A stretch of 64,000 bases of DNA from Polyangium mundeleinium (GTDB taxonomy: Bacteria > Myxococcota_A > Polyangia > Polyangiales > Polyangiaceae): the NCBI RefSeq assembly GCF_028369105.1, contig NZ_JAQNDO010000001.1, forward strand, positions 12,494,501-12,558,500, read 5' to 3'. The first letter of the stretch is position 1. Each line of letters opens with the position of its first letter. Under the pieces are notes generated by a model. That model was given only the letters and a program-made list of their open reading frames with translations. It did no database searches and had not been told where the DNA came from. The position numbers were made by a program, and so were the translations under genes. Positions 1-64,000 of the stretch are shown piece by piece.

Positions 1-110
1 GCAGAGTGCGGGTTCGGCGCGGCTACGCAGGCGGCGCTGCGCGATCGGTGCGATCACGTTTGCACACCACGTGCCGCGTCATTTCGCAGTACGAGCGAGA
101 TCGGGGAGCG

Positions 111-869
111 CTAGCCGCCGAGGTACGCCGCGCGGACTTCTTCATTCGCCGCGAGCGCCTTCGAATCGCCGGTCATCGCGATCTCGCCGGTACGGAGCAC
201 ATACGCCCGCATGCTGTATTTCAGCGCCAGGCGCGTGTTCTGCTCGACGAGCAGGATGGTCGTCCCGGCCTGCGCGACCCGGGCGATCGCCTCGAAGATG
301 TCCGCGACGAGACGCGGCGCGATGCCGAGCGAGGGCTCGTCGAGCAGGAGCATGGAAGGCCTGGCCATCAGCGCGCGCCCAATCGCGAGCATCTGCTGCT
401 CACCCCCCGAGAGCGTGCCGCCCTCCTGCTTCATGCGCTCGCCGAGCCGCGGGAAGAGGCGCACCACGTCTTCGAGCGTCTCGTCCATCGTCGCCCGGTT
501 CTTGTGGTTCCAGGCGCCGATCTCCAGGTTCTCGCGCACCGTGAGGTTCGGGAAGATCGCGCGGCCCTCGGGGACGAGGGAGATGCCGAGGCTCACCATC
601 TCCTCGGCCGGGACCCCGGCGAGATCCTTGCCGTCGTAGACGACCTTGCCCGCGGCGATCGGCAAGAGCCGCACGATCGTCTTCAGCGTCGTCGTCTTGC
701 CCGCGCCGTTCGCGCCGATCATCGCGACGATCTCGCCGCGGCGCACCTCCAGGCTCACGCCCTTCAGCGCCTTGATGCCGCCGTACGAGACGGCGAGGTT
801 CTCCACGACGAGCAGCGGCTTGCCGGCCTCGGCCGTGGGGGCCTTTCGCGTCGGGTGCGCGGTCTTCAC
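111..869 (-). CDS. livF: Branched-chain amino-acid-type ABC transporter ATPase, LivF
   Basis: One of the two ATPases that drive a LIV-type (hydrophobic amino acid or amide) importer at the inner membrane. The 252-residue product has a Walker A (GANGAGKTTTLKT), the ABC signature LSGGEQQMLAIGRA and a Walker B LLLDEPSLGIAP; length and the SLGIAP ending are typical of LivF. The GTG start at 869 lies in a GTGA overlap with the stop of livG, which implies translational coupling. Longer in-frame starts upstream run through livG and are not credible. It is the last gene of the visible operon livM-livG-livF. No livH permease or periplasmic binding protein lies in the window, so the transporter is incomplete here. 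Family certain; substrate unknown. Confidence 0.93.
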   Translation of the reverse strand: MKTAHPTRKAPTAEAGKPLLVVENLAVSYGGIKALKGVSLEVRRGEIVAMIGANGAGKTTTLKTIVRLLPIAAGKVVYDGKDLAGVPAEEMVSLGISLVPEGRAIFPNLTVRENLEIGAWNHKNRATMDETLEDVVRLFPRLGERMKQEGGTLSGGEQQMLAIGRALMARPSMLLLDEPSLGIAPRLVADIFEAIARVAQAGTTILLVEQNTRLALKYSMRAYVLRTGEIAMTGDSKALAANEEVRAAYLGG

Positions 870-1678
870 GTCGAGGCCTCCTCCTCGGCCGCAGCGGCGA
901 CCGCGGCCTCGTCCGGCGTCTCTTCGCCGAGGTACGCCGCGAGGACCTTGGGGTCCTTGCGGACCTCCTCGGGCGTGCCGTGGGCGATCGTCTCGCCGTG
1001 GTCGAGCACGTGGATCTCCTCGCACACGCCCATGACCACCTGCATGTTGTGCTCGACGAGGATGACCGTCAGATCGAAGCGGTCGCGCAGCCAACGGATC
1101 TGCTTCTTCAGGCCCTCGGCCTCGCCGTAGTTCATGCCCGCGGCCGGCTCGTCGAGCAGCAGGATCTTCGGCTCGAGCATCATCGCGCGGGCGATCTCCA
1201 GCCGGCGCTGGTTGCCGTAGGAGAGCGAGGTCGAGGTCTCGTCCGCGAGTTTGTCGAGGTCGAAGATCGCGAGCAGCTCGATCGCGCGGCGCTGCATCTC
1301 GGCCTCGTCGCGGAAGAAAGCGGGCGAGCGGAGCAGCGCCGAGAACAGGCCCGAGCGCCTGCGGTTCTCGCAGGCGACGAGCACGTTCTCCAGCACGGTG
1401 AGCTGGCCGAAGAGGCGGATGTTCTGGAAGGTGCGCGCGACGCCGCGGCGCGCGATCTGCGCGGGCTTGAGCAGCGAGAGCTCCTCGCCGGCGAAGCGGA
1501 TCGAGCCCGTATCCGGCTTGTAGACGCCGGTCACGAGGTTGAAGACCGTCGTCTTGCCCGCGCCGTTCGGCCCGATGAGGCCGAAGATCGAGCGCTCGGG
1601 CACCTGGAAGGTCACGCCCCCGACAGCGCGCAGGCCGCCGAAGGTCTTGGTCACGCCCTGAAGATCGAGCGCGCTCAC
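866..1678 (-). CDS. livG: Branched-chain amino-acid-type ABC transporter ATPase, LivG
   Basis: Second ATPase of the LIV-type importer. The 270-residue protein carries Walker A GPNGAGKTTVFN, the LivG-style signature LSYGNQRRLEIARAM, Walker B LLLDEPAAGMN, and the H-loop region VILVEHNMQVVMGVCEEI. The C-terminus ends in an Ala/Glu-rich tail that is not part of the usual fold. The GTG start at 1678 overlaps the livM stop as GTGA, so livM, livG and livF look like a translationally coupled set. The longer in-frame extension upstream is low-complexity shadow of livM and is rejected as a start. Confidence 0.93.
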   Translation of the reverse strand: MSALDLQGVTKTFGGLRAVGGVTFQVPERSIFGLIGPNGAGKTTVFNLVTGVYKPDTGSIRFAGEELSLLKPAQIARRGVARTFQNIRLFGQLTVLENVLVACENRRRSGLFSALLRSPAFFRDEAEMQRRAIELLAIFDLDKLADETSTSLSYGNQRRLEIARAMMLEPKILLLDEPAAGMNYGEAEGLKKQIRWLRDRFDLTVILVEHNMQVVMGVCEEIHVLDHGETIAHGTPEEVRKDPKVLAAYLGEETPDEAAVAAAAEEEAST

Positions 1679-2907
1679 TTGTCCCCCTTCCCGGTGAGGG
1701 GCCCGGTCTCGCTCTTCGAATCCGCCTCCACCTCGGTGCGCGCAGGCACGGGCTCGGGCGGAGCGTGGCTGACGCGCTGGCGGGGCTTGCGCCGGAAGAG
1801 CTCGCGCTCGCCGAAGATGCCCTCGGGGCGCAGGATCATGAGGCCGATCAGCACGGACGCGTAGATGACCATGCGCAGCGCGTTGAGGTCGAGCGAGGGG
1901 TAGGCCGCCTGGAGCGCCTGCACCGACTCGAAGCGCTGGAGCTGCTCGATCATCTTCACGGTGAACGTGACGAACACGCCGCCCACGATCGCGCCGGACA
2001 CGCTGCCCGAGCCGCCGAGGATCACCATGGTGATCGCGTCGAACGAGTAGGCGAACGTGAACTGATCGGGCTGGACGGTCGGGTTGCCGTTGCGCATCGA
2101 CGCGAGCATCGCGCCCGCGATGCCGGCCCCGGTCGCCGCGATGACGAACGAGGTCACCTTGTACCGCGTCGGATCGACGCCCACGCTGGCCGTCGCGATC
2201 TCGTCCTCGCGCAGCGCCCGGAGCGCGCGTCCCCAGCCCGAGAACTTCAGCCGCCACGCGATGATCACCGCGACCGCGGCCGCGCCGAAGATCCAGAACG
2301 GGCCGGCGTACTGAGGCACGCCGTTGCGATCCGGCCCCGCGTATCCGTTTTGCCCGCCGAGGTAGGCGAGGAACTGCGCGACCGGCCCCTCGACGTCGCC
2401 GCCCGTCTGCGCTGTCGCGATGACCAGCCGGAAGATCTCGGCGAAGCCGAGCGTGACGATCGCGAGGTAATCGCCGCGGAGCCGGAGGCTCGGCAAGCCC
2501 ACGACGAAGCCGAAGAGCGCGGCCACCGCGCCCGCCGCGAGGATCGCCACGGGCATGACGAGGAACGAGTTCGAGAAGAGGATGTCGTCGACGCCGAGCG
2601 CCTTGTGGATGTGCCCCGCGACGATCGCGGCCGTGTACGCGCCGATCCCGACGAAGCCTGCGTGGCCGATCGAGAACTGCCCCGCCATCCCGTTGATGAC
2701 GTTCAGCGAGAGGGCCACGACGACGTTGACCATGGCGAACAGCACGAGCTGTTGCAGGGCCGCGTCGGGCACGAGCGTGTCGAACGCGAATTCGAGCCCC
2801 ACGACGGCGCCGATGAGGGCCAACGTGACCAGGATGCGGCGCAGGAGGGGGTTGGTCGACGTGGCTCGGCTCGTCCGAGCGCCGTCTCCCAGCGTCGAAG
2901 GGGACAT
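1675..2907 (-). CDS. livM: Branched-chain amino-acid-type ABC transporter permease, LivM
   Basis: Inner-membrane permease of the LIV-type importer (BPD_transp_2 family). It shows many hydrophobic helices, the diagnostic region LNVINGMAGQFSIGHAGFVG near the N-terminus and GGSGSVSGAIVGG in the second half. The ATG at 2907 (MSPSTLGDG) was chosen over the ATG at 2946 because the extra residues look like spacer; neither start has a strong Shine-Dalgarno sequence. A polar tail after the last helix ends in GKGDK. The partner permease LivH is absent from the window; the preceding gene on this strand is an unrelated SspB-like adaptor 58 bases upstream. Confidence 0.9.
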   Translation of the reverse strand: MSPSTLGDGARTSRATSTNPLLRRILVTLALIGAVVGLEFAFDTLVPDAALQQLVLFAMVNVVVALSLNVINGMAGQFSIGHAGFVGIGAYTAAIVAGHIHKALGVDDILFSNSFLVMPVAILAAGAVAALFGFVVGLPSLRLRGDYLAIVTLGFAEIFRLVIATAQTGGDVEGPVAQFLAYLGGQNGYAGPDRNGVPQYAGPFWIFGAAAVAVIIAWRLKFSGWGRALRALREDEIATASVGVDPTRYKVTSFVIAATGAGIAGAMLASMRNGNPTVQPDQFTFAYSFDAITMVILGGSGSVSGAIVGGVFVTFTVKMIEQLQRFESVQALQAAYPSLDLNALRMVIYASVLIGLMILRPEGIFGERELFRRKPRQRVSHAPPEPVPARTEVEADSKSETGPLTGKGDK

Positions 2908-2965
2908 GGGCGGTGGAAAACTCGCGCGACCGGCTCCTACGGTCAAGCAGGAGCGACGCGGGTTC

Positions 2966-3634
2966 TTACTTCACCACCCGCAGGTAGGGCGGCAGCTCGC
3001 GGCGCGGCTTGCGACCTGGTCCCAGCGCGGGCGCGGCCTGCGGGCGCGGAGACTCCGTCGCTTCCACGGTCTTCGGCTCTTCGGTGCTGCTCTCCGCGGC
3101 CGCGGCCGCTTCGCCCGAGGCACCTTCCTTCGCGGCGGCTTCCTCGGGAGGCGCGGCCTGCGCCGGGGCCGGATCCTCGGCGAGCGGCTTGTCCTCGGGC
3201 TCCGGAGGCGCGTCGCCGACCGCGGCGAGCCGGGGGCGCGGCTTCTTCTGCACGGGCTTCTGCGCGTCCTTCGCCTGCTGCTGCGGGGCCTGCATCTGCG
3301 CCACGACCTCGGGCGGGATGTCGGTCGGCCACATCATCCCCCGGCCGTCTTCGCCGACGAGCGCGTAGATCGCGTTCCAGGGCATGAAGCACGAGAAGGG
3401 GGCCCGATCGAACGAGAGCGTGCAGGAGATGCCCTCGTCGTCGACCTTGAGGTCGGGGATCGGGATGAACATGTTGAGCCCGATTTGCAGGACGAGCTGC
3501 GACTTTTCGAGGAAGCGCTTCGGCACCAGCACGCCCGAGCGTCGCGGGTCGAGGTGCACGTACATGCTGGGCCCCTCGAGCAGGGCGAGCGCGACCTCCT
3601 TCTTGGGCGGGAGCTTCTGGTGACCGTCGGACAT
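2966..3634 (-). CDS. sspB: SspB-like ClpXP protease adaptor with C-terminal ClpX-binding tail
   Basis: Probable adaptor delivering ssrA-tagged or other substrates to ClpXP. Residues about 10-110 resemble the SspB fold (VLVPKRFLEKSQLVLQIGL, then FMPWNAIYALVGEDGRG and MMWPTDIPPEV). A long Pro/Ala/Glu-rich linker follows (about 112-213). The last residues, PYLRVVK, match the ClpX-binding XB peptide of E. coli SspB (LRVVK), which is also tethered by a flexible linker. The start at 3634 has a GGAGAAG Shine-Dalgarno directly upstream. At 222 residues it is longer than E. coli SspB (165) because of the linker. It precedes livM on the same strand with a 58-base gap; a functional link is not evident. 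Confidence 0.85.
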   Translation of the reverse strand: MSDGHQKLPPKKEVALALLEGPSMYVHLDPRRSGVLVPKRFLEKSQLVLQIGLNMFIPIPDLKVDDEGISCTLSFDRAPFSCFMPWNAIYALVGEDGRGMMWPTDIPPEVVAQMQAPQQQAKDAQKPVQKKPRPRLAAVGDAPPEPEDKPLAEDPAPAQAAPPEEAAAKEGASGEAAAAAESSTEEPKTVEATESPRPQAAPALGPGRKPRRELPPYLRVVK

Positions 3635-3746
3635 CTTCTCTCCGATACCCTGTAAGCGCGCATCTCGCCAAGCCCGGAATGCGCGTCCGCAAGCCGCGCG
3701 CGCCTGCTCGGAGGCCGGCGCGCGGGCGTTTCAAGACCAAGCAGCC

Positions 3747-6281
3747 TCAGGCGAGGCGCAAGACCTCGGCGTACAGGGTCTCGTAGGCGGAGAGCATCTT
3801 TCCCATCCCGTAGCGTTCTTCGACGAGCGCGCGGCCGGCGGCGCCCATGCGCGCGCGATCGGGGCGCGCCCAGACGCTCCCGATCGCGTCGGCGAGCGCG
3901 GCGGGCTGTCCGGCGGGGACGAGGAGGCCGGTCTCGCCGTCGGCCACGACCTCGGGGTTGCCGCCCACCCGCGTGGCCACGATCGGCAGGCCCGCGGCCG
4001 CGGCTTCGAGGAGCGTGAGGCTCGTGCCCTCCGTGCGCGAGGCGAGCGCGAAGAGGTCGAAGCCGGGCAGGAGCGCGGCCACGTCGTCGCGGTGGCCGAG
4101 GAAGCTCACCGCGCCTTGCAGGCCGAACTTTTTGACCAGCGCTTCGAGCGAAGCGCGCTCGGCTCCGTCACCGACGAGCGTGAGCTGCGCGCCGGGGTGG
4201 CTCGTACGCACGCGCGCGAACGCCGTGATCAGCGTGGCGTGGTCCTTCTCGGCCGAGAGGCGCGCCACGCAGCCCACGTGGAGCACGCCCGCGGGCACGT
4301 CGAGCGCCTGCCTCGCGCGCGGGGCGTCGCCGGGCTTGTAGGCGCGCGTGTCGACGCCGTTGCGGATCGTCACGAGCCGCCGCGCGCTGCCGCGCTCGAT
4401 CTCCAAGGCCACGCGCCGCGCGTCGTCGCTCACGGCCACGATCCGATCCGAGAGCGCCGAGGCCATGCGGTTCGCGATCACGCGCCCGAGGTCGTCCGGG
4501 TAGTTGCGCCCGTGCTTCGTGTGCACCACGCGCGGCCGCTTGCCCGTCACGCGCCGCGCGGCGAGGGCCGCGAGCGCGCCGTGCACGTGCGGGCGCGGGT
4601 TGTGCGTGTGCACGAGATCGATCCCTTCACGACCGAACAGCTCCGAGAGCTCGCCGATCACGCTTGGATCGAGCCCCTGCCCCCGCTTGAGCAGCCGGAG
4701 CGGCACGTCCATCGACGCGAGGCGCGGCGCGAGCTCGCCCGGCTCGTCGAGCGCGACCACCATGGGATCGAAGCGCGATCGATCCATGCCTTGCACGAGG
4801 TCGAGCACCACACGCTCGAGCCCGCCTGCCCGAAGGCCGAGCACCACGTGCGCGACGCGCGTGCGGGGCCTCGGCGTGGCGACGCGCGCGGCGGGCTTGT
4901 CCTCGTTCGCCTTCTTGATCGTCACGCTGCCGAGATCCACGGGCACGTCCGAGACCGTGACCCGATGTTTGCCCGCGGCGGTGAGCGGGATGTCGCGCAC
5001 GAGCTCCACGGTGAGCGGCGCGTTCGCGCCGAGCACGAGCCGCAGGCGCTCGTCGACGAGCTTCGTCACCTCGGGCCCGTAGCTCGGCCCGGGCACGATG
5101 CGCAGCGTCACCGTGCGGTCGGCGCGCTGGTGGACCTGGTAGCGCTCGACCGGCAGGTCCTTGAACAGGAAGGGGATCATCTCGCCGGCGACGATGCGGC
5201 TGTCCTCGCCGATGAGCAGATCGAGCACGCGGCCCTCGACCGAGGCGAGCCGCGGCAGCCCGCGACCACACGCGCAGGCGCCGGCCTTGGCGACGGCCAC
5301 GTCCTCGTTGCGGTAGCGAAGGAAGGGCATCGCGCGGTTGTAGAGATCGGTGAGGAGCACCTCGCCGGGCGTGCCCACGGGGACCGGGCGGCCTCCGCTG
5401 AAAAGCTCGACGAACACGCCCTCGGCGTGCACGTGCAGGCCCTCGTGCCGCTCGCACTCGGCGCCGATCAACATCACCTCGCGGCAGCCGTACCGATCGA
5501 AGACGGGCGCGCCGAACGCGCGCTCGATGACCTCGCGCTGCGGCTCGAAGAGCTTCTCCGCGGAGGTGATGACGCCCCGGGGCGGCGGGATCGTGATGCC
5601 GTGCTCCAGCGCGGCGCGCGCGAGGAGGAAGAGCGGCGTCGTGTAACCGACCACCACGCGCGGCGCGTAGTCGACGATCTCGCGGACCGTGTCGGCGAGC
5701 CGATCGGCGCGCAGGTGGAAGGTCGAGACGTACTTGCGCCGCCAGAACGCCTCGTGCACCGCGCGCTTCGCCGTGGCGAACCCCTTCTTCTCGCCGGGCG
5801 GACGACCCCATACGTGCAGCTCCTTCTCGCCCAGCGCCGCGCCGGCCCAGCCGTCGGCGCGCAGCGCGGCGGCGACACGACGCTCGTACGTCGGGTGATC
5901 GTACGCGAAGCGCACCGGCACGCCGGTCGAGCCTCCGGTCGCACCCTGGTGGAGCCTGCCCACGTGCGACTCGGCGACGAGCTCCTTGCTGTAGAGGCGC
6001 ACGTCTTCCTTCGTCAGGATCGGGAAGGCCGCGAGGTCCGCGGGCGCCTTCACCTGGCTTGCGCGCACGCCGTACTCCGCGAAGCGACGCCGGTAGAAGG
6101 GCACGTTCGTCTCGGCGTGGTGGAGCGCTTCGAGGAGCTTTCGGAACGAGTCTTCGGCGACCTCTTCGGGCGTGCGCCACTGCGACTGTTCGAGCGCGGC
6201 GAGCGCGCGCAACGTGTCGCGCTTCCGGAGGTGGGTCTCGTACAGAGGGAACAGCACGGACTGGAACAGGCTCGCGTACAT
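3747..6281 (-). CDS. Fusion of a CapK/PaaK-like adenylate-forming domain and a GT4 glycosyltransferase
   Basis: An 844-residue two-domain protein. Residues about 1-450 resemble CapK/phenylacetate-CoA-ligase-like enzymes, with the phosphate-binding loop GATGGSTGVPVRF and later FDRYGCREVMLIGAECE and FLRYRNEDVAV. A spacer of about 20 residues follows. From about residue 465 to the end the protein is a GT-B family 4 glycosyltransferase: RVAHVVLGLRAGGLERVV at the start, HTKHGRNYPD, NGVDTRAYKPG, and an EX7E motif (EGTSLTLLE) in the nucleotide-sugar site. The likely role is assembly of a surface polysaccharide or lipid glycoconjugate, by inference from CapK relatives. The ATG at 6281 (MYASLFQ) is preferred over an Arg-rich upstream extension. 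No stop or frameshift lies between the domains, so this is a true fusion. Confidence 0.85.
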   Translation of the reverse strand: MYASLFQSVLFPLYETHLRKRDTLRALAALEQSQWRTPEEVAEDSFRKLLEALHHAETNVPFYRRRFAEYGVRASQVKAPADLAAFPILTKEDVRLYSKELVAESHVGRLHQGATGGSTGVPVRFAYDHPTYERRVAAALRADGWAGAALGEKELHVWGRPPGEKKGFATAKRAVHEAFWRRKYVSTFHLRADRLADTVREIVDYAPRVVVGYTTPLFLLARAALEHGITIPPPRGVITSAEKLFEPQREVIERAFGAPVFDRYGCREVMLIGAECERHEGLHVHAEGVFVELFSGGRPVPVGTPGEVLLTDLYNRAMPFLRYRNEDVAVAKAGACACGRGLPRLASVEGRVLDLLIGEDSRIVAGEMIPFLFKDLPVERYQVHQRADRTVTLRIVPGPSYGPEVTKLVDERLRLVLGANAPLTVELVRDIPLTAAGKHRVTVSDVPVDLGSVTIKKANEDKPAARVATPRPRTRVAHVVLGLRAGGLERVVLDLVQGMDRSRFDPMVVALDEPGELAPRLASMDVPLRLLKRGQGLDPSVIGELSELFGREGIDLVHTHNPRPHVHGALAALAARRVTGKRPRVVHTKHGRNYPDDLGRVIANRMASALSDRIVAVSDDARRVALEIERGSARRLVTIRNGVDTRAYKPGDAPRARQALDVPAGVLHVGCVARLSAEKDHATLITAFARVRTSHPGAQLTLVGDGAERASLEALVKKFGLQGAVSFLGHRDDVAALLPGFDLFALASRTEGTSLTLLEAAAAGLPIVATRVGGNPEVVADGETGLLVPAGQPAALADAIGSVWARPDRARMGAAGRALVEERYGMGKMLSAYETLYAEVLRLA

Positions 6282-6357
6282 CGCACGCGAGCGTCCCCTC
6301 GAAGAGGCCTGCGTCAAGCGCGCGGATGTGCTGGATCCAGCAGGAAATCCGCCTCGA

Positions 6358-7311
6358 TCACGCCCCGGGCGCCTTGCGTGCGTCCGGGTCTTCCAAGGCG
6401 CGCGGCGCGTCCGTCCGGGGCTCGGGTCCGAGGATCGCAACGAGCACGCCCGCGAGGATGATCCCCGCGCCGAGGAGCTCCATCCCCGTAGGTTTGGCGC
6501 CGAGGAACGCCGCGCCGATCACGAGACCGCCGAGCGTCTCGCCGGGCGACACGAGCGCCACGATCGCAGGCGGCAGCGTGCGCGCCGCGGCCTGCACCGA
6601 GGTGTGGCCGAGGATCGTCGGGACGACGGCGATCACCGCCAGGGCCACGAACGACTTCGCGGGCAAGCTCGTCACGCCGTCGAGCGCGCCGAGCGGCGGC
6701 AAGACCACGAAGACCACGAGCGCGGCGACGCCATAGATCAACGAGCCCGCGTGCCGCGCCGGCAACGCATCCTTGATCGAGCGCGCCGCCGCCACGTAAA
6801 GCCCGTACAAGGAGACCGCGCCGAGCACGAAGAGATCGCCCGCCAGCTTGTGCTCACCCGTGCCCGCCGCGCGCCCGATCACCACCGCGCCCACCGTCGC
6901 GAGGAGCACGCCGACCTGCTCGCGGCGCGTCGGCCGCACGCCGTGCACGAGGAACGCAAAGACGACCACGCTGAGCGGTTCGAGCGAGATGAGCGAGACC
7001 GCCGCAGGCAGCGACGTCGCGAAGAGGCCGACCTGGAACAGCGCGAAGTGCGCGCCGAGCATCGCCCCGCACCCGAGGATCCGAAGGCGCACCGAGGAAG
7101 GCAGCGCGCGCGCGTGGCGCACGACGCCCGCCGGATCGAACGCGAAGAGCAAAAGCGACGCGAGGAAGACCCGCCCGAACGCGATGAACAGCGGATGCGC
7201 GGGCTTCGCCACCACCGCCATCGGCGCGCTCACGGCGAAGGAGAGCCCCGCGAGCGTGACGAACAGGGCCGCGCGACCACGCCCCGCGGGTGCCGGGTTC
7301 GCTCCGTTCAC
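6358..7311 (-). CDS. EamA/DMT-superfamily transporter
   Basis: Inner-membrane permease of the drug/metabolite transporter superfamily, 317 residues with about ten hydrophobic helices arranged as two EamA repeats. Typical features are FIAFGRVFLASLLLFAFDP in the first repeat, SLISLEPLSVVVFAFLVHG at its end, and LVSPGETLGGLVIGAAFLG in the second. The GTG start at 7311 forms a GTGA overlap with the stop of the upstream asparaginase gene, so the two are coupled. Substrate cannot be told from sequence; pairing with an asparaginase might suggest amino-acid export, but this is only inference. Confidence 0.88.
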   Translation of the reverse strand: MNGANPAPAGRGRAALFVTLAGLSFAVSAPMAVVAKPAHPLFIAFGRVFLASLLLFAFDPAGVVRHARALPSSVRLRILGCGAMLGAHFALFQVGLFATSLPAAVSLISLEPLSVVVFAFLVHGVRPTRREQVGVLLATVGAVVIGRAAGTGEHKLAGDLFVLGAVSLYGLYVAAARSIKDALPARHAGSLIYGVAALVVFVVLPPLGALDGVTSLPAKSFVALAVIAVVPTILGHTSVQAAARTLPPAIVALVSPGETLGGLVIGAAFLGAKPTGMELLGAGIILAGVLVAILGPEPRTDAPRALEDPDARKAPGA

Positions 7312-8309
7312 AGGCTGATTTCGCCCGCCCACGACGCGGCGAACGCCGCGCGCGCCGCCGAGGTGCGGCCCTCGTTCGCGGCCTCCGCGCGACCGAGCAC
7401 GATCATGAGCTTCGTCAGCGCGGCCTCCGTCGTCATGTCCCCGGCGCCGATCGCCTCCGCCCGCGCGGCCGCGACGCCGCCGTGATACCGCGCAAGATCC
7501 ACGGCGCCGCGCGTCGACTGGCTGACGATCACCACGGGCACGTCCGCCGCGCGCGCCGCTTCGAGCACGGGCACGAGCGAGTTCTCCAGCCGCGGCACGT
7601 TCCCCGCGCCGAACGCCTCGATCACCATGCCGCGCACGCCCGCCGCGAGCGCGCCGTGCAGGAGCCGCGGATCGAGCCCCGGGAACGTACGCACCGCGAG
7701 CACGTGTGGTTCGAGCCGGCCGTCGAACGACGACCTCGGCCGCGGCGCGAGCACATGCGGCGCGAGGTTCACGCCGAGGCCGAGCTCCGCGAGCGGCGGG
7801 CACGCGGGTGAGCCGAAGGCCTTCATCCCCCACGCGTCGAGCTTCGTCGCGCGGCAGCCGCGGAGCAGCTCCGAGTGGAACGCGATGCCCACCTCGGGGA
7901 CCCGCGTCGTCGCCAGATGGCAGGCGTCGACGAGGTTCGTTCGCGCGTCGGTGCGCACGTCCGCGAGCGGCTTCTGCGCGCCCGTGAGGATCACGGGACG
8001 ATCGAGGCCGGGCAAGAGAAACGCGAGCGCGCTCGCGGTATAGGCCATCGTGTCCGTGCCGTGCACGATGACGAAGCCGTCGTACCGATCGAGCGAGGCG
8101 TGCACGGCCTTTGCGAGCTCGACCCAGTGGTGAGGTTGGAAGTCGGCCGAGTCGAGGTTGTAGAGGATCTTCGTCTCGATCTCGGCGAGCTTGCGAAGGA
8201 CGGGCAGCTCCGCGACGAGGTCGCGTGTGTACACGTCGGGTTCGAGCGGCGTCGGATCGCCGCCGCGCATCATGAGCGTCCCCCCCGTGTGGATCAGCAA
8301 GAGCCGCAC
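7308..8309 (-). CDS. ansA: L-asparaginase, type I-like
   Basis: Hydrolyses L-asparagine to aspartate and ammonia. The 333-residue protein opens directly with the catalytic loop HTGGTL (nucleophile Thr11) and has no signal peptide, so it should be cytoplasmic. The second conserved block HGTDTMAYTAS gives Thr85 and Asp86; GAQKPL and the DARTNL region follow as in family members. Length fits type I bacterial asparaginases. The ATG at 8309 gives the usual very short lead before the TGGT loop. The stop codon overlaps the start of the downstream EamA transporter gene. Confidence 0.9.
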   Translation of the reverse strand: MRLLLIHTGGTLMMRGGDPTPLEPDVYTRDLVAELPVLRKLAEIETKILYNLDSADFQPHHWVELAKAVHASLDRYDGFVIVHGTDTMAYTASALAFLLPGLDRPVILTGAQKPLADVRTDARTNLVDACHLATTRVPEVGIAFHSELLRGCRATKLDAWGMKAFGSPACPPLAELGLGVNLAPHVLAPRPRSSFDGRLEPHVLAVRTFPGLDPRLLHGALAAGVRGMVIEAFGAGNVPRLENSLVPVLEAARAADVPVVIVSQSTRGAVDLARYHGGVAAARAEAIGAGDMTTEAALTKLMIVLGRAEAANEGRTSAARAAFAASWAGEISL

Positions 8310-8342
8310 GGGCGCGAGCCTAGCAAACGTTCGGCGTTTGGC

Positions 8343-9590
8343 TCATCCGCCCGGCGAGAACATGAGGGGGTAGACCACCGTCACGATTCCGCCTTCCGGC
8401 TGCGGAAAGCTCAGGCCGTTGAAGGCGCGCACGATGCACGCGACCACGCCGCCGTCGGGCATGTCCGATCCGCCGTTGCCGACGTTCGACACCGCGCCGT
8501 CGGCCCCGATCACGAACCGCACCGAGACGCGCCCCTGGAGGTTCGGGTTGTTCCGCAGGCCGTTCTCGTAACAGAGCCGGAAGCGCCCGAAGTTCTGCCG
8601 GATGATCCGCCGCACGACCTCCGGAGGCAGCCGGCCGCTCAGAGCCATGGCGCCCCCGCGCGCTTGCGTTTGCGTCGCCTTGGACGAGGAGCGGTCGTCG
8701 TAGGCGACCGGGGCCACCGTCGGGGCTGGCTGCGGGGGCCGCTCGTAGAGCAGCCCGATCAGGCCGGTGTCGCGGGCATCTGCGGGCTCGCCTTCGCGCG
8801 CACGAGCGAACTCTTCCGCGCTCCAGCGCTCGCCCGCCGCCTGAAGCGAACGCATCCACGCCGCTTCGAGGTCCATCTCCGCGCGGTCGCGTCGTTGCCG
8901 GCGCCGCGCCCTGCTCTCGAAACCTGCGATCTCTTCGGCGTAAAGCCCCTCCATCTCCTTCTCGTCGGCGCGGCGGAGCATCTGCTGGATGAAGTACTTC
9001 TCATCGTCCGTGATGCCATCGAAGTCGTCGTCGACGATGGGCTGGAACCGCGAGGCCACGGCCACGAAGACGAGCAGATGGAGCAGCACCGAAGCGAGGT
9101 GCGAGAGCCCGAGGCGACGCGAGAGCACGGGCGCGCGGGGCGCGCGGGGCGCAGCCTCGCTGCCGGTGATCTCGATCGTGAAAGGCCCGAGGCGCACGGC
9201 GATCGTCCTGCCAGGCCCGAGCGGAACTTCGGCGGCGTCGCGGTAGACACGCGAGGGATCCGCGAGGCCACGCGCGACGGCGCGGGCGGGGGTCATCGGC
9301 TTGCCCTCGCCGTCGAACACGACACGCGCGCCCTTCGGCACGACGGCGCGCACGTCGCCGTCCCACCGCGCGAGCAGCACGGGCACGCGGGAAGCGCCCA
9401 CGATCTCGGCGGGCAACACGACGTCGCAGCCCTCTTCCTCGCCCACGAACAACGGGCGCGGCGGGGAGAGCTCCACGGCGGCGAGCACGCAGTCGCTCCC
9501 CCACCGCACGACGACGTCGACGGCGCGCGCCGCGGCGCTCACCCTTGCATCCCGAAGAGGCGGATCGGAGGCCACGGAGACAGAGACCAC
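8343..9590 (-). CDS. AgmX/PglI C-terminal-domain envelope protein, copy 1
   Basis: A 415-residue membrane-anchored protein with the myxobacterial AgmX/PglI tail (about 100 residues from SGRLPPEVVRRIIRQNFGRF to the end, with paired Cys in RLCYENG and VACIVRAF). The N-terminal part (WGSDCVLAAVELSPPRPLFVGEE) and a single hydrophobic helix (LASVLLHLLVFVAVASRF) align with the neighbouring paralogue at 10023-11648; both then have a TDDEKYFIQ-type block. AgmX and PglI are gliding-motility proteins, but the tail is widespread and function is not proven here. The GTG at 9590 has a GGGAGGG Shine-Dalgarno; the reading frame stays open to 9917 only through the repeat region, so the longer start is rejected. 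Confidence 0.8.
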   Translation of the reverse strand: MVSVSVASDPPLRDARVSAAARAVDVVVRWGSDCVLAAVELSPPRPLFVGEEEGCDVVLPAEIVGASRVPVLLARWDGDVRAVVPKGARVVFDGEGKPMTPARAVARGLADPSRVYRDAAEVPLGPGRTIAVRLGPFTIEITGSEAAPRAPRAPVLSRRLGLSHLASVLLHLLVFVAVASRFQPIVDDDFDGITDDEKYFIQQMLRRADEKEMEGLYAEEIAGFESRARRRQRRDRAEMDLEAAWMRSLQAAGERWSAEEFARAREGEPADARDTGLIGLLYERPPQPAPTVAPVAYDDRSSSKATQTQARGGAMALSGRLPPEVVRRIIRQNFGRFRLCYENGLRNNPNLQGRVSVRFVIGADGAVSNVGNGGSDMPDGGVVACIVRAFNGLSFPQPEGGIVTVVYPLMFSPGG

Positions 9591-10022
9591 GTCACCCTCC
9601 CGATCGTTCCAGCCGAGACCCTCATCGAGAGTACATGAGGCCGGGCATCTCAGAAAGAGATGCTCACGTGCCGCAGAGGCGACGTACGCGTCCTCGATCG
9701 GCGACGCACACACGTCACAGCCGGCGAACGAGACCTGCCGCGACGACGTGACACACGTGGCCGTCCCCCGAGGAGGTCGGGATGCGCGGCCTACACACGT
9801 GTCCGTCGACGTAAGGAGGTCGCCGCGGCCACCTGCCACGCGTGCCAGGTGCCCAAGGCAGGTCGGCGTCGCCGACGCACACACGTCACAACCGACGAAC
9901 GAGATCGCCGAGGCCACCTCCCACAGGTGGAGGACGACAAAAGGAGACCGCCGAGGCCACCTTCCACGGGTGGAAGGTGGCCCCGGCGGTCAGAGAGGGG
10001 CGTTGGTTCGCGGAATCAGCCT
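9591..10022. repeat. Repeat- and hairpin-rich spacer between the two AgmX-type genes
   Basis: This gap holds no convincing gene but two kinds of repeat. A 33-base direct repeat occurs at 9701-9733 and 9872-9904 with three differences (core CGACGCACACACGTCACA). A second element beginning GCCGNGGCCACCT occurs three times and each copy folds back: 9830-9851 (11-base arms, one mismatch), 9914-9930 (6-base arms, 5-base loop) and 9955-9982 (13-base perfect arms, 2-base loop). The last lies about 40 bases past the stop of the upstream paralogue on the minus strand and may end its transcript. The reading frame of copy 1 remains open across part of the region, giving a duplicated FVGCDVCAS-like peptide that I regard as non-genuine. 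Confidence 0.75.
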
Positions 10023-11648
10023 TCAGCTGCCGGGCTGGAAGAGGATCGGGTACGTCACGGTGACGATGCCGTCCTCGGGAGCCGGGAAGCTCATCCCGTA
10101 GAACGAGCGGACCACGCAGGAGACCGCGTTCTGGTCGGGCAGATCCGACCCGCCGTTCGACACCTGCGAGACGCTGCCGTCGCGACCGATCACGAACCGC
10201 ACGGCCACGCGGCCCTGGAGGTTCGGGTTCGTCCGCAGGCCCTGCTCGTAGCAGAACCGGAAGCGACCGAAGTTCTGCCGCACGGTCCGCTGGATGATCT
10301 CGGCCGGGAGACGACCGGTCGTCGTGACGCCCTGCGGACGCATGATCGGCGCGCTCGTCTTGTGCTCCTTCGGCTTGAGCTGGCGGTTGAAGCCGCCGGG
10401 GCCGCCGAGGTTCACGCCGTAGGTCCCGATGCGATCGATGCCGATGCCTTCACCCTTGCCACCACCACCCTCCTCGTGGCCCGACACGCCAAGACCACCC
10501 GAACCCGCGGCCTCGTCGATCGACGAACCCCACATGTTGCCGAGGGCGCTCCGATCGTCGCTGCCGAACGAGGTGTCGCCACCCCACTTCGCCGTGACGG
10601 CGTTCGGGTCGCCGCCGTTCATCACGTTGAGCAGCCCGATCATGCCGAAGTTGCGCGCCTCGTCGACCGCGGCCTGCCGCGCGATCTGCGGGTCCGTGTT
10701 GTTCTTGTCCCCGGCGAGCGCGAACCGACCGTCGCTCTTGTTGCTCGTCGTGCTGCCCATCTTGCCCTCGCTGTCCTGCGCACGCGCGCCGGAGCTGCCA
10801 CCGGGGGCCTTCTCGTTCGTCTCGGCGAGCTCGGGCGTCTCCTTCTTCTCCTCCTCACGCTCCGCGCTCACGTCGAGCGCGTGCTGAATGAAGTACTTGT
10901 CCTCGTCCGAGATCGCGTCCTCGTCCGTCACGCCGAGGGGCGGGAGGAAGAACGCAGCCGCCGCGAGCAAACCCGCGTGCACCGCGAGGGAGACGCCGTG
11001 CCAGGAAAGACCCTTGCCCTGCATCGCCACCGCGCCGCCCTTGACCTTGCGGCCCGCCTTCACGCTCGCGACCTGGATCACGAGCCCGCCGATCTCCACC
11101 TTCACCCGCGCGCCGAACGAGAGCGCGATCTCGACGCTGCCCGCGAGCTCCGCACACGGCATCGCGTTCGTCGCGTCGACCGGAGCACGCCGGCCCTCGG
11201 TCTCGATCGTCGCCTTCGCCGTCGCGGGCACCACGACGCGCGCCTTGCCATCCGCACCCACGAGCACGACCGGGAGCCGCGAGGCGCCGAGCGTGCCGGC
11301 GGGGATCACGAAGTCCGCGCTCTCCTCGCCGACGTGGAACGGACGAACCGGCGAGAGGTGCGCGACGTGGAGGACCGAGTCGCCCCACAGGATCATGATC
11401 TCGACCGCCTCGTCCGCGCGCTCGCACTCTTCGGCCGGGACCTCGGGGCCGCTCTTGACGAGCGCGTACGTGTACGAACCCTCGGGCGCGTCGGCAGCCA
11501 CGGTCTCGGGCTCGCTCGCCTTGTCGGCGAAGAGAGCGCGGGGATCGAAGGGGCGCGCCGGGGTCGCGCCGAAAAGATCCACGGGCGCCTTGGCGACGAA
11601 CGGGTTGTTCGAGTCGAGTGCCGGCTTCTTCTCGTTGCGATGATCCAT
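10023..11648 (-). CDS. AgmX/PglI C-terminal-domain envelope protein, copy 2
   Basis: Paralogue of the 8343-9590 product, 541 residues. Order of parts: an N-terminal region with WGDSVLHVAHLSPVRPFHVGEE and a beta-rich domain to about residue 190; one hydrophobic helix (VSLAVHAGLLAAAAFFLPPLG); a SDEDKYFIQHALDV block; a long Gly/Ser/Asn-rich linker; and the AgmX/PglI tail from GRLPAEIIQRTVRQNFGRF to the end with paired Cys (FRFCYEQG, VSCVVRSF). A TonB-like role, one transmembrane anchor and a periplasmic tail, is inferred from architecture. The ATG at 11648 follows an AGGAGAGG Shine-Dalgarno at good spacing. The linker is much longer than in copy 1. Confidence 0.85.
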   Translation of the reverse strand: MDHRNEKKPALDSNNPFVAKAPVDLFGATPARPFDPRALFADKASEPETVAADAPEGSYTYALVKSGPEVPAEECERADEAVEIMILWGDSVLHVAHLSPVRPFHVGEESADFVIPAGTLGASRLPVVLVGADGKARVVVPATAKATIETEGRRAPVDATNAMPCAELAGSVEIALSFGARVKVEIGGLVIQVASVKAGRKVKGGAVAMQGKGLSWHGVSLAVHAGLLAAAAFFLPPLGVTDEDAISDEDKYFIQHALDVSAEREEEKKETPELAETNEKAPGGSSGARAQDSEGKMGSTTSNKSDGRFALAGDKNNTDPQIARQAAVDEARNFGMIGLLNVMNGGDPNAVTAKWGGDTSFGSDDRSALGNMWGSSIDEAAGSGGLGVSGHEEGGGGKGEGIGIDRIGTYGVNLGGPGGFNRQLKPKEHKTSAPIMRPQGVTTTGRLPAEIIQRTVRQNFGRFRFCYEQGLRTNPNLQGRVAVRFVIGRDGSVSQVSNGGSDLPDQNAVSCVVRSFYGMSFPAPEDGIVTVTYPILFQPGS

Positions 11649-11878
11649 GACAAACCTCTCCTGATTTCCTCCGCGCGCGGCGGGGATCGCTCTCGTGTTT
11701 CGTGAAGCTCTGCTACGCGGGCGACTCGTCGGACGCCCTCTCCAGGGCGCCCTCGCGTCTCATCCGGCGTTCAGCATCGCGTCCACGTACCTAACGACAG
11801 CCAGATCCGGGGCGGGTTCCAGAAAAGCGACATGGACCCGAAACAACGAGGATCGCAGGGAATTCGAGGCGCGGCGGC

Positions 11879-13618
11879 TCAGCCGGCGCGGGTCTCGGCC
11901 GGCGCGGGCGTCCGGCCGAGGAGCGCCCGGGACGACTCGATGAGGAGCGCGATCGCGAGGCCAACGAGCAGGACGCCGACGACGCCGTTCATGGTCGCCG
12001 TATTCAACGAAAAGCCACCTTCGCGGATGGCTCCGAAGGCGTGGCGGATCTGGGCGATGAGCGCCCACAAGGTCACGGTCATGACGAAGACCATGGGCAC
12101 GGCCGTGTACCAGATGCGGCGCTTCTCGCGGTGGAGCCACACGGTGATCGCGAGGAGCGTGAGCGCGGCGAGGAGCTGGTTGCTCGTGCCGAAGAGCGTC
12201 CAGAAATCGAGGTAGGCGGGGCGCACGCCGGGCGCGGGCGGGCGCGCCGTGGCGACGAAGTACGCGGGCGGGAGCAAGGTGAGCGCCGCGGCGATCGCGC
12301 CGGCCTTGCGCTTCTTGCTCCAGCCGAAGAGCTCCTCGAGGACGTAACGGCCGAGGCGCGTGGAGACGTCGAGCGTGTCGAAGACGAAGGTGGAGAAGGC
12401 CATCGCGCCGAACGTGGCGGCGAAGAGGAAGTGCTCCTTGCCGAGGATCACGGTCATGAAGCGGCCGACGCCGTCGCCGTAGATCTTGCCGGGGCCCGGG
12501 AGCTTTCCTTCCGGCGCGAGGGTGATGACCGTGGTCAGCGCGATGATGGCGACGAAGGCTTCGAGCAGCATCGCGCCGTAGCCGACGGGGTGCGTGTGCG
12601 ACTCCTTGGCGATCTGCTTCGAGGTCGTGCCCGAGCAGACGAGGCCGTGAAAGCCCGAGCAGGCGCCACACGCGATGGTCACGAAGAGGAACGGGAAGAG
12701 CCCGCCGAAGGGGCCGCCGGCGTCGAAGGTCTTGAACGCCGGCATGCGGATGTCGAACTCGCCGGGATACCGCAGGCCGCCGAAGAAGAGGCCGATCATG
12801 CCGGCGGCGAGCGCGAGGTAGAGGACGAATCCGCCGAGGTAGCCCCGCGGTTGCAGGAGCAGCCACACGGGCAGGAGCGAGGCGATGAAGCAGTAGACGA
12901 GGATGCCGAGGCCCCACGCGCGCTGCGGGTTCTCGAAGGGGAGCACGAACGAGGTGGAGACCTTCGTCCCGAGCCAGACGACGCCGAGCGTCGCGGGCAC
13001 GAAGATGAGCGTGGTGAGCCAGAGCGGGGGTTTCCAGCGCCGGTCGACGAGGCCCATCACGATGGAGAGGCCGAGGTACATCGTGCTCGCCGCGGCGACG
13101 GCGCCGCCCGGGTTGAAGCTGAAGGTGCCGCCCTCGAACTCCTCGGTCTTGCCCACGAACGTGCTCGCCGTGATGTCGGCGAAGGCGACGATCACATAGA
13201 TGAGCGCGAGCCAGATGAACGTGAGGATGAGCAGCCACGCGCGGCGGCCGAGCTGCCGCCGGACGATCTCGGCCACGCTTTCGCCGTCGTGGCGCACGCT
13301 CGCCACGAGCGCGGAGAAGTCGTGTACGGCGCCGATGAAGATCACGCCGAAGCCAATCCAGAGCACGCACGGCACCCAGCCGAACATCTGCGCGGCGAGG
13401 ATCGGGCCCGCGATGGGGCCGGCCGCGGCGATGGCGCTGAAGTGCTGTCCGAGCAGGTAGAAGGGCTTCGTCGGCACGAAGTCCTCGCCGTCCGCGCGCC
13501 GCACCGCCGGCGTCTCGGAGGCGTCGTCGAGCGTGTAGTTCCTCGCGATGAGGCGGCCGTAGGAGAAGTAGCCGACGGTGAGGACGACGATGACGCCGAG
13601 CGCGAGCAGGGGCAGCAC
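11879..13618 (-). CDS. cstA: CstA-family carbon-starvation permease
   Basis: Multi-pass inner-membrane protein of the CstA family, which in enteric bacteria takes up peptides or pyruvate under carbon starvation. The 579-residue product has over a dozen hydrophobic stretches and family blocks such as GPIAGPILAAQMFGWVP, GVIFIGAVHDFSAL near the N-terminus, ACSGFHGLVCSGTTSKQI in the middle and FGTSNQLLAALTLL near the end. It is shorter than E. coli CstA (about 700), missing mostly C-terminal sequence. A GTG start at 13618 gives the expected hydrophobic N-terminus. No two-component regulator of the BtsSR kind lies nearby. The 230 bases downstream to the next gene show nothing recognisable. Confidence 0.92.
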   Translation of the reverse strand: MLPLLALGVIVVLTVGYFSYGRLIARNYTLDDASETPAVRRADGEDFVPTKPFYLLGQHFSAIAAAGPIAGPILAAQMFGWVPCVLWIGFGVIFIGAVHDFSALVASVRHDGESVAEIVRRQLGRRAWLLILTFIWLALIYVIVAFADITASTFVGKTEEFEGGTFSFNPGGAVAAASTMYLGLSIVMGLVDRRWKPPLWLTTLIFVPATLGVVWLGTKVSTSFVLPFENPQRAWGLGILVYCFIASLLPVWLLLQPRGYLGGFVLYLALAAGMIGLFFGGLRYPGEFDIRMPAFKTFDAGGPFGGLFPFLFVTIACGACSGFHGLVCSGTTSKQIAKESHTHPVGYGAMLLEAFVAIIALTTVITLAPEGKLPGPGKIYGDGVGRFMTVILGKEHFLFAATFGAMAFSTFVFDTLDVSTRLGRYVLEELFGWSKKRKAGAIAAALTLLPPAYFVATARPPAPGVRPAYLDFWTLFGTSNQLLAALTLLAITVWLHREKRRIWYTAVPMVFVMTVTLWALIAQIRHAFGAIREGGFSLNTATMNGVVGVLLVGLAIALLIESSRALLGRTPAPAETRAG

Positions 13619-13659
13619 GCGGCGAGTATAAGGCCACGCCGCGCAGGTCGATGCGCGCG

Positions 13660-15576
13660 TTACGAGCTTCGCGCGAGGCTCGCGAGCGCTCGCTCCGCGG
13701 CACGGCGGCGCGTATCGGCCTCGTCCCGGAGCCGCCGCATCTCCGCTTCCATCGGGTTGATGCGTTGCTGCATGGCGTCGAGCTCGCTGACGTACCGCGC
13801 CCGCAGCGCCCCCTCCGGGCCCGCGTCACGCAACACGGCGAGCTGTTCGGCGATCTTTCCGTGCCGGGTGAAGATGTCGACGAGGTCGCGATCGAGCCGC
13901 ACCCGCTCGGACTCGAACTGTCGCGCTTCCTCGACATTGCGGGAAAGCTCGGAGAGCACGTCGATCTGCGCGGCGTCGACCCGCCCGGACGCACGCCAGG
14001 TCTCGATCTGCCCGGGCTCGATCGACTCGTAGGCGAGGCGTGTCGTCTCGGTCCACGCCTCGCGCACCTCGATCTTCGCCTCGCCGCGCGGCGCGACCTC
14101 GACGCGGAAGCGCGTGGCGCGCGGCGTCTCCACGATCGGCATGATGCCCTCGCCGGCAAGCGTGCGGCCGTCTTTGCGCGGGACTTCGACCACGACGTCC
14201 ACGACGGTCGGGTGATCGCTGCGCACGCAGAACACGTGGCGCTCCTCGACGCGCCGCTGCTCGATGAGGCCGCCCGCCTCGAAGACGAGGCCCGCGAAGG
14301 TCGTGTCCTTGCGGCTCGTGCGGTGGCAACGAACGCCGGGGTCTTTCGTGAACGAGACGCGCACGGGCGCGCCGCGCGCCGCAGCGCCGAGCGCGGACTC
14401 GCCGACGTAGCGGCCCTCGTCGTAGACCGCGCATCGGCCCTCTTCGAGGCGCACGCCGGTGTCGTTGTCGAAGCAGAGGACGAGGTCGGGGCTCGGCCCT
14501 GCGCCCTCGCGGAAGATGCGCTCCTTGCGCACGCGCACGCTCGCGGCGAGCACGGGGACCATCGCGGCGCCGCGGCGCGGGATGGAGACGGGGCCCTCGG
14601 CGACCCACTCCCTCGGCTCGGCGGCGGCCGCGGCGGCGAGCTCGGCCGCGGCCTGCTCGGTGTCCATCGTGTCGGCTTCGTCGATGCGCTCCGGCGCGCG
14701 TCCAGCGAGCGCGACGAGGGTGCCGAGCGGCGCGGCGGCGCGAATCGTGGCCGGCTGGCCGTGCGCCCTGCGCGTGCGCTCGAGCTTCGTGGCGTTCTCG
14801 GTCTCGTCGTCGCGTTGCCGATCGCCACGCCCGTACGAGTCGCTCGACGCCGCGGCGGCTTGCGCGGACGAGAGCACGAGCTCCACGTCTTCGAGGTCTT
14901 CTTCGAGCGGGTTCTGCACGAGCGCGAACGCGAAGAGCCGCGCCTCCGCGCCCGCGAGCGCGAGCCGATACGAGAGCTGGAACGGCGCCGCGGGCACGAC
15001 GTAGAGCACACGCACGTCCTCCACGCGGCCCGCGAGGACCACACGCACGGCGCGACCGTCTCCGCCCGCGGACGTGCGACCGCGGTTCACGAGTACGTCG
15101 AGGCTGCCTTGCAGCGCGGGATCCGCGAGCTCGATCTGGCGCACGGACGCCATGTCGACGACCTCGATCTGCCCCGCGCCCGTGCGCAGGAGCAGCCACC
15201 TGCGTGGGCCTTGCCCGCCCGTCGTCTCCTCGAAGCCGAGCACCTCGCCCTCGATCGGCCCGTCGCTGCCCGCGACCCGCACGCGCCGACCTCGCGCGGC
15301 GTGCACGATGCCGCGCAGCGTCGTGCCCGGTTCGAAGCGAAGCTTCTTTTCGGCAAGCACGGCGTCCGGGTCTTCGGGCGCGTCGAAGGCGAGCGCGGTC
15401 GTTCGACCCTCGCCACGCTCGACCCAGACGACGAGCGACCGGAGCACCTCGCCGAGCTCGGCGCGGCCAAAGGGCAGTTCGAAGCTGCCGTCTGCACTGC
15501 CGCGCCGCTCGACGTGGGCGAGGCCCTCCTTGGAGAGGACCACGCGGCGGATGCGGGGCCCAAGGTTTCGTCCCAT
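13660..15576 (-). CDS. DUF4139-like protein with C-terminal coiled coil
   Basis: A 638-residue protein of uncertain function. The N-terminal third has short beta-strand blocks (VVLSKEGLAHVERRG, SLVVWVERGEGR). The stretch RVLYVVPAAPFQLSYRLAL followed by AFALVQNPLEEDLEDVELVLS resembles the DUF4139 domain of MuiA-like proteins, where the VQNPxxEDxxDVxLxLS pattern is characteristic. The last 110 residues (ESERVRLDRDLVDIF to the end) are strongly charged and predicted to form a coiled coil. No signal peptide is visible. It sits 41 bases upstream of cstA on the same strand and diverges from the small lipoprotein at 15661. The domain assignment is from pattern only. Confidence 0.6.
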   Translation of the reverse strand: MGRNLGPRIRRVVLSKEGLAHVERRGSADGSFELPFGRAELGEVLRSLVVWVERGEGRTTALAFDAPEDPDAVLAEKKLRFEPGTTLRGIVHAARGRRVRVAGSDGPIEGEVLGFEETTGGQGPRRWLLLRTGAGQIEVVDMASVRQIELADPALQGSLDVLVNRGRTSAGGDGRAVRVVLAGRVEDVRVLYVVPAAPFQLSYRLALAGAEARLFAFALVQNPLEEDLEDVELVLSSAQAAAASSDSYGRGDRQRDDETENATKLERTRRAHGQPATIRAAAPLGTLVALAGRAPERIDEADTMDTEQAAAELAAAAAAEPREWVAEGPVSIPRRGAAMVPVLAASVRVRKERIFREGAGPSPDLVLCFDNDTGVRLEEGRCAVYDEGRYVGESALGAAARGAPVRVSFTKDPGVRCHRTSRKDTTFAGLVFEAGGLIEQRRVEERHVFCVRSDHPTVVDVVVEVPRKDGRTLAGEGIMPIVETPRATRFRVEVAPRGEAKIEVREAWTETTRLAYESIEPGQIETWRASGRVDAAQIDVLSELSRNVEEARQFESERVRLDRDLVDIFTRHGKIAEQLAVLRDAGPEGALRARYVSELDAMQQRINPMEAEMRRLRDEADTRRRAAERALASLARSS

Positions 15577-15660
15577 GCGAAGCGCAGGCTATCGCCGAAG
15601 CGCACCCCGAGAAAAGCGCGGGCGCTTGACCTGCCGCACCGGCTCGGAAACGATGCATCC

Positions 15661-15792
15661 ATGCGTCACTTCCTCGTCGCTCTCGTCGCGCTCTCGGCCC
15701 TCCTCGCCGGCTGCTCGCACCGGGCGCCGCCCCCCGCGGCCGATCCGGGCTGCGGCTGCGCGGCACGGCAAAACCCGCCGCCGTCGCGCTAG
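15661..15792 (+). CDS. Small lipoprotein (43 residues)
   Basis: A very short lipoprotein: MRHFLVALVALSALLAGC is a complete signal peptide with lipobox LLAGC and Cys18 as the lipidation site. The mature part is only about 25 residues, Pro-rich with a GCGC motif. The ATG is preceded by GGAAACGATGCATCC, a weak Shine-Dalgarno. It diverges from the DUF4139-like gene with 84 bases between. The 150 bases downstream to the peptidase gene show no gene. Function unknown; the small size means it could be missed or spurious, but signal and lipobox are clear. Confidence 0.6.
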   Translation: MRHFLVALVALSALLAGCSHRAPPPAADPGCGCAARQNPPPSR

Positions 15793-15942
15793 GGACCCAT
15801 GGCTGCATGCGCCGCGCCGTCGCCCATTTTGACGCGCTGAATCGAGCGCGGCGCGGCGGCGCATCGGCCTGGGGCGACGACGATGTCGGGGTTCGATGGG
15901 GGATGAGCACCCGTCGCGGGATTCGGCTACACCGCCGGAGCC

Positions 15943-17541
15943 ATGCACATTCTGCCCGACGTCTCGGCGCGCCTCGCGCGCTTCGTGCCCACGCCCATCG
16001 ACGCCGACCTCGACGTGCTCACGCCGGACGAGCGCGAGGTCCTCCTGCACCTCGTCCGCGCGTCCCTGCCGATCGACGCGATTTTCCTGCGGCAATCGTT
16101 CGCGGATGCGCCGGAGATGCGCGCGGCGCTGGCCCGCGAGACGTCGCCGCTCGCAAAGGACGCGCTCGCGTATTTCGATCTATCGGCCGGGCCCTGGGAT
16201 CGGCTCGATCAGGAGCCGTTCGTGGGCGACATGCCGAGGCCGCCCGGCGCAGGGTATTACCCGGTCGACATGACGAAGGACGAGTTCGAGGCGTGGATCG
16301 CCGCGCATCCGGCCGAGGCGGACGCGCTGCGGAGCCTCTACACGCTCGTTCGGCGCGGAGAACATGGGCTCGTCACGATTCCGTATTCGACGGCGTTCCG
16401 GTCGTTCCTCGAGCCCCTCGTCGCGGAGCTCGAAAAGGCCGCGGCGGCGACGAAGGACGGCGGGCTCGCGCGGTACCTCGGCGCCGTGGTGAAGGCGCTC
16501 GGGGCGGACGAGTATTATGAGAGTGACCTCGCCTGGATGGACATGGAGAGCCGTGTGGAGGTCACGATCGGCCCGTACGAGACCTACGAGGACCGGCTCT
16601 TCGGGTACAAGGCCGCGTTCACCTCGTTCGTGACCGTGATCGACCCCTCGGCGAGCGGCACGCTCGCGCGATTGAAGTCGGAGCTGCCCGCGATGGAGCA
16701 GAACCTGCCGATCCCGGACGAGCACAAGAATCCGAACCGCGGCACCGATTCGCCGATCCGCGTGGCCGACCTCGTCTATTCGGCCGGCGACACGAGGGCC
16801 GGCGTGCAAACGCTCGCGTTCAACCTGCCGAACGACGAGCGCGTCCGCGAGGCGAAAGGGAGCAAAAACGTCCTGCTCCGCAACGTGATGAAGGCGAAAT
16901 TCGAGGGGATCTTGAAGCCCATCGCAGCGCGTGTCCTCGCGCCCGAGGAGCTTTCGCGTCTCTCGGCCGATGCATTCTTCCATCACACGCTCTTGCACGA
17001 GCTCTCGCACGGGCTCGGTCCCGGCCGGATCGTCGTGGACGGCGCCTCGACCGAGGTGCGGCTCCGGCTGGAGGAGCTGCATTCGCCGTTCGAGGAGGCG
17101 AAGGCGGACGTGATGGGGATCTACAACCTCCTCTTTTTGATGGATCGCGGCGTGCTGCCGGCCGAGGGGCGCTCCGCGCTCTTCTCGACGTTCCTCGCCG
17201 GTATGTTCCGCGCGACCCGCTTCGGTATCGAGGAGGCGCACGGCAAAGGAACGGCGCTGCAGCTTCACTGGCTGATGGAGAAAGGCGTGATCCGCGAGGA
17301 CACCACGAGCGGGCTCTTTTCGATCGATCACGAAAAGGTGCCCGGCGCGATCCGGGAGCTGCTGCGCGAAATCCTCCTCGTGCAAGCCCACGGCGACAAG
17401 GAAGGCGCGCGGGCCATGTTGTCGAAATACGGCGTGATGAGCGAGCCGCTCGCGCGCGCGCTCGGCAAGCTCGGCGATATCCCCGTGGACATCCGTCCGA
17501 TCTATCCGGCGGCCGAGCGGCTGCTCGGCGTCACGTCATAG
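15943..17541 (+). CDS. M49-like (dipeptidyl-peptidase III family) zinc peptidase
   Basis: A 532-residue probable metallopeptidase related to the M49 family and the hydrolase part of plant NUDT3-type proteins. The zinc site is HELSHGLGPG (His352, Glu353, His356), HEXXH rather than the HEXXGH of classical DPP III. A second ligand motif EEAKADVMGIYNL lies about 30 residues later (Glu384/385), spacing that matches the family. No signal peptide, so cytoplasmic. The start at 15943 is the only well-placed ATG. Its last codons overlap by 6 bases the end of the convergent ketopantoate-reductase-like gene. Substrate is unknown. Confidence 0.8.
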   Translation: MHILPDVSARLARFVPTPIDADLDVLTPDEREVLLHLVRASLPIDAIFLRQSFADAPEMRAALARETSPLAKDALAYFDLSAGPWDRLDQEPFVGDMPRPPGAGYYPVDMTKDEFEAWIAAHPAEADALRSLYTLVRRGEHGLVTIPYSTAFRSFLEPLVAELEKAAAATKDGGLARYLGAVVKALGADEYYESDLAWMDMESRVEVTIGPYETYEDRLFGYKAAFTSFVTVIDPSASGTLARLKSELPAMEQNLPIPDEHKNPNRGTDSPIRVADLVYSAGDTRAGVQTLAFNLPNDERVREAKGSKNVLLRNVMKAKFEGILKPIAARVLAPEELSRLSADAFFHHTLLHELSHGLGPGRIVVDGASTEVRLRLEELHSPFEEAKADVMGIYNLLFLMDRGVLPAEGRSALFSTFLAGMFRATRFGIEEAHGKGTALQLHWLMEKGVIREDTTSGLFSIDHEKVPGAIRELLREILLVQAHGDKEGARAMLSKYGVMSEPLARALGKLGDIPVDIRPIYPAAERLLGVTS

Positions 17542-18741
17542 TTCGAGCGAAGAGGACGAGGCGCGGGGCGTTGCCTTGCGCGGCGGAGGCGGGATTTCCG
17601 GGTCGAGCGCGGCCGGATCCGCCTCCGCGGGGGGCGGCGGGATGGAGAACGGCGCATTCACGAGCGAACGCGTGCGCTCGTAAAGCGCGCGGCAAACCGC
17701 GAGCGAGGGCGGCGTCCGGCTCGCGGCGAGCGCGTGCACCTCGGCCTGGATGGCTGCATTGATGGGTGTCGCGATGCCGAGCGAGAGGCCACGGCTCGTG
17801 ATTTCGCCGTTCAAGAAATCCACGGCGGGCGGGCGGCCGCGCTCCATCGCGGCGAGCATCGACGAGCGCATCTTGCGGAAGCGCGTACCGACCGCGAGCA
17901 AAATGGCGTGCTTGGCGAAGAGCGAGGGCGACGCGACGGCCACACGGTCGGCGTCGGAGAGCGCGATCCAGTCGAGATCGAGCGTGCCCGAGACCTTTTG
18001 CAGCTTCACGCCCGAGGCGCGCGCCACGAGCACGACCTCGGTCATGATCTCCAGCGTGAGGCGACGAATGAAGCGATGGCGCAAAAGCACGCCGAGCCGG
18101 TCGCCGCCGAGCGCGCCGAGCGAGGAGATCGAGCAATTGATCGCGAGCTTCGACCAGCGCGCCCCGGCCAGGTTGTCCGTGAGGATCGTCTCGCCGATCG
18201 ATCCGAGCGCCTTTGCCAGCGGGAAGAGCCGGTCGTCCGGCTGCCCATCCATGCGGCCGAGCACAAATCCCCCGGGCGACGTGCGTTCGTACACGCCGGG
18301 CTCGGGCATGGACGCGCCCCACGCGACGACGCCGCCGAGCACGCGCTCCGGGCCCGCGATCCGCGCGAGCCGCGGCTCGCAAAGGCCGTTCTGGAACGTC
18401 ACCATCGCGCCCGTCTCCGCGAGGTGCTGCAGCACGCCGCGCGCGGCCTCTTCCACCTGCGGCGGCTGCGTGGCGAGCAGGATGTAATCAAACGGCTCGG
18501 TGCCCGGCCCGAGCTCGGTGACCGCCCGCCCGCGCACGACGCCGGGGCTGTTTTCACCGAGGACGCGCAGGCCCTTCGTATTGATCGCGTCTGCGATCCG
18601 TGCATTCGTGGTCAGCGCCGTGACGTCGTGCCCACCTGCGAACAGGTGCGCGGCCACGAGACCACCAATTCCGCCGCATCCAACGACAAGAAAGCGCGGT
18701 CCGGAGGATCGCGCGCCGCTCGAGACGCCGTCTTGGCTCAT
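17536..18741 (-). CDS. Ketopantoate reductase-like NAD(P)-binding protein
   Basis: Member of the ApbA/PanE family, which reduces 2-dehydropantoate in pantothenate synthesis; many members are not true PanE. The N-terminus has the Rossmann motif VVGCGGIGGLVAAHL, then LLATQPPQVEEA and VTFQNGLCEP, all typical. Conserved blocks KLAINCSISSLGAL and a C-terminal helical domain with FLNGEI follow. At 401 residues it is about 100 longer than E. coli PanE, chiefly from a Pro-rich tail (about 50 residues) with no known fold. The ATG at 18741 (MSQDGVS) is preferred. It is the last gene of a minus-strand pair after the lipid kinase at 18805. Confidence 0.8.
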   Translation of the reverse strand: MSQDGVSSGARSSGPRFLVVGCGGIGGLVAAHLFAGGHDVTALTTNARIADAINTKGLRVLGENSPGVVRGRAVTELGPGTEPFDYILLATQPPQVEEAARGVLQHLAETGAMVTFQNGLCEPRLARIAGPERVLGGVVAWGASMPEPGVYERTSPGGFVLGRMDGQPDDRLFPLAKALGSIGETILTDNLAGARWSKLAINCSISSLGALGGDRLGVLLRHRFIRRLTLEIMTEVVLVARASGVKLQKVSGTLDLDWIALSDADRVAVASPSLFAKHAILLAVGTRFRKMRSSMLAAMERGRPPAVDFLNGEITSRGLSLGIATPINAAIQAEVHALAASRTPPSLAVCRALYERTRSLVNAPFSIPPPPAEADPAALDPEIPPPPRKATPRASSSSLEL

Positions 18742-18804
18742 GGGACTTTCGATTCTACATCGATTGCGGGACCGCGCGAGCCAATTCCGCAATGCCGCAA
18801 CGCA

Positions 18805-19755
18805 TTATTGTTTCGGGACGAGGACCTCGATGGCGCCAGGCACCATCTCGACCTCCAGCGGCAAGCGGCCGAGCGGCTCGCCATCGACGTCGAGAAGGAA
18901 ACGATCCGCGACGTCCTCGTTCAAAAGTTCCAATTGGATGCGCTCGCAGCGGTAGTGCTTCACGTCGAGCGAGTGCACGTGCGTGCCGGTGTACATGCGC
19001 GAGGACACCATAAAAAACCGCAGGCGCGAGGCGGCGCCGAGGTCGACGACGTCGAAGAGCCCGTCGTCGGGGTGCGCCATCGGCGCGACCTGCATGCCGC
19101 TGCCGAAGTACCGGCCGTTGCAGATCGCGAAGCAGCGTGTCTCGATCGTCTCTTCGCGGGAGCTGTCCTCCCGCCATATCGTGCATTTGACGCGGCCGAC
19201 GACGCTCCGCGCGAGGCCTTTCACCGAGGACGTGAAATACGCCATCGTGCCGCCGAGCGTGCGCGTCGACTCGGCCACGAGCTGATCGACGAGGCCGCTC
19301 ATGCCGACGGAGAGGATGTTCACGAAGTAAGAACTTTTCCGCTCGCCCGTATGCGTCGCGTACGAGAATCGGCCGATGTCCACCGCGCGCGTCTTGCCCT
19401 CGGCGATGGCCTCGCAATAACGGTCGAGGCGGTTCTCGAAGCCGAGCGTGCGCCGGTAGTCGCCGCCGGTGCCGGCGCCGATGATGCCGAACTTGGGGAG
19501 CTTCTTGCCGGCGTCGCGCGCCTCCATGAGCCCGCAGACGACCTCGTGGATCGAGCCGTCGCCGCCGACCGAGATCACCATCCCCCGCCCCTCGTTCGCC
19601 GCCTCGCGCGCGATGTCGACCGCGTGCCGGGCGCGCTCGGTGAACACGACGTCGACGTGCCCGAGGTGACGCTCGACCGGCCCGCGCATCTTCTCGAAGA
19701 GCGCGCCCGTCTTTCCTCCCGCCGACTGGGGGTTCACGATGAGAAGCGGCTTCAT
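18805..19755 (-). CDS. Diacylglycerol/lipid kinase family protein
   Basis: Cytoplasmic lipid kinase of the DgkB/YegS type, 316 residues. The start MKPLLIVNPQSAGGKTG is the hallmark N-terminus, followed by the nucleotide loop GGDGSIHEVV, IIGAGTGGDYRRTLG, and the C-terminal beta-sandwich motif FLLDVDGEPLG. The ATG at 19755 has AGGGTTAGG just upstream; the ATG at 19773 is six codons longer and less usual for the family. It may phosphorylate diacylglycerol or another membrane lipid. It is transcribed divergently from lpxC with 146 bases between the starts, an arrangement that places two lipid-metabolism genes on one control region. Confidence 0.88.
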   Translation of the reverse strand: MKPLLIVNPQSAGGKTGALFEKMRGPVERHLGHVDVVFTERARHAVDIAREAANEGRGMVISVGGDGSIHEVVCGLMEARDAGKKLPKFGIIGAGTGGDYRRTLGFENRLDRYCEAIAEGKTRAVDIGRFSYATHTGERKSSYFVNILSVGMSGLVDQLVAESTRTLGGTMAYFTSSVKGLARSVVGRVKCTIWREDSSREETIETRCFAICNGRYFGSGMQVAPMAHPDDGLFDVVDLGAASRLRFFMVSSRMYTGTHVHSLDVKHYRCERIQLELLNEDVADRFLLDVDGEPLGRLPLEVEMVPGAIEVLVPKQ

Positions 19756-19901
19756 CGACCTAACCCTTGCCATGACATGACCGCGCGCCACAAGATCGAA
19801 CCGGCCTCGTTCTCCACTCTCATGCGCGCCGCGAAATGTTTTTCGCGCCTGCCGCCCGGTGGCGAAGGACGAGCCGAAGACACGAGCCCGCCGAACGAAC
19901 A

Positions 19902-20735
19902 ATGGTCGACCCGCGAAAAACACTAGCCGACGACGTGCAGTTCACGGGGCGGGGCCTGCACACGGGAAAACCCGTCGAGGTGCGAATCCGCCCCGTCGGG
20001 GCGGGCGACGGGCGCTTCTTCGTGCGGATGGATCTGCCGGGCGAGCCCGTGATCCGGGCCCGCGCGGCGTTCGTCACCGATACGACACGATCGACCACGC
20101 TCGCGAATGAAGGGGCGTCCGTGCGGACGCCGGAGCATTTGCTGGCAGCGCTCGCGAGGATGGGCGTGGACGACGCGCGCATCGAGATCACGGGGCCCGA
20201 GGTGCCGATCCTCGACGGCTCGGCGCTGCCGTGGGCCGAAGCGATCGCGCGGGTGGGGCTCTCGGCGGCGTACGCGCCGCGGCTCGAAACGGTGCTCGAA
20301 GCGCCGATCTGGGTGCCTTCGAACGGCGGCGCGTTCGTCGCGGCGCTCCCCGCGCCGGAATTGAGGTTTTCCTGTGGAATCGTGTTCGACGCGGCGCCGA
20401 TCGGCGAGCAATGGGCCTCGCTCCTGGCCTCGCCCGAGCGATTCCTCGCGGAGGTGGCGCCGGCGCGAACGTTCGGCGTCCTCGCGGACGTGGAGGCGAT
20501 GCAAGCGCGGGGGCTGCTCGCGGGCGGGAGCCTCGACGCGGCGATCGTTTGTGATGGAACGAAATGGCTGAACGGGCCGCTGCGCTTCCCGGACGAGCCC
20601 GCGCGCCATAAGCTCCTGGACTTCATGGGCGATCTAGCGCTCGTGGATCCGCTGCCGCGGGCGCATTACCTCGCGTTCAAGGCGGGACACGCGCTGCACG
20701 TGCGGCTTTCGCAGCGGCTCACGGAAGGGGGGTGA
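19902..20735 (+). CDS. lpxC: UDP-3-O-acyl-N-acetylglucosamine deacetylase
   Basis: Zinc deacetylase catalysing the first committed step of lipid A synthesis. The 277-residue protein has the expected start (FTGRGLHTGKPVEVRIRP), zinc ligand His79 in TPEHLLAAL (same number as E. coli), ARTFGVLADVEAM, the second zinc pair in RHKLLDFMGDLALV, and the general acid in AFKAGHALHVRL. It is slightly shorter than E. coli LpxC (305). The ATG at 19902 (MVDPRKT) fits the family start; an upstream ATG would overlap the divergent promoter region. Presence of LpxC indicates an LPS-bearing outer membrane. It stands apart from other lpx genes. Confidence 0.92.
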   Translation: MVDPRKTLADDVQFTGRGLHTGKPVEVRIRPVGAGDGRFFVRMDLPGEPVIRARAAFVTDTTRSTTLANEGASVRTPEHLLAALARMGVDDARIEITGPEVPILDGSALPWAEAIARVGLSAAYAPRLETVLEAPIWVPSNGGAFVAALPAPELRFSCGIVFDAAPIGEQWASLLASPERFLAEVAPARTFGVLADVEAMQARGLLAGGSLDAAIVCDGTKWLNGPLRFPDEPARHKLLDFMGDLALVDPLPRAHYLAFKAGHALHVRLSQRLTEGG

Positions 20736-20817
20736 CCGAGCCTCGCGTCCAGGGCGGCCCCGCGAATTCATCCTTTCCCGATGGATTCGTGCTCGCGGCC
20801 GTGTTCTCCTCGACGCC

Positions 20818-22740
20818 ATGCGTCACACGAATCTCGCTCTTCTCCTTGTGGCCACGCTCCTCGGCTGCTCGCTCGATTCACAGCCGGCCCCTCCCACCAC
20901 GAATCCGGACGCGGGCGGCGGCGGCGCCGGTGGCGACGCGGGGCACGAGCCGATGGACGCGGGGACCGATAGCCCGGCCGACGCGGAGCCCCCGCCCGAT
21001 CCGGTGCCGCCCACGATGTTCGTGCCAACCGCCGCCGGGAAGGGCGGCGCCGCGGCGACGGTGGATCACCGCGGGACGTGGGCCGCGATCGAGGCGCTGA
21101 AGGCCGGCGGCAATGCGATCGACGCGGCCGTCGCCGCGGCCGCCATGCTCGGCGTGACGGATCCGTTCTCGTGCGGCGTCGGCGGCGGTGGGTTCATGCT
21201 CGTATGGCTCGCCGACAAGAAGCAAGCCGTGGTGATCGATCACCGCGAGACGACGCCGCAGGGAATGAAGCACACGGCGTATTACCAGAACGGCGCGCCC
21301 ATTGCATTCAACGATCTGCTCACGAGCGGCCTCTCCGTTGGCGTGCCCGGCACGCTGCGCGGCTGGGACGAGGCGCTGCGTCGTTATGGAAAACGGTCGC
21401 TCACCGACGCGCTGAAGCTCGCCATTTTCGTGGCGAAGAAGGGGTTTGATGTCGACCCGACGTTCTTCGATCAGACGACGCGCAACCTCGATCGATTCCG
21501 GCAGATCCAGAGCACACGCGCGCTCTTCCTGAACGCGGCCGGCGACCCCTTCCCCGTCGGCTCGATCTTCACGAACCCGGACCTCGCCGCGACGTACGAG
21601 CTCATCGCGAAGAACGGCCCGGCGGTCTTTTATGATGGCGACATCGGCAAGGACATCGTCGCGACCGTGACGAGCCCGCCGTTCACGGCCGACGCGACGA
21701 TCGTGCCGCGCCCGGGTTTCATGGCCCTCTCGGACCTCTCGGCCTACGAGGCGCGCGTGCGCCCCGCCGTGCAAACGACCTATCGCGGGCTCACGATCCT
21801 CGGCGTCGGTTTGCCTTCGAGCGGGGGACTCACCACGGGCATCACGCTGAACCTGCTCGACGGATTCGATCCGGCCTCGATGAGCAAATCGGACTTTTTG
21901 CACCACTGGCTCGAAGCCTCCCGGCTCGCGTATGCGGATCGCAACACGTTCATGGGGGATCCCGAGTTCGTGAACGTGCCCGTGGAGGGAATGCTCTCGG
22001 CGGCGTACACGGCCGAGCGGCGGCCCCTCATCGACCCGACGATGGCGTCGATCGAGGCAAAGCCCGCGGGCAATCCGTTCGCGCATCAGGTGGATCCGAG
22101 CGGCGCGATGCCGAAGCCGCCCGTCGGGTTCCATGCGGGGGAGTCGCCCGCCGAGCTCGATCCGGAGACCACGCACATCACGGTGGCGGATTCGTTCGGG
22201 AACCTGGTCTCCTACACCTGCACCATCGAATACGAGGGCGGCAATGGCATGGTGGTACCGGGGCGCGGGTTCTTGCTGAACAACGAGCTGACCGATTTCA
22301 ACATCCCCGCCACGCCGGACACGCCGCACCCGAACGTGCTCGAACCGGGCAAACGGCCGCGCAGCAGCATGAGCCCGACGATCGTCCTGGCGAACGGCGT
22401 GCCCGTGCTGTCGCTTGGCTCGCCCGGCGGCGCGACGATCATCACGACGGTGATGCAGATCCTCGTGAATCACCTCGATTTCAAGATGCCGATCGATGAG
22501 GCGCTGGCCGCGCCGCGTGTGTCGCAGCGAAATGCACCGAACGCCACGAGCAGCGCCGAGCCGCTGTTCATGAGCTCGCCCGATGCGACGGCGCTCCAGG
22601 CCAAGGGCCACGCGTTTTCGGATGCGGGCCTCATCGGCGCGGCGACGGCGATTCGTTTGAACGAGGATGGCACGATGACAGCCGTCGCAGAGCCGGTGCG
22701 CCGCAATGGCGGGAGCGCGATGGTGCTGGAATCGAAGTGA
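20818..22740 (+). CDS. ggt: Gamma-glutamyltransferase lipoprotein
   Basis: Cleaves or transfers the gamma-glutamyl group of glutathione and similar peptides outside the cytoplasm. A signal peptide ends in the lipobox LLGC (Cys17), then a low-complexity linker of Asp, Gly and Pro to about residue 65, and then the two Ntn-hydrolase parts. The self-cleavage and catalytic threonine is in ETTHITVADSFGNLVSYT (Thr451). FSCGVGGGGFM, RPRSSMSPTIV and SLGSPGGATI are the conserved substrate blocks. At 640 residues it is normal once the linker is allowed for. The lipid anchor instead of a free periplasmic form is the main variation. Confidence 0.92.
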   Translation: MRHTNLALLLVATLLGCSLDSQPAPPTTNPDAGGGGAGGDAGHEPMDAGTDSPADAEPPPDPVPPTMFVPTAAGKGGAAATVDHRGTWAAIEALKAGGNAIDAAVAAAAMLGVTDPFSCGVGGGGFMLVWLADKKQAVVIDHRETTPQGMKHTAYYQNGAPIAFNDLLTSGLSVGVPGTLRGWDEALRRYGKRSLTDALKLAIFVAKKGFDVDPTFFDQTTRNLDRFRQIQSTRALFLNAAGDPFPVGSIFTNPDLAATYELIAKNGPAVFYDGDIGKDIVATVTSPPFTADATIVPRPGFMALSDLSAYEARVRPAVQTTYRGLTILGVGLPSSGGLTTGITLNLLDGFDPASMSKSDFLHHWLEASRLAYADRNTFMGDPEFVNVPVEGMLSAAYTAERRPLIDPTMASIEAKPAGNPFAHQVDPSGAMPKPPVGFHAGESPAELDPETTHITVADSFGNLVSYTCTIEYEGGNGMVVPGRGFLLNNELTDFNIPATPDTPHPNVLEPGKRPRSSMSPTIVLANGVPVLSLGSPGGATIITTVMQILVNHLDFKMPIDEALAAPRVSQRNAPNATSSAEPLFMSSPDATALQAKGHAFSDAGLIGAATAIRLNEDGTMTAVAEPVRRNGGSAMVLESK

Positions 22741-22743
22741 GGG

Positions 22744-22762
22744 GCAGAATCGGGTGTTCTGC
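22744..22762. terminator. Hairpin between convergent genes, possible terminator
   Basis: Between the stop codons of ggt and the convergent TPR-like gene (37 bases) lies GCAGAA, a 7-base loop, and TTCTGC, a perfect 6-base stem. No T-run follows on either strand, so intrinsic termination is not assured; position between convergent genes is the main support. Confidence 0.3.
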
Positions 22763-22777
22763 GGGATCCCGGGCGCC

Positions 22778-23434
22778 TCAGGCCTCGGGATCGCGCAGGA
22801 GATACCCCGCCATTTCGTCGATCAGCGGGATCGCGTCCGGCTCGTGCGTCTCGGCGACCTTGCGGGCCGCTTCGAGCGCGCGTTTCGCCGTCGCCACGTC
22901 GTCCGTCGCCACGCAGAGCTGCGTCGTCGCAAGCAGGACGGGCAGGAGCGCGGCCGGATCCTCGGCCTGCTCGGCGGCCACGCGGGCGCGCGGCAAAAGC
23001 TCGCGCGCCCCTTCGATGTCGCCCACGGCGAGCGCCGCGACGATCTTGTTCGAATAAAGCACGGCACGCTGGGCCGGATCCTCGGCTTGTCGCTCCAGAT
23101 CCTCCGCCGACATCGCCGCGAGCCGCTCCATCTCGAACGCCTGCGCGAGCCCGGCCCGCAGCCGCCCGAGGCCCTCGACGTGCGCGGGCAGATTCGCCGC
23201 CTCGGCGTCCTTCTGCGCCTGCTCCAGCACCGCGAGCGCCTCCTCCTCCCGCCCGAGGCTCGCCAGTGCCCGCGCTTCGAGCGCGCGCGAGGGCGCGAGC
23301 AGGTCGGGCGTGCCTGCAAGCGAGGGCTGGAGCGCCTTCACGCGCGCGAGCGCGTCCTCGAATTGCCCCGCGCCGAGCTCGTTCGCGGCGAGCGACAGGA
23401 CGCTGCGCGGATCGTCGATCCCTTCCTCGGACAT
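22778..23434 (-). CDS. TPR-like helical repeat protein
   Basis: A 218-residue all-helical, Ala-rich protein. Repeated helix pairs such as LGAGQFEDALARVKALQPSLA, ALASLGREEEALAVLEQAQ and VGDIEGARELLPRARVAAE have the small-residue spacing of tetratricopeptide repeats. No signal peptide or enzyme motif is present. The ATG at 23434 (MSEEGIDD) has AAAGG upstream. It follows the small lipoprotein at 23455-23784 by 20 bases on the same strand and so may share its transcript. Likely a protein-interaction scaffold; no partner can be named. Confidence 0.65.
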   Translation of the reverse strand: MSEEGIDDPRSVLSLAANELGAGQFEDALARVKALQPSLAGTPDLLAPSRALEARALASLGREEEALAVLEQAQKDAEAANLPAHVEGLGRLRAGLAQAFEMERLAAMSAEDLERQAEDPAQRAVLYSNKIVAALAVGDIEGARELLPRARVAAEQAEDPAALLPVLLATTQLCVATDDVATAKRALEAARKVAETHEPDAIPLIDEMAGYLLRDPEA

Positions 23435-23454
23435 GACAAACCTTTCTCGCGCCT

Positions 23455-23784
23455 TCAGCGCTCTTCCTGAGGCCGCTTTTCCGGCGGCACGTAATGGGCC
23501 ACGAAGCCCTTTTTTTCGAGCCAGGCCGCGAGCAACGCGCGTCGCTTCGGCTCTTCGAGCTCCGATTCTTCGAGGCCGAGATCCACGGCGATGCTCGCCA
23601 CGAGCGAGCATCGATGCTCCCCGGGCGAGAGCTTCGCCTTCTCCGTCTCCTCCTTGCAGACCCGGAACACCGTCTCGTACTTTTCGAGCGTCTTTTTGGC
23701 CACCGCTTCCTTCGAGCACCCGAAGGCGAGCATGGGCAAGACGAGGACGAGCGCGGCGAGGGCGCGCAAGGAGGGGTTTTTCAT
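23455..23784 (-). CDS. Small lipoprotein, unknown function
   Basis: A 109-residue protein with a lipoprotein signal (MKNPSLRALAALVLVLPMLA then FGC) and a short charged helical mature part (KEAVAKKTLEKYETVFRVCKEETEKAK). Two further Cys residues (VCKEE, HRCSLV) could pair. It has a GGAG-like Shine-Dalgarno before the ATG at 23784. It lies between the encapsulin operon (77 bases upstream) and the TPR-like gene, all in the same direction, so read-through from the encapsulin promoter is possible. I recognise no family. Confidence 0.7.
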   Translation of the reverse strand: MKNPSLRALAALVLVLPMLAFGCSKEAVAKKTLEKYETVFRVCKEETEKAKLSPGEHRCSLVASIAVDLGLEESELEEPKRRALLAAWLEKKGFVAHYVPPEKRPQEER

Positions 23785-23861
23785 GAGGGCCGGTGGTCCT
23801 GCCGTTCGGGCGGCGGCGCACCGTACACGAGGGCGAGGGCGAACGGAAGGGCCGGCGGGAT

Positions 23862-24671
23862 CTAGCCGCGGCGGAGAACCACGGCCGCCTGCGGTTCGAG
23901 CACGCGGAACGTGAACGACTCGGTCAGGAAGAGCTCGACCCGCTGTTTTTCGTGGTACGCGTATCCGATCGAGAGATCCTGCCCGACCGTGAGCTCGAAA
24001 TCGCCGCCGCGCACGGAGAGCAGCACCGCGCCCGAGAGCGCAGGCGCCCACACGACCGGGTGATCGATGATCTGTCGCTCGATGCGCTTCAAGATCGGAT
24101 ACCCGTCGTCCGAGCCCGCCGCGAGCTCGTCGTATTCACGCGAGCCGGCCACGAGCACATAAGGACCCGTGACGCCGGCCGACCGGAGGACCTCTTGCGC
24201 CTGCACGACCGCAGCCGGGAATGCCGTGACATTCGGGACACGTACGGGCGCGTGCGGGCTCTTCTGCACGATGCCGTGGATGTCCCCCTCGGCATATCCA
24301 TGAAAAACGGCGCCGTCCTCGACCCGCGCGATCCGCTCGGCCGCCTGCACCACCGCGGACATGTCGAGGTCGACAGCGCCACGCGCCGCCGCGTCGAGGT
24401 CCGCGAGGTCGAGCGCGATGGGCGTGCGCAATTCGAGGAGCGGTTGCGATGTGCGTTGCCCGATGGACACGCCGGGCACGGGGCCCTCGCCGAGCGGGCG
24501 GAGCCGGCCCGTATTGACGGAGGCGTATCCCCAGCCGAACGGCCCGCGGAAATCGACGAGCTTGCGCGCCGCGAGGCTCAACTGGAGCACGCGCCGCGCC
24601 TCCGCGTCGATGAGCGCGAAGGCCTCGGGCAGGATCGGAGCGAGGTCACGACGAAGCAGGTCCAGAGCCAC
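23862..24671 (-). CDS. enc: Family 1 encapsulin shell protein
   Basis: HK97-fold shell protein that self-assembles into a protein nanocompartment. The 269-residue product has the encapsulin blocks RRDLAPILPEAFALIDAEA, LAARKLVDFRGPFGWGYAS at the N-arm and E-loop side, VEDGAVFHGY in the P-domain, GPYVLVAG, and SVRGGDFELTVGQDLSIGY leading to FLTESFTFRVLEPQAAVVL. Length fits T. maritima-type shells. It starts with GTG at 24671, three bases after the ferritin stop, and its Shine-Dalgarno lies inside the end of the ferritin gene. The cargo gene immediately upstream identifies this as an iron-storage compartment. Confidence 0.95.
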   Translation of the reverse strand: MALDLLRRDLAPILPEAFALIDAEARRVLQLSLAARKLVDFRGPFGWGYASVNTGRLRPLGEGPVPGVSIGQRTSQPLLELRTPIALDLADLDAAARGAVDLDMSAVVQAAERIARVEDGAVFHGYAEGDIHGIVQKSPHAPVRVPNVTAFPAAVVQAQEVLRSAGVTGPYVLVAGSREYDELAAGSDDGYPILKRIERQIIDHPVVWAPALSGAVLLSVRGGDFELTVGQDLSIGYAYHEKQRVELFLTESFTFRVLEPQAAVVLRRG

Positions 24672-24674
24672 GAT

Positions 24675-25097
24675 TCACCTCCCCTTCAAGCTGGCAATGC
24701 CGAGCCCACGACCCGAACCGGTGCGCGGCGGCGGAGAATGCGGCGGCGATGACGACGCCCCCGCGCTCGCCCCCTCGGCTTCACCCGCTTGTTTTCTTTC
24801 CTCGCTCGCCTCGATCTCGGTGATCGGGACGTCCTTCAGCAAATGGGTGCGGATATTTTTGTCAAATAACGAATCCTGCCGGCGGATCCATTCGAGGTTC
24901 ATCATCGCGTGCTCGATCTCCTCGGCACGGTTGTGCAAGAGGACGGCCTTGAGCTCCGCGTCGTTCGTGACCTCGGCGCGCTGCGCGTACCAATCGATGG
25001 CCTCGAGCTCCTCGATGAGGGACCAGATCGCTCGGTGCATGTCCCGAGCCGCAGGGGACAAGACGTCGTACGGCTCGTGATAGGTCTCGCTGCCCAT
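24675..25097 (-). CDS. Encapsulated ferritin (EncFtn) cargo protein
   Basis: Two-helix ferritin-like protein that oxidises Fe(II) inside an encapsulin shell. Residues 20-75 carry the EncFtn core: SLIEELEAIDWYAQR and LLHNRAEEIEHAMMNLEWIRR. By alignment to R. rubrum EncFtn the ferroxidase ligands are Glu30, Glu60 and His63, with Glu32, Trp36 and Tyr37 also conserved. After a Ser/Pro/Gly-rich linker the C-terminus GLGIASLKGR is the cargo-loading peptide; family 1 loading peptides usually read LGIGSLR/K, so Ala replaces the central Gly. The ATG at 25097 gives 140 residues. It sits directly upstream of the shell gene. Confidence 0.93.
   Translation of the reverse strand: MGSETYHEPYDVLSPAARDMHRAIWSLIEELEAIDWYAQRAEVTNDAELKAVLLHNRAEEIEHAMMNLEWIRRQDSLFDKNIRTHLLKDVPITEIEASEERKQAGEAEGASAGASSSPPHSPPPRTGSGRGLGIASLKGR
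24678..24684 (-). promoter_or_regulatory. Ribosome-binding site of the encapsulin gene inside the cargo peptide codons
   Basis: On the minus strand the codons for the last residues of the ferritin (Lys-Gly-Arg-stop) read AAGGGGAGGTGA. GGGGAGG is a near-perfect Shine-Dalgarno 6 bases before the GTG start of the shell gene at 24671. The loading peptide and the shell's translation signal therefore share the same bases, which also confirms the GTG start. Confidence 0.75.
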
Positions 25098-25174
25098 GCC
25101 CTTCGGATGCCGAAGCCGGGCGCGAGTTGCGGAGTGTCGAGGGCGAAGGCCGCGCAGGCGAGCGCGGCCGGAGA

Positions 25175-25546
25175 TCAGTAGTGAATGCGCGGCCCCTGCG
25201 CCTGGATCTGCCCGGCCCCCTGCTTGATTGCCGTCGCGAGCAGGAAGATCGATACCGGCAGGAGCACGGCCGCGAGGACGTGCATGCCCGTCGTGAGGAC
25301 CTGCGTGAGCGTGAACATCGTCCCGAGCCCCATGCCGGAGAAGCGGAACGCGAAGTTCAAGAGCTGCCGCAAGATCGAGGCGAAGGCGATGAGCGCCCCC
25401 GCGCCCGCGAGGCAGAACCCCGCGGGGGCATGCACCTTCTTCACGGTGCCGAGCCCCACGGCGACGAGGCCAACCCCGAGCAGCGTCAACACGCCGACGC
25501 TCAACAGGCCGAGCAGGCCCGCTCCGATTCCGCTCACCCCGCCCAT
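25175..25546 (-). CDS. Small four-helix membrane protein of the encapsulin locus (B)
   Basis: A 123-residue hydrophobic protein with about four predicted helices (LLGLLSVGVLTLLGVGLVAVG, FCLAGAGALIAFASIL, MFTLTQVLTTGMHVLAAVLLPVSIFLL). Its layout resembles the overlapping upstream protein: both have GAG-rich second helices (AGFCLAGAGAL versus AGFVFAGAGGV) after a short loop with Pro, Val and Asn or Lys, so they look like diverged paralogues. It begins inside the 3' end of that gene (13-base overlap) and lies 77 bases before the ferritin gene. I recognise no family. Cotranscription with the encapsulin genes is likely; a role in iron entry or membrane docking of the compartment is conjecture. Confidence 0.7.
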   Translation of the reverse strand: MGGVSGIGAGLLGLLSVGVLTLLGVGLVAVGLGTVKKVHAPAGFCLAGAGALIAFASILRQLLNFAFRFSGMGLGTMFTLTQVLTTGMHVLAAVLLPVSIFLLATAIKQGAGQIQAQGPRIHY

Positions 25547-25893
25547 GCCCCACCGCCCTTCTGCTGCGGCCGCGTCCCCGCGAGCGTGTACGCCCCGAAC
25601 GCGATCCCGCCGAAAAACACCGCGCTCGTGCCGATCGAGATCACGCTGCTGATCGCGCTCCAGATCATGATCGCGTCGAATCCGGCGTTCGCCATCATCG
25701 CGTCGACGATGAAGTCGAGCACGAGGCCAAAGAGCCGCACGCCCCCGGCGCCCGCAAAGACGAACCCTGCATTCTGGTTCACCGGCCGCACGACGACGAG
25801 CCCCAGCACGAGCACCGCGATGGCCACGAGGACATGCACCCCCGTGGCGAGGCCCCCGATCACTGACAAAAGACCGCGTTCTGCCGGGTCCAT
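25534..25893 (-). CDS. Small four-helix membrane protein of the encapsulin locus (A)
   Basis: A 119-residue hydrophobic protein, first gene of the minus-strand encapsulin locus. Helices: LLSVIGGLATGVHVLVAIAVLVLGLVVV, then NAGFVFAGAGGVRLFGLVLDFIV, then a third around FDAIMIWSAISSVISIG and a fourth FFGGIAFGAYTLAG. The ATG at 25893 (MDPAERG) has GGGAGGAT as Shine-Dalgarno at ideal spacing; an upstream ATG at 25962 is less likely. It diverges from the ZIP-like gene at 26022 with a 128-base shared control region. Weak similarity to its overlapping neighbour suggests duplication. No known domain. Confidence 0.7.
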   Translation of the reverse strand: MDPAERGLLSVIGGLATGVHVLVAIAVLVLGLVVVRPVNQNAGFVFAGAGGVRLFGLVLDFIVDAMMANAGFDAIMIWSAISSVISIGTSAVFFGGIAFGAYTLAGTRPQQKGGGAWAG

Positions 25894-26021
25894 CCCATCC
25901 TCCCTCACGCCGTTTGGCGCTCCTTCGACGAACGGGCCCGACAGTACACGCGTCCGAGACACACCGCGAGGGCGAAGGCTCTCGATCGGACCGGCACGAA
26001 TTTCATGCTACGACGCGCGCC

Positions 26022-26876
26022 GTGTCCCTCCCTGCCGGGCTCGCCGTCCTCGCGCTCGCCGTCCTGCTCGGCGGCATCGCCGCGATCTGGCGTGACCACG
26101 GGCAACGCGTCATGCCGGGGCTCGGGACGTTCGCGATGGTCGCGTCGGCCGCGGTCGCGCTCCTGCACCTCTTGCCCGAGGCCATCGCCGAGGCCGGCTG
26201 GCTGGCGCTCGGAGCTGCGGCGGCCGGCTTCCTCGTGCCGTTTTTGATCGAACGGCTCGTGCCCCAGCGGAACGCGCACGCGGACGGTCCCACGCTCGTG
26301 ATGGGGTACGTCGCGGTGCTCCTGCATCAGGCTGGCGAGGGCACGGCCGTCGCCTCGCTCTCACGCGCGGGCGAGCTCCATCCGACGATCGTGCTCGCGA
26401 TCGCGGGGCACACGGTGCCGCTCGCGATGGTGGTGGCGATCCAGGCGCTCGAACACGTGGCGGGGCCGAAGAGCAAGGTCGTCGCGGCGCTCTCGCTCAT
26501 CGGCTGCGCGCTCTCGACCGTGGGTGGTGCCATGTCGCTCGACCTCGTGGGCGCGGCGCGGATCGCGTCGATCCGGCCGTGGCTCGTGGCCGCGGTGGCG
26601 GGGCTGCTCCTGCACGCGCTCTCGCACGCGCCGAAGATGAGCGAGGAGGGCGCGCGGAGCCGGGTGACGGAGATCGTGGCGGGGCTCGTGGGGCTCTCGC
26701 TCGCGCTCGTGAGCCTGGAGCACGACGGCTGGGTGCTCTACCTCGGCTGGCCCTTGCGGGTCCTCGGCCTCGTGGTGCTCGTCGCCGCGGTCGTCGCGAA
26801 GGGGCTCGTCACGGGCGCGCGAACGGTCGCGGAACATCCGCTGCGATCGGACGGACGAGATCCTCGGGCCGGATGA
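26022..26876 (+). CDS. ZIP-like divalent-metal transporter
   Basis: A 284-residue inner-membrane protein with about eight hydrophobic helices and ZIP-family signatures: ALLHLLPEAIAEAG early, LLHQAGEGTAVASL as the TM4 metal motif (His, Glu-Gly) and AGHTVPLAMVV as the TM5 motif. TM5 normally reads HEXPE; here Thr and Leu replace the acidic residues, so metal handling may differ. The GTG at 26022 (VSLPAGL) starts just before the first helix. The gene diverges from the encapsulin iron-storage operon, and its 3' end overlaps the convergent radical-SAM gene by 68 bases. Iron or zinc transport is inferred from family and neighbourhood. Confidence 0.65.
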   Translation: MSLPAGLAVLALAVLLGGIAAIWRDHGQRVMPGLGTFAMVASAAVALLHLLPEAIAEAGWLALGAAAAGFLVPFLIERLVPQRNAHADGPTLVMGYVAVLLHQAGEGTAVASLSRAGELHPTIVLAIAGHTVPLAMVVAIQALEHVAGPKSKVVAALSLIGCALSTVGGAMSLDLVGAARIASIRPWLVAAVAGLLLHALSHAPKMSEEGARSRVTEIVAGLVGLSLALVSLEHDGWVLYLGWPLRVLGLVVLVAAVVAKGLVTGARTVAEHPLRSDGRDPRAG

Positions 26877-29163
26877 GCCACGTCGGCTCGGGGACATCTT
26901 CGATCTCGTAGAAGCCGCCGCAAAAGACCTCGTGCGGGCACGTCTCGCAGACGGCCTTTTTCACGCGGCGCTCGCGCAGGTACTCGAAGAGGTTCACCTC
27001 CTCGTTGTTCACGAAGAGCATGTGCCGTTCGAGCTTGAGCATGTCGCCGAGGAGGAACGCCTCGTAGCCGGGCATGAAGCAGAAGGGCAGGTTGATGACC
27101 TGGATCTTCATGCGATCGCGGAAGTCGTCGATGACGCGCATCGTCTCCTTCGCGGCAACGCTCGTGTCGGGGCAGACCGAGCTCGTGGCGCGGCCGAAGG
27201 GCGTGAGGAACTGGATGTTGAACCAGCGCAGGCCGAGCTCGAAGACGAGCGCGGCGACGTCGTGGAGCTTCTTGTGGTTCGACTTCGTGAGCGTGATGTT
27301 GGCCCCGAGCTCGACGCCGGGCGGCGCGAGGCGGACGAAGTTTTTCACGCCGGCGAGGGTCTGATCGAAGGCCTCGGCGACGCCCACGTTCTGCGCGTGG
27401 GTCTGCGCGTCGGGGCCGTGGATGCTCGTGAGGATCGAGGTGACGCCGGAGGTGACGAGCTTCTGCGCGTAGTCCTCGTAGCTCGACATGCGCGCGTTCG
27501 TGGTGACGTTGACGCGCTCGTAGCCGATGCGGCGGGCGAAGCCGACGAGGCGGACGAGGTTCGGGTTGAGCGTGGGTTCGCCGCCGTCGAAGTCGAGGAG
27601 CGTGACGCCGAGCTTGCGGTACTTCACGAGCAGCTCGCGCTGCCGGTCGAGGTCGCCGTCGAACTGCGTGCGCGTGCCGGTCGCGCAGAAGGTGCAGCGG
27701 TTGTTGCACTTGTAGGTGACGTTCATGATCACCTTCTTCGGGCCCTGCGAGGCGCCGATGCGTTGATCAAACGTCCACTTGAAGCGGCGAAGGTCGTCCT
27801 CGGTGAAGGCGTCGGTCTCGATCGTCGGCGCTTGCTGGAAGCGCGGGCCCCAGTCGTTCACGACGGGCAGCGCGCGGCCCTTCTTCTTGGCCTCGGCGCC
27901 GAGGCGCGTGCCAGGCAGGGGCGTGGCGAACTGGACGCTCGGGAACGCGCCCGTCTCCTCGAAGAGGTCGAGCGCGAAGGCGAGCGTGCCGTTGATGTCG
28001 CGCTTCGTCTCGCCGGGCAGGCCGATCATGAAGTGCACGAGCATCGGGAGCGCGGCCGCGTGCGCGAGCTTCGCCGCTTCTTTGATGGCGCCGAGGTCGA
28101 GCTGCTTGTCGACGACCTCATCGACGACGCGCTGCACGCCGCTCTCGGCGCTCACGCTGAGCGTGGTCATCCGGCCCTTCATGGCCTCGACGTGGCGCGG
28201 AAGGACGTAGTCGGCGCGCACGCCGTTCGGGATCTCGAAGCGCAGGTCGTGCTTTTCGAGCAGGTCGAGCACGGCGTCGAAGTGCCGCTCGTTCACGTTG
28301 ACGAGCTCGTCGAGCAGGTGCACGCGACGCACGCCACGCGCGGCGAGGTCGCCGAGGAGGCGGTCGAGGTAGGCGGGGGCGTAACGGCGCTGGGTCTTTG
28401 GCCGCACGAGCTCGCCGTCTTTGCGGGCCGTGGGGTTCGAGGAGCAGTGGACGCAGCGGTAGGGGCAGCCGCGGCTCGTGAGGATCGGCGCGCTCTTTCC
28501 GTCGATCGGGAAGGCCCAGTGGGGCCGGCCGAGGCCGCGGATCGTGGCCTCGTGGAAGGCGAAGTAGGCCGGCAGATCGACGAGGTCCCACGCGGGCAAG
28601 GGCAGGTCGTCGAGGCGCGGCGGCTCCTCGGGGACGAGGGCGAAGGGCTCACGCGGCCGGCCTTGTCGTTCGAGATCGGAAAAAACCCGCGCGAGTACGT
28701 CTTCGGCCTCGTAGCGGATCAAGACGGAGACCTCGGGGTAGGCGGCGAGGATCTCGCTCGACGGGACGTCGACGACGTGCTGGCCGCTCTGGTAGAGGTC
28801 TGCCAAGACCATGGGACGATCCGGACGATGCGCGGCGAGACCAGCGAGGAGCTTCCCAAGCAGATCGTCGCGCGAGGGCGGCCGATGAAACGGCGTGTAC
28901 GCGACGAGGACGGCGTCGGCCTCGGCAGAAACACGCGCGAGGACCTTGTCGAGCGGCGCGCCGAGCCGCACGTAACCCGCGTCGTCGTCGTGGCTCGCGA
29001 GCGTCGCGCCCTCCATCGCGAGCGCGTCGACGAGGTCGACCTCGAAGCCCGACGCGCAGAGGACAGCGGCCGCCTGGAGGGCGCCGAGGTCCGCGAAGTA
29101 CGGGTAGTCGATGAAGTCGCGCGAGACGCGGATCGGAGGGAAGACGATCGCGATGCGAGACAT
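26809..29163 (-). CDS. Protein with two radical-SAM domains (B12-type and SPASM-like)
   Basis: A 784-residue enzyme with two separate [4Fe-4S]-SAM sites. Residues about 1-180 resemble the cobalamin-binding domain of B12-dependent radical-SAM proteins (IAIVFPPIRVSR, GALQAAAVLCASGFEVDLVDAL). The first radical-SAM core has CPYRCVHC (Cys233, 237, 240) with LTSRG before and FMIGLPGET later. A second core begins with NVTYKCNNRCTFC (Cys486, 490, 493), has LDFDGGEPTLNP as its GGE motif, and ends with a Cys cluster CETCPHEVFCGG like a SPASM or twitch domain. The ATG at 29163 gives the family-typical start. Substrate unknown; it diverges from the outer-membrane protein gene at 29194 with only 30 bases between. 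Confidence 0.85.
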   Translation of the reverse strand: MSRIAIVFPPIRVSRDFIDYPYFADLGALQAAAVLCASGFEVDLVDALAMEGATLASHDDDAGYVRLGAPLDKVLARVSAEADAVLVAYTPFHRPPSRDDLLGKLLAGLAAHRPDRPMVLADLYQSGQHVVDVPSSEILAAYPEVSVLIRYEAEDVLARVFSDLERQGRPREPFALVPEEPPRLDDLPLPAWDLVDLPAYFAFHEATIRGLGRPHWAFPIDGKSAPILTSRGCPYRCVHCSSNPTARKDGELVRPKTQRRYAPAYLDRLLGDLAARGVRRVHLLDELVNVNERHFDAVLDLLEKHDLRFEIPNGVRADYVLPRHVEAMKGRMTTLSVSAESGVQRVVDEVVDKQLDLGAIKEAAKLAHAAALPMLVHFMIGLPGETKRDINGTLAFALDLFEETGAFPSVQFATPLPGTRLGAEAKKKGRALPVVNDWGPRFQQAPTIETDAFTEDDLRRFKWTFDQRIGASQGPKKVIMNVTYKCNNRCTFCATGTRTQFDGDLDRQRELLVKYRKLGVTLLDFDGGEPTLNPNLVRLVGFARRIGYERVNVTTNARMSSYEDYAQKLVTSGVTSILTSIHGPDAQTHAQNVGVAEAFDQTLAGVKNFVRLAPPGVELGANITLTKSNHKKLHDVAALVFELGLRWFNIQFLTPFGRATSSVCPDTSVAAKETMRVIDDFRDRMKIQVINLPFCFMPGYEAFLLGDMLKLERHMLFVNNEEVNLFEYLRERRVKKAVCETCPHEVFCGGFYEIEDVPEPTWLIRPEDLVRPIAADVPRPFARP

Positions 29164-29193
29164 CCGCCGTATCGTATAAGGGAAGGGCTCCGC

Positions 29194-29964
29194 ATGGCGA
29201 AGGTTGTTTCCCCGAAAAAAGTGGCCGCTCTGTCCGTCGCCCTCACCTGCGCGATCACGTCGTGGGCCTCGCCGTCGAGCGCGCAGCAAGGGCCGCGCGG
29301 CGGCCGGAGCACGACGGAGGCGCAAGCCGAGGCGAAGAAGGAAGAGGCCGGGGTGCGGACGCTCGGGACGAGCGGCCTCGAAGACGAGAAAGACCCGACG
29401 TTACGCGCAGTGACGTCGGAGCGGCGGAGCAGCTTCACGTTCGGGCTCGCGATCGGCGCGTCGCTCGGCAGCGCCTCGGGGTTCCCGAACGACCCGACGA
29501 AGATCGGGCTCCTGCGGTACTACACGGACACCGGCATCGGCGCGGGCTTCGGCGCGCGCGCGTGGGCGGGCGCGGCGCTGCGGGATTTCTTGTCGTTCGG
29601 CCTGACGTTCGGAGCGGTCGGGCTCGACGCGGGCGACAAGGTGTTCTTCAGCGGGATGGTCGGGTTTCACACGGAGATCTTCCCGCTCTACACGCTCGGC
29701 GGGTCGCTGCGTGATCTCGGGCTGATGGTGGAGACGGGCGTAGGGACGGCGATCGTGACGCCGGCCGACGATCAGGACACGCTGCTCGTCGACGGAGGTT
29801 TGACCTCGGCGCTCGGGCTCGGGGTGTTTTACGAGGGATTCCGGCTCGGATCGAAGGTCGGAATGGGGCCGTATCTGGCGTACGATTACATGTACGGAAC
29901 GTCGATCCGCGGCGGGGCCTTCGTGCTCGGGTGGCGGACGGCGCTTTATCCGCGGCACAAGTGA
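29194..29964 (+). CDS. Predicted outer-membrane beta-barrel-like protein
   Basis: A 256-residue exported protein. The N-terminus (Lys-rich start, hydrophobic core VAALSVALTCAITSWA, cleavage after SSA before QQG) is a signal peptide. A charged spacer to about residue 75 precedes alternating amphipathic strands rich in Gly and aromatic residues (FTFGLAIGASLGSASGF, LSFGLTFGAVGLDAG, FSGMVGFHTEIFPLYTLGG, GAFVLGWRTALYP), as in small outer-membrane barrels. GGAAGGG precedes the ATG at 29194, and a TATAAG box at 29175 may serve as a -10 element. I recognise no family; function unknown. Confidence 0.65.
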   Translation: MAKVVSPKKVAALSVALTCAITSWASPSSAQQGPRGGRSTTEAQAEAKKEEAGVRTLGTSGLEDEKDPTLRAVTSERRSSFTFGLAIGASLGSASGFPNDPTKIGLLRYYTDTGIGAGFGARAWAGAALRDFLSFGLTFGAVGLDAGDKVFFSGMVGFHTEIFPLYTLGGSLRDLGLMVETGVGTAIVTPADDQDTLLVDGGLTSALGLGVFYEGFRLGSKVGMGPYLAYDYMYGTSIRGGAFVLGWRTALYPRHK

Positions 29965-29980
29965 TCCCGCCGGCGCGGAT

Positions 29981-30655
29981 TCAAACCCCCACGAACACCT
30001 CGTCCCACTCCTCCTCGCCGAGCAGCCATTCGAGCGCCTTGCGTCGCTCCAGGATGACGTTCGGCTGGACCTTGCCCGGCAAGCCCATTCGCTTGCGCGC
30101 GGCGATCTCGAGGCCGCGGTGCAAGCAGCGGGCGAGGTCGCAAGCGGAGAGGACCTCCTCGTGGCGGCGCAATCGGCTGCGCTTGCGCAAGGCGCGCACG
30201 TCGCGGGCGTCGTCGAGCTCGCCGAAGATCATGGCGAGCTCGGGGCCACAAATGCGCGAATAATCGAGGGCCCGGAAGAGCGAGGACGCCCAGCCGAGTG
30301 CCCATAACGCCTCCATGCGGTCGAGCAGGCCCGCAGGCACATCCTCGGCGCGTCCTTCGAGGACACGCGCCTCCGAGGGCGAGAGCGAGCCCGTGATGCC
30401 GATTTCGGAGACCCAATCGGAGGCGATTTCGGGCGGCATGCCGGAGGCGCACGCGATCACCGCGTCGAGCGCGAGCATGCGGTCGACGACCTCGTCCTTG
30501 TCCCGTAAAACCCCGCGGTCCGTGAGCAGCGGCAAGCTCACGTCGACCGGATACCCGAGCCGCCGCGCCATGAAGAGCGAGCGCTGGCGGATCATGCGCA
30601 GCGCCTCGCCATCCACGGGCAAATCCCCCGACGCGCGGCCCCCCGGCGCCTTCAT
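29981..30655 (-). CDS. DUF4272 domain protein
   Basis: A 224-residue cytoplasmic protein matching the DUF4272 pattern: RMIRQRSLFMARRLGYPVDVSLPLLTD near the N-terminus, then EVVDRMLALDAVIACASG, the conserved SPSEARVLEG and a Trp-rich helix MEALWALGWASSLFRALDY. No enzymatic motif is known for this family. The ATG at 30655 overlaps the prmC stop as ATGA, making it the third gene of a coupled operon phosphohexomutase-prmC-DUF4272. Confidence 0.75.
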   Translation of the reverse strand: MKAPGGRASGDLPVDGEALRMIRQRSLFMARRLGYPVDVSLPLLTDRGVLRDKDEVVDRMLALDAVIACASGMPPEIASDWVSEIGITGSLSPSEARVLEGRAEDVPAGLLDRMEALWALGWASSLFRALDYSRICGPELAMIFGELDDARDVRALRKRSRLRRHEEVLSACDLARCLHRGLEIAARKRMGLPGKVQPNVILERRKALEWLLGEEEWDEVFVGV

Positions 30656-31548
30656 GGTTTCCCCGCCCAAACCGCGGAGACAATACGCTCGTGCCCGCCG
30701 AGGTCTTTTTGGATTTCGATCGCGGAGAAACCCTGCGCGGCGAAGAGCGCGCTCACGTCGGGCGCCTGGCCGGCCATGACCTCGACCGCGAGCACGCCGC
30801 CCGGGGCGAGGTAACGCGGCGCCTCCGCAGCGATGCGCCGAAGGATCACGAGCCCATCCGCGCCGCCCGAGAGCGCGAGCCGCGGCTCGAACCCGCGCAC
30901 GTCCACCATGAGCGTGTCGATCTCGGCCTCCGGGATGTACGGCGGGTTCGCCGTGATGAGGTCGAACACAGCGCCGCGGCCTTCGAGCGCGGAGAAGAGG
31001 TCCGAGACGCCGATCGCGCAGTTCGTGGCGCCGAGGCGAACGACGTTTTCCCGCGCGACCGTGGCCGCGTCGGGCGAGAGGTCGAGGCCGAGCACGCACG
31101 TGGTCGGGCGCTCGCGCGCGAGCGAGATCGCGACGCAGCCAGAGCCCGTGCAGAGATCGAGCACGCGCGCCGCGAGGTCGAGGTGCCGCGTGCGCGCGAG
31201 CGCGACCTCGACGAGCGTCTCGGTGTCGGGGCGCGGGACGAGGACACGTCGATCGACGCGGAAGGGCCTGCCGTAGAACTCGCGCACGCCGAGCAGGTAC
31301 GCGATCGGCTCGCCGTTGCGGCGGCGCACGAAGAGCTCGCGGTACCGCGTGAGCTCGGCCTTGTCGAGCGGGCGCTCGGCGTCGACGAGGAGCTTGATGC
31401 GATCGATACGGAGGACGTGGCAGAGCAAGAGCTCGGCATCGAGGCGCGCCGAGGAAAAACCTCGCTTCTTGAGGTCGTCCACCGCCCACGCGAGCACGCG
31501 ACGGATCGTCCACGCCTCGCCCGGCGCCTCGCTCCGCGTCGTCGTCAC
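30652..31548 (-). CDS. prmC: Release-factor glutamine N5-methyltransferase PrmC
   Basis: Methylates the GGQ glutamine of peptide-chain release factors. The 298-residue protein has the N-terminal helical substrate-binding domain (ARLDAELLLCHVL), VPRPDTETLVE, the SAM-binding motif VLDLCTGSGCVAISLA, and the catalytic NPPYIP. The GTG start at 31548 forms a GTGA overlap with the stop of the phosphohexomutase gene. prmC is more often next to prfA; here it is joined to a sugar-phosphate mutase instead. Confidence 0.92.
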   Translation of the reverse strand: MTTTRSEAPGEAWTIRRVLAWAVDDLKKRGFSSARLDAELLLCHVLRIDRIKLLVDAERPLDKAELTRYRELFVRRRNGEPIAYLLGVREFYGRPFRVDRRVLVPRPDTETLVEVALARTRHLDLAARVLDLCTGSGCVAISLARERPTTCVLGLDLSPDAATVARENVVRLGATNCAIGVSDLFSALEGRGAVFDLITANPPYIPEAEIDTLMVDVRGFEPRLALSGGADGLVILRRIAAEAPRYLAPGGVLAVEVMAGQAPDVSALFAAQGFSAIEIQKDLGGHERIVSAVWAGKP

Positions 31549-32993
31549 GGGCGGCCGCCTGCCTCGGCCACGCGGCGGATCGCGCCTTCGACCACGCCCT
31601 CGACCTCACGTCGGATCTCGTCGCGCCGCTCGGGCGTGGCCGCCTCGAAGCGGAGCACGAGCACGGGCTGCGTGTTCGACGCGCGGCAGAGGCCCCACGC
31701 GCCGTCGCCGAAGTCGAAGCGCCCGCCGTCGATGTCGAGCACGGGCCGCTTGCCGCGGTAGTGCGCGACGACGTCCGCGACGACGCCGAACTTGAGCGCA
31801 TCGGGGCAATCGACGCGGATCTCCGGCGTGGCGAAGGTGGACGGCACGTCGGCGAGCAACTCGCGCAGCGTCTTGCCCTCGGAGGCGACGATCTCCACGA
31901 GGCGCACCGTCGCGTAGACCGCGTCGTCGAAGCCCGGCCAGCGGTCCGCGAAGAACATGTGGCCGCTCATCTCGCCGGCGAGGAGCGCGTGTTCTTCCTT
32001 CATCTTCGTCTTGATCAGCGAGTGCCCCGTCTTCCACACGAGCGGCCGCCCGCCGTGCTTCTTGATGTCGGCGTAGAGCGTCTCGGAGCACTTCACCTCG
32101 CCGAGGATGGTGGCGCCGGGATGTTCGCGGAGCAGGGCGCGGGCGTAGAGCAGGAGCAGTTTGTCCCCCCAGATCACCTCGCCCGTCTCGTCGATCGCGC
32201 CGACGCGATCGCCGTCGCCGTCCCACGCGACGCCAAACGTGGCGCCCGTGGCGAGCACGCGCTCGCGCAGCGCGGCGAGGTTCGCCGGTACCGTGGGGTC
32301 GGGGTGGTGGTTCGGGAAGGTCCCGTCGATGTCGCAATAGAGGGCTTCAGGCGAGAGCCCGAGCGCAGAGAGCGTCTCGACGCCGAGCGGCCCCGCCGCG
32401 CCGTTGCCGGCGTCGATGACGAAGCGGACGTCGGTGCGGGCGAGGCGGCTCGATCGACGAACGGACTCGATGTACGGGGCCACGACGCTGGTCTCGCTGA
32501 GCTTGCCGCGCGCAGCGGGCGGCTCGGCGAAGGCGACGCCCTGCTCGATGAGGTCGGCGAGGGCCTGGATGTCGGCGCCGTAGAACGAGCTCTTGCCGCG
32601 CATCATCTTGAAGCCGTTGTCGGGCGCGGGGTTGTGGCTCGCGGTGATCATGATCGCGCCGTGCGTCTCCAGGTGATGCGCGGCGAAGTAGAGCATCGGC
32701 GTCGGGCCCACGCCGACGAACACGACGTCGGCGCCGCCCGCGAGCAGGCCTTCGGAGAGAGCCGCGAAGAGGCGATCGCTCGAAAGGCGGCCGTCACGCG
32801 CGACGGCGACGCGGGGCGCGGGGTTCGGGGCAGAGGACGCCGAAGGCGATCCGGAGCCCCGAGCGCTGACAACGTCCTTGCGAAGGACGAACGCGAAGGC
32901 GCGGCCGAGCTCGCGGGCGAGGTCATCGGAGAGGTCTCGCTCGGCGACGCCGCGGATGTCGTACTCGCGGAAGATGTGGCGCGGGATCTTCAT
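31545..32993 (-). CDS. Phosphomannomutase/phosphoglucomutase
   Basis: Interconverts hexose 6- and 1-phosphates to feed polysaccharide and LPS precursor synthesis. The 482-residue product has the start IFREYDIRGVAERDLSDDLA typical of the AlgC/ManB type, the phosphoserine loop TASHNPAPDNGFKMM (Ser119), the magnesium loop DGDGDR (Asp258, 260, 262), and the sugar-specificity loop GEMSGH. A Ser/Pro/Ala-rich insertion of about 20 residues at 41-60 is not in the standard fold. The ATG at 32993 (MKIPRHIF) was chosen. First gene of the operon with prmC and the DUF4272 gene. Confidence 0.92.
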   Translation of the reverse strand: MKIPRHIFREYDIRGVAERDLSDDLARELGRAFAFVLRKDVVSARGSGSPSASSAPNPAPRVAVARDGRLSSDRLFAALSEGLLAGGADVVFVGVGPTPMLYFAAHHLETHGAIMITASHNPAPDNGFKMMRGKSSFYGADIQALADLIEQGVAFAEPPAARGKLSETSVVAPYIESVRRSSRLARTDVRFVIDAGNGAAGPLGVETLSALGLSPEALYCDIDGTFPNHHPDPTVPANLAALRERVLATGATFGVAWDGDGDRVGAIDETGEVIWGDKLLLLYARALLREHPGATILGEVKCSETLYADIKKHGGRPLVWKTGHSLIKTKMKEEHALLAGEMSGHMFFADRWPGFDDAVYATVRLVEIVASEGKTLRELLADVPSTFATPEIRVDCPDALKFGVVADVVAHYRGKRPVLDIDGGRFDFGDGAWGLCRASNTQPVLVLRFEAATPERRDEIRREVEGVVEGAIRRVAEAGGRP

Positions 32994-33128
32994 GAGGATG
33001 CCTACTCGCCGGCCGATTTGGCACGTCGGGCGAGGGAACGAAACCCCAAAGTTCGCCTGTGGCCGGGGCCGCTCGCTGCGCACAACCGCGGCACGTGTGG
33101 GGAACGCGGATTGCACGTTCGGCCGGGC

Positions 33129-33401
33129 GTGAACCGTCTCAGCGACCAGGATCTGAGGGCGACGGGCACGACGATGATGCCCGTGGATCAACAGCGGCGA
33201 GCGCTCGAGCACAGGCTGGAGCTGGCGAAGGAGCGCCTCGTCGCGGATCTCAGTCGTGTCTCGTCGATGCTGAAATCGAGCGCCGGTTCGATGCGCAAGA
33301 ACATCGTGCGCGCCGCAGTCACGATCGGTGGGCTCTTGCTGCTCGGGATCGTGACGGCCGTGGTGCGTCGGCGTCGGCGCCTCGCGTGGCGCTCGCTGTG
33401 A
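33129..33401 (+). CDS. Small single-pass membrane protein
   Basis: A short protein of 90 residues from the GTG at 33129 (or 75 from the ATG at 33174) with a basic amphipathic helix (RALEHRLELAKERLVADLSRV), one membrane helix (AAVTIGGLLLLGIVTAVV) and an Arg-rich end. It resembles DUF3618-type partners of holin-X proteins in layout. The next gene, 13 bases downstream, encodes such a protein, which supports this ORF being real. The start is undecided. Confidence 0.6.
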   Translation: MNRLSDQDLRATGTTMMPVDQQRRALEHRLELAKERLVADLSRVSSMLKSSAGSMRKNIVRAAVTIGGLLLLGIVTAVVRRRRRLAWRSL

Positions 33402-33414
33402 AGGAGAGCGAGCC

Positions 33415-33972
33415 ATGAACCAGGAGCGACCATCAAACGGGAACGGGCACGCGCTCGTGCGCGGCTCGGCGAGGATGCCGCCCAGCATCACGGAGCGCGC
33501 GCTGCCGCCGATCGCGCGGCGGCCGGCCGGCGAAGGTTTGTCGACCGGAGAGGCGATCGCCGCCGTCGCGCGGGACACGATCGACGTGGCGACGGAGCTC
33601 GTGCGGGACGGCATCGCGCTCGGGAAGCTCGAAGCGCAGCGCGCCGTGAGCGAGATGGTGCCGCGCGTGGTGTGGGGCGTCGTGGCCTTCACCTGCGGGG
33701 CCGCGGCCACCGTGATCGCGGTGATCGCGGTGATGATCGGGCTCGGAGCGATCATCCCCTCGGTCGCGGGCAGGCTGGCGATCCTCGCGGGTGTGCTGTT
33801 CGTGGTCGCCTTCTTCGGCGCGGTGCGCGCGATGCGCTCGGCGCGGGCGAGCGCGACCATGTCGATCAGCGCGACGGAGTCGGCGGTCGACGAGGGCGTG
33901 CACAAGGCGGAGCTGCCCGGCGTGACGCTCCCGGGCGAGCCGGGCCGATCCCGGCCGATGGTAGGGCCGTAG
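33415..33972 (+). CDS. Holin-X (phage holin superfamily-like) membrane protein
   Basis: A 185-residue inner-membrane protein similar to the Holin_X/DUF1469 family, which is chromosomal and not evidence of a prophage. An amphipathic helix (GEAIAAVARDTIDVATELVRDGIALGKLEAQRAV without break) precedes two membrane helices (VVAFTCGAAATVIAVIAVMIGLGAII and LAILAGVLFVVAFFGAV). A polar C-terminus follows. It follows the small membrane protein at 33129 by 13 bases and its stop is 10 bases from the convergent hypothetical gene. Role unknown; some relatives are envelope-associated. Confidence 0.75.
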   Translation: MNQERPSNGNGHALVRGSARMPPSITERALPPIARRPAGEGLSTGEAIAAVARDTIDVATELVRDGIALGKLEAQRAVSEMVPRVVWGVVAFTCGAAATVIAVIAVMIGLGAIIPSVAGRLAILAGVLFVVAFFGAVRAMRSARASATMSISATESAVDEGVHKAELPGVTLPGEPGRSRPMVGP

Positions 33973-33982
33973 TCGCGTCGTC

Positions 33983-34681
33983 CTACTCGATGTCGTTGTA
34001 CCCGACCGGCGGCTCGGCGAGCTTCGCGACCTTCGCAGCGCCGCGGAAGACGTAGTCCGAGTAGCTGTAGGGCCCGTCGGACCACACGAAAAAATCCTCG
34101 CGAAGCTCGCCGCCCGGGGCGCCGTCGAAGAGCTCCGGCGCGGCGAGGATCGGGCCTTCCTGGAAGACGGGCGCGGAGGCATCGACCTCCTCGCCCGCTT
34201 CTTCCATCGCTTCGAGCGCGCCGCGATGCCGATCGGCGTCGAGCTCGTCGACGGGGAAGAGTTCCCAGTCGAGCAGGACGAGCTCGGGGTGCGGAGGCTC
34301 GTCGGCGGAGGCCTCGAAGGGCTCATGGTTCGCGGGCGGCAAGCCCGTCTCGGCGAGGGCCGCGCGGAGGGCTTGTTTGTACCGCTCAGCGGACTCGCCC
34401 GGGGTCCAGAACGCGCGGAAGACAGCGCAGACGTCGTCGGCGGTGGCCGATCGCCAGAGCGAGGGATCACGCGATGCGACCTCGAGCCCCTTCTCGCGGC
34501 TGCGTCGCGCGGCGAAGGCCTGTGCGTGCGGGGCGAAGGCGGGCAGGTCGGCGAGGGCGCGATCGACGGTCCAGTGGATGCGATGATCGACCTCGCGGAC
34601 GTAGCGGTGTTTGCCGAGGGCGCGGAGGAGGCGCTCGATCTCTTCGAGCGTGCGCGCGGAGAAGGACCAGGCGAGCATCAT
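33983..34681 (-). CDS. Hypothetical protein, 232 residues
   Basis: A soluble-looking acidic protein with no recognised family. Early residues (MLAWSFSARTLEEIERLLRALGKHRYVREVDHRI) suggest a small alpha/beta fold; the middle is Trp- and Pro-rich (FRAFWTPGESAERYKQAL) and the C-terminus is rich in Asp, Glu and aromatic residues (FFVWSDGPYSYSDYVF). It lies 13 bases after a Cys-containing lipoprotein gene on the same strand, likely cotranscribed. Codon use matches the neighbours, so it is a real gene, but nothing indicates a function. Confidence 0.6.
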   Translation of the reverse strand: MMLAWSFSARTLEEIERLLRALGKHRYVREVDHRIHWTVDRALADLPAFAPHAQAFAARRSREKGLEVASRDPSLWRSATADDVCAVFRAFWTPGESAERYKQALRAALAETGLPPANHEPFEASADEPPHPELVLLDWELFPVDELDADRHRGALEAMEEAGEEVDASAPVFQEGPILAAPELFDGAPGGELREDFFVWSDGPYSYSDYVFRGAAKVAKLAEPPVGYNDIE

Positions 34682-34694
34682 GGGGCTTTCGGCT

Positions 34695-35003
34695 TCAGTC
34701 GTTGCAGGAGGTACGGGCGCCGATCTTCGTCGCGCCGACGTCGACGGTGCAGCGCGTGACGCACGCGTCGATCATGGCGGCCTTCGTGTCGACGCACATG
34801 CGCTGGCAGGCGTCGCGGAGGGCGGCCTTCATGACCGGCCCCTTCTCGTCGCCCTCGCCGCGCGCCGTGCCCTTGAACGTCCCGGTGCCGGCGGTGATCT
34901 CGGTCGTGCACTCGACGCCGCGCTTGCAGCCGGCGAGGAGCAAGAGGACGAGCGGGAGCACGAGGAGCAGGCGTGGGTTCGTCTCGAAGGCCTTCCGGTT
35001 CAC
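34695..35003 (-). CDS. Cys-rich small lipoprotein
   Basis: A 102-residue lipoprotein with a strong signal (LLLVLPLVLLLLAGC, lipobox LAGC) and eight further residues of interest: six Cys in the mature part including DACQRMCVD and DACVTRC, suggesting two disulfides in helical hairpins. The GTG at 35003 precedes the signal. Similar Cys-patterned lipoproteins occur elsewhere in this window (37632-38087). It is upstream of the hypothetical gene at 33983. Function unknown. Confidence 0.7.
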   Translation of the reverse strand: MNRKAFETNPRLLLVLPLVLLLLAGCKRGVECTTEITAGTGTFKGTARGEGDEKGPVMKAALRDACQRMCVDTKAAMIDACVTRCTVDVGATKIGARTSCND

Positions 35004-35072
35004 GGCGCGGAAGATAGCGCAGGACGCGGACGAGCAGGAGCGAGGCGCGCGATGATATGAGTGCGGCCCTCC

Positions 35073-36110
35073 ATGGACCTCGCCCTTTGCATCTCGCTCA
35101 CCCCGAAGGACACCTCGCACCTCGGTGACGAGGACCTGGCCGAGCTCGACAGCCCGGAGCTTCGGGACGCGGTCGTCCGGGCGCTCGAACCGCTCGGCAC
35201 CGTGCGCGTATGGGACACCACGACCCTCTCGCCGAAGGAAATCGCCGCGGAGCGCCGGCCGGACCTGATCTTCAACCTCTCCGAGGGAATCTACGGCACC
35301 GGCCGGGAAGCCCAGGCCCCTGCCCTCTTCGAATGGCTGCAATGGCCGTACGTGGGCAGCGACCCGGTGACGCTCGGGATCACGCACGACAAGGGGTACA
35401 CGAAATGTATCCTCGACCGCGCAGGCATTCCCACGCCCCGCGCGGCGGTGATTCATCGGCCGCTCGATCGCGCGCTCGGCCTCGCGTATCCGGTGATCGC
35501 GAAGCCGGTGGCGGAAGGGGCGGGGAAGGGGATTTACGATGCCAACGTGGTCGACGACGACGCGGCGCTCGCGGCCCTCGTGAGCACGTACCTCGATCGC
35601 TATCGCCAGCCGCTGCTCGTCGAGGAGTTCTTGCCGGGTCGGGAGTTCACGGCCGCGGTGATCGGCAATCGGGGCTCGTTCGAGGTGCTGCCGCTCGTGG
35701 AGATCGATTTCACCGCCATTCCGCGGAGCCCTCGGCGGGTCTACGGCTACGAGGCGAAGTTCACGTGGCACAGCACGAAGCACATGCTCTGCCCGGCGAA
35801 GGTCGACAGCGGGCTGCAGCGGGAGATCGAGTCCCTGGTCATCGGCACGTGCGAGGCGCTCGGGATTCGCGACTGGGCGCGGGTGGACCTGCGGCTCGAC
35901 GGCGCGGGCAAACCGTACGTGCTGGAGGTCAATCCGCTGCCGGGGATTTACCCGGAGCTCGAGTATATTTCGTGCTTCACGAAATCAGCGTATGCCGCGG
36001 GGATGACGTTCGAGGGGCTGGTGGAGCGGCTGGTGCGGACGGCGATGGAGCGGTATCGATCGGATTGGTTCTTGCCGCACAAGGTGGGGCGTCGAAGCGG
36101 CGGCGGCTGA
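35073..36110 (+). CDS. D-alanine-D-alanine ligase-like ATP-grasp enzyme
   Basis: An ATP-grasp ligase of 345 residues related to Ddl. Features: a D-Ala-ligase-type N-terminal domain (PDLIFNLSEGIYGTGREAQAPALFEWLQWPYVGSD without break), GITHDKGYTKCILDRAGIPTP, PVIAKPVAEGAGKGI as the phosphate-binding lysine loop, VEEFLPGREFTAAVIG, and the metal-binding VLEVNPLPGI. The ATG at 35073 (MDLALCI) is preferred to the in-frame GTG four codons earlier; neither has a good Shine-Dalgarno. It is not near murein genes, so the substrate might differ from D-alanine. Ends in a Gly/Arg-rich tail. Confidence 0.82.
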   Translation: MDLALCISLTPKDTSHLGDEDLAELDSPELRDAVVRALEPLGTVRVWDTTTLSPKEIAAERRPDLIFNLSEGIYGTGREAQAPALFEWLQWPYVGSDPVTLGITHDKGYTKCILDRAGIPTPRAAVIHRPLDRALGLAYPVIAKPVAEGAGKGIYDANVVDDDAALAALVSTYLDRYRQPLLVEEFLPGREFTAAVIGNRGSFEVLPLVEIDFTAIPRSPRRVYGYEAKFTWHSTKHMLCPAKVDSGLQREIESLVIGTCEALGIRDWARVDLRLDGAGKPYVLEVNPLPGIYPELEYISCFTKSAYAAGMTFEGLVERLVRTAMERYRSDWFLPHKVGRRSGGG

Positions 36111-36228
36111 TCCCTCGCTGGGTTCGTTTCCCCGGTGTCGTGCGGTCTGCCGGGGGCTCTGGCGCCTGGCGCAGGGGCCCTTCGGTTCGGCGCCGCCGCG
36201 TGTGATCACGCCCGGCGGCAGGCCGGTG

Positions 36229-36435
36229 TTAATCGCGTGGCGCCGTCACGAGCTTCGTGCCGCAGAACGGGCAGAACGCGATCGCGGGGCCATACATCCG
36301 CTGATAACCCGCCATGCCGGACGAGCCCTGCTCGAGATCGGCGAGCCAGAAGCCCTTTGCATCTTCGCGCACGAATCTGTAGTTGCGTGCGTCGGCAAAG
36401 GCGTTGCACGAGCATCCCGTCACGTTTTTCGTCAC
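36229..36435 (-). CDS. Small zinc-ribbon-like protein, 68 residues
   Basis: A short protein with a C-terminal FCPFCGTKL knuckle, a common half zinc-ribbon, and an N-terminal CSC pair (VTGCSCNAF) that could complete the zinc site. The GTG start at 36435 is preceded by GGAAGAGGTGAG, a good Shine-Dalgarno, which is the main support. A longer start at 36477 is possible. The upstream gene on the same strand also has an FCPLCG motif. No named family. Confidence 0.55.
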   Translation of the reverse strand: MTKNVTGCSCNAFADARNYRFVREDAKGFWLADLEQGSSGMAGYQRMYGPAIAFCPFCGTKLVTAPRD

Positions 36436-36548
36436 CGTCTCACCTCTTCCTTCCAGCGTGTTCAGGAGCGCCAGCACCGGCTCCAGCCGGAGAACCCTTC
36501 GCGATGATCCGGAGGTCGCTCGTGGGGCTGCTCAGGCGGCGTCGGCCC

Positions 36549-37157
36549 TCAAGCTTCCTTCGGCCGACGGATCGCGAGCACGACCCCCACCACGAGGAGC
36601 ACCGCGAAGATCGAGAGGAACGCCATGTTGAACACGATGCAGCTCTCGTTGATCGTCGAGAGCGGCGTGAACTCGGCGAGGACGCGGCCCGCGTCGAGCT
36701 TGTTGGCGCTCTCGAAGTCGAGCCCGCGCGCGGCGAGCTCGGGCGGCAGCTTTTCGAGCTTGCCTTCGCCCTCCGGGATATCGATCACCTCGCCGGTCTT
36801 GAGGTTCACCGCCTCTTGGAACGGCTGCGTGTAATCCGTATAGACCCAGTCGCCTTTGCGGTACTGCGCGAGGTTCATGACCGTTCCGGCCGACTCGTTC
36901 ACGCCGCAAAGAGGGCAGAAGGGAAACGTGCCCCGTCGGTACTTCGTGATGCTGACGCCGTACTTGTCGACACGGAAGGCGCGACCATCGTCGATCCGCA
37001 GGAGCGCGAAGTCGTGCTGACGCTCGAACGACATCGACGCGCCATAGGAGCGCACGCCTCCGGCGCCGAGCCAGTAGTAGATGCTGACGATGATCCAGAG
37101 GCTCGCTGTTGCTCCCGCGACCGCCCGGAACCACTTCGGAATACGCTGCGCCGACAT
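36549..37157 (-). CDS. Hypothetical membrane protein with a CPLCG motif
   Basis: A 202-residue protein with an N-terminal helix (VAGATASLWIIVSIYYWLG) and a C-terminal helix (IFAVLLVVGVVLAI), placing a polar domain of about 140 residues between them. That domain contains FCPLCGVNESAGT, a single Cys-X2-Cys knuckle, and many Asp, Tyr and Arg residues. No catalytic motif or family recognised. It starts with ATG at 37157, just beyond the tandem repeat array on the minus strand. It may form an operon with the small zinc-ribbon protein 113 bases downstream. Confidence 0.6.
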   Translation of the reverse strand: MSAQRIPKWFRAVAGATASLWIIVSIYYWLGAGGVRSYGASMSFERQHDFALLRIDDGRAFRVDKYGVSITKYRRGTFPFCPLCGVNESAGTVMNLAQYRKGDWVYTDYTQPFQEAVNLKTGEVIDIPEGEGKLEKLPPELAARGLDFESANKLDAGRVLAEFTPLSTINESCIVFNMAFLSIFAVLLVVGVVLAIRRPKEA

Positions 37158-37287
37158 CGCGCGGCGACCCTAGACGGGGCGGTTCGGTTCGGCAAGCCGT
37201 GGAGCGACCCCGCCGGGTTTCGCTGAGCAAGGAGACGAGGACCGGCCGTGCGGTGCTCTGGATGGTCTGCGCCGAGTTCGAAGGGAA

Positions 37288-37558
37288 CCTCGGAGGTAGG
37301 AGTCGAGGTCCGCGCCGAGCGTGAAGGCAACCTCCGAGGTCACCTTCGAGCTCCTCGCCGAGCTCCGATCCGACCTCGGAGGTCACCTTCGAGCCCTGCG
37401 CGGAGCTCCGAGCCAGCCTCCGAGGTCACCTTCGAGCTCCTCGCCGAGCTCCGATCCGACCTCGGAGGTTCCCTTCGAGCCCTGCGCGGAGCTCCGCACC
37501 GACCTCCGAGGTCACCTTCGAGCTCCGAGCCGAGCTCCGCACCGACCTCCGAGGTCGG
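37288..37558. repeat. 43-bp tandem repeat array (6.3 units)
   Basis: Six consecutive 43-base units begin at 37288, 37331, 37374, 37417, 37460 and 37503, followed by a 13-base partial unit from 37546. Units begin CCTCNGAGGT, where the N alternates G and C, so successive unit heads are alternately CCTCGGAGG and its reverse complement CCTCCGAGG. Units 37331 and 37417 are identical; 37374 and 37460 are close, so the real period is a pair of 86 bases. The first unit is more divergent. The period is not a multiple of three, and all frames are open only because the sequence lacks stops. The array fills most of the 474-base gap between a lipoprotein gene and the hypothetical membrane gene. No gene is supported here. 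Confidence 0.9.
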
Positions 37559-37631
37559 TTCCATCCTCCCGGACCCGGCCTGACCCGCTCTGTCAGAGCC
37601 CCGATCCGGGATCGAGCGGGAGGCCCGCGCC

Positions 37632-38087
37632 TCACCCACCGGCGAGGCACTCGGGATTGCAGCGCTCGGCGATGCAACCGTCGAGTCGAGTGGCCTCGTC
37701 GGAGGGCTCGAAGAGCTCGCCGCACCTGGCGAGGCAGGTCTTGATCATCGCAGCACGGTCGCTGTCTTCGAGCACGGGCATCCCGGCGGGAAGCGGCTTG
37801 CGGCATCCCATGCGGCACCCGAGCGCCTGGGCCGTGCTGGGGGTGAAGGCCACAGGCGGAGAACAGCAACGAGACTTGACGCACGGAGCACAGGACTCGG
37901 ACAGGCTCTTCGTCATCGTGCACGCGGCGACAGGCTCGGGGCTCACCGGCGCCGGGCGCGCCTCCTCGATGGGCATGCTTGTCGAGGCCGAGGTGGGCGC
38001 GGGGGTCGGGGCGGCCACGGGGCTCGGCTCCGAACCGCCACACGCGACGAGGAAAACTCCCAGCACGGATACAGGATGAGGTTTCAC
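37632..38087 (-). CDS. Cys-rich lipoprotein, 151 residues
   Basis: A signal peptide ending in LVAC gives a lipoprotein with a Pro/Ala/Thr-rich linker (residues 18-50) and a Cys-rich domain. The Cys spacing is regular: CAPCVKSRCC, LGCRMGCR, KTCLARCG and GCIAERCNPEC, suggesting several disulfide-bonded helical hairpins outside the cytoplasm. A GTG start at 38087 was chosen. Related in style to the lipoprotein at 34695-35003. The tandem repeat array begins 73 bases downstream of its stop. Family not recognised. Confidence 0.65.
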   Translation of the reverse strand: MKPHPVSVLGVFLVACGGSEPSPVAAPTPAPTSASTSMPIEEARPAPVSPEPVAACTMTKSLSESCAPCVKSRCCSPPVAFTPSTAQALGCRMGCRKPLPAGMPVLEDSDRAAMIKTCLARCGELFEPSDEATRLDGCIAERCNPECLAGG

Positions 38088-38215
38088 TCGCCCACCCCTA
38101 GCACTCTCGCGCTGGTCCCAGAAACGGCTGCTGCACCGGCGGAGCGCGATTCGTGGGTATTTGTGCCTTCGTCATCTCTACGATCACCGCTGGATGATAT
38201 GAAGCGGCCACCTGC

Positions 38216-40363
38216 ATGAAAGAGTTGAACGGACCGCTGCCCTTTCCCCCGGCGCGACGTGATCCCGAGAGCGGCTTCACGCTGCACGGAAGGCGCTTCG
38301 ACGATCCGTACGCGTGGTTCGAGCGGCTCGACGACGCCGAGACCCAAGGCTTCATCGCCGCGCAGGAGGCGGTCACGCGCGGCGTGCTCGACGGGGTGCC
38401 GGGGCGCGACTGGCTACGGGCTGCCGTGACACGCTCCGCACGGTATGCGCGGCTGTCGCCGCCGATTCGTACAGGGCCAAACGGACGCGAGTTTCTCTGG
38501 CAAGCGGACGCGGAGGACGAAAAGCTCAAGCTCCGGATGCGGCGTGAAAAGGGCGCGCCGCTCGAAACCGTGCTCGATCCGAATACGTGGGCAAACGACG
38601 AGGCGCTGGTCTTTGCGGTTCCCTCGCCCGACGGCACGCGGGTCGCGTTCGGGAAGGCCGTGGGGAGCACGCACGGCGCGGTGATTCACGTGCTCGACGT
38701 CGAGACGAGGCGCCTGCTGCCCGATCGGCCCCGCGGCACGGACCCCACGTCGCTGGCGTGGCGCCCCGATGGATCCGGCTTCTTTTATTCGGCATGCCCC
38801 GCGCCGGGCGAGGTGCCCGCGGGCGAGGAGGCGCACTGGAACGCCATTTACGAGCACCGGATCGGGTCGAGCACGCCGGCACGCCGGGTCTTCGGGGACG
38901 ACCACAACAAGGAGTACTGGTGCTCCGTCAAGGTCAGCGAGTGCGGCCGTTTTGCCGTGCTCTCCAAGTGGGACTTCGTGCATGCCAACGTCGTCTCGCT
39001 GCTGCGCCTCGCGGATGATGTGCTCTTGCCCGTGGCTCCCGTGATGCGGTCGATCCATCAAGTGCAGGTGCTCGGCGATTCGCTGCTCATTCATACCGAC
39101 CTCGACGCGCCGCGCGGACGAGCGTGCATCGCGTCGCTCGCGGCGCCGACGGAGTGGCGGACGATCCTCCCCGAAAACGAGGACACGCTGCAAACCGTCG
39201 CCGGCGTGGGCGGTCGGCTTTACGCCGTCTATTGCCATGCGGCCTCCCATCGCGTTCGTATCCACGCCGAAGACGGCACCTACCTCCGCGAGCTCGTGCT
39301 GCCGGCGCTCGGCTCGGTCAATCGCAACGAGGGAGACGGCGTCGTCAGCGGCGTGAGTGGCGCCTGGGGCGGCGACGAGGTGTGGGTGAGCTTCGAGTCG
39401 TACGTGCAGCCACCCTCGCATTATCGGTACGATTATGCGGCCGACCGTTTGACGCCGTACCACGTGCCCGACGTCGGGCTCGATCCGTCGGCGTATGTGA
39501 CGAACCAGGTGTGGTATACGTCGCCCGACGGCACGCGGGTCTCGATGTTCGTGATCCACCGCAAGGACCTGCCGCGCGACGGGCAAATGCCGGTGCGGTT
39601 GAGCGCGTACGGGGGCTTCAACGTCTCGCTCCAGCCGCGCTTCACAGCGGTCACCGCCGCCTGGCTGAAGCTCGGCGGCGTGCTCGCGTTCGCCAACATC
39701 CGAGGCGGCGGCGAATACGGTCGCGCCTGGCACGAGGCCGCCGTCAAGACGCGGCGGCAAAACGCCTTCGACGATTACATCGCCGCGGCCCGGTTCCTCG
39801 TGTCGGAAGGCTATACGACGCCTTCCCGGCTCGCCTCGCGCGGCAACAGCAACGGCGGGGTGCTCGTCGCCGTCACCGCCCTGCAAGCCCCCGAGGCCTT
39901 CGGCGCCGTGTTCTGCCGCGCGCCCACGCTCGACATGCTGCAATTTCCCAAGTTCGGTTTCATGAGCTCGGCGACCGTCGAATACGGCTCGCCCGACGAT
40001 CCCGTCGAGGGCGCCTATCTCGCCGGGTATTCGCCGTACCACAACGTGCGATCCGATCGCCGTTACCCCGTGATCACGTTCGTCCCGGCGCTCAACGACC
40101 GGATCGCGCCGCCATACGATCCGCTCAAAATGGTCGCGCGGCTGCAGGCGGAAACCACGCTCGGCGGGCCGTACTTTTTGTTGCCGCTCCGGGCCTCGGG
40201 CCACGGCGGCGGCACCACGCTGACGGCGCTCATCGAGCAGGACGTGGACGAATTGAGCTTTTATTGCTGGGCGCTCGACGTCGCGCCGCCCGCGGCTGGC
40301 GCAACGGGCACGGCTGGCGCGGCGGACGCGGCTGGCGCAGCAGACGCAGCGGGCGCGGGTTGA
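38216..40363 (+). CDS. Prolyl oligopeptidase family serine peptidase (S9A)
   Basis: A 715-residue cytoplasmic peptidase with the prolyl oligopeptidase layout: an N-terminal cap strand (DDPYAWFERLDDAETQGFIA), a seven-bladed propeller region (about 70-420) and an alpha/beta hydrolase domain. The catalytic triad is Ser545 in RGNSNGGVLVAV, Asp628 in ALNDRIAP and His663 in GHGGGTT; FANIRGGGEYG is the oxyanion region. There is no signal peptide. The last 25 residues are an Ala/Gly tail coded by an 18-base tandem repeat that also lies inside the convergent lipoprotein gene (overlap 40261-40363). The ATG at 38216 is clear. Confidence 0.92.
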   Translation: MKELNGPLPFPPARRDPESGFTLHGRRFDDPYAWFERLDDAETQGFIAAQEAVTRGVLDGVPGRDWLRAAVTRSARYARLSPPIRTGPNGREFLWQADAEDEKLKLRMRREKGAPLETVLDPNTWANDEALVFAVPSPDGTRVAFGKAVGSTHGAVIHVLDVETRRLLPDRPRGTDPTSLAWRPDGSGFFYSACPAPGEVPAGEEAHWNAIYEHRIGSSTPARRVFGDDHNKEYWCSVKVSECGRFAVLSKWDFVHANVVSLLRLADDVLLPVAPVMRSIHQVQVLGDSLLIHTDLDAPRGRACIASLAAPTEWRTILPENEDTLQTVAGVGGRLYAVYCHAASHRVRIHAEDGTYLRELVLPALGSVNRNEGDGVVSGVSGAWGGDEVWVSFESYVQPPSHYRYDYAADRLTPYHVPDVGLDPSAYVTNQVWYTSPDGTRVSMFVIHRKDLPRDGQMPVRLSAYGGFNVSLQPRFTAVTAAWLKLGGVLAFANIRGGGEYGRAWHEAAVKTRRQNAFDDYIAAARFLVSEGYTTPSRLASRGNSNGGVLVAVTALQAPEAFGAVFCRAPTLDMLQFPKFGFMSSATVEYGSPDDPVEGAYLAGYSPYHNVRSDRRYPVITFVPALNDRIAPPYDPLKMVARLQAETTLGGPYFLLPLRASGHGGGTTLTALIEQDVDELSFYCWALDVAPPAAGATGTAGAADAAGAADAAGAG

Positions 40364-40728
40364 CCCGACGCCTGCGCCCCGATCGGCACGCCACTGCCTT
40401 TCGTCCGCCACCCGCCCCCGAAAAACCCGAGCGACCCGTCCGCTTGTCGCACCGTCACCGGCGGCGCCCAATAACTGTTCGGCGGCGGCACCTCCCAGTG
40501 ACCACGCCGCCATACCCAGCGCCGCCGCTCCCACGTCCACTCTCCGTCGATCCAGACTTCCTTTTTGCCCGGACGCGCCGGCACGATCTCCACGCGCGCC
40601 GCCGGCGGCGGGTACGGCACGAGCACCGGCGCCTCGCGCACGTGTGGGCCGATCTCGGGCAGCGGGATCGGCGAGCCGCCGCATCCCGCGAGCGCCACGA
40701 GAGCAACGAGGATCAGCCCCCGGCCCAT
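40261..40728 (-). CDS. Lipoprotein with Trp-rich repeats
   Basis: A 155-residue lipoprotein (lipobox LAGC after LILVALVALA). The mature protein has Trp-rich segments (DGEWTWERRRWVWRRGHWEVP) resembling the YXWXXGXW-type motifs of envelope proteins, then a Pro/Ala tail of repeats (PAPAASAAPAASAAPAVP). The tail is read from the same 18-base repeats that encode the Ala/Gly tail of the convergent peptidase; the genes overlap by 103 bases. It begins 16 bases inside the prepilin peptidase gene, the neighbour upstream, so is probably coupled to it. Confidence 0.7.
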   Translation of the reverse strand: MGRGLILVALVALAGCGGSPIPLPEIGPHVREAPVLVPYPPPAARVEIVPARPGKKEVWIDGEWTWERRRWVWRRGHWEVPPPNSYWAPPVTVRQADGSLGFFGGGWRTKGSGVPIGAQASGQPAPAASAAPAASAAPAVPVAPAAGGATSSAQQ

Positions 40729-41669
40729 CCGAAAAACGCCTCGACGGCCGCGCGGCCGAAGAAAAGGTACTCCAGCGTCGCGAGCGCCAAGAACGGCCCG
40801 AACGCGACGCGCGCCTGCCCCAGTCCCTCGCCCGCTTCCTCCGCGAGCGGGTCCTCGGCGAGCTCTTTTTCGGCCTCGGCGCGCTCCTCCGGCGTCATCG
40901 CCGCGAGCTCCTTCCGGATCTCCTCGCGCTCGAGCCGCACCGCCTCCGGCTCTTCGATCTTGCCACGCACCGCGAGCACGCCGATCGCCGCGAACGTCCC
41001 CTGCACCGCGCCCGCGCAGAGCACCACGAGCGCGCCGCCCCAGCCGAACCACGCGCCCGAAAGCAGCAAGAGCTTCGCGTCGCCGAGCCCCATCCCCGCC
41101 CCGCCGCGCAAACGCGGGTAGATCACGATGAACGGCAGCCACACGACGGCAAACCCGACAGCCGCGCCGAGGAGCGCGTCGACGAACGAGAGGTCACGCA
41201 GCGAGGCCGTCGCGAGGCCGAGCACCGCGCCGCCGAGCGTGATCTCGTCGGGCAGGATCATGTGTTCGAGGTCGATGAACGCCGCCGCCACGAGGCCAAG
41301 CGCGAGCGCGAGGTCGGCGATGTAGATGGCCCCGGCGCGCGCGATCGAGGTCGTGGGGTCGAGCGGCGCGAGGATCACGTGCACGATCGCCACGGAGAGC
41401 AGGCCCCCGATCGCCTCGACGAGCGGGTAGCGCGGCGAGACCGGAGCGCCGCAGCAGCGCGCCTTGCCGCGCAGGAAGAGCCATCCGAGGACGGGGATGT
41501 TGTCCCACGGGCGGATCGGGGTCTCGCACGCGGGGCAGCGTGAGGCGGGCCTTACGACGCTCATCCCGCGTGGAACGCGGTAAATCACGACGTTCAGGAA
41601 GCTGCCCCAGAGCAGGCCGAAGACCAGCGCGAAGCCGTACAGGAACGAGAGGGGCAGGTCGCCGAGCAT
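40713..41669 (-). CDS. pilD: Type IV prepilin peptidase/methyltransferase
   Basis: Membrane aspartic protease that cleaves and N-methylates type IV pilins and type II secretion pseudopilins. The 318-residue protein has the cytoplasmic Cys domain (CPACETPIRPWDNIPV and CCGAPVS), first catalytic Asp in FIDLEHMILPDEI and second in GMGLGDAKLLL. About eight helices. Between the last helices is a charged 40-residue insertion (EAVRLEREEIRKELAAM and on) not in E. coli or Pseudomonas PilD. ATG at 41669 (MLGDLPL) fits the family start. No pilin genes are in the window. Confidence 0.92.
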   Translation of the reverse strand: MLGDLPLSFLYGFALVFGLLWGSFLNVVIYRVPRGMSVVRPASRCPACETPIRPWDNIPVLGWLFLRGKARCCGAPVSPRYPLVEAIGGLLSVAIVHVILAPLDPTTSIARAGAIYIADLALALGLVAAAFIDLEHMILPDEITLGGAVLGLATASLRDLSFVDALLGAAVGFAVVWLPFIVIYPRLRGGAGMGLGDAKLLLLSGAWFGWGGALVVLCAGAVQGTFAAIGVLAVRGKIEEPEAVRLEREEIRKELAAMTPEERAEAEKELAEDPLAEEAGEGLGQARVAFGPFLALATLEYLFFGRAAVEAFFGWAGG

Positions 41670-41742
41670 CAGCACGGGAGGCGCAGCATAGCGCGAGGCT
41701 TTGCCGTGGCGCGCCGGGTCTGGCATAAACCGCCGTCCTCGC

Positions 41743-42978
41743 ATGAAATTCCCGGGAAACGAGACCTCCTTCGCGCTCCTCTGCGCCCTCGCCGCGCTCG
41801 CGGGCTGCACCTCGGGCGGAGGCGGCTCCTCCACGGGCAGCGCGGACGGCGGGCCGCCCGTCGTGCTCTCGCCGAAGGGCAAGGTGCTCGAAGCCGCCGA
41901 GAACCAGGCCGATCCGGACGCCGGCGCCTCGAAGGCCGAGGCCGCGAAGAGCGAACGCGTCGACATCCCCGGCGGCGCCCTCGTCGCCGGCTCGACCCCA
42001 GGCGACAAGGGGCGTGATCCCGTGCTCGAACCCGCCGAGCTGGAGGTGAAGCTCGGCGACTACGCGATCGATCGGTACCTCTACCCGAACGACCCGACGA
42101 AGCCGCCGCTCACAGGCGTGTCGCGCGCGAAGGCGGCCGAGCTCTGCGAGCAAACGGGCGGGCGGCTCTGCACGGAGCTCGAATGGGAGCGCGCCTGCAA
42201 GGGGCCCGAGGGGACGACGTACGCAGGGAGCGCCTCGTGGGATCCGAAATGCGCGAAGGAGCCGGCCTCGTGCGCGTCAGGCTTCGGCGTGCTCGGCATG
42301 GGCGCGGCGCACCGGGAATGGACGGCGAGCGAGGTGCTGCCGATCGAGGACATGCAGCCACGCGCGGCGGCCGTGCGCGGGGCGCGGGGGAGCGCCGTCG
42401 GGCCGGATCATCGGTGCGCGCATCGGACCGCGATCGATCCGGGCGCGAGCGGGGAGGACCTGGCTTTCCGTTGCTGCCGCGGCGCCCCGAACGCGGCCAC
42501 GATCCCGTCGCCGCAATGGGAGCAGACCTACCGGCGCGTGGAGCTGCCGGCGAAGGAGCTCGCGGAGATGTTCGCCTCGGTGCCGGCGCTCTCGACGCTC
42601 GACCGGGAGATCACGTACTTCAAGGAGCCCGACGACGTGAACGTGGTGCTCGCCCGGGGCGACGCGGGCGCGCCGCCGCAGAACACGGTGCTCACGACGT
42701 CGCCGCTGCTCTGGAACCCGGTGCCCGGCGAGCAGATCGTGGTCCTCGCGGGCCGCGCCGCGAAGGATTCGTTCGTCGTGGCCTTTTATCGATTGCCGGG
42801 GGATCGATACCGCATCGCCTCGACGCTCGTGCTGAAAGACGAAAAAGGCCCGATCGCGCTCGGCTTCAATGGATATGTGCGCAAACGTTTGTTCTGGGCG
42901 ACGTGCTGGGATTGTCGCGGCGAATCAGGAAACGTGACCTATCGCGACGACGGGCGCGTCGTGATCACGCAGAAGTGA
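41743..42978 (+). CDS. SUMF1/FGE-like domain lipoprotein
   Basis: A 411-residue lipoprotein (lipobox LAGC after FALLCALAA) whose residues about 95-245 follow the sulfatase-modifying-factor fold: YAIDRYLYPND, GVSRAKAAELCEQTGGRLCTELEWERACKGP, GVLGMGAAHREWT and a terminal DLAFRCCRG. The motif RLCTELEWE is diagnostic. The catalytic Cys pair of true formylglycine-generating enzymes is not evident, so a binding role is more likely. A further domain of about 150 residues follows with no recognised match. Low-complexity spacer between lipid anchor and domain. Confidence 0.78.
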   Translation: MKFPGNETSFALLCALAALAGCTSGGGGSSTGSADGGPPVVLSPKGKVLEAAENQADPDAGASKAEAAKSERVDIPGGALVAGSTPGDKGRDPVLEPAELEVKLGDYAIDRYLYPNDPTKPPLTGVSRAKAAELCEQTGGRLCTELEWERACKGPEGTTYAGSASWDPKCAKEPASCASGFGVLGMGAAHREWTASEVLPIEDMQPRAAAVRGARGSAVGPDHRCAHRTAIDPGASGEDLAFRCCRGAPNAATIPSPQWEQTYRRVELPAKELAEMFASVPALSTLDREITYFKEPDDVNVVLARGDAGAPPQNTVLTTSPLLWNPVPGEQIVVLAGRAAKDSFVVAFYRLPGDRYRIASTLVLKDEKGPIALGFNGYVRKRLFWATCWDCRGESGNVTYRDDGRVVITQK

Positions 42979-42985
42979 GCCCGCG

Positions 42986-43372
42986 TCAGGGCGACGCGAG
43001 GTAATCGTGATAGTGGTGAAAATACTTCACCAGCCGCTCGGTCGCGTCGGCGAACTCCGGAAAGTCGAGCGATTCGGTCGGTAGCTCCGCGCAAAGCACC
43101 ACTTCGCCCTGGTTGCCTTGGGCGAACTTCGCGATGCGCATGTCGCGGTTCAGGAGCAGGAGCCGGCGCGGCAGCTCCGGCGAGGGCTGGATGCGCGAGG
43201 AGAGCACGGGCAGGAGCGAGAGCATGAGCCAGTGCTCGCTGCACTGAATGAAGTAGGGGGGGAGCGACTCGTTGCCGGGCCGCCGCGGGAAGACGCGCAG
43301 CGTCTTCGGACCTTCGTCCTTGACCTCGTAATCGAGCCTCTCGAGCCAACCGCGGACCGTCTCGACGTCCAT
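42986..43372 (-). CDS. YbjN-like protein
   Basis: A 128-residue protein resembling the YbjN/type III chaperone-like fold: MDVETVRGWLERLDYEVKDEG, then strands with QCSEHWLMLSLLPVL, then LPRRLLLLNRDMRIAKFAQ and VVLCAELPTESLDFPEF. Such proteins are small alpha-beta folds that bind partner proteins. The ATG at 43372 is chosen over a start 10 codons upstream. It is 11 bases downstream of the histidine kinase gene and convergent with the SUMF1-like gene, ending 7 bases from it. Confidence 0.65.
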   Translation of the reverse strand: MDVETVRGWLERLDYEVKDEGPKTLRVFPRRPGNESLPPYFIQCSEHWLMLSLLPVLSSRIQPSPELPRRLLLLNRDMRIAKFAQGNQGEVVLCAELPTESLDFPEFADATERLVKYFHHYHDYLASP

Positions 43373-43383
43373 CGCGACGGAGC

Positions 43384-44097
43384 CTAGCGTTCTTCCGGGC
43401 AAGATGCGACGAGACAGAGCCGCGCCCGGCCATCCTCCTCGTGCGTCGTGTCGACCCGACCGCCGAGCAACGTCGCCGCGACACGGACGCAGTAGAGCGA
43501 GAGCCCCCGGCCGTACGCCGCCTGGATGTACCTCCGACGTTGCGCCGGCGGCGCGCCCGTGGGCGGCGGATCCACCGTGTGGTACGACCGCGGCGTGTAA
43601 CGGACCTCGACGCGCGCCTCGGCCCCGTCCCGCGCCGCCGAAAGGACGAGGGCCGTCCGCGGCGCCGCACGCTCGATCCCGAACGCGATGAGGTTGTCGA
43701 TCGCCCGCGCGCAGAGCCCGCGATCACACCGCACCATCACCTCGCCGTGCCGGAGCGCCGAATCCAGGAGGAGATCGACCTCCGCCGCCGCAGCCTGCTT
43801 GCCGAGCCGGCCGATCGCCTCCCGCCCGAACAGGACGAGATCACACGCCGAGGCCGCGCCCGAGGGAGGCCCGCCTCGCCGCGCCACGAGGTCGAGGTTG
43901 CCGGTGAGGCGCCGCAAGACGTCGCAGAGCATCTGCGCGTCGGCCAGCGCCTCGGCCGCCTCCGTGCCCGTCCCCGGCGCGAGCGAGCTTTCAACGAAAC
44001 TCAGGTTCGTGATCAGCGCGGCGATGGGGTTGTTGAGGTCGTGGGCCATCACGGCCATCAACTCCTCGAGAGATGCATCACCGCCCGGGTCGGACAT
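43384..44097 (-). CDS. Small sensor histidine kinase without a sensor domain
   Basis: A 237-residue soluble kinase. The phosphorylation H-box is AVMAHDLNNPIAALITNLSFV (His19), followed by a short dimerisation helix pair and an ATP-binding region with AIDNLIAFGIERAAP as the N-box and GRGLSLYCVRVAATLLGGRV as the G2-like box. No membrane segment or PAS/GAF domain precedes the H-box, so it is probably driven by a separate protein. The G1 box is poorly conserved. No response regulator is adjacent. The ATG at 44097 gives the whole kinase core. Confidence 0.75.
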   Translation of the reverse strand: MSDPGGDASLEELMAVMAHDLNNPIAALITNLSFVESSLAPGTGTEAAEALADAQMLCDVLRRLTGNLDLVARRGGPPSGAASACDLVLFGREAIGRLGKQAAAAEVDLLLDSALRHGEVMVRCDRGLCARAIDNLIAFGIERAAPRTALVLSAARDGAEARVEVRYTPRSYHTVDPPPTGAPPAQRRRYIQAAYGRGLSLYCVRVAATLLGGRVDTTHEEDGRARLCLVASCPEER

Positions 44098-44162
44098 GGT
44101 CGGCCAGGATACCGCGAATACTCGCGCCTGGCACGAAAACGGAGAAAGATCCCGGAAAAATC

Positions 44163-45245
44163 TTACAAGGAGAGGACCACGGGCTCTCCACGCTCGGCGA
44201 CGCGGGCCGAGATCAGCGTGAGGAGGCTCTTTCTGCGTTCGTCGAGGTCCACGAGGGTGCGCGGCGAGACGAGCCAGGTCTCGAAGGGGCCCGATGCGAG
44301 CAAATCCCGCGCGTGGTCCCGGTCGAGCGTGAGGAGGGCCTTCTGCAAGCCGCGCGGGAAACGCGCGACGGGGCGGAGGCGCGAGAGCAAGACGTCGAGC
44401 GCGCGGGCATCGACCTTCGACGGGAACGCGGCGGCATTGTCGGTAAGGTGAATCGCCCCGGCAACGTCGTCGAAGTGGACCGCGCGGCGCAAGACGTGGC
44501 CGGCGAGGTAGTCGAGGACGAGGGTCTCGACGTAATCGGCGAGGAGCGCGGGACGTTCGCCGGGGAGCGGATCGGGCGAGGCGGCCCAGCGGGCCCACGT
44601 CTCGGCTTCGAGGGAGTGGTCGAGCGTGACGTCGTGGCCCGCCGGAGCGGCCCACGCGGCCGGGCCGTCGCCGCGGCCAGGCGCGAACATCAAGGCGTCG
44701 ACGGTGCCGTCGTTCTGCACGGCGGCGTGGAGCGCGAGGTAGTCGCGGAGATCACGCTGGCCCGCGAAGAGCGCGCCGAGTTCGCCCGTGCCGATCCGCC
44801 GGAGCACGGCGGCCGGGACCACGCGCATGCCGAGCGCCCGCGCGAGCCGCTCGAACGCGAGGCTGCGCCGATACGCGACGGGGCTCTCGGCGAGCGCGAG
44901 CAGGAGCATCGCGGGCGCCGATCCAGGCGGGGTTTGCCGTTCGATCGTGACGCGAAACATCCCCGGCCGGTGCCAGCCGACGAGCGAGATCGAGGTGATC
45001 GGGGCGTGCACGAGCTCGCGGCGCACGGGATCGGCCTCGACGTCGAGCGCATTCGGCGGAGGCCTTGGAGCCGCGCTCGCAGCGGGCGTCACGCTCGTGG
45101 CGGTCATGGCGGACGGCGTGGCCTTCGCAGGCGCCTGCGGATCCCCCTCCGTGGGCTGCGGTGGTCCTTCCCGCGCACAAGCCCCGAGGACGAGCGCCGC
45201 CGCGGCGATCCGCGAGAGCGCGCCCCCAAGGGGACGGGGATTCAC
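44163..45245 (-). CDS. Kinase-like lipoprotein (degenerate FAM20/HipA-like pattern)
   Basis: A 360-residue lipoprotein (signal to LVLGAC) with a Pro/Ala linker to about residue 65. The rest has a pattern that recalls secreted FAM20-type and HipA-like kinases: YRRSLAFERLARALGMRVVPAAVL, LLADYVETLVLDYLAGHVLRRAVHFDD, and IHLTDNAAAFPS, where HFDD and TDN would stand for catalytic-loop and metal Asp. The usual Asn/Asp residues are partly replaced, so activity is doubtful. The GTG at 45245 overlaps the stop of the hydrolase gene as GTGA. Assignment is by motif only and tentative. Confidence 0.5.
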   Translation of the reverse strand: MNPRPLGGALSRIAAAALVLGACAREGPPQPTEGDPQAPAKATPSAMTATSVTPAASAAPRPPPNALDVEADPVRRELVHAPITSISLVGWHRPGMFRVTIERQTPPGSAPAMLLLALAESPVAYRRSLAFERLARALGMRVVPAAVLRRIGTGELGALFAGQRDLRDYLALHAAVQNDGTVDALMFAPGRGDGPAAWAAPAGHDVTLDHSLEAETWARWAASPDPLPGERPALLADYVETLVLDYLAGHVLRRAVHFDDVAGAIHLTDNAAAFPSKVDARALDVLLSRLRPVARFPRGLQKALLTLDRDHARDLLASGPFETWLVSPRTLVDLDERRKSLLTLISARVAERGEPVVLSL

Positions 45246-46150
45246 GCGAGCACGCGTTCGCGCAAAAAGCGCTGGATCCGGTCGCGCACGAGATCGGGGC
45301 GCTCGATGGGCACGGCGTGGGAGCCGCCGTTCACCATGAGCAGCTCTCCATGCGGCAGCGTGGCGGCCATCTCCTCGGCGTACCGGGGCGGCGTGAAGGT
45401 ATCGCGATCCCCCGCGATCACGAGCACGGGCACGGTCACCTTCGGCAAAAGGTCCGCGGCCGAATGATCCCCGGCGGACCGGAGCATCCGCAGGAACATG
45501 GACACGTCGATGTCGACCATGTGCTTGAGGTACGGCATCACGTCCTCGGGACGGATGGACCGATCGATCTCGCCCGTGAGCATCGCCAGGCGCAGGGCCG
45601 CCTCGGCCGGCACCCTTCCCCACAACGCCCGCACGATCTCGGGGTGGGCGTCGACGCGCGCGATGAGCTTCGGCAGCATCTGCGCGAGCACGTCGGTGCC
45701 CTTGAACGTGTGGGTGATCCGCCCCGGGGCGCCGCAAATCAGGACGAGCGCGCGCACCTTCTCGGGCCGGAGCCGGTAGGCCTCGAGCGAGACCTGGCAG
45801 CCCATCGAATGGCCCACGAGCACGACCTCGGGGTCGGCAACGGCGCACCGAACCGTGTCGAGGTCGCGCGCGTGGTCGACGAGCTCGATGCGCTTGGGGT
45901 CGGCGGGCAGGCTGCTACGGCCGTGGCCGCGGTAGTTCCAGTGGGCGACGCTGGATACGGAGGAGAGGTCGTCCCACAGGTACTTCCAGATGAAGCCGTC
46001 GCAGGCGATCCCGTCGGAGAGCAGAACCGTGAGATCCGAGGGGCCCCGCCTTCGCCGCACGAAGAGGCGTGTCGTGTCGGGGGCGGTGGCGAACGAGGCG
46101 GTCTGGGGGGCGCTCCCGCTCGAAGGAGGGGGCAAACTGCTCGTCGTCAA
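45242..46150 (-). CDS. Alpha/beta hydrolase
   Basis: A 302-residue alpha/beta hydrolase. The nucleophile elbow is VGHSMGCQVSL (Ser in GHSMG), the oxyanion area is LLSDGIACDGFIW, the acid follows in VIAGDRDTFTPP and the base is His in NGGSHAVPIERP. The substrate is unknown. The start is a TTG at 46150 that forms a TTGA overlap with the stop of the TIGR04563-type gene; GAGGATC upstream gives a ribosome site. The order TIGR04563-hydrolase-kinase-like lipoprotein is coupled on the minus strand. Confidence 0.85.
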   Translation of the reverse strand: MTTSSLPPPSSGSAPQTASFATAPDTTRLFVRRRRGPSDLTVLLSDGIACDGFIWKYLWDDLSSVSSVAHWNYRGHGRSSLPADPKRIELVDHARDLDTVRCAVADPEVVLVGHSMGCQVSLEAYRLRPEKVRALVLICGAPGRITHTFKGTDVLAQMLPKLIARVDAHPEIVRALWGRVPAEAALRLAMLTGEIDRSIRPEDVMPYLKHMVDIDVSMFLRMLRSAGDHSAADLLPKVTVPVLVIAGDRDTFTPPRYAEEMAATLPHGELLMVNGGSHAVPIERPDLVRDRIQRFLRERVLA

Positions 46151-46380
46151 TCGCCGAGATCCTCTTCGCCTTCGCCGACCTCGTTCACGCTCGGAAGCTT
46201 TTTGATTTCAAGCCGGGCGAGCTTCCAAGCGCGCTGGACCACCCACGACAAAGACCGATCGAGCCGCGCCGCTTCTTCCTTGATCTCCTGGAGCATCGAC
46301 TCCGGAAAGTAGAGACTTTGCTTCCTTTTGTCGGTCTTCGACGCCTCGTTGTTCTTCGCCAGCGTGTCTTTGTCGTTCAT
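46147..46380 (-). CDS. TIGR04563-type small regulatory-like protein
   Basis: A 77-residue basic-acidic protein with the pattern KRKQSLYFPESMLQEIKEEAARLDRSLSWVVQRAW without break, a ribbon-helix-helix-like arrangement found in myxobacteria as the TIGR04563 family. The Arg-rich strand, two helices and the LSWVVQRAW end fit a DNA-binding Arc/MetJ relative, but no target is known. ATG at 46380 (MNDKD); a longer start would be low-complexity. First gene of the unit with the hydrolase. Confidence 0.8.
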   Translation of the reverse strand: MNDKDTLAKNNEASKTDKRKQSLYFPESMLQEIKEEAARLDRSLSWVVQRAWKLARLEIKKLPSVNEVGEGEEDLGD

Positions 46381-46527
46381 GGCTCCCCGAAGGCGTGAGC
46401 TAGAGCTACAAGGGAATACCTTAGCGCACGCGGGATGCACGAGGAAGCGCCGCGGGAGCAAGCTCACGCTCTGCCAGTAGCCTTCCCCACATCAAAAACG
46501 TTGAAATCTTACCTTCCGCCGAACCCT

Positions 46528-46549
46528 GCGTCCGTCCACGCACGGACGC
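46528..46549. promoter_or_regulatory. Inverted repeat upstream of the receiver gene
   Basis: GCGTCCGT (46528-46535) and ACGGACGC (46542-46549) form a perfect 8-base inverted repeat with a 6-base loop, 35 bases before the start of the receiver gene in a 204-base divergent gap. It could be an operator or a transcript hairpin; no promoter consensus is apparent. Confidence 0.3.
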
Positions 46550-46584
46550 TCCGCTCGCGTCAGCCGGCATGGTAGGTTCGCTTC

Positions 46585-47874
46585 ATGTCGGGCGATTTCG
46601 TGCTCGTCGTGGATGCGGATCTCTCCGCTTACCGGGCGCTCGTCGAGGGGCTGCCGTCCGATACGTATGACGTCGTCTCGGCCGCCACGGCGCGGGCCGG
46701 ATTCAACGTGGCCTGCGCCCTCGAACCCCACGTGATCGTGGCCTCGCTGGATCTACCCGACGCCGACGCGCTGGAGCTCGCCTCGGTGATCCGCGGCCAC
46801 GATACGCGCGTCGCCTACACGCCGCTCGTCGTCCTGACCACGTCGGACGACGAATCCACGCGCCTCGCCGTGCTTGCCAGCGGCGCCGACGTCGTGCTCT
46901 CCGCCCCCATCGATCCCGCCGAGCTCGTCGCCCAGGTGAACGCCATGATCGCCATGGGCGAGCGAATCCGCGAGCTCGAACGCGGCCAGTCGATCCTGCC
47001 CCCCGCGAGCGACGGCGAGTCCTTCGCGGTCCTCGGCGACCCGACGAAAATGTCGATCGCCAGCGTGCTCGGCGCCCTCGAGCTGGAACAACGGAGCGGC
47101 GAGCTGCGCTTCTCCAGCACGACGAGCCCGAGCCGCCTCGCCATGTCCATCGCCTCCGGCGTGATCATCGGCGGGACGCTCGATCAGGCGAGCATCTCCC
47201 CGCTCGAAGCCCTCAAGGCGGCGCTCACGTGGTCAGGGACACAGTTTGGCTTCGTGCCGCGGGAGTTGATGCCGGCGCCGGCAGGCGCGCAGCAGCTCGG
47301 GGCGCTGCTCATCGCAGCGTTCAACGAGACCGAGCCGAGCGATCGGCTGGCGCACGAGATCGAGGCAAGCCAGCGGCTCTTCAGCGAGACGGCGGCGAGC
47401 CTGAAGCTGACGGAGTCGATCGCGGGGCTGCGCGCGGCGGCGAGCCTCCGGTTCGGCGAGACGGCGTCGGGGCTCCGGCTCGAAGATACGGCGGCGGGGC
47501 GGAGGTTCCTGCGCGACACGGCAGCGGGGCTGCGGCTCGGGAGCACGATCGCGGGGGCGCGGCTCGCGGAGTCGGTCGCGGGGCTCAAGCCCGCGGACAC
47601 GGCGGCCGGGATCCGCATGGGCACCACGACGAGCGGCAAGGTCGCGCCCGCGCCGACGCTGACGACGCCGACGACCGCCGAGCTCACGAGCACGCTGACG
47701 AGCTTCGATCAACGCACGACGCCCACGCCGACGCAGCCCCCGTCCGAGCGGTCGTCCACGCGCATGCGCACCACCCCGAAGCCCGACCTCTCCGCCGAGA
47801 AGGCGGCCATGCGAGGCACCCTCCGCGGGCTCGAGGTCGAGCAGGTGATCAAGTCGTCACGAGGCGGGAGCTAG
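46585..47874 (+). CDS. Pseudo-receiver plus DUF4388 protein with a repeat tail
   Basis: A 429-residue protein. Residues 1-125 form a response-regulator receiver: acidic pair Asp10/Asp12, putative phosphosite Asp56 in SLDLPDAD, and TT at 85-86. The conserved Lys before Pro is replaced by Ala107 (LSAPID), so phosphotransfer may be altered. Residues about 150-230 resemble DUF4388 (MSIASVLGALELEQRSGELRF and FGFVPRE). From 267 to 350 there are about eight near-repeats of an approximately 10-residue unit, consensus TAAGLRLxxS. A Thr/Pro-rich region and a charged end follow. DUF4388 proteins serve gliding, polarity or signalling in myxobacteria. Its last four bases overlap the convergent aconitase gene. 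Confidence 0.8.
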   Translation: MSGDFVLVVDADLSAYRALVEGLPSDTYDVVSAATARAGFNVACALEPHVIVASLDLPDADALELASVIRGHDTRVAYTPLVVLTTSDDESTRLAVLASGADVVLSAPIDPAELVAQVNAMIAMGERIRELERGQSILPPASDGESFAVLGDPTKMSIASVLGALELEQRSGELRFSSTTSPSRLAMSIASGVIIGGTLDQASISPLEALKAALTWSGTQFGFVPRELMPAPAGAQQLGALLIAAFNETEPSDRLAHEIEASQRLFSETAASLKLTESIAGLRAAASLRFGETASGLRLEDTAAGRRFLRDTAAGLRLGSTIAGARLAESVAGLKPADTAAGIRMGTTTSGKVAPAPTLTTPTTAELTSTLTSFDQRTTPTPTQPPSERSSTRMRTTPKPDLSAEKAAMRGTLRGLEVEQVIKSSRGGS

Positions 47875-49859
47875 GCGATCGCCGCAGGCTCGACGATTCG
47901 CCCGGCGATCGCGCTCGCGGCGACCACGAGCGGGCTCGCGAGGTAGACCTTTCCAGGGCCCGATCGCCCGGGGAAGTTGCGGTTGATCGCGGAGACCGTG
48001 ACTTCGTCCGCAGTGAACGAGACACCCGGCCCGGCCTTGATGCACGCGCCGCACGAAGGGTCGACGAGCTCGGCGCCCGCGCGCTGGAAGATCTCGATGT
48101 AGCCCTTCTGCTCGGCATAGCGGCGGATGTCCTGCGAGCCGAACTGGATGTAGAGGTGCACGCCGTCGGCGACGCGCTTCCCTTGCGCGACCGCGGCCCG
48201 GAGCACCTCGGCGTACATGTCCATGTCCGCCTTCTTGCCGCCCGTGCACGAGCCGCCGTACGCCACGTTGATCTTCACGTCGCCGCCCGCGACCTCGGCA
48301 AGCGAGCGCAGAGGCACGCCGTTGCGCGGGTCGCCCGGGGTCGCGACCATCGGCTCGATCGCGCCGAGGTCGACGTCGAAGACCGCCATGTACGTCGCGC
48401 CTTCGTCGGCCCGCACGATCTGCGCGCGCACGGCGTCCGCGTCGAGGCCACGTTGCTTGACCAGGTACTCGACCACGACCTCGTCGGCCTCGATGATGCC
48501 CGTGAAGCCGCCGGCCTCGACGGCCATGTTCGTGAGCGTCGCGCGCTCGTCGAGCCCCATCGCGCGCACGCCATCACCCGCGAACTCCAGCACCTTGCCG
48601 ATGCCCTCGCCGCTCTTCCAGAACGGCTGCGAGAGCAGGTAGAGCATCACGTCCTTGGCGGTGACGCCGGGCCGGAGCTTCCCGTGCAGGTTGAAGCGCG
48701 CCGACTCGGGCACGGCGACGCGGATGTCACGCGTGAGCCAGGCGTTCGCCATGTCGGTCGAGCCGACGCCGAACGCGAAGCAACCGAGCGCGCCGGCCAT
48801 GCACGTGTGCGAGTCCGTGCCCGCCACGACCTGCCCGGGCAGGGCGATCTCCTCGATCACCTTGTTGTGGCAGATCGCCTCGGATCCGACGGTCTTTCCG
48901 TCGCGCACGACCTCGCCGTAGAGCTTGACGCGGTGCTTTTGGGTAAACGTCTCCTGCACCGTGGCGAGCGAGGCGGCCTGCTCCTTGAGGCCCATCTTCT
49001 TGTGCGCATCGGACATCACGAGGTCGAGGAACGTGAGGTGATCGCGGAACGCGAAGACGCTCTCCGGCGCCTCGACCTTCGCGTCGGGGCCGAAGCCGGC
49101 GCGGAAGAGCGACTCCGCCATCGGCGTGACGTACTCGTGCGAGAAGCGGACGTCGGTGCGCACGAAGAGCGAGTCGCCGGGCTTGACCGCTTTCACGCCG
49201 ATCGCGCCCGTCTTCGCGTCGATGATCGCGCGCGAGGCGAGGATCTTCTCGCAGAGCGTCATCGGCCGCGCCGGGGTGTCGAGCGTCGGCGGCGAGACCT
49301 CACCGGCGAGGCGCGCCTTGTTGTACGTGAACAGGCCCCCGTACTCGACGACGTCACGGCTGATCGGGTCGAGCCCGCGCGTGAACTCGGAGATCGGGAT
49401 CTCCTCGCCGCGCTGGACGCGGTCGAGCACGCTGAAATCCGTGGTCGTGAGCAGGCCGATGTTCTGGCAGTTCTGCCCGTAGATCTTCTCGATGCTCTTG
49501 GCGACGACGATCTGGATGCCCGCCTCGCGCTCGGAGTACGGCGCCGTCTCGCGTGACGAGCCGCAGCCCTTCGAGCGGCCGCTGACGATCACGCCGAAGC
49601 CGCCGTTCTTGATGGAGTCGCGCTCGATGAGCCCGCCGCGCAGGCCGACCAGGCAGTACCGGGCGAGCGTCTCGTCGTAGTAGTAACAAACCCAGCCGGG
49701 CGTGAGCTCGTCGGTCGAGATGTTGTTCACGAGGGCGTGGCGCTCGGGGTCGAACTCGATCGAGCCTCCGCCGAGCTGCGCGCGCAGCGTCTCGGGATCC
49801 TCGGTCAGGTACAGGATGCGTCCGCTCGGGCGGACCGATGTGCGACGGGGGATGGGCAT
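47871..49859 (-). CDS. Aconitase-superfamily hydro-lyase, LeuD-like swivel fused to LeuC-like catalytic domain
   Basis: A 662-residue iron-sulfur dehydratase related to 3-isopropylmalate and homoaconitate isomerases. The order is unusual: the swivel domain (NGGFGVIVSGRSKGCGSSRETAPYS broken here for space: GRSKGCGSSRE) comes first, residues about 1-170, and the catalytic domain with VVAGTDSHTCMAGALG, GCFAFGVGSTDMA and cluster ligands in DPSCGACIKAG comes second. Such fused forms are described as one-chain enzymes; the substrate, citrate, isopropylmalate or homocitrate, cannot be told. The ATG at 49859 has GAGAGG before it. No other leu gene is near. Confidence 0.82.
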   Translation of the reverse strand: MPIPRRTSVRPSGRILYLTEDPETLRAQLGGGSIEFDPERHALVNNISTDELTPGWVCYYYDETLARYCLVGLRGGLIERDSIKNGGFGVIVSGRSKGCGSSRETAPYSEREAGIQIVVAKSIEKIYGQNCQNIGLLTTTDFSVLDRVQRGEEIPISEFTRGLDPISRDVVEYGGLFTYNKARLAGEVSPPTLDTPARPMTLCEKILASRAIIDAKTGAIGVKAVKPGDSLFVRTDVRFSHEYVTPMAESLFRAGFGPDAKVEAPESVFAFRDHLTFLDLVMSDAHKKMGLKEQAASLATVQETFTQKHRVKLYGEVVRDGKTVGSEAICHNKVIEEIALPGQVVAGTDSHTCMAGALGCFAFGVGSTDMANAWLTRDIRVAVPESARFNLHGKLRPGVTAKDVMLYLLSQPFWKSGEGIGKVLEFAGDGVRAMGLDERATLTNMAVEAGGFTGIIEADEVVVEYLVKQRGLDADAVRAQIVRADEGATYMAVFDVDLGAIEPMVATPGDPRNGVPLRSLAEVAGGDVKINVAYGGSCTGGKKADMDMYAEVLRAAVAQGKRVADGVHLYIQFGSQDIRRYAEQKGYIEIFQRAGAELVDPSCGACIKAGPGVSFTADEVTVSAINRNFPGRSGPGKVYLASPLVVAASAIAGRIVEPAAIA

Positions 49860-49915
49860 GTTCCTCTCGACCCTCACTCGGCGAAAGAACGGGAACTGCA
49901 GCGCCGTCCCGGTGA

Positions 49916-49943
49916 TTTATCCCGATCCCGAGGCGGGATCCAA
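49916..49943 (-). promoter_or_regulatory. Possible promoter of the aconitase-type gene
   Basis: On the minus strand TTGGAT (49938-49943) is followed by 16 bases and GATAAA (49916-49921), a plausible vegetative -35/-10 pair about 60 bases before the ATG at 49859. An overlapping inverted repeat (49924-49930 and 49934-49940) sits between the two boxes and could be an operator. Support is by eye only. Confidence 0.3.
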
Positions 49944-49998
49944 TGCGGTCTTTCCGCAAATTTTTCGCGCGCCTTGACGCGTCGTGGCACGCCAGGCT

Positions 49999-51168
49999 CT
50001 ACCACCCGCCGCAATCGATGTCGTCGAGCCGGATCCCCTTCAGCCACTCCCAGCCGAAGCGGCCGCGACCGACCTCCACGAACACGTCTTGCCCCTCGTG
50101 CAGCGACGCGTAGAGCTCGCGCTGCACCGGCAGCTCGACAGGCGCCGCCTCCCTCGGCAGGCCGTCGAGGTGCACGAAGTACGAGGTGCTCGTCTTGTAC
50201 GTGCGTGATCCCTTCGAGGAGACGCGCGCCTTGCGGCACGTCGGCGGATCCGCGTCCATGCGGCCGTTCATGGCGATCGCGGTGCCCGCGCCGGAGAGCG
50301 GCATGGCGAGAAGCAGAAAGCAAAAGCACGCGCCGAAGAGGCGGAAGCTCACGGAGCGACCGCGCACGAGCACACCCACGAGCGGAAGCGCGCAGAGCCA
50401 CGCGACGAGCCCGAGCGCCACGCCCACGATCGTCGCGCTGCTGCCGAGCGGGTAATACGCGCCGCGCGCCCACGACAGCAGGTAAAACCCGACGAACGCG
50501 AGCACAACGGACACCACGGCCGCGACCGGCCCGGCGAGCCAGAGCGCCGGCGAACCGGGCCTCGCGCTCGGCACCGGCAAGGCCTCAGTGATCGCGCCGA
50601 TCTCGCCACACGCCGCACGCAGGGCGCCGTCATCGAAGCGCTCGCCCGCGTCCCGTACGGCGAGCAGCTTGCCGCCGCCGTCGTGGATCGCGACGGACGA
50701 GAAGCCGGCGTCGAGCAGCGCGAGGACACGTTGCCGTACGCGCGCCTCGCCAAGCACGCGCTGGACGTCTCCATCCGGCGCGTCCGACTCTACGTACACC
50801 GCGGCATCGAAGGTGGCGTCGCCCGTCTGCACCTCGCGGTTGATCCGGAGCTTCTTGCCGAGCATGTCGACCGAAGTTTCGCGCCGGATCACGATCGGCA
50901 GCCGCGCCGCGGCGCCGCTCCCCGTGGCCTCGACCTCGAGCTCCGCCCTTCCCCCACGCCCATGGCGAAGCCGCAACACGAACGGCTGTCCATGCGCCGT
51001 CACGCGCAACGCGCCGCCTTCGCTCTCCGCGCCGAGGGCCTGGCCGAGCGCGAGGAAACGTCGATCGAGCTCGGCACGCTCCGCATCCTGCTTGCGCCCG
51101 AGCCCCAGCAAAACAAGCACGAGGACGGCCGCGAGGCAGAGGCAAACGACAAGGGCAACGGCAAGCAC
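49999..51168 (-). CDS. Hypothetical membrane protein, 389 residues
   Basis: A protein with an N-terminal membrane anchor (LAVALVVCLCLAAVLVLVLLGLG), a beta-rich domain to about residue 200, and three further membrane helices (WLAGPVAAVVSVVLAFVGFYLLS, TIVGVALGLVAWLCALPLVGVL, LFGACFCFLLLAMPLSGAG). The C-terminal part is a soluble domain with an SSKGSRTYKTSTSYFVHLDG block. No known domain was recognised. The GTG start at 51168 is supported by the helix that follows. It lies between the aconitase-type gene (same strand) and the divergent D-aminoacylase gene (33 bases between starts). Codon use is ordinary. Confidence 0.65.
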   Translation of the reverse strand: MLAVALVVCLCLAAVLVLVLLGLGRKQDAERAELDRRFLALGQALGAESEGGALRVTAHGQPFVLRLRHGRGGRAELEVEATGSGAAARLPIVIRRETSVDMLGKKLRINREVQTGDATFDAAVYVESDAPDGDVQRVLGEARVRQRVLALLDAGFSSVAIHDGGGKLLAVRDAGERFDDGALRAACGEIGAITEALPVPSARPGSPALWLAGPVAAVVSVVLAFVGFYLLSWARGAYYPLGSSATIVGVALGLVAWLCALPLVGVLVRGRSVSFRLFGACFCFLLLAMPLSGAGTAIAMNGRMDADPPTCRKARVSSKGSRTYKTSTSYFVHLDGLPREAAPVELPVQRELYASLHEGQDVFVEVGRGRFGWEWLKGIRLDDIDCGGW

Positions 51169-51200
51169 GAGGCCTATCCTAGCGTGGTAACCTGCCCGAG

Positions 51201-52832
51201 ATGACCGACGAATTCGACCTCGTGGTGCGCGGCGGCGACGTCATCGACGGCACGGGCAGGCCACGCTTCGCGGCCGACGTCGGCATCAAGGAAGGCCGCG
51301 TCGCGGCGCTGACAGTCCCCGGCGTGATCGCGGGCAAGGAGACGCTCGACGCCCGCGGTTTCGTGGTCGCGCCCGGCTTCGTCGACATCCACTCGCATGC
51401 GGATTGGCTGCTGCCGCTCGACGATCACGGCGAGATCCTCGCGCCGATGCTGCGTCAGGGCGTGACCTCGCTCGTCGTGGGCAACTGCGGCCACTCGCTC
51501 GCGCCGGTCACGAAAGATTCCACGCGCCTCGCCGACGTTTCCTCGGAGATCCTGCGCGACCGCGCATTCCCCTACACGTGGCGCTCGACGGCCGAGATGC
51601 TCGACGCGATCGAGGGCCGCGGCGTCGCCTTCAACGTGGCGTTCCTCGCGGGCCACGGGACGATCCGTCAATCGGTCATGGGCAACGCGCCCCGCGCGCC
51701 CGCGCCGGGCGAGCTCGGCGCGCTCCGGCGCGCCACGCGCGACGCCTTGCGGGAAGGCGCCTTCGGCCTCTCCGCGGGCCTCGCCTACAAGCCGGGCGTC
51801 TTCGCGAAATCGGACGAGCTCGCCTCGCTCTGCAACGTCGTCGCCGAGGAAGGCGCGATCTTCACGGTGCACGGCCGCGCCTACGTGTGGATCTCGCCTT
51901 TCTACAAGCCGATGCTCCTCGGCGCGCCGCACAACGTGCGCTCCGTCGACGAGCTCGTCACCGCGGCGAAGCGCGGCGGCGCGCGCCTCCAGCTCTCGCA
52001 CCAGATCTTCATCGGCCGCCGCACCTGGCGCACCTATCCCACCGTGCTCCGGCGCATCGAGGAGGCCGTCGCTTCCGGCGTCGACGTCGCCTTCGACGCG
52101 TTCCCCTACACCGTCGGCAACACGACCATCAACGCGATCCTGCCCGCGTGGGTGCTCGACCATTTCGAGGAGCGCATCCGTGATCCCAAGGTCCTCGCGC
52201 GCCTCCGTCGCGAGTTCGCGATGTTCCGCCTCGCGCTCGGCCTCGACTGGTCCGACATCACCGTCACCTGGGGCGGCGGCAAAGCCTCGCTCGAACCGCT
52301 CGAAGGCCTCGACATCGCCGCGATCGCGCGCCGCCTCGGCGTCTCGCCCTTCGACGCGTACGTCCACGTCTCGCGCGAGAGCTCGGGCGCGGCGCGCGTG
52401 CTCATCGGCACCTACTCGGGCGACGACAGCGACGAAGAACCACTCCGCGCCGTCCTCTCGCATCGGCTCTGCGCCTTCGAAACCGACGCGATCCTCACGC
52501 GCCGCGGCCGCTTCCACAACCCCGCCTCCTTCGGCACCTTCCCCCGCGTCCTCGGCCGTTACAGCCGCGATCTCGGCCTCTTCTCGCTCGAAGAGGCCGT
52601 CCGCCGCATGACCTCCTTCCCGGCCGAGCGCGTGGGCCTGCCGGGCATCGGCCGCCTCGCGCCTGGGTATGCGGCCGATCTCGTGCTCTTCGATCCTCTC
52701 CGCGTCGGTGAAGGGGGCCCGAACGCGGTGCCCGTCGGCATCGACAAGGTCGTCCTTGGCGGCCACGTCGTCGTGGATCGTGGCGCGACGCGGCTCGACC
52801 GGCCGCGCGGTCGCGTCTTGCGCCGGCGCTAG
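51201..52832 (+). CDS. N-acyl-D-amino-acid deacylase-like amidohydrolase
   Basis: A zinc amidohydrolase of the D-aminoacylase (N-acyl-D-amino-acid deacylase) family, 543 residues. Typical blocks: FDLVVRGGDVIDGTGRPRF at the start, APGFVDIHSHADWLL as the first metal motif, TSLVVGNCGHSLAP, and the C-terminal LPGIGRLAPGYAADLVLFDP. The composite beta-sandwich and TIM barrel order fits. No signal peptide. The ATG at 51201 gives the family start. It may act on N-acylated D-amino acids from peptidoglycan or environment; the family is also used for other amides. Confidence 0.85.
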   Translation: MTDEFDLVVRGGDVIDGTGRPRFAADVGIKEGRVAALTVPGVIAGKETLDARGFVVAPGFVDIHSHADWLLPLDDHGEILAPMLRQGVTSLVVGNCGHSLAPVTKDSTRLADVSSEILRDRAFPYTWRSTAEMLDAIEGRGVAFNVAFLAGHGTIRQSVMGNAPRAPAPGELGALRRATRDALREGAFGLSAGLAYKPGVFAKSDELASLCNVVAEEGAIFTVHGRAYVWISPFYKPMLLGAPHNVRSVDELVTAAKRGGARLQLSHQIFIGRRTWRTYPTVLRRIEEAVASGVDVAFDAFPYTVGNTTINAILPAWVLDHFEERIRDPKVLARLRREFAMFRLALGLDWSDITVTWGGGKASLEPLEGLDIAAIARRLGVSPFDAYVHVSRESSGAARVLIGTYSGDDSDEEPLRAVLSHRLCAFETDAILTRRGRFHNPASFGTFPRVLGRYSRDLGLFSLEEAVRRMTSFPAERVGLPGIGRLAPGYAADLVLFDPLRVGEGGPNAVPVGIDKVVLGGHVVVDRGATRLDRPRGRVLRRR

Positions 52833-52926
52833 TGGATCGTGCGGAACGCCTCTCCCGGTCCGACGAAGGCCTGCTAGAGTCCGGCGCTCCCTGCGGCTTG
52901 GCGGCGGGGATTTCCGACTCGACCGG

Positions 52927-54255
52927 ATGATTCGTTCTCCCCGCACCCCCGTCGCGATCCTGGGCGCTGGCTTGACTGGCATGTCGGCGTCGTTCCACCT
53001 CGGCCGCGCGGGCGCGCCGCATCGCCTCTTCGAGCGGCTCGGCCGGCCGGGCGGGCATGCGATCACCCTGGAGGACGAGGGGTACCGCTTCGATCGAACG
53101 GGCCACCTCCTGCACCTGCGCGACCCGGATCTGCGCGCGCTCGCGCTCGACTGGATCGGCGACGACTGGATCGAGGTCGAGCGCCGCTCGCGCATCTGGT
53201 CGCACGGCACCTACACCCGCTATCCCTTCCAGGCGAACACCTTTGGCCTCCCGCCCGAGATCGCCTACGAGTGCCTGCACGGGTTCGTCCGGGCGCACCA
53301 CAACCCCGACAAACCCGCGCCGAAGAACTTCGAGGAATTTTGCCTCCAGCATTTCGGCGAGGGGATCAGCAAGCATTTCATGATCCCCTACAACACGCGG
53401 CTTTGGGGCGTCTCGCCGCGAGAGATCACGGCCGCGTGGTGCTCGCGGTTCGTGCCTCTGCCGAAGCTCGAAGACGTGCTCGCGGGCGCGGTGGGCCTGA
53501 ACGACCGGGAGCTCGGGTACAACACGCGGTTCGTCTATCCGCGGCTCGGCATCGGCAAGCTCGCCGAAGGCATGGCGAAGAGCCTGCCCACGCGAATCGA
53601 GCTTGGCCGGGCGCCCGCGTCGATCGATTTTCAGGCGCGCGAACTCCATTTCGAAGACGAGACCGTCCCGTACGACGTGCTCGTCTCTACAGCGCCCTTG
53701 CCCGTGCTCGTCGAGCGCCTCGCCGGCGCGCCGGCGAACGTCGTGGAAGCGGCGCGGCGCCTGCGCTGCACGCACCTGTATTACCTCGACGTCGCGCTCG
53801 ACGGCCCTTGCGGAGAGCCTCTCCACTGGGTGTACGTGCCCGAGGAAAAATATCCGTTTTACCGGGTCGGCTGTTACTCGAACTTTTCCGATGCCATGGC
53901 CCCGCCCGGCAAAGCGAGTCTTTACGTGGAGCTCGCGGACCGAAGCGAGCCGGACCTCCCGGCGCTCTTGCCCCGCGTCGCCGAGGGCCTCACCGAGATG
54001 CGGCTCATCGATTCGCCGAAGCAGATCCGCTTCGCCCGGGTCCGCCGCATCGACCACGCGTACGTGATCTTCGACCACGCGTATTTCGAATCACTCGAGG
54101 TCGTCTTGCCGTTCCTCGAAGAAAACGGCATCGTGACCGCGGGCCGCTACGGCGGATGGAATTACTCGTCGATGGAGGACGCTCTGCGTTTCGGCCGTGA
54201 CGCCGCAACGAAGGTGATTTCCTCCCTCGGCGGAGGGGCGGCGAAGGAGCCCTGA
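52927..54255 (+). CDS. UDP-galactopyranose-mutase-like FAD-dependent protein
   Basis: A 442-residue flavoprotein with N-terminal FAD motif [17 protein letters not shown], then [33 protein letters not shown], and [12 protein letters not shown], which resemble the UDP-galactopyranose mutase / protoporphyrinogen-oxidase-like superfamily. It lacks clear UGM active-site Arg pairs by eye, so the true reaction is open. It precedes a GT2 glycosyltransferase by 5 bases and both belong to one operon, so a role in sugar nucleotide or polysaccharide chemistry is likely. The ATG at 52927 follows a TAGAGT box that could be a -10 element. Confidence 0.75.
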
Positions 54256-54260
54256 GCCCG

Positions 54261-54971
54261 ATGGATCCCCGGATATCGATCGTCATCCCGGTCTACAACG
54301 AGGAGGCCATCCTGCACGCCGCGGTCGTCGACCTGCGCGAGCGGCTGCGCCCCTTCGATTGGTCCTACGAGATCGTCCTCGCCGAGAATGGCTCGCGCGA
54401 CCGCACGGTCGAGATCGCTGCCGAGCTCGCCGCGAAATACCCCGAGGTCCGCTTCTTCTCGTTCGGCGAGCCGAACTACGGCGGCGCCCTCCGGCGCGGC
54501 ATCGTCGAGGAAGCGCGCGGCGAGATCATCATCTGCGACGAAATCGACCTCTGCGACGCTGATTTCCACCGCCGCGCCGTCGAGCGCCTCGACGCCGGCT
54601 CCGTCGACATGGTGATCGGCTCCAAACTCCTCGACGGCTCGGCAGACGAGCGCCCTCTCGCCCGCCACGCGGCCAGCATTTTCTACAACGGCCTGCTCCG
54701 CGTGACGCTCGGCTTCCAGGGCACGGACACACATGGACTCAAGGCGTTCACGCGGCGAACGCTCCTGCCGATCGCGCGCGCGTGTGTCGTCGAGAAGGAC
54801 GTCTTCGCGAGCGAGTTCGTGATCCGCGCCTACCGCGCGGGCCTCTCGATCGAGGAGATCCCCGTCCGCGTGAAGGAAAAGCGTCCACCCTCGATCAACC
54901 TCGTCAAGCGCGTGCCGAACGTGCTGAAGAGCCTCGCGAAGCTCACCTGGGCGATCCGGATCAAGGGCTAG
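54261..54971 (+). CDS. GT2 family glycosyltransferase
   Basis: A 236-residue GT-A glycosyltransferase of the dolichyl-phosphate-mannose-synthase-like type. Blocks: [14 protein letters not shown] at the start, [14 protein letters not shown], a DXD-like [13 protein letters not shown], and [17 protein letters not shown]. There is no membrane tail, so it is a soluble or peripheral enzyme. It begins 5 bases after the flavoprotein stop, so the pair is translated from one message. Acceptor is probably a polyprenyl phosphate; donor unknown. Confidence 0.85.
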
Positions 54972-55026
54972 TCCCTGGGCCGCCCGAGCCCCTCGCGCGC
55001 CTCTGCGACCCGCGACGCGGCGTGCT

Positions 55027-56754
55027 ATGACGCGCACCATGCCGCGTCCCGTCAACAGTTCCGCAAAGGTAGAGCCTCGACGATCCGACCACGACGTCGA
55101 CCTCGTCGTCATCGGCGGCGGCGTGAACGGGACCGGCGTCGCCCGCGACGCGTCGATGCGCGGCCTCCGGGTCGCGCTGATCGAACGCAACGACCTCGCC
55201 TTCGGCGCGAGCGGCAACAACAGCGGCCTCATTCACGGCGGCCCGCGGTACATGCTGAACGACCCGAACGTGACGGCGACCTCGTGCCGCGACTCGGGCT
55301 ACATCCAGCGCATCGCGCCGCACATGCTGCACCGCGTCCCGTTCTTGATGCCCGTCGAGAACAAGGGCCGCGCGAAGATCATGTTCGCCCTCATCGACGC
55401 CTTCTTCGAGGCGTACGACCGCTACCAGCCGCTCAAGCGCGGCAAAAAGCACGCGGTGCTCACGGCCGAGGAGATGCAGCAGCTCGAACCGGGGCTGCGC
55501 GGCAACATCGTCGGCGGCATCAGCTTCGACGAATGGGGCATCGACGGCGCGCGGCTCTGCGCGGCGAACGCCGTGGACGCGGGCGAGCGCGGCGCGCGCA
55601 TCCTCGTTGGCTGCACGGTCGAGCGCATCGAGCGGCGCGAGGACACGGGCGAGGTCGTCGCCGTCCACTACCGCGATCGGCGCAGGGGCGGCACGGGCAA
55701 GCTCCGCACGGGCACGGTCATCAACGCGACGGGCGCGTGGGCCCCGATCACCGCCTCGCTCGGCCGCATCGCGCCGACGCGCGCGCGCGTCCGCCCCGGC
55801 AAGGGCATCCACATCGTCTACGACCGGCGGCTCTTGAACTACGCCGTCGCCGCGCAGACCATCGACGACCGACAGATCTTCGTCGCGCCCTGGCAGAACA
55901 TGACGATCGTCGGCACGACCGACGACGACTTTTACGGCGACCTCGACGAGGTCCGCGCGACAAGCGAGGAGGTCCGCTACCTCGTGCAAGGCGTCGCGCG
56001 TGTCTTCCCGCAGATCCACACGGCGCGCGCGATCGGCACCTACGCCGGCGTGCGCCCCACGCTCTACGCCTACGGCCCGCACGAGGATCGTCTCTCGCGC
56101 GAGCACCAGATCATCGACCACGCGGCGCACGACGCGCCGGGCGTCTACTCGATGATCGGCGGTAAGCTCGCGAGCTACCGCATCTTCGCCGAGGAGATGA
56201 CCGACGTTCTCGCGGCGCGCTTCGATATCGGCGCGCGCTGCGCCACGCACGAGCGCCCGCTGCCCGGCGGCGACAAGCCCGTCGACGCGATCGAGCTCGC
56301 CGCGCGCATGGAGATCGATCCGGTCGCGGCACGTCGCCTCGTCTTCCGTCACGGCTCCCGCTCGCTCCACATCGCTGAGCGTGTGCAAGAGCGGCCGCGC
56401 GAGGCGGCGATGGTCTGCGCATGCGAGCCGGTGATCGAGGCCGAGGTGCGGCACGTCGTGCGGACCGAATGGGCCCGCTCGGTCTCCGACGTCGCGCGCC
56501 GGACGCGGCTCGGCATGGGCGCGTGCGGCGGCATGCGATGCGCCGCGCGGTGCGGGCAGATCGTGGCGCAGGAGCTTGACCTCCCGCCGCGCGAGGGCCT
56601 CCAGCAAGCGGCGCGTTTCCTCGCGCGCCAGGCGCAGACACGCTCGGTCGCGCTCGGGCCCGAGCAGGCGCAGCAGGAAGCGCTGGCGATCGCGGCGGTC
56701 CGCGCCGAGCTCGGCGTCGACGTGCGCGACCTCGACGAAGGCGAGGCCGCGTGA
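55027..56754 (+). CDS. glpA: Anaerobic-type glycerol-3-phosphate dehydrogenase large subunit
   Basis: Oxidises sn-glycerol-3-phosphate to dihydroxyacetone phosphate with FAD. The 575-residue protein has the Rossmann motif VVIGGGVNGTGVARDA, the GlpA/GlpD block GASGNNSGLIHGGPRYM, VIGTYAGVRPTLY-like and GKLASYRIFAEEM regions, and a C-terminal BFD-like [2Fe-2S] part with VCACEPV and MGACGGMRCAARC, which distinguishes GlpA from aerobic GlpD. The stop overlaps the glpB start as GTGA. Start ATG at 55027; an ATG 4 codons later is also possible. No glpC or glpF lies in the window. Confidence 0.88.
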   Translation: MTRTMPRPVNSSAKVEPRRSDHDVDLVVIGGGVNGTGVARDASMRGLRVALIERNDLAFGASGNNSGLIHGGPRYMLNDPNVTATSCRDSGYIQRIAPHMLHRVPFLMPVENKGRAKIMFALIDAFFEAYDRYQPLKRGKKHAVLTAEEMQQLEPGLRGNIVGGISFDEWGIDGARLCAANAVDAGERGARILVGCTVERIERREDTGEVVAVHYRDRRRGGTGKLRTGTVINATGAWAPITASLGRIAPTRARVRPGKGIHIVYDRRLLNYAVAAQTIDDRQIFVAPWQNMTIVGTTDDDFYGDLDEVRATSEEVRYLVQGVARVFPQIHTARAIGTYAGVRPTLYAYGPHEDRLSREHQIIDHAAHDAPGVYSMIGGKLASYRIFAEEMTDVLAARFDIGARCATHERPLPGGDKPVDAIELAARMEIDPVAARRLVFRHGSRSLHIAERVQERPREAAMVCACEPVIEAEVRHVVRTEWARSVSDVARRTRLGMGACGGMRCAARCGQIVAQELDLPPREGLQQAARFLARQAQTRSVALGPEQAQQEALAIAAVRAELGVDVRDLDEGEAA

Positions 56755-58010
56755 GCCGCCGGGTCCTCGTCCTCGGCGCGGGCGCCGCCGGCCTCTCGGC
56801 TGCGTTTGCTGCGCGAAACAGCGGCGCCGACGTCGTCCTCGTCTCGGCCGGCGCGGGCGCGAGCTCGCTCGGCGGAGGCGCCGTCGACGACGTCCCCTGG
56901 GAAGAACGCATCCACGCCGCACGCGTGCTCGGCAGCCCCATCGAGCTCCACACGTTGCCTCCGGAGGTCGTCGCCTTCTCAAACGCGCTCGGCATCTGGG
57001 ACCTCCCGGATCGGGCGCCGCCGCCGTTCGTCGCGACAATCGCGGGCCGGCTGCGCCCCGCGCGCGGCCGCGACAAGGGCCTGCTCGATCTCGGCGCGCT
57101 CCGTGGCAAACGTGTGCTTCTACCTCGCGCCCCGCGCGCCGGCTGGGACGCCGACGCCATCGCCGCGACGCTCTCCGACGACCCGCTCGCGCGCCGCACG
57201 GGCCTTCGCTTCGAGGCCATCGACGCGTCGATCCTGCGCTTCGCAGACGAGGCGCGCATCTCCGACGGCGACCTCGCGGCGCGGCACGACGATCCCGCGC
57301 GGCTCGGCTGGCTCGCCGAGCGCCTGCGCGAAGCGCTCACGTCTGACGCGCGGCTTCACCCGGACGAACCCGCCTCCGCCGTGCTGCTCGGTTCCTGGCT
57401 CGGCGCACGCGCGGCCCGCGCGGACGAGCTCTCCGAGCGTGTTGGTGTCTCCGTCGGCGAAGCGCTCGTCGGCGTGGGCTCCGCTGCGGGCCTGCGCTTC
57501 GATGCCGTGCAACGCAAGTTCCTCGACACGCTCGGCGTACAGCGCATCGTCGATCGCGCTGTGTCGATCGTCCGCGACGGCGATCGGCTCCACCTCACGC
57601 GTGCGCGCGACACCACGAAGATCGTCGCGGATGCCGCTGTGATCGCGATGGGCGGCGTCGCGGGCGGCGGCATCGTCTACGAGCCGCCCGAGCATGGAGC
57701 CGGCGAGGATCTCCCTGCGCGTGGAGCCATCCCCTTCGCGCTCTCGATCGACGCGCCCGTCGTGCTCGCGCTCGCGCGAGGCCCGCTCGACGTCGTCGCC
57801 TCCATGCACGGCCCCGAGCTCGATCAAACCGCGTGGCCCAAGGACGCCGCGCCCTCCACGCTCGAGGCCGTCGGCATCCACGCGCCCGGCGGCCGCGCCG
57901 CGCCTTTCCTCTTCGCCGCGGGCGACGTCCTCGCGGCTCGCCCGCGCACCCTGCTCGAAGCCGTCGCCTCGGGCCTGCGCGCGGGCCACGCCGCTGCTCG
58001 ACCGGCCTAA
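56751..58010 (+). CDS. glpB: Anaerobic glycerol-3-phosphate dehydrogenase subunit B-like flavoprotein
   Basis: A 419-residue FAD/NAD-binding protein with the GlpB-type start RRVLVLGAGAAGLSAAFAARNSGADVVLVSAG broken as LGAGAAGLSAAF, GGGAVDDVPW and a C-terminal PFLFAAGDVLAARP. In E. coli GlpB links GlpA to the membrane iron-sulfur subunit GlpC. The GTG start overlaps glpA as GTGA. No glpC follows: the next gene is on the opposite strand and its stop overlaps by 4 bases. Sequence is divergent, so GlpB identity rests partly on position. Confidence 0.75.
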   Translation: MSRRVLVLGAGAAGLSAAFAARNSGADVVLVSAGAGASSLGGGAVDDVPWEERIHAARVLGSPIELHTLPPEVVAFSNALGIWDLPDRAPPPFVATIAGRLRPARGRDKGLLDLGALRGKRVLLPRAPRAGWDADAIAATLSDDPLARRTGLRFEAIDASILRFADEARISDGDLAARHDDPARLGWLAERLREALTSDARLHPDEPASAVLLGSWLGARAARADELSERVGVSVGEALVGVGSAAGLRFDAVQRKFLDTLGVQRIVDRAVSIVRDGDRLHLTRARDTTKIVADAAVIAMGGVAGGGIVYEPPEHGAGEDLPARGAIPFALSIDAPVVLALARGPLDVVASMHGPELDQTAWPKDAAPSTLEAVGIHAPGGRAAPFLFAAGDVLAARPRTLLEAVASGLRAGHAAARPA

Positions 58011-59344
58011 CGCGGCGCCGCGCCGAGCTTCTCGATCAGCATCTTGTAGCCCGTCGCCAGCACGAAATCGGACCCCTTCGTCGGATCCGCCGGCACGTCA
58101 CGCGCCGGCCCCGTATCGTCCGCGGTGGCCCGCACGATCGGCCCGCGCGCCACGTTCGTGTTCGCCGTCCCGCCTCCTGCTTCGGCGGGCAGATGCCCGT
58201 CGAGATCGCTCTCGCGCACCAACTCGCCCGGTTGCAGCGGCCGGTTCGCCTCGACGCGCACATCGGGCTGGATCCCTTGCGCCTGGATCGATCGACCGCT
58301 CGGCGTGTAGTACCGCATCGTTGTCAGCCGCATCCCTGCGCCGCCCGGCAGATCGAAAATCGTCTGCACGCTCCCTTTGCCGAACGTCGACGACCCGATC
58401 ACCGACGCGCGCCGGTTGTCCTGGAGCGCGCCTGCGACGAGCTCCGACGAGCTCGCGGAGTACTCGTTCACGAGCGTCACGATCGGCAAGTTCGCGAGCG
58501 CGCCGCCGCCGTTTGCCTTCACCTCGTCGATCACCTTGCCTCGATGCCGCGTCGTGTAGATGACGCCCGTGTCGAGCATCTCGTCGGCGATGGCCTCGGC
58601 CTCGTCGACGAGCCCGCCGGGGTTGTTGCGCATGTCGAGCAGCACGCCGCGCAGCGGCCGCGTACTCTCCGCGCGGAGCTTCGCCGTCACGCGCAAGAGC
58701 TCCTCGTGCGTCCCGGCCTGAAATTGCCGCAGCTTCAGATACGCCACGTCGCTGTCGAGCCGCTTGCCCACCACGCTCGCCACGTGGATCTCCTCGCGCG
58801 CGAGGTCGAGCTGGATCGCCTCCGAGACACCTTGCCGACGCAGCGTGATGCGCACGCGTGATCCTGCGGGACCACGCATCAGCCCGATGATCTTCTCGAG
58901 CCGCTCGCCGCGCACGGGCTTGCCCTCGATCGCCACGATCTCGTCGCCTGGCTTCATGCCGGCGCGTGCAGCGGGCGAGCCTTCCATCGGCGCGAGCACC
59001 ATCACGCGCTCGTCGCGGAAGTCGACCTCGACGCCGATGCCGCCGAATTTCCCCTCGGTGTCGCTCTGGAAGAGCGCGTACTCCTGCGGGGTCATGTACG
59101 CCGAGTGGGGATCGAGCTCGGCTACCATCCCCTTGATCGCACCCTCGACGATTTTATTTCGCTGGGCTGGATCGACGTAGTGGTTCTCGACGAGCACGAG
59201 GACCCAGGAGAGCTGGTCGAAGGGGTCGTACGGGCTACTCGACTGGTTCCTCGCGTGTACGGCCTGGCTCGTCACCGCGCCGCCGGCGAAGGCGGCAAGC
59301 ACGAGGCCGGCGGTCCGGAGCCATCGGGGAGCGGACATGCGCAT
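58007..59344 (-). CDS. ctpA: Carboxy-terminal processing protease (S41)
   Basis: Periplasmic serine protease of the CtpA/Prc family, 445 residues. An N-terminal membrane or signal segment (WLRTAGLVLAAFAGGAVTSQ), a PDZ domain (GIGVEVDFRDERVMVLAPMEG with GMKPGDEIVAIEG) and the catalytic S41 domain with DMRNNPGGLVDEA, the Ser motif VNEYSASSSELVAGAL and Lys in SSTFGKGSVQT. The Ser-Lys dyad is intact. A Pro/Thr-rich tail is longer than usual. Start at 59344 (MRMSAPRW) rather than a long basic extension. It may trim lipoproteins or cell-wall enzymes. Confidence 0.92.
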   Translation of the reverse strand: MRMSAPRWLRTAGLVLAAFAGGAVTSQAVHARNQSSSPYDPFDQLSWVLVLVENHYVDPAQRNKIVEGAIKGMVAELDPHSAYMTPQEYALFQSDTEGKFGGIGVEVDFRDERVMVLAPMEGSPAARAGMKPGDEIVAIEGKPVRGERLEKIIGLMRGPAGSRVRITLRRQGVSEAIQLDLAREEIHVASVVGKRLDSDVAYLKLRQFQAGTHEELLRVTAKLRAESTRPLRGVLLDMRNNPGGLVDEAEAIADEMLDTGVIYTTRHRGKVIDEVKANGGGALANLPIVTLVNEYSASSSELVAGALQDNRRASVIGSSTFGKGSVQTIFDLPGGAGMRLTTMRYYTPSGRSIQAQGIQPDVRVEANRPLQPGELVRESDLDGHLPAEAGGGTANTNVARGPIVRATADDTGPARDVPADPTKGSDFVLATGYKMLIEKLGAAPR

Positions 59345-59757
59345 GCTCCGACCATAGCAGCCCGCGGCCTGGATCACGGGCCTGGCAGACGGAGCCAGAA
59401 GCCGGGCGAGGGGCCCCCGTTCGTGGCGCGCCCCCGCCTGAGTAAGCAAAATCCTGGCGTGCCAGGGAGAAGCTCGTCCCAAGCAACGGCGCGTTGCTTT
59501 GTCCAACCGGCCATGTTCGGTTATGTTCGCGCGCCTGAACGTGGCTCGGGGCGCTCATCGGGGAGACCGTCGAGGGCACGGCCCGCGCCTGGCGTGGGGC
59601 CTTCCTCTCGGCGATCCCTCGCTCCCGGCCACGGGCCTCGGGCACATCACACCTTCGCGCTCCTCGTCGGACTCACGGATGTCGTGCGTAGTCCGACCGT
59701 GGCGGGACCCGCCCAGGGCGCCCTCCCTTCGTTTCACGCACCAGCGAGCCAGCCAAG
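59345..59757. other. Divergent intergenic region between ctpA and the ECF sigma gene
   Basis: This 413-base gap has no gene on either strand that I can support. It contains several inverted repeats: CCTGGC/GCCAGG at 59453-59466 and the stronger one at 59481-59499, then a partial repeat of the ATGTTCG word near 59513 and 59523. No ECF-type -35 AAC / -10 GTC pair is obvious, though autoregulation by the sigma factor would be expected. Confidence 0.45.
59481..59499. promoter_or_regulatory. Inverted repeat in the ctpA/sigma divergent region
   Basis: AAGCAACG and CGTTGCTT flank a 3-base GCG centre: a perfect 8-base inverted repeat followed by TTT on the plus strand. It could be a regulator site for ctpA or the sigma gene or a transcription hairpin. 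Confidence 0.35.
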
Positions 59758-60345
59758 ATGGGCAAACCGACGGATCGTGAGCTCGTGGAGCAGGCACGCG
59801 CCGGGAACGCGCAAGCGTTCGGGACGCTCGTGCAGCGTTACCAGCGGCGCATCTTCCGCCTCGCGTTCCACCTCGTGCGTACAGGCGCGGAGGCGGAGGA
59901 CGTGACGCAAGAGACGTTCGTCCGAGCCTACCAGGCGCTCGACCGCTTCGACGGCCGCAGTGAGCCCTTCACCTGGCTCTACCGCATCGCCGTCAACCTC
60001 TCGCTCAACACCATCCGCGCTCGCAAGACGAAGCGCGACGCGGTGCCCGCGGACGACCCGCGCATCGAGCCGCTCCTCGCGGAGCACCGCTCGTCGCACG
60101 GCTCGGATCCGGCGCGGATCGCGCAGGATCGTCAGCTCACGAAGGCGCTGTGCGAGGGCATCGACAAGCTGTCGGACACGCTCCGGACCACGCTGGTCCT
60201 CGTGTGCATCGACGGCATGGGCCACGAAGAGGCCGCGCGGGTGCTCGATTGTCCCGAGGGCACGGTCGCGTGGCGCGTGCACGAAGCGCGGCGCAAGCTG
60301 CGCGAGCACCTTGAAAAGCAAGGGTTTGGAGGGGACGCGGCATGA
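59758..60345 (+). CDS. ECF-type RNA polymerase sigma factor
   Basis: A 195-residue sigma factor of the extracytoplasmic-function class. Region 2 reads FGTLVQRYQRRIFRLAFHL and EDVTQETFVRAYQALDRFDG with YRIAVNLSLN; region 4 is GMGHEEAARVLDCPEGTVAWRVHEARRKLRE broken as GMGHEEAARVLD and GTVAWRVHEARRKL. The middle linker is short, as in RpoE-like factors. It overlaps the following membrane protein gene by ATGA, the usual place for an anti-sigma factor. The start ATG at 59758 is the first in the frame. Confidence 0.93.
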   Translation: MGKPTDRELVEQARAGNAQAFGTLVQRYQRRIFRLAFHLVRTGAEAEDVTQETFVRAYQALDRFDGRSEPFTWLYRIAVNLSLNTIRARKTKRDAVPADDPRIEPLLAEHRSSHGSDPARIAQDRQLTKALCEGIDKLSDTLRTTLVLVCIDGMGHEEAARVLDCPEGTVAWRVHEARRKLREHLEKQGFGGDAA

Positions 60346-61823
60346 GCCCCCAAGACAAGACCGACAAGACCGATCTCGGTGCCAAGGTCGACAAGCTCCT
60401 CGGTACCTGGCCTGCGCCGCCTCTCGACGACGCGGCCTGGGAAGAACGAGCGGCTTCGATCGTCGCGGCTGCGCAAGCCGCTCCCCGCGCGGACGACGCG
60501 GCGCTCACGGCGCTGCTCGCGCCGCCATCGCTCTCGCCCGAGGCGGGAGAGGCAGAACGCTTGGTTGCTTTGGAGGGCCCCGCGCGGCCTGTCCTTTCAG
60601 GAGAAAGAACGATGTCTCAGCAGGATTCGAACCCCGGGTCGTCGTCGGTCAAGCCCCCGGAGAGCATGCCGACGAGCGCCGCGACCTCGAAGCGTCCTTC
60701 GCTCAAGGAGCTCGCCGCGCGGGCCAGTCAAGCGGGTGCGTCCCGCCCGAGCATCCCGGGCCCGAGCTCGATCCCGCCGGCAGCCATCAGCAGGCCGCCG
60801 TCGGAGGTGCCGCCTGCGCCCGTCTCGCGCACGCCGCTGCCCTCCGCACCGCCTCCGAGGCCCTCGGAAGTGGGCAAGGAAGATTCGGGCGTCGTCGACC
60901 TGAACCTCATCAACAAGACGGCCACGGCCGAGCAGATCGCAGCGGCGGAAAAGGCCAAGCCCGCGACACACGACCTCGCGTTCGAGGGCGACGAGAAGGT
61001 CGCTGCGGCACGCCCGGGCAACGTGACGAACCTCGGCGAGGCGCGCGAGAAGAAGGCCGAAAAGAAGGGCGGCGGCGCGACGTGGGGCATCCTCGTCGCG
61101 GTCGTCGGCATCGCCGCGGGCGTCGCGATCGTCATGCGTGGTCAGCCGGCGAAGCAGGACACGACCACGGCGAACGTCGGGCAGGACAAACCCCAGGTCG
61201 CAGCCGAGGCGCCGAAGGCTGTCGAGCAGAAGATCGCCGAGGCGCCGCCGCCGGCGTCGACGGGTTTGTCGCTGGACTCCTTGCCGACGGAGCCCTCGGC
61301 GGACGCGCAGAAGCCCGCGCAACCGACGGGCGGCGGCGCTGCGGCCGATTCGAAGGTCGCCGCGGTCGCGCCTCCTGTGGGCGGCACGGACACGCCGCCG
61401 GCGGCGACGGCGCCTGCCGGTCCGGCCCCGACGATCGGCGCGAAGCCCGGCGATCTTGCAGGCGCGATGGCGCAGGCCGTGGGTGGTTCGAACGAGAAAA
61501 ACGACGCGACCGGCGAGATGGTCCCGGCGGCCGGCGGCAACAAGGGCGGCAACCAGACGATCCCGGAGCAGCCGTCGCAGGGCTCGGTCGCGAGCGCGGT
61601 CGGCGCGGTGATGCCGGGCGCGAAGGCGTGCGTCGCGGGCGCAGACGACGTGTCTCGCGCGCAGATTACGTTCTCGTCGGGCGGCACCGTGACGAACGTC
61701 AGCGTGACGGGCTGGGCCGCGAGCAACGGGCAGAGCGGGTGCGTCAAGGCTGCGCTGAAGGGCGCGAACGTCGGCGCCTTCTCGAAGCCCTCCTTTACAG
61801 TCGGCGTGACGATCCGACCCTGA
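60342..61823 (+). CDS. Predicted anti-sigma/AgmX-type single-pass membrane protein
   Basis: A 493-residue protein coupled to the sigma factor by ATGA. An N-terminal cytoplasmic part (residues 1-90: KVDKLLGTWPAPPLDDAAWEERA) may bind the sigma factor. A Pro/Ser-rich linker, one membrane helix (TWGILVAVVGIAAGVAIVM, about 245-265), another long Ala/Pro/Gly linker, and a C-terminal domain with ITFSSGGTVTNVSVTGW and two Cys (KACVAG, GCVKAAL) that resembles the AgmX/PglI-tail fold. An anti-sigma role is inferred from position; no RseA or ZAS motif is visible. Confidence 0.65.
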   Translation: MSPQDKTDKTDLGAKVDKLLGTWPAPPLDDAAWEERAASIVAAAQAAPRADDAALTALLAPPSLSPEAGEAERLVALEGPARPVLSGERTMSQQDSNPGSSSVKPPESMPTSAATSKRPSLKELAARASQAGASRPSIPGPSSIPPAAISRPPSEVPPAPVSRTPLPSAPPPRPSEVGKEDSGVVDLNLINKTATAEQIAAAEKAKPATHDLAFEGDEKVAAARPGNVTNLGEAREKKAEKKGGGATWGILVAVVGIAAGVAIVMRGQPAKQDTTTANVGQDKPQVAAEAPKAVEQKIAEAPPPASTGLSLDSLPTEPSADAQKPAQPTGGGAAADSKVAAVAPPVGGTDTPPAATAPAGPAPTIGAKPGDLAGAMAQAVGGSNEKNDATGEMVPAAGGNKGGNQTIPEQPSQGSVASAVGAVMPGAKACVAGADDVSRAQITFSSGGTVTNVSVTGWAASNGQSGCVKAALKGANVGAFSKPSFTVGVTIRP

Positions 61824-61903
61824 ACGGCCGTACCGCGCCGGCCGGGCCCAGGCTTCGAGGTTCGGCTGGCGCGACGGATCGTGCGGAAAGCGTGTGTCTT
61901 GCC

Positions 61904-61931
61904 TTGACAGGCGGGACCCTCCGAATAGACT
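61904..61931 (+). promoter_or_regulatory. Vegetative promoter for the small basic protein and rpsT
   Basis: TTGACA (61904-61909), a 16-base spacer and TAGACT (61926-61931) make a strong housekeeping promoter. Transcription would begin near 61938, only about four bases before the ATG at 61942, so the first message may be leaderless or nearly so. It is the best consensus promoter I can find in the window. Confidence 0.65.
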
Positions 61932-61941
61932 CCGCCCCCCC

Positions 61942-62124
61942 ATGGTCTCCGCAACGCAGCAAAGCAGCCGCATCCGCAAGCGGAAGGCGCGGCGCGAAGG
62001 CACGGCCCGCAAGCGCGAGCTCCGCGCCCACGGCACGCCGAAGTTTCCGATCCACCTCGAGGGTTACGACCCGAACGCGCCCGATGCCCCCCGCACGGCG
62101 GCGAGCGCGGCAGCGAAGAAGTAG
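61942..62124 (+). CDS. Small basic protein encoded with rpsT
   Basis: A 60-residue highly basic protein (many Arg, Lys in RIRKRKARREGTARKRELR) with a short C-terminal part HLEGYDPNAPDAPR. Its first half is like a nucleic-acid-binding tail. It starts immediately after a strong promoter and lies 11 bases upstream of rpsT with a shared transcript, so a link with the ribosome is suggested, though no ribosomal protein family matches. The start ATG at 61942 is 4 bases after the probable transcription start and lacks a Shine-Dalgarno. Confidence 0.6.
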   Translation: MVSATQQSSRIRKRKARREGTARKRELRAHGTPKFPIHLEGYDPNAPDAPRTAASAAAKK

Positions 62125-62135
62125 GGATTTGCTCC

Positions 62136-62405
62136 ATGGCCAATCACGCATCTGCCGACAAGCGCAACCGCCAGCGCATCAAGAGGACGGCTCGTAACCG
62201 GGCCGCCAAGTCCGCCCTCCGCACCGAGCTGAAGAAGGCGCGCGCGAGCATCACGGCCACCCCCGCGGACGCCGCCAAGACCGTTCGTGAGGCCATCGGC
62301 GCGCTCGACGGCGCGGCGCACAAGGGCACGATCCCCCGCAAGCGCGCCTCGCGCCTGCAGGGCCGCCTCGCCCGCGCGTTGCACAAGGCCAGCAAGGCCG
62401 CGTAG
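62136..62405 (+). CDS. rpsT: 30S ribosomal protein S20
   Basis: Primary 16S rRNA-binding ribosomal protein. The 89-residue, Lys/Arg/Ala-rich product opens with the family start MANHASADKRNRQRIKRTAR and has the C-terminal IPRKRASRLQGRLARALHK typical of S20. An AGGGAT Shine-Dalgarno precedes the ATG. It follows the small basic protein by 11 bases and is served by the promoter at 61904; two hairpins follow. Confidence 0.97.
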   Translation: MANHASADKRNRQRIKRTARNRAAKSALRTELKKARASITATPADAAKTVREAIGALDGAAHKGTIPRKRASRLQGRLARALHKASKAA

Positions 62406-62410
62406 CTGAT

Positions 62411-62463
62411 CTCGGCCTCGGCCGAGTACGCATCGGACCGCTACACACCTCGAAGATTCGAGG
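62411..62463 (+). terminator. Two hairpins downstream of rpsT, probable terminator
   Basis: A 7-base perfect inverted repeat (CTCGGCC/GGCCGAG, 62411-62426) and another (CCTCGAA/TTCGAGG, 62448-62463) follow rpsT. After the second lies a T-rich stretch (GGTTTGTTGCATTTTGTC), so termination of the rpsT transcript there is likely. The remaining bases to polA show nothing else. Confidence 0.5.
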
Positions 62464-62602
62464 CGTGCGGCGGTTTGTTGCATTTTGTCTCCGGAATCCG
62501 GCTCCCCTTCCCTCTCCCAGCAGGGGATTTTAGGGGCGTAGCTCGGCTTGTCCGAGCATCGCCCCCAAACGATGAGCGCGGGGTCGGGGGTGAGGGGCTT
62601 CG

Positions 62603-64000
62603 TTAATGCGCGTCGGCCCAGGTCGGCCCCGCGCCTGCGTCCACCACGAGCGGCACATCGAGCGGGAACACCGTCTCCATCACCTCGCGCACCTTCGCCT
62701 TCGCCTCCTCCACGCGCTCCGCCGGCACCTCAAACGTGAGCTCGTCGTGCACCGTCAGCACCATGCGCGCGCCCGGCACGACGGGTTCGCCGAGACGAAC
62801 CATCGCGAGCTTCAAGAGATCCGCGCTCGAACCCTGGATCGGCGTGTTCTGCGCGATCCGCTCGGCGTACGCGCGGCGACCGCGATCGGAGCTGTGTACG
62901 TCCGGGACCATGCGTCGACGACCGAGCATCGTCTGCACGACCTGCGTATGCCGCGCCTCCGTCATCGTGCGCTCCATGAACTCGTGCACGCCGCGGTAGC
63001 GCTGGAAGTACGCGTTGATGAAGCGCGCGGCCTCGACACGCGGGATGTCGAGCCTCCTCGCGAGCGCGGCCTCGCCCATGCCGTAGATCACGCCGAAGTT
63101 GATGGTCTTGCTGCGCCGACGCATTTCGACCGTCACCTCCGCGGCCTCGACGCCGAAGATCTCCATCGCCGTGCGCGTGTGCACGTCCTGCCCCGTGCGG
63201 AAGGCGTCGACGAGCACCGGATCCTTCGACAGATGCGCGAGCACGCGTAGCTCGATCTGCGAGTAGTCGGCGGAGAGCACGACGAACCCCGGCGGCGCAA
63301 CGAACGCGCGCCGGATGAGGCGGCCGAGCTCGGTCCGGATCGGGATGTTCTGCAGGTTCGGATCCTGCGACGAGAGGCGGCCCGTGGCCGCGACCGCCTG
63401 GCTCCAGCGCGTATGGATGCGCCCGGTCTCCGGGTGCACGAGCTTCGGCAGCGCGTCGACGTACGTGCCCTTGAGCTTCGCGATCGCGCGATGTTCAAGC
63501 ACGATGCCCGGCAGCGGGTGATCCTCGGAGAGCTGCTCGAGCACGTCCGCGTCCGTCGAGCGGCCGGTCTTCGTCTTGCGCAGGCTGCGGAGTTTCAGCT
63601 CGTCGAAGAGGATCGTCTCGAGCTGCCGCGGCGACGCGAGGTTCCACTCCTTGCCGGCGGCGTCGTGCGCGCGTTTTTCGAGGACCGCGAGCTCTTTCGC
63701 CATCTCCTCGCCGAGCGAAGCGAGCGCCTTCGGATCGACGAGCACGCCCGTGTACTCCATCTGCGCGAGCACCGACGCGAGGGGCAGCTCGATCTTCGTG
63801 AAGAGGTCGCCGAGGTGCGCGGCTTCGAGGCGCGGCGTCTGCTGCTCGGCGAGTGTGAGAACGACCTCCGGGAAAGCCGCGGCGTACCCCGTCGCCTGCT
63901 CGATCTCGACGTCGTCGAGCGCGCGCTGCGCTTGCCCGCGCTTCTTCGGCGCGAGCTCCTCGAACGGCTGCATCTTCACGCCCGCGTCGCGCTCGGCCAC
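62603..64000 (-). CDS. polA: DNA polymerase I, C-terminal part (gene runs off the window)
   Basis: Partial: the 5' end lies beyond base 64000; the visible 465 residues cover the polymerase domain and part of the preceding region. Family A motifs are complete: motif A VVLSADYSQIELRVLAHLS, motif B RRRSKTINFGVIYGMG and motif C TVHDELTFEVPAE. TGRLSSQDPNLQNIP is the usual palm/finger block. The stretch upstream (MEYTGVLVDPKALASLGEEM) is the start of the polymerase thumb. Repairs and fills DNA gaps. It is convergent with rpsT. Confidence 0.96.
   Translation of the reverse strand: MAERDAGVKMQPFEELAPKKRGQAQRALDDVEIEQATGYAAAFPEVVLTLAEQQTPRLEAAHLGDLFTKIELPLASVLAQMEYTGVLVDPKALASLGEEMAKELAVLEKRAHDAAGKEWNLASPRQLETILFDELKLRSLRKTKTGRSTDADVLEQLSEDHPLPGIVLEHRAIAKLKGTYVDALPKLVHPETGRIHTRWSQAVAATGRLSSQDPNLQNIPIRTELGRLIRRAFVAPPGFVVLSADYSQIELRVLAHLSKDPVLVDAFRTGQDVHTRTAMEIFGVEAAEVTVEMRRRSKTINFGVIYGMGEAALARRLDIPRVEAARFINAYFQRYRGVHEFMERTMTEARHTQVVQTMLGRRRMVPDVHSSDRGRRAYAERIAQNTPIQGSSADLLKLAMVRLGEPVVPGARMVLTVHDELTFEVPAERVEEAKAKVREVMETVFPLDVPLVVDAGAGPTWADAH

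What the first reader, a model, noticed from the sequence alone, without database searches (positions are those of the whole stretch)
23862..26876. Encapsulin iron-storage locus with two unknown membrane proteins and a ZIP-like transporter
The sequence shows, in one direction, two small four-helix membrane proteins, an encapsulated ferritin with loading peptide, and the shell protein; a ZIP-like transporter diverges from them. EncFtn-encapsulin pairs are known. I do not know of the paired small membrane proteins as a described part of such systems. They look like mutual paralogues and overlap by 13 bases. A model is iron entry through the ZIP-like protein and membrane-linked delivery to the compartment.
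Basis: partly seen in the sequence, partly recalled or inferred. Interest (0 to 1): 0.7.

Follow-up and report, generated by a model that had tools for sequence, protein, structure and literature searches.

The report
Ordinary iron-storage nanocompartment with unrelated neighbours
A soil myxobacterium (genus Polyangium) carries a standard two-gene iron-storage nanocompartment (encapsulin plus its ferritin cargo); the two small membrane proteins beside it belong to an undescribed family that in other bacteria sits elsewhere in the genome, so they are probably neighbours rather than parts of the iron store.

Summary
Encapsulin (23862-24671) and EncFtn (24675-25097) are a textbook family 1 EncFtn-encapsulin pair: strong family matches, ferroxidase residues kept, C-terminal targeting peptide LGIASLKGR. 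Upstream lie two mutually paralogous membrane proteins with the claimed 13-base overlap, conserved in all six Polyangium genomes, and a divergent remote ZIP relative. The membrane proteins look three-helical, not four.

The proposed link does not hold up. Conversely, none of 31 EncFtn loci outside Polyangium has a family member beside it. Close ZIP-like homologues are also unlinked to EncFtn.

Inside Polyangium the neighbourhood is conserved together with unrelated genes, so adjacency counts as one evolutionary event. A Polyangium-specific functional link is not excluded, only unsupported. Verdict: new member of a known kind, beside an uncharacterised membrane-protein family.

The parts
23862..24671 (-). 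Encapsulin family 1 shell protein (269 aa, GTG start)
   Evidence: PF04454 E 9.9e-84, NF041155 E 1.5e-86; closest solved relative Haliangium ochraceum encapsulin 7odw, E 5e-96; only encapsulin match in the genome
24675..25097 (-). EncFtn encapsulated ferritin (140 aa); E30, E60, H63 at the ferroxidase positions; C-terminal targeting peptide LGIASLKGR
   Evidence: PF22277 E 1.2e-35, TIGR04535 129.4 bits against cut-off 125; aligned to Haliangium and Rhodospirillum EncFtn; peptide compared with published consensus SDGSLGIGSLKRS (PMC8346489)
25148..25169 (-). GC-rich hairpin (8-bp stem, 6-nt loop) just after the MemB stop codon, in the 77-nt spacer before EncFtn; no U-tract
   Evidence: stem kept in 5 of 6 species (one terminal mismatch in one of them), G-U changes only; no terminator or promoter consensus
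25175..25546 (-). MemB, small membrane protein (123 aa, three hydrophobic segments), unnamed family
   Evidence: no Pfam/NCBIfam match; kept in 6 of 6 Polyangium
25534..25893 (-). MemA, small membrane protein (119 aa, three long helices), paralogue of MemB, 13-nt overlap with it
26022..26876 (+). Remote ZIP-like membrane protein (284 aa), divergent from MemA across a 128-nt spacer
   Evidence: relatives match PF02535 weakly (best 5e-6; 3 of 12 members); invariant H102, G107, H130, P133, H198, H202
23455..23784 (-). Small predicted lipoprotein (109 aa), 77 nt after the encapsulin gene; part of the syntenic block, link to encapsulin not shown
22778..23434 (-). 218-aa protein with weak TPR similarity, part of the syntenic block

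Best explanation
A conventional two-gene EncFtn-encapsulin iron store. EncFtn forms ferroxidase decamers that are drawn into a self-assembling shell by the C-terminal peptide; Fe2+ entering through shell pores is oxidised and stored as mineral. The two genes look translationally coupled: 3-nt gap, and the last EncFtn codons (AAG GGG AGG TGA) double as the ribosome-binding site of the shell gene. The membrane pair and the ZIP-like gene are lineage-specific neighbours. MemA-MemB are translationally coupled paralogues, most likely one hetero-oligomeric membrane assembly, from a scattered family with no fixed partner and no dedicated role in the compartment. Shown: gene identities, residues, overlaps, distribution. 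Inferred: decamer and shell assembly (from solved relatives), hetero-oligomer, absence of a functional link.
For: Family and structure-sequence matches. 37 of 145 genomes of the order have EncFtn; only the six Polyangium have the membrane pair beside it. With a profile, 17 of 145 genomes in 10 genera have the membrane family; none of the 11 outside Polyangium has it beside EncFtn, and six of these have no EncFtn match at all. In G030 (2 contigs) EncFtn is at 3.69 Mb, the pair at 0.46 Mb and a single copy at 10.4 Mb of one contig. In Polyangium the radical-SAM, lipoprotein, TPR and mostly the GGT neighbours are kept as well, so adjacency is one event. ZIP-like homologues (about 50%) in G109 and G134 lie on other contigs than EncFtn; G075 and G144 have no EncFtn match.
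Against: In all six Polyangium species the pair lies upstream of EncFtn in the same direction with a conserved spacer of 70-79 nt, which would suit cotranscription. A new Polyangium-only role would not show in other genera. Most comparison genomes are drafts, so 'another contig' is weaker than the G030 case.
Confidence: 0.82

Rival explanations
1. In Polyangium the MemA-MemB pair has been recruited as a membrane partner of the encapsulin (docking, or iron delivery).
For: Same strand, 77-nt gap, order kept in all six Polyangium species; membrane accessory genes (DUF1345) are reported in DyP-encapsulin operons of Streptomyces (PMC8346489).
Against: No homologue beside EncFtn elsewhere; no conserved metal-ligand set in the family, whose invariant columns are L22, V35, G43; neither C-terminus carries the targeting consensus; the pair changes faster (pN/pS 0.60 and 0.67) than EncFtn (0.30) and shell (0.15); hairpin between the units in five of six species.
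Confidence: 0.1
2. The divergent ZIP-like protein is an iron importer that feeds the compartment.
For: Remote ZIP similarity; TM4 motif HxxxEG kept; conserved 128-nt divergent spacer.
Against: The TM5 motif reads HTVPL, where canonical ZIPs have acidic ligands (from my knowledge of ZIP structures, not aligned here); close homologues are unlinked to encapsulin; several relatives are fused to an ArsP_1 permease, a family best known for efflux (the efflux remark is from my own knowledge); the structural model is too poor to test.
Confidence: 0.05
3. The membrane pair is a two-component holin- or toxin-like module unrelated to iron (compatible with the best explanation as to the compartment itself).
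For: Small size, tandem coupled paralogues, scattered contexts; the top viral fold match is a phage holin, but at E 0.22.
Against: The match is not significant; no lysis or antitoxin partner genes seen; stable vertical retention in Polyangium.
Confidence: 0.05

Closest known systems
EncFtn-encapsulin (family 1, ferritin-like cargo) of Haliangium ochraceum and Rhodospirillum rubrum
   Same: EncFtn next to the shell gene, ferroxidase residues, C-terminal targeting peptide, high similarity of both proteins
   Different: Only the surrounding genes; nothing in the core
DyP-encapsulin operons of Streptomyces with DUF1345 membrane accessory genes (PMC8346489)
   Same: Membrane-protein gene next to an encapsulin operon
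   Different: Different cargo; no Pfam match of MemA or MemB to DUF1345
ZIP metal transporters (PF02535)
   Same: Remote profile similarity in relatives; HxxxEG in TM4, H..P in TM5
   Different: Below Pfam cut-off; acidic TM5 ligands missing; relatives fused to ArsP_1

Membership tests
EncFtn-encapsulin family 1 system | HK97-fold shell of the Linocin_M18 family | tested here: met
   PF04454 E 9.9e-84, NF041155 above cut-off
EncFtn-encapsulin family 1 system | EncFtn-like cargo next to the shell gene with ferroxidase residues (E32, E62, H65 in R. rubrum numbering) | tested here: met
   PF22277, TIGR04535 above cut-offs; E30, E60, H63 in the alignment to R. rubrum EncFtn; the identity of the ferroxidase residues is from my knowledge of the R. 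rubrum structure
EncFtn-encapsulin family 1 system | C-terminal targeting peptide on the cargo | tested here: met
   LGIASLKGR at the C-terminus against consensus SDGSLGIGSLKRS
EncFtn-encapsulin family 1 system | Assembly and iron mineralisation | not testable with these tools
   Needs the purified complex
ZIP transporter (PF02535) | Pfam match above gathering score | tested here: not met
   No match for the window protein; best relative 26.4 bits against cut-off 35.1
ZIP transporter (PF02535) | Binuclear metal site with acidic ligands in TM4 and TM5 | tested here: inconclusive
   HxxxEG kept in TM4; TM5 reads HTVPL without acidic residue; reference residues recalled from memory, not aligned to a solved ZIP
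Conserved encapsulin accessory component (for MemA-MemB) | Recurrent neighbourhood with encapsulin in independent lineages | tested here: not met
   Only Polyangium; all 11 genomes outside it have the family elsewhere

The most novel reading that the evidence does not exclude
A Polyangium-specific encapsulin operon in which a translationally coupled pair of membrane proteins tethers the iron store to the membrane or channels iron to it.
Probability: 0.1. Interest if true: 0.6.

Novelty: new member of a known kind. Interest (0 to 1): 0.2.

Why it matters
It adds a clean EncFtn-encapsulin member and removes a tempting but unsupported claim of membrane-linked iron delivery. It also exposes an undescribed family of small, often tandem and coupled membrane proteins in myxobacteria that matched no model in the libraries searched.

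Tried and rejected
Fold search of the MemA model in PDB and in the viral library: no match below E 0.2. Profile search of the membrane family and of the ZIP-like family against PDB sequences: nothing. The ZIP-like AlphaFold model has mean pLDDT 50, so its structural matches were not used; no ZIP structure is listed there, which proves nothing. Pfam scan of 17 membrane-family members: only stray hits in one or two members. Rfam: nothing. Hairpin as a conserved RNA element: no two-sided covariation, absent in the most distant species, fold z-scores between -1.1 and 1.4. A shared spacer motif TTCGCCCTCG (three of its four window copies fall in spacers of this cluster) is not kept exactly in relatives at the MemA spacer, so it was not used as evidence of co-regulation. 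The lipoprotein row used a wrong window frame and is not used.

Full report
What is there. The finding lies in a 13.25-Mb genome of the genus Polyangium, as the named records of its relatives show: P. fumosum and three Polyangium sp. strains. On the minus strand, in order of transcription: MemA 25893-25534, MemB 25546-25175, EncFtn 25097-24675, encapsulin 24671-23862, then a small predicted lipoprotein and a TPR-like protein. A ZIP-like ORF runs the other way, 26022-26876. Both compartment genes are unambiguous: the shell matches Linocin_M18 at E 1e-83 and the Haliangium ochraceum shell at E 5e-96; the cargo passes the TIGR04535 cut-off, keeps the ferroxidase positions E30, E60 and H63, and ends in LGIASLKGR, close to the published targeting consensus SDGSLGIGSLKRS (PMC8346489). 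The gap between the two genes is 3 nt, and the last EncFtn codons form a strong ribosome-binding site for the shell gene.

The membrane pair. MemA and MemB share sequence (BLASTP E 4e-4; cross-hits down to 2e-6 in relative L053; one profile covers both). The 13-nt overlap is identical in length in all six Polyangium genomes, which argues for translational coupling. No Pfam, NCBIfam, PDB or fold match was found.

Is the pair part of the encapsulin system? EncFtn occurs in 37 of 145 sampled genomes of the order. Reading the surroundings of the loci outside Polyangium (31 loci; several lie close to contig ends) showed no homologue of the pair beside EncFtn. Conversely, a profile of the family finds it in 17 of 145 genomes and 10 genera. 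The 11 genomes outside Polyangium have it as tandem pairs (for example G030, G002, G040, G008, G006, G060) or as single genes, next to unrelated genes, never with EncFtn. Six of those genomes (G006, G008, G018, G045, G057, G084) gave no EncFtn match at all. In the two-contig genome G030 the pair lies at 0.46 Mb and EncFtn at 3.69 Mb of the same contig. So the family occurs without encapsulin, and encapsulin occurs without the family.

Within Polyangium the adjacency is perfect, but so is most of the block: the radical-SAM gene, lipoprotein and TPR gene are kept in all six and the GGT gene in five. Adjacency in six congeners therefore counts as one event. The 77-nt spacer before EncFtn has a GC-rich hairpin right after the MemB stop in five of six species. 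It lacks a U-tract and is no consensus terminator, so cotranscription is open. The pair evolves faster than cargo and shell (pN/pS 0.60 and 0.67 against 0.30 and 0.15).

The ZIP-like gene. The window protein has no Pfam match; three of twelve alignment members match PF02535 weakly (best E 5e-6, below cut-off). Alignment shows invariant H102, G107, H130, P133, H198 and H202; the TM4 motif HxxxEG is ZIP-like, while TM5 reads HTVPL without the acidic ligands I know from solved ZIPs (comparison from memory). Several relatives carry the same domain fused to an ArsP_1 permease with a His-rich tail. Homologues at about 50% identity lie apart from EncFtn (G109, G134) or in genomes without it (G075, G144). 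The structure prediction was too poor to use.

Conclusion. This is an ordinary EncFtn-encapsulin iron store with lineage-specific neighbours. The residual novel reading, recruitment of the pair in Polyangium alone, is not excluded; membrane accessory genes are reported near other encapsulins (DUF1345 in Streptomyces DyP operons, PMC8346489).

Noticed in passing
L081:6113-6774, L082:5250-5914, L136:1391-2031, L142:2664-3342, L116:5588-6327: Undescribed family of small three-segment membrane proteins in Polyangiales, often tandem coupled pairs; nine of eighteen non-Polyangium members aligned carry a Cys-Cys dipeptide at the end of helix 2 that the Polyangium pair lacks.
   Followed up: partly
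L101:1483-3357, L099:376-2172, L104:1480-3339, L105:340-2079: Relatives of the ZIP-like protein in which the ZIP-like domain is fused to an ArsP_1-type permease with a His-rich C-terminal tail.
   Followed up: partly
26809-26876: The ZIP-like gene and the convergent radical-SAM gene overlap tail to tail by 68 nt; the overlap is kept in the other Polyangium genomes.
   Followed up: no
23834-23843, 25138-25147, 25967-25976: TTCGCCCTCG occurs four times in the window, three of them on one strand in three spacers of this cluster (shuffle mean 0.8 in the whole window); only partly conserved in relatives.
   Followed up: partly
23820-23829 and 25941-25950: CGTGTAC[GT]GT occurs twice in the window, before the lipoprotein gene (invariant in six species) and before MemA (core only); possible promoter element.
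   Followed up: partly
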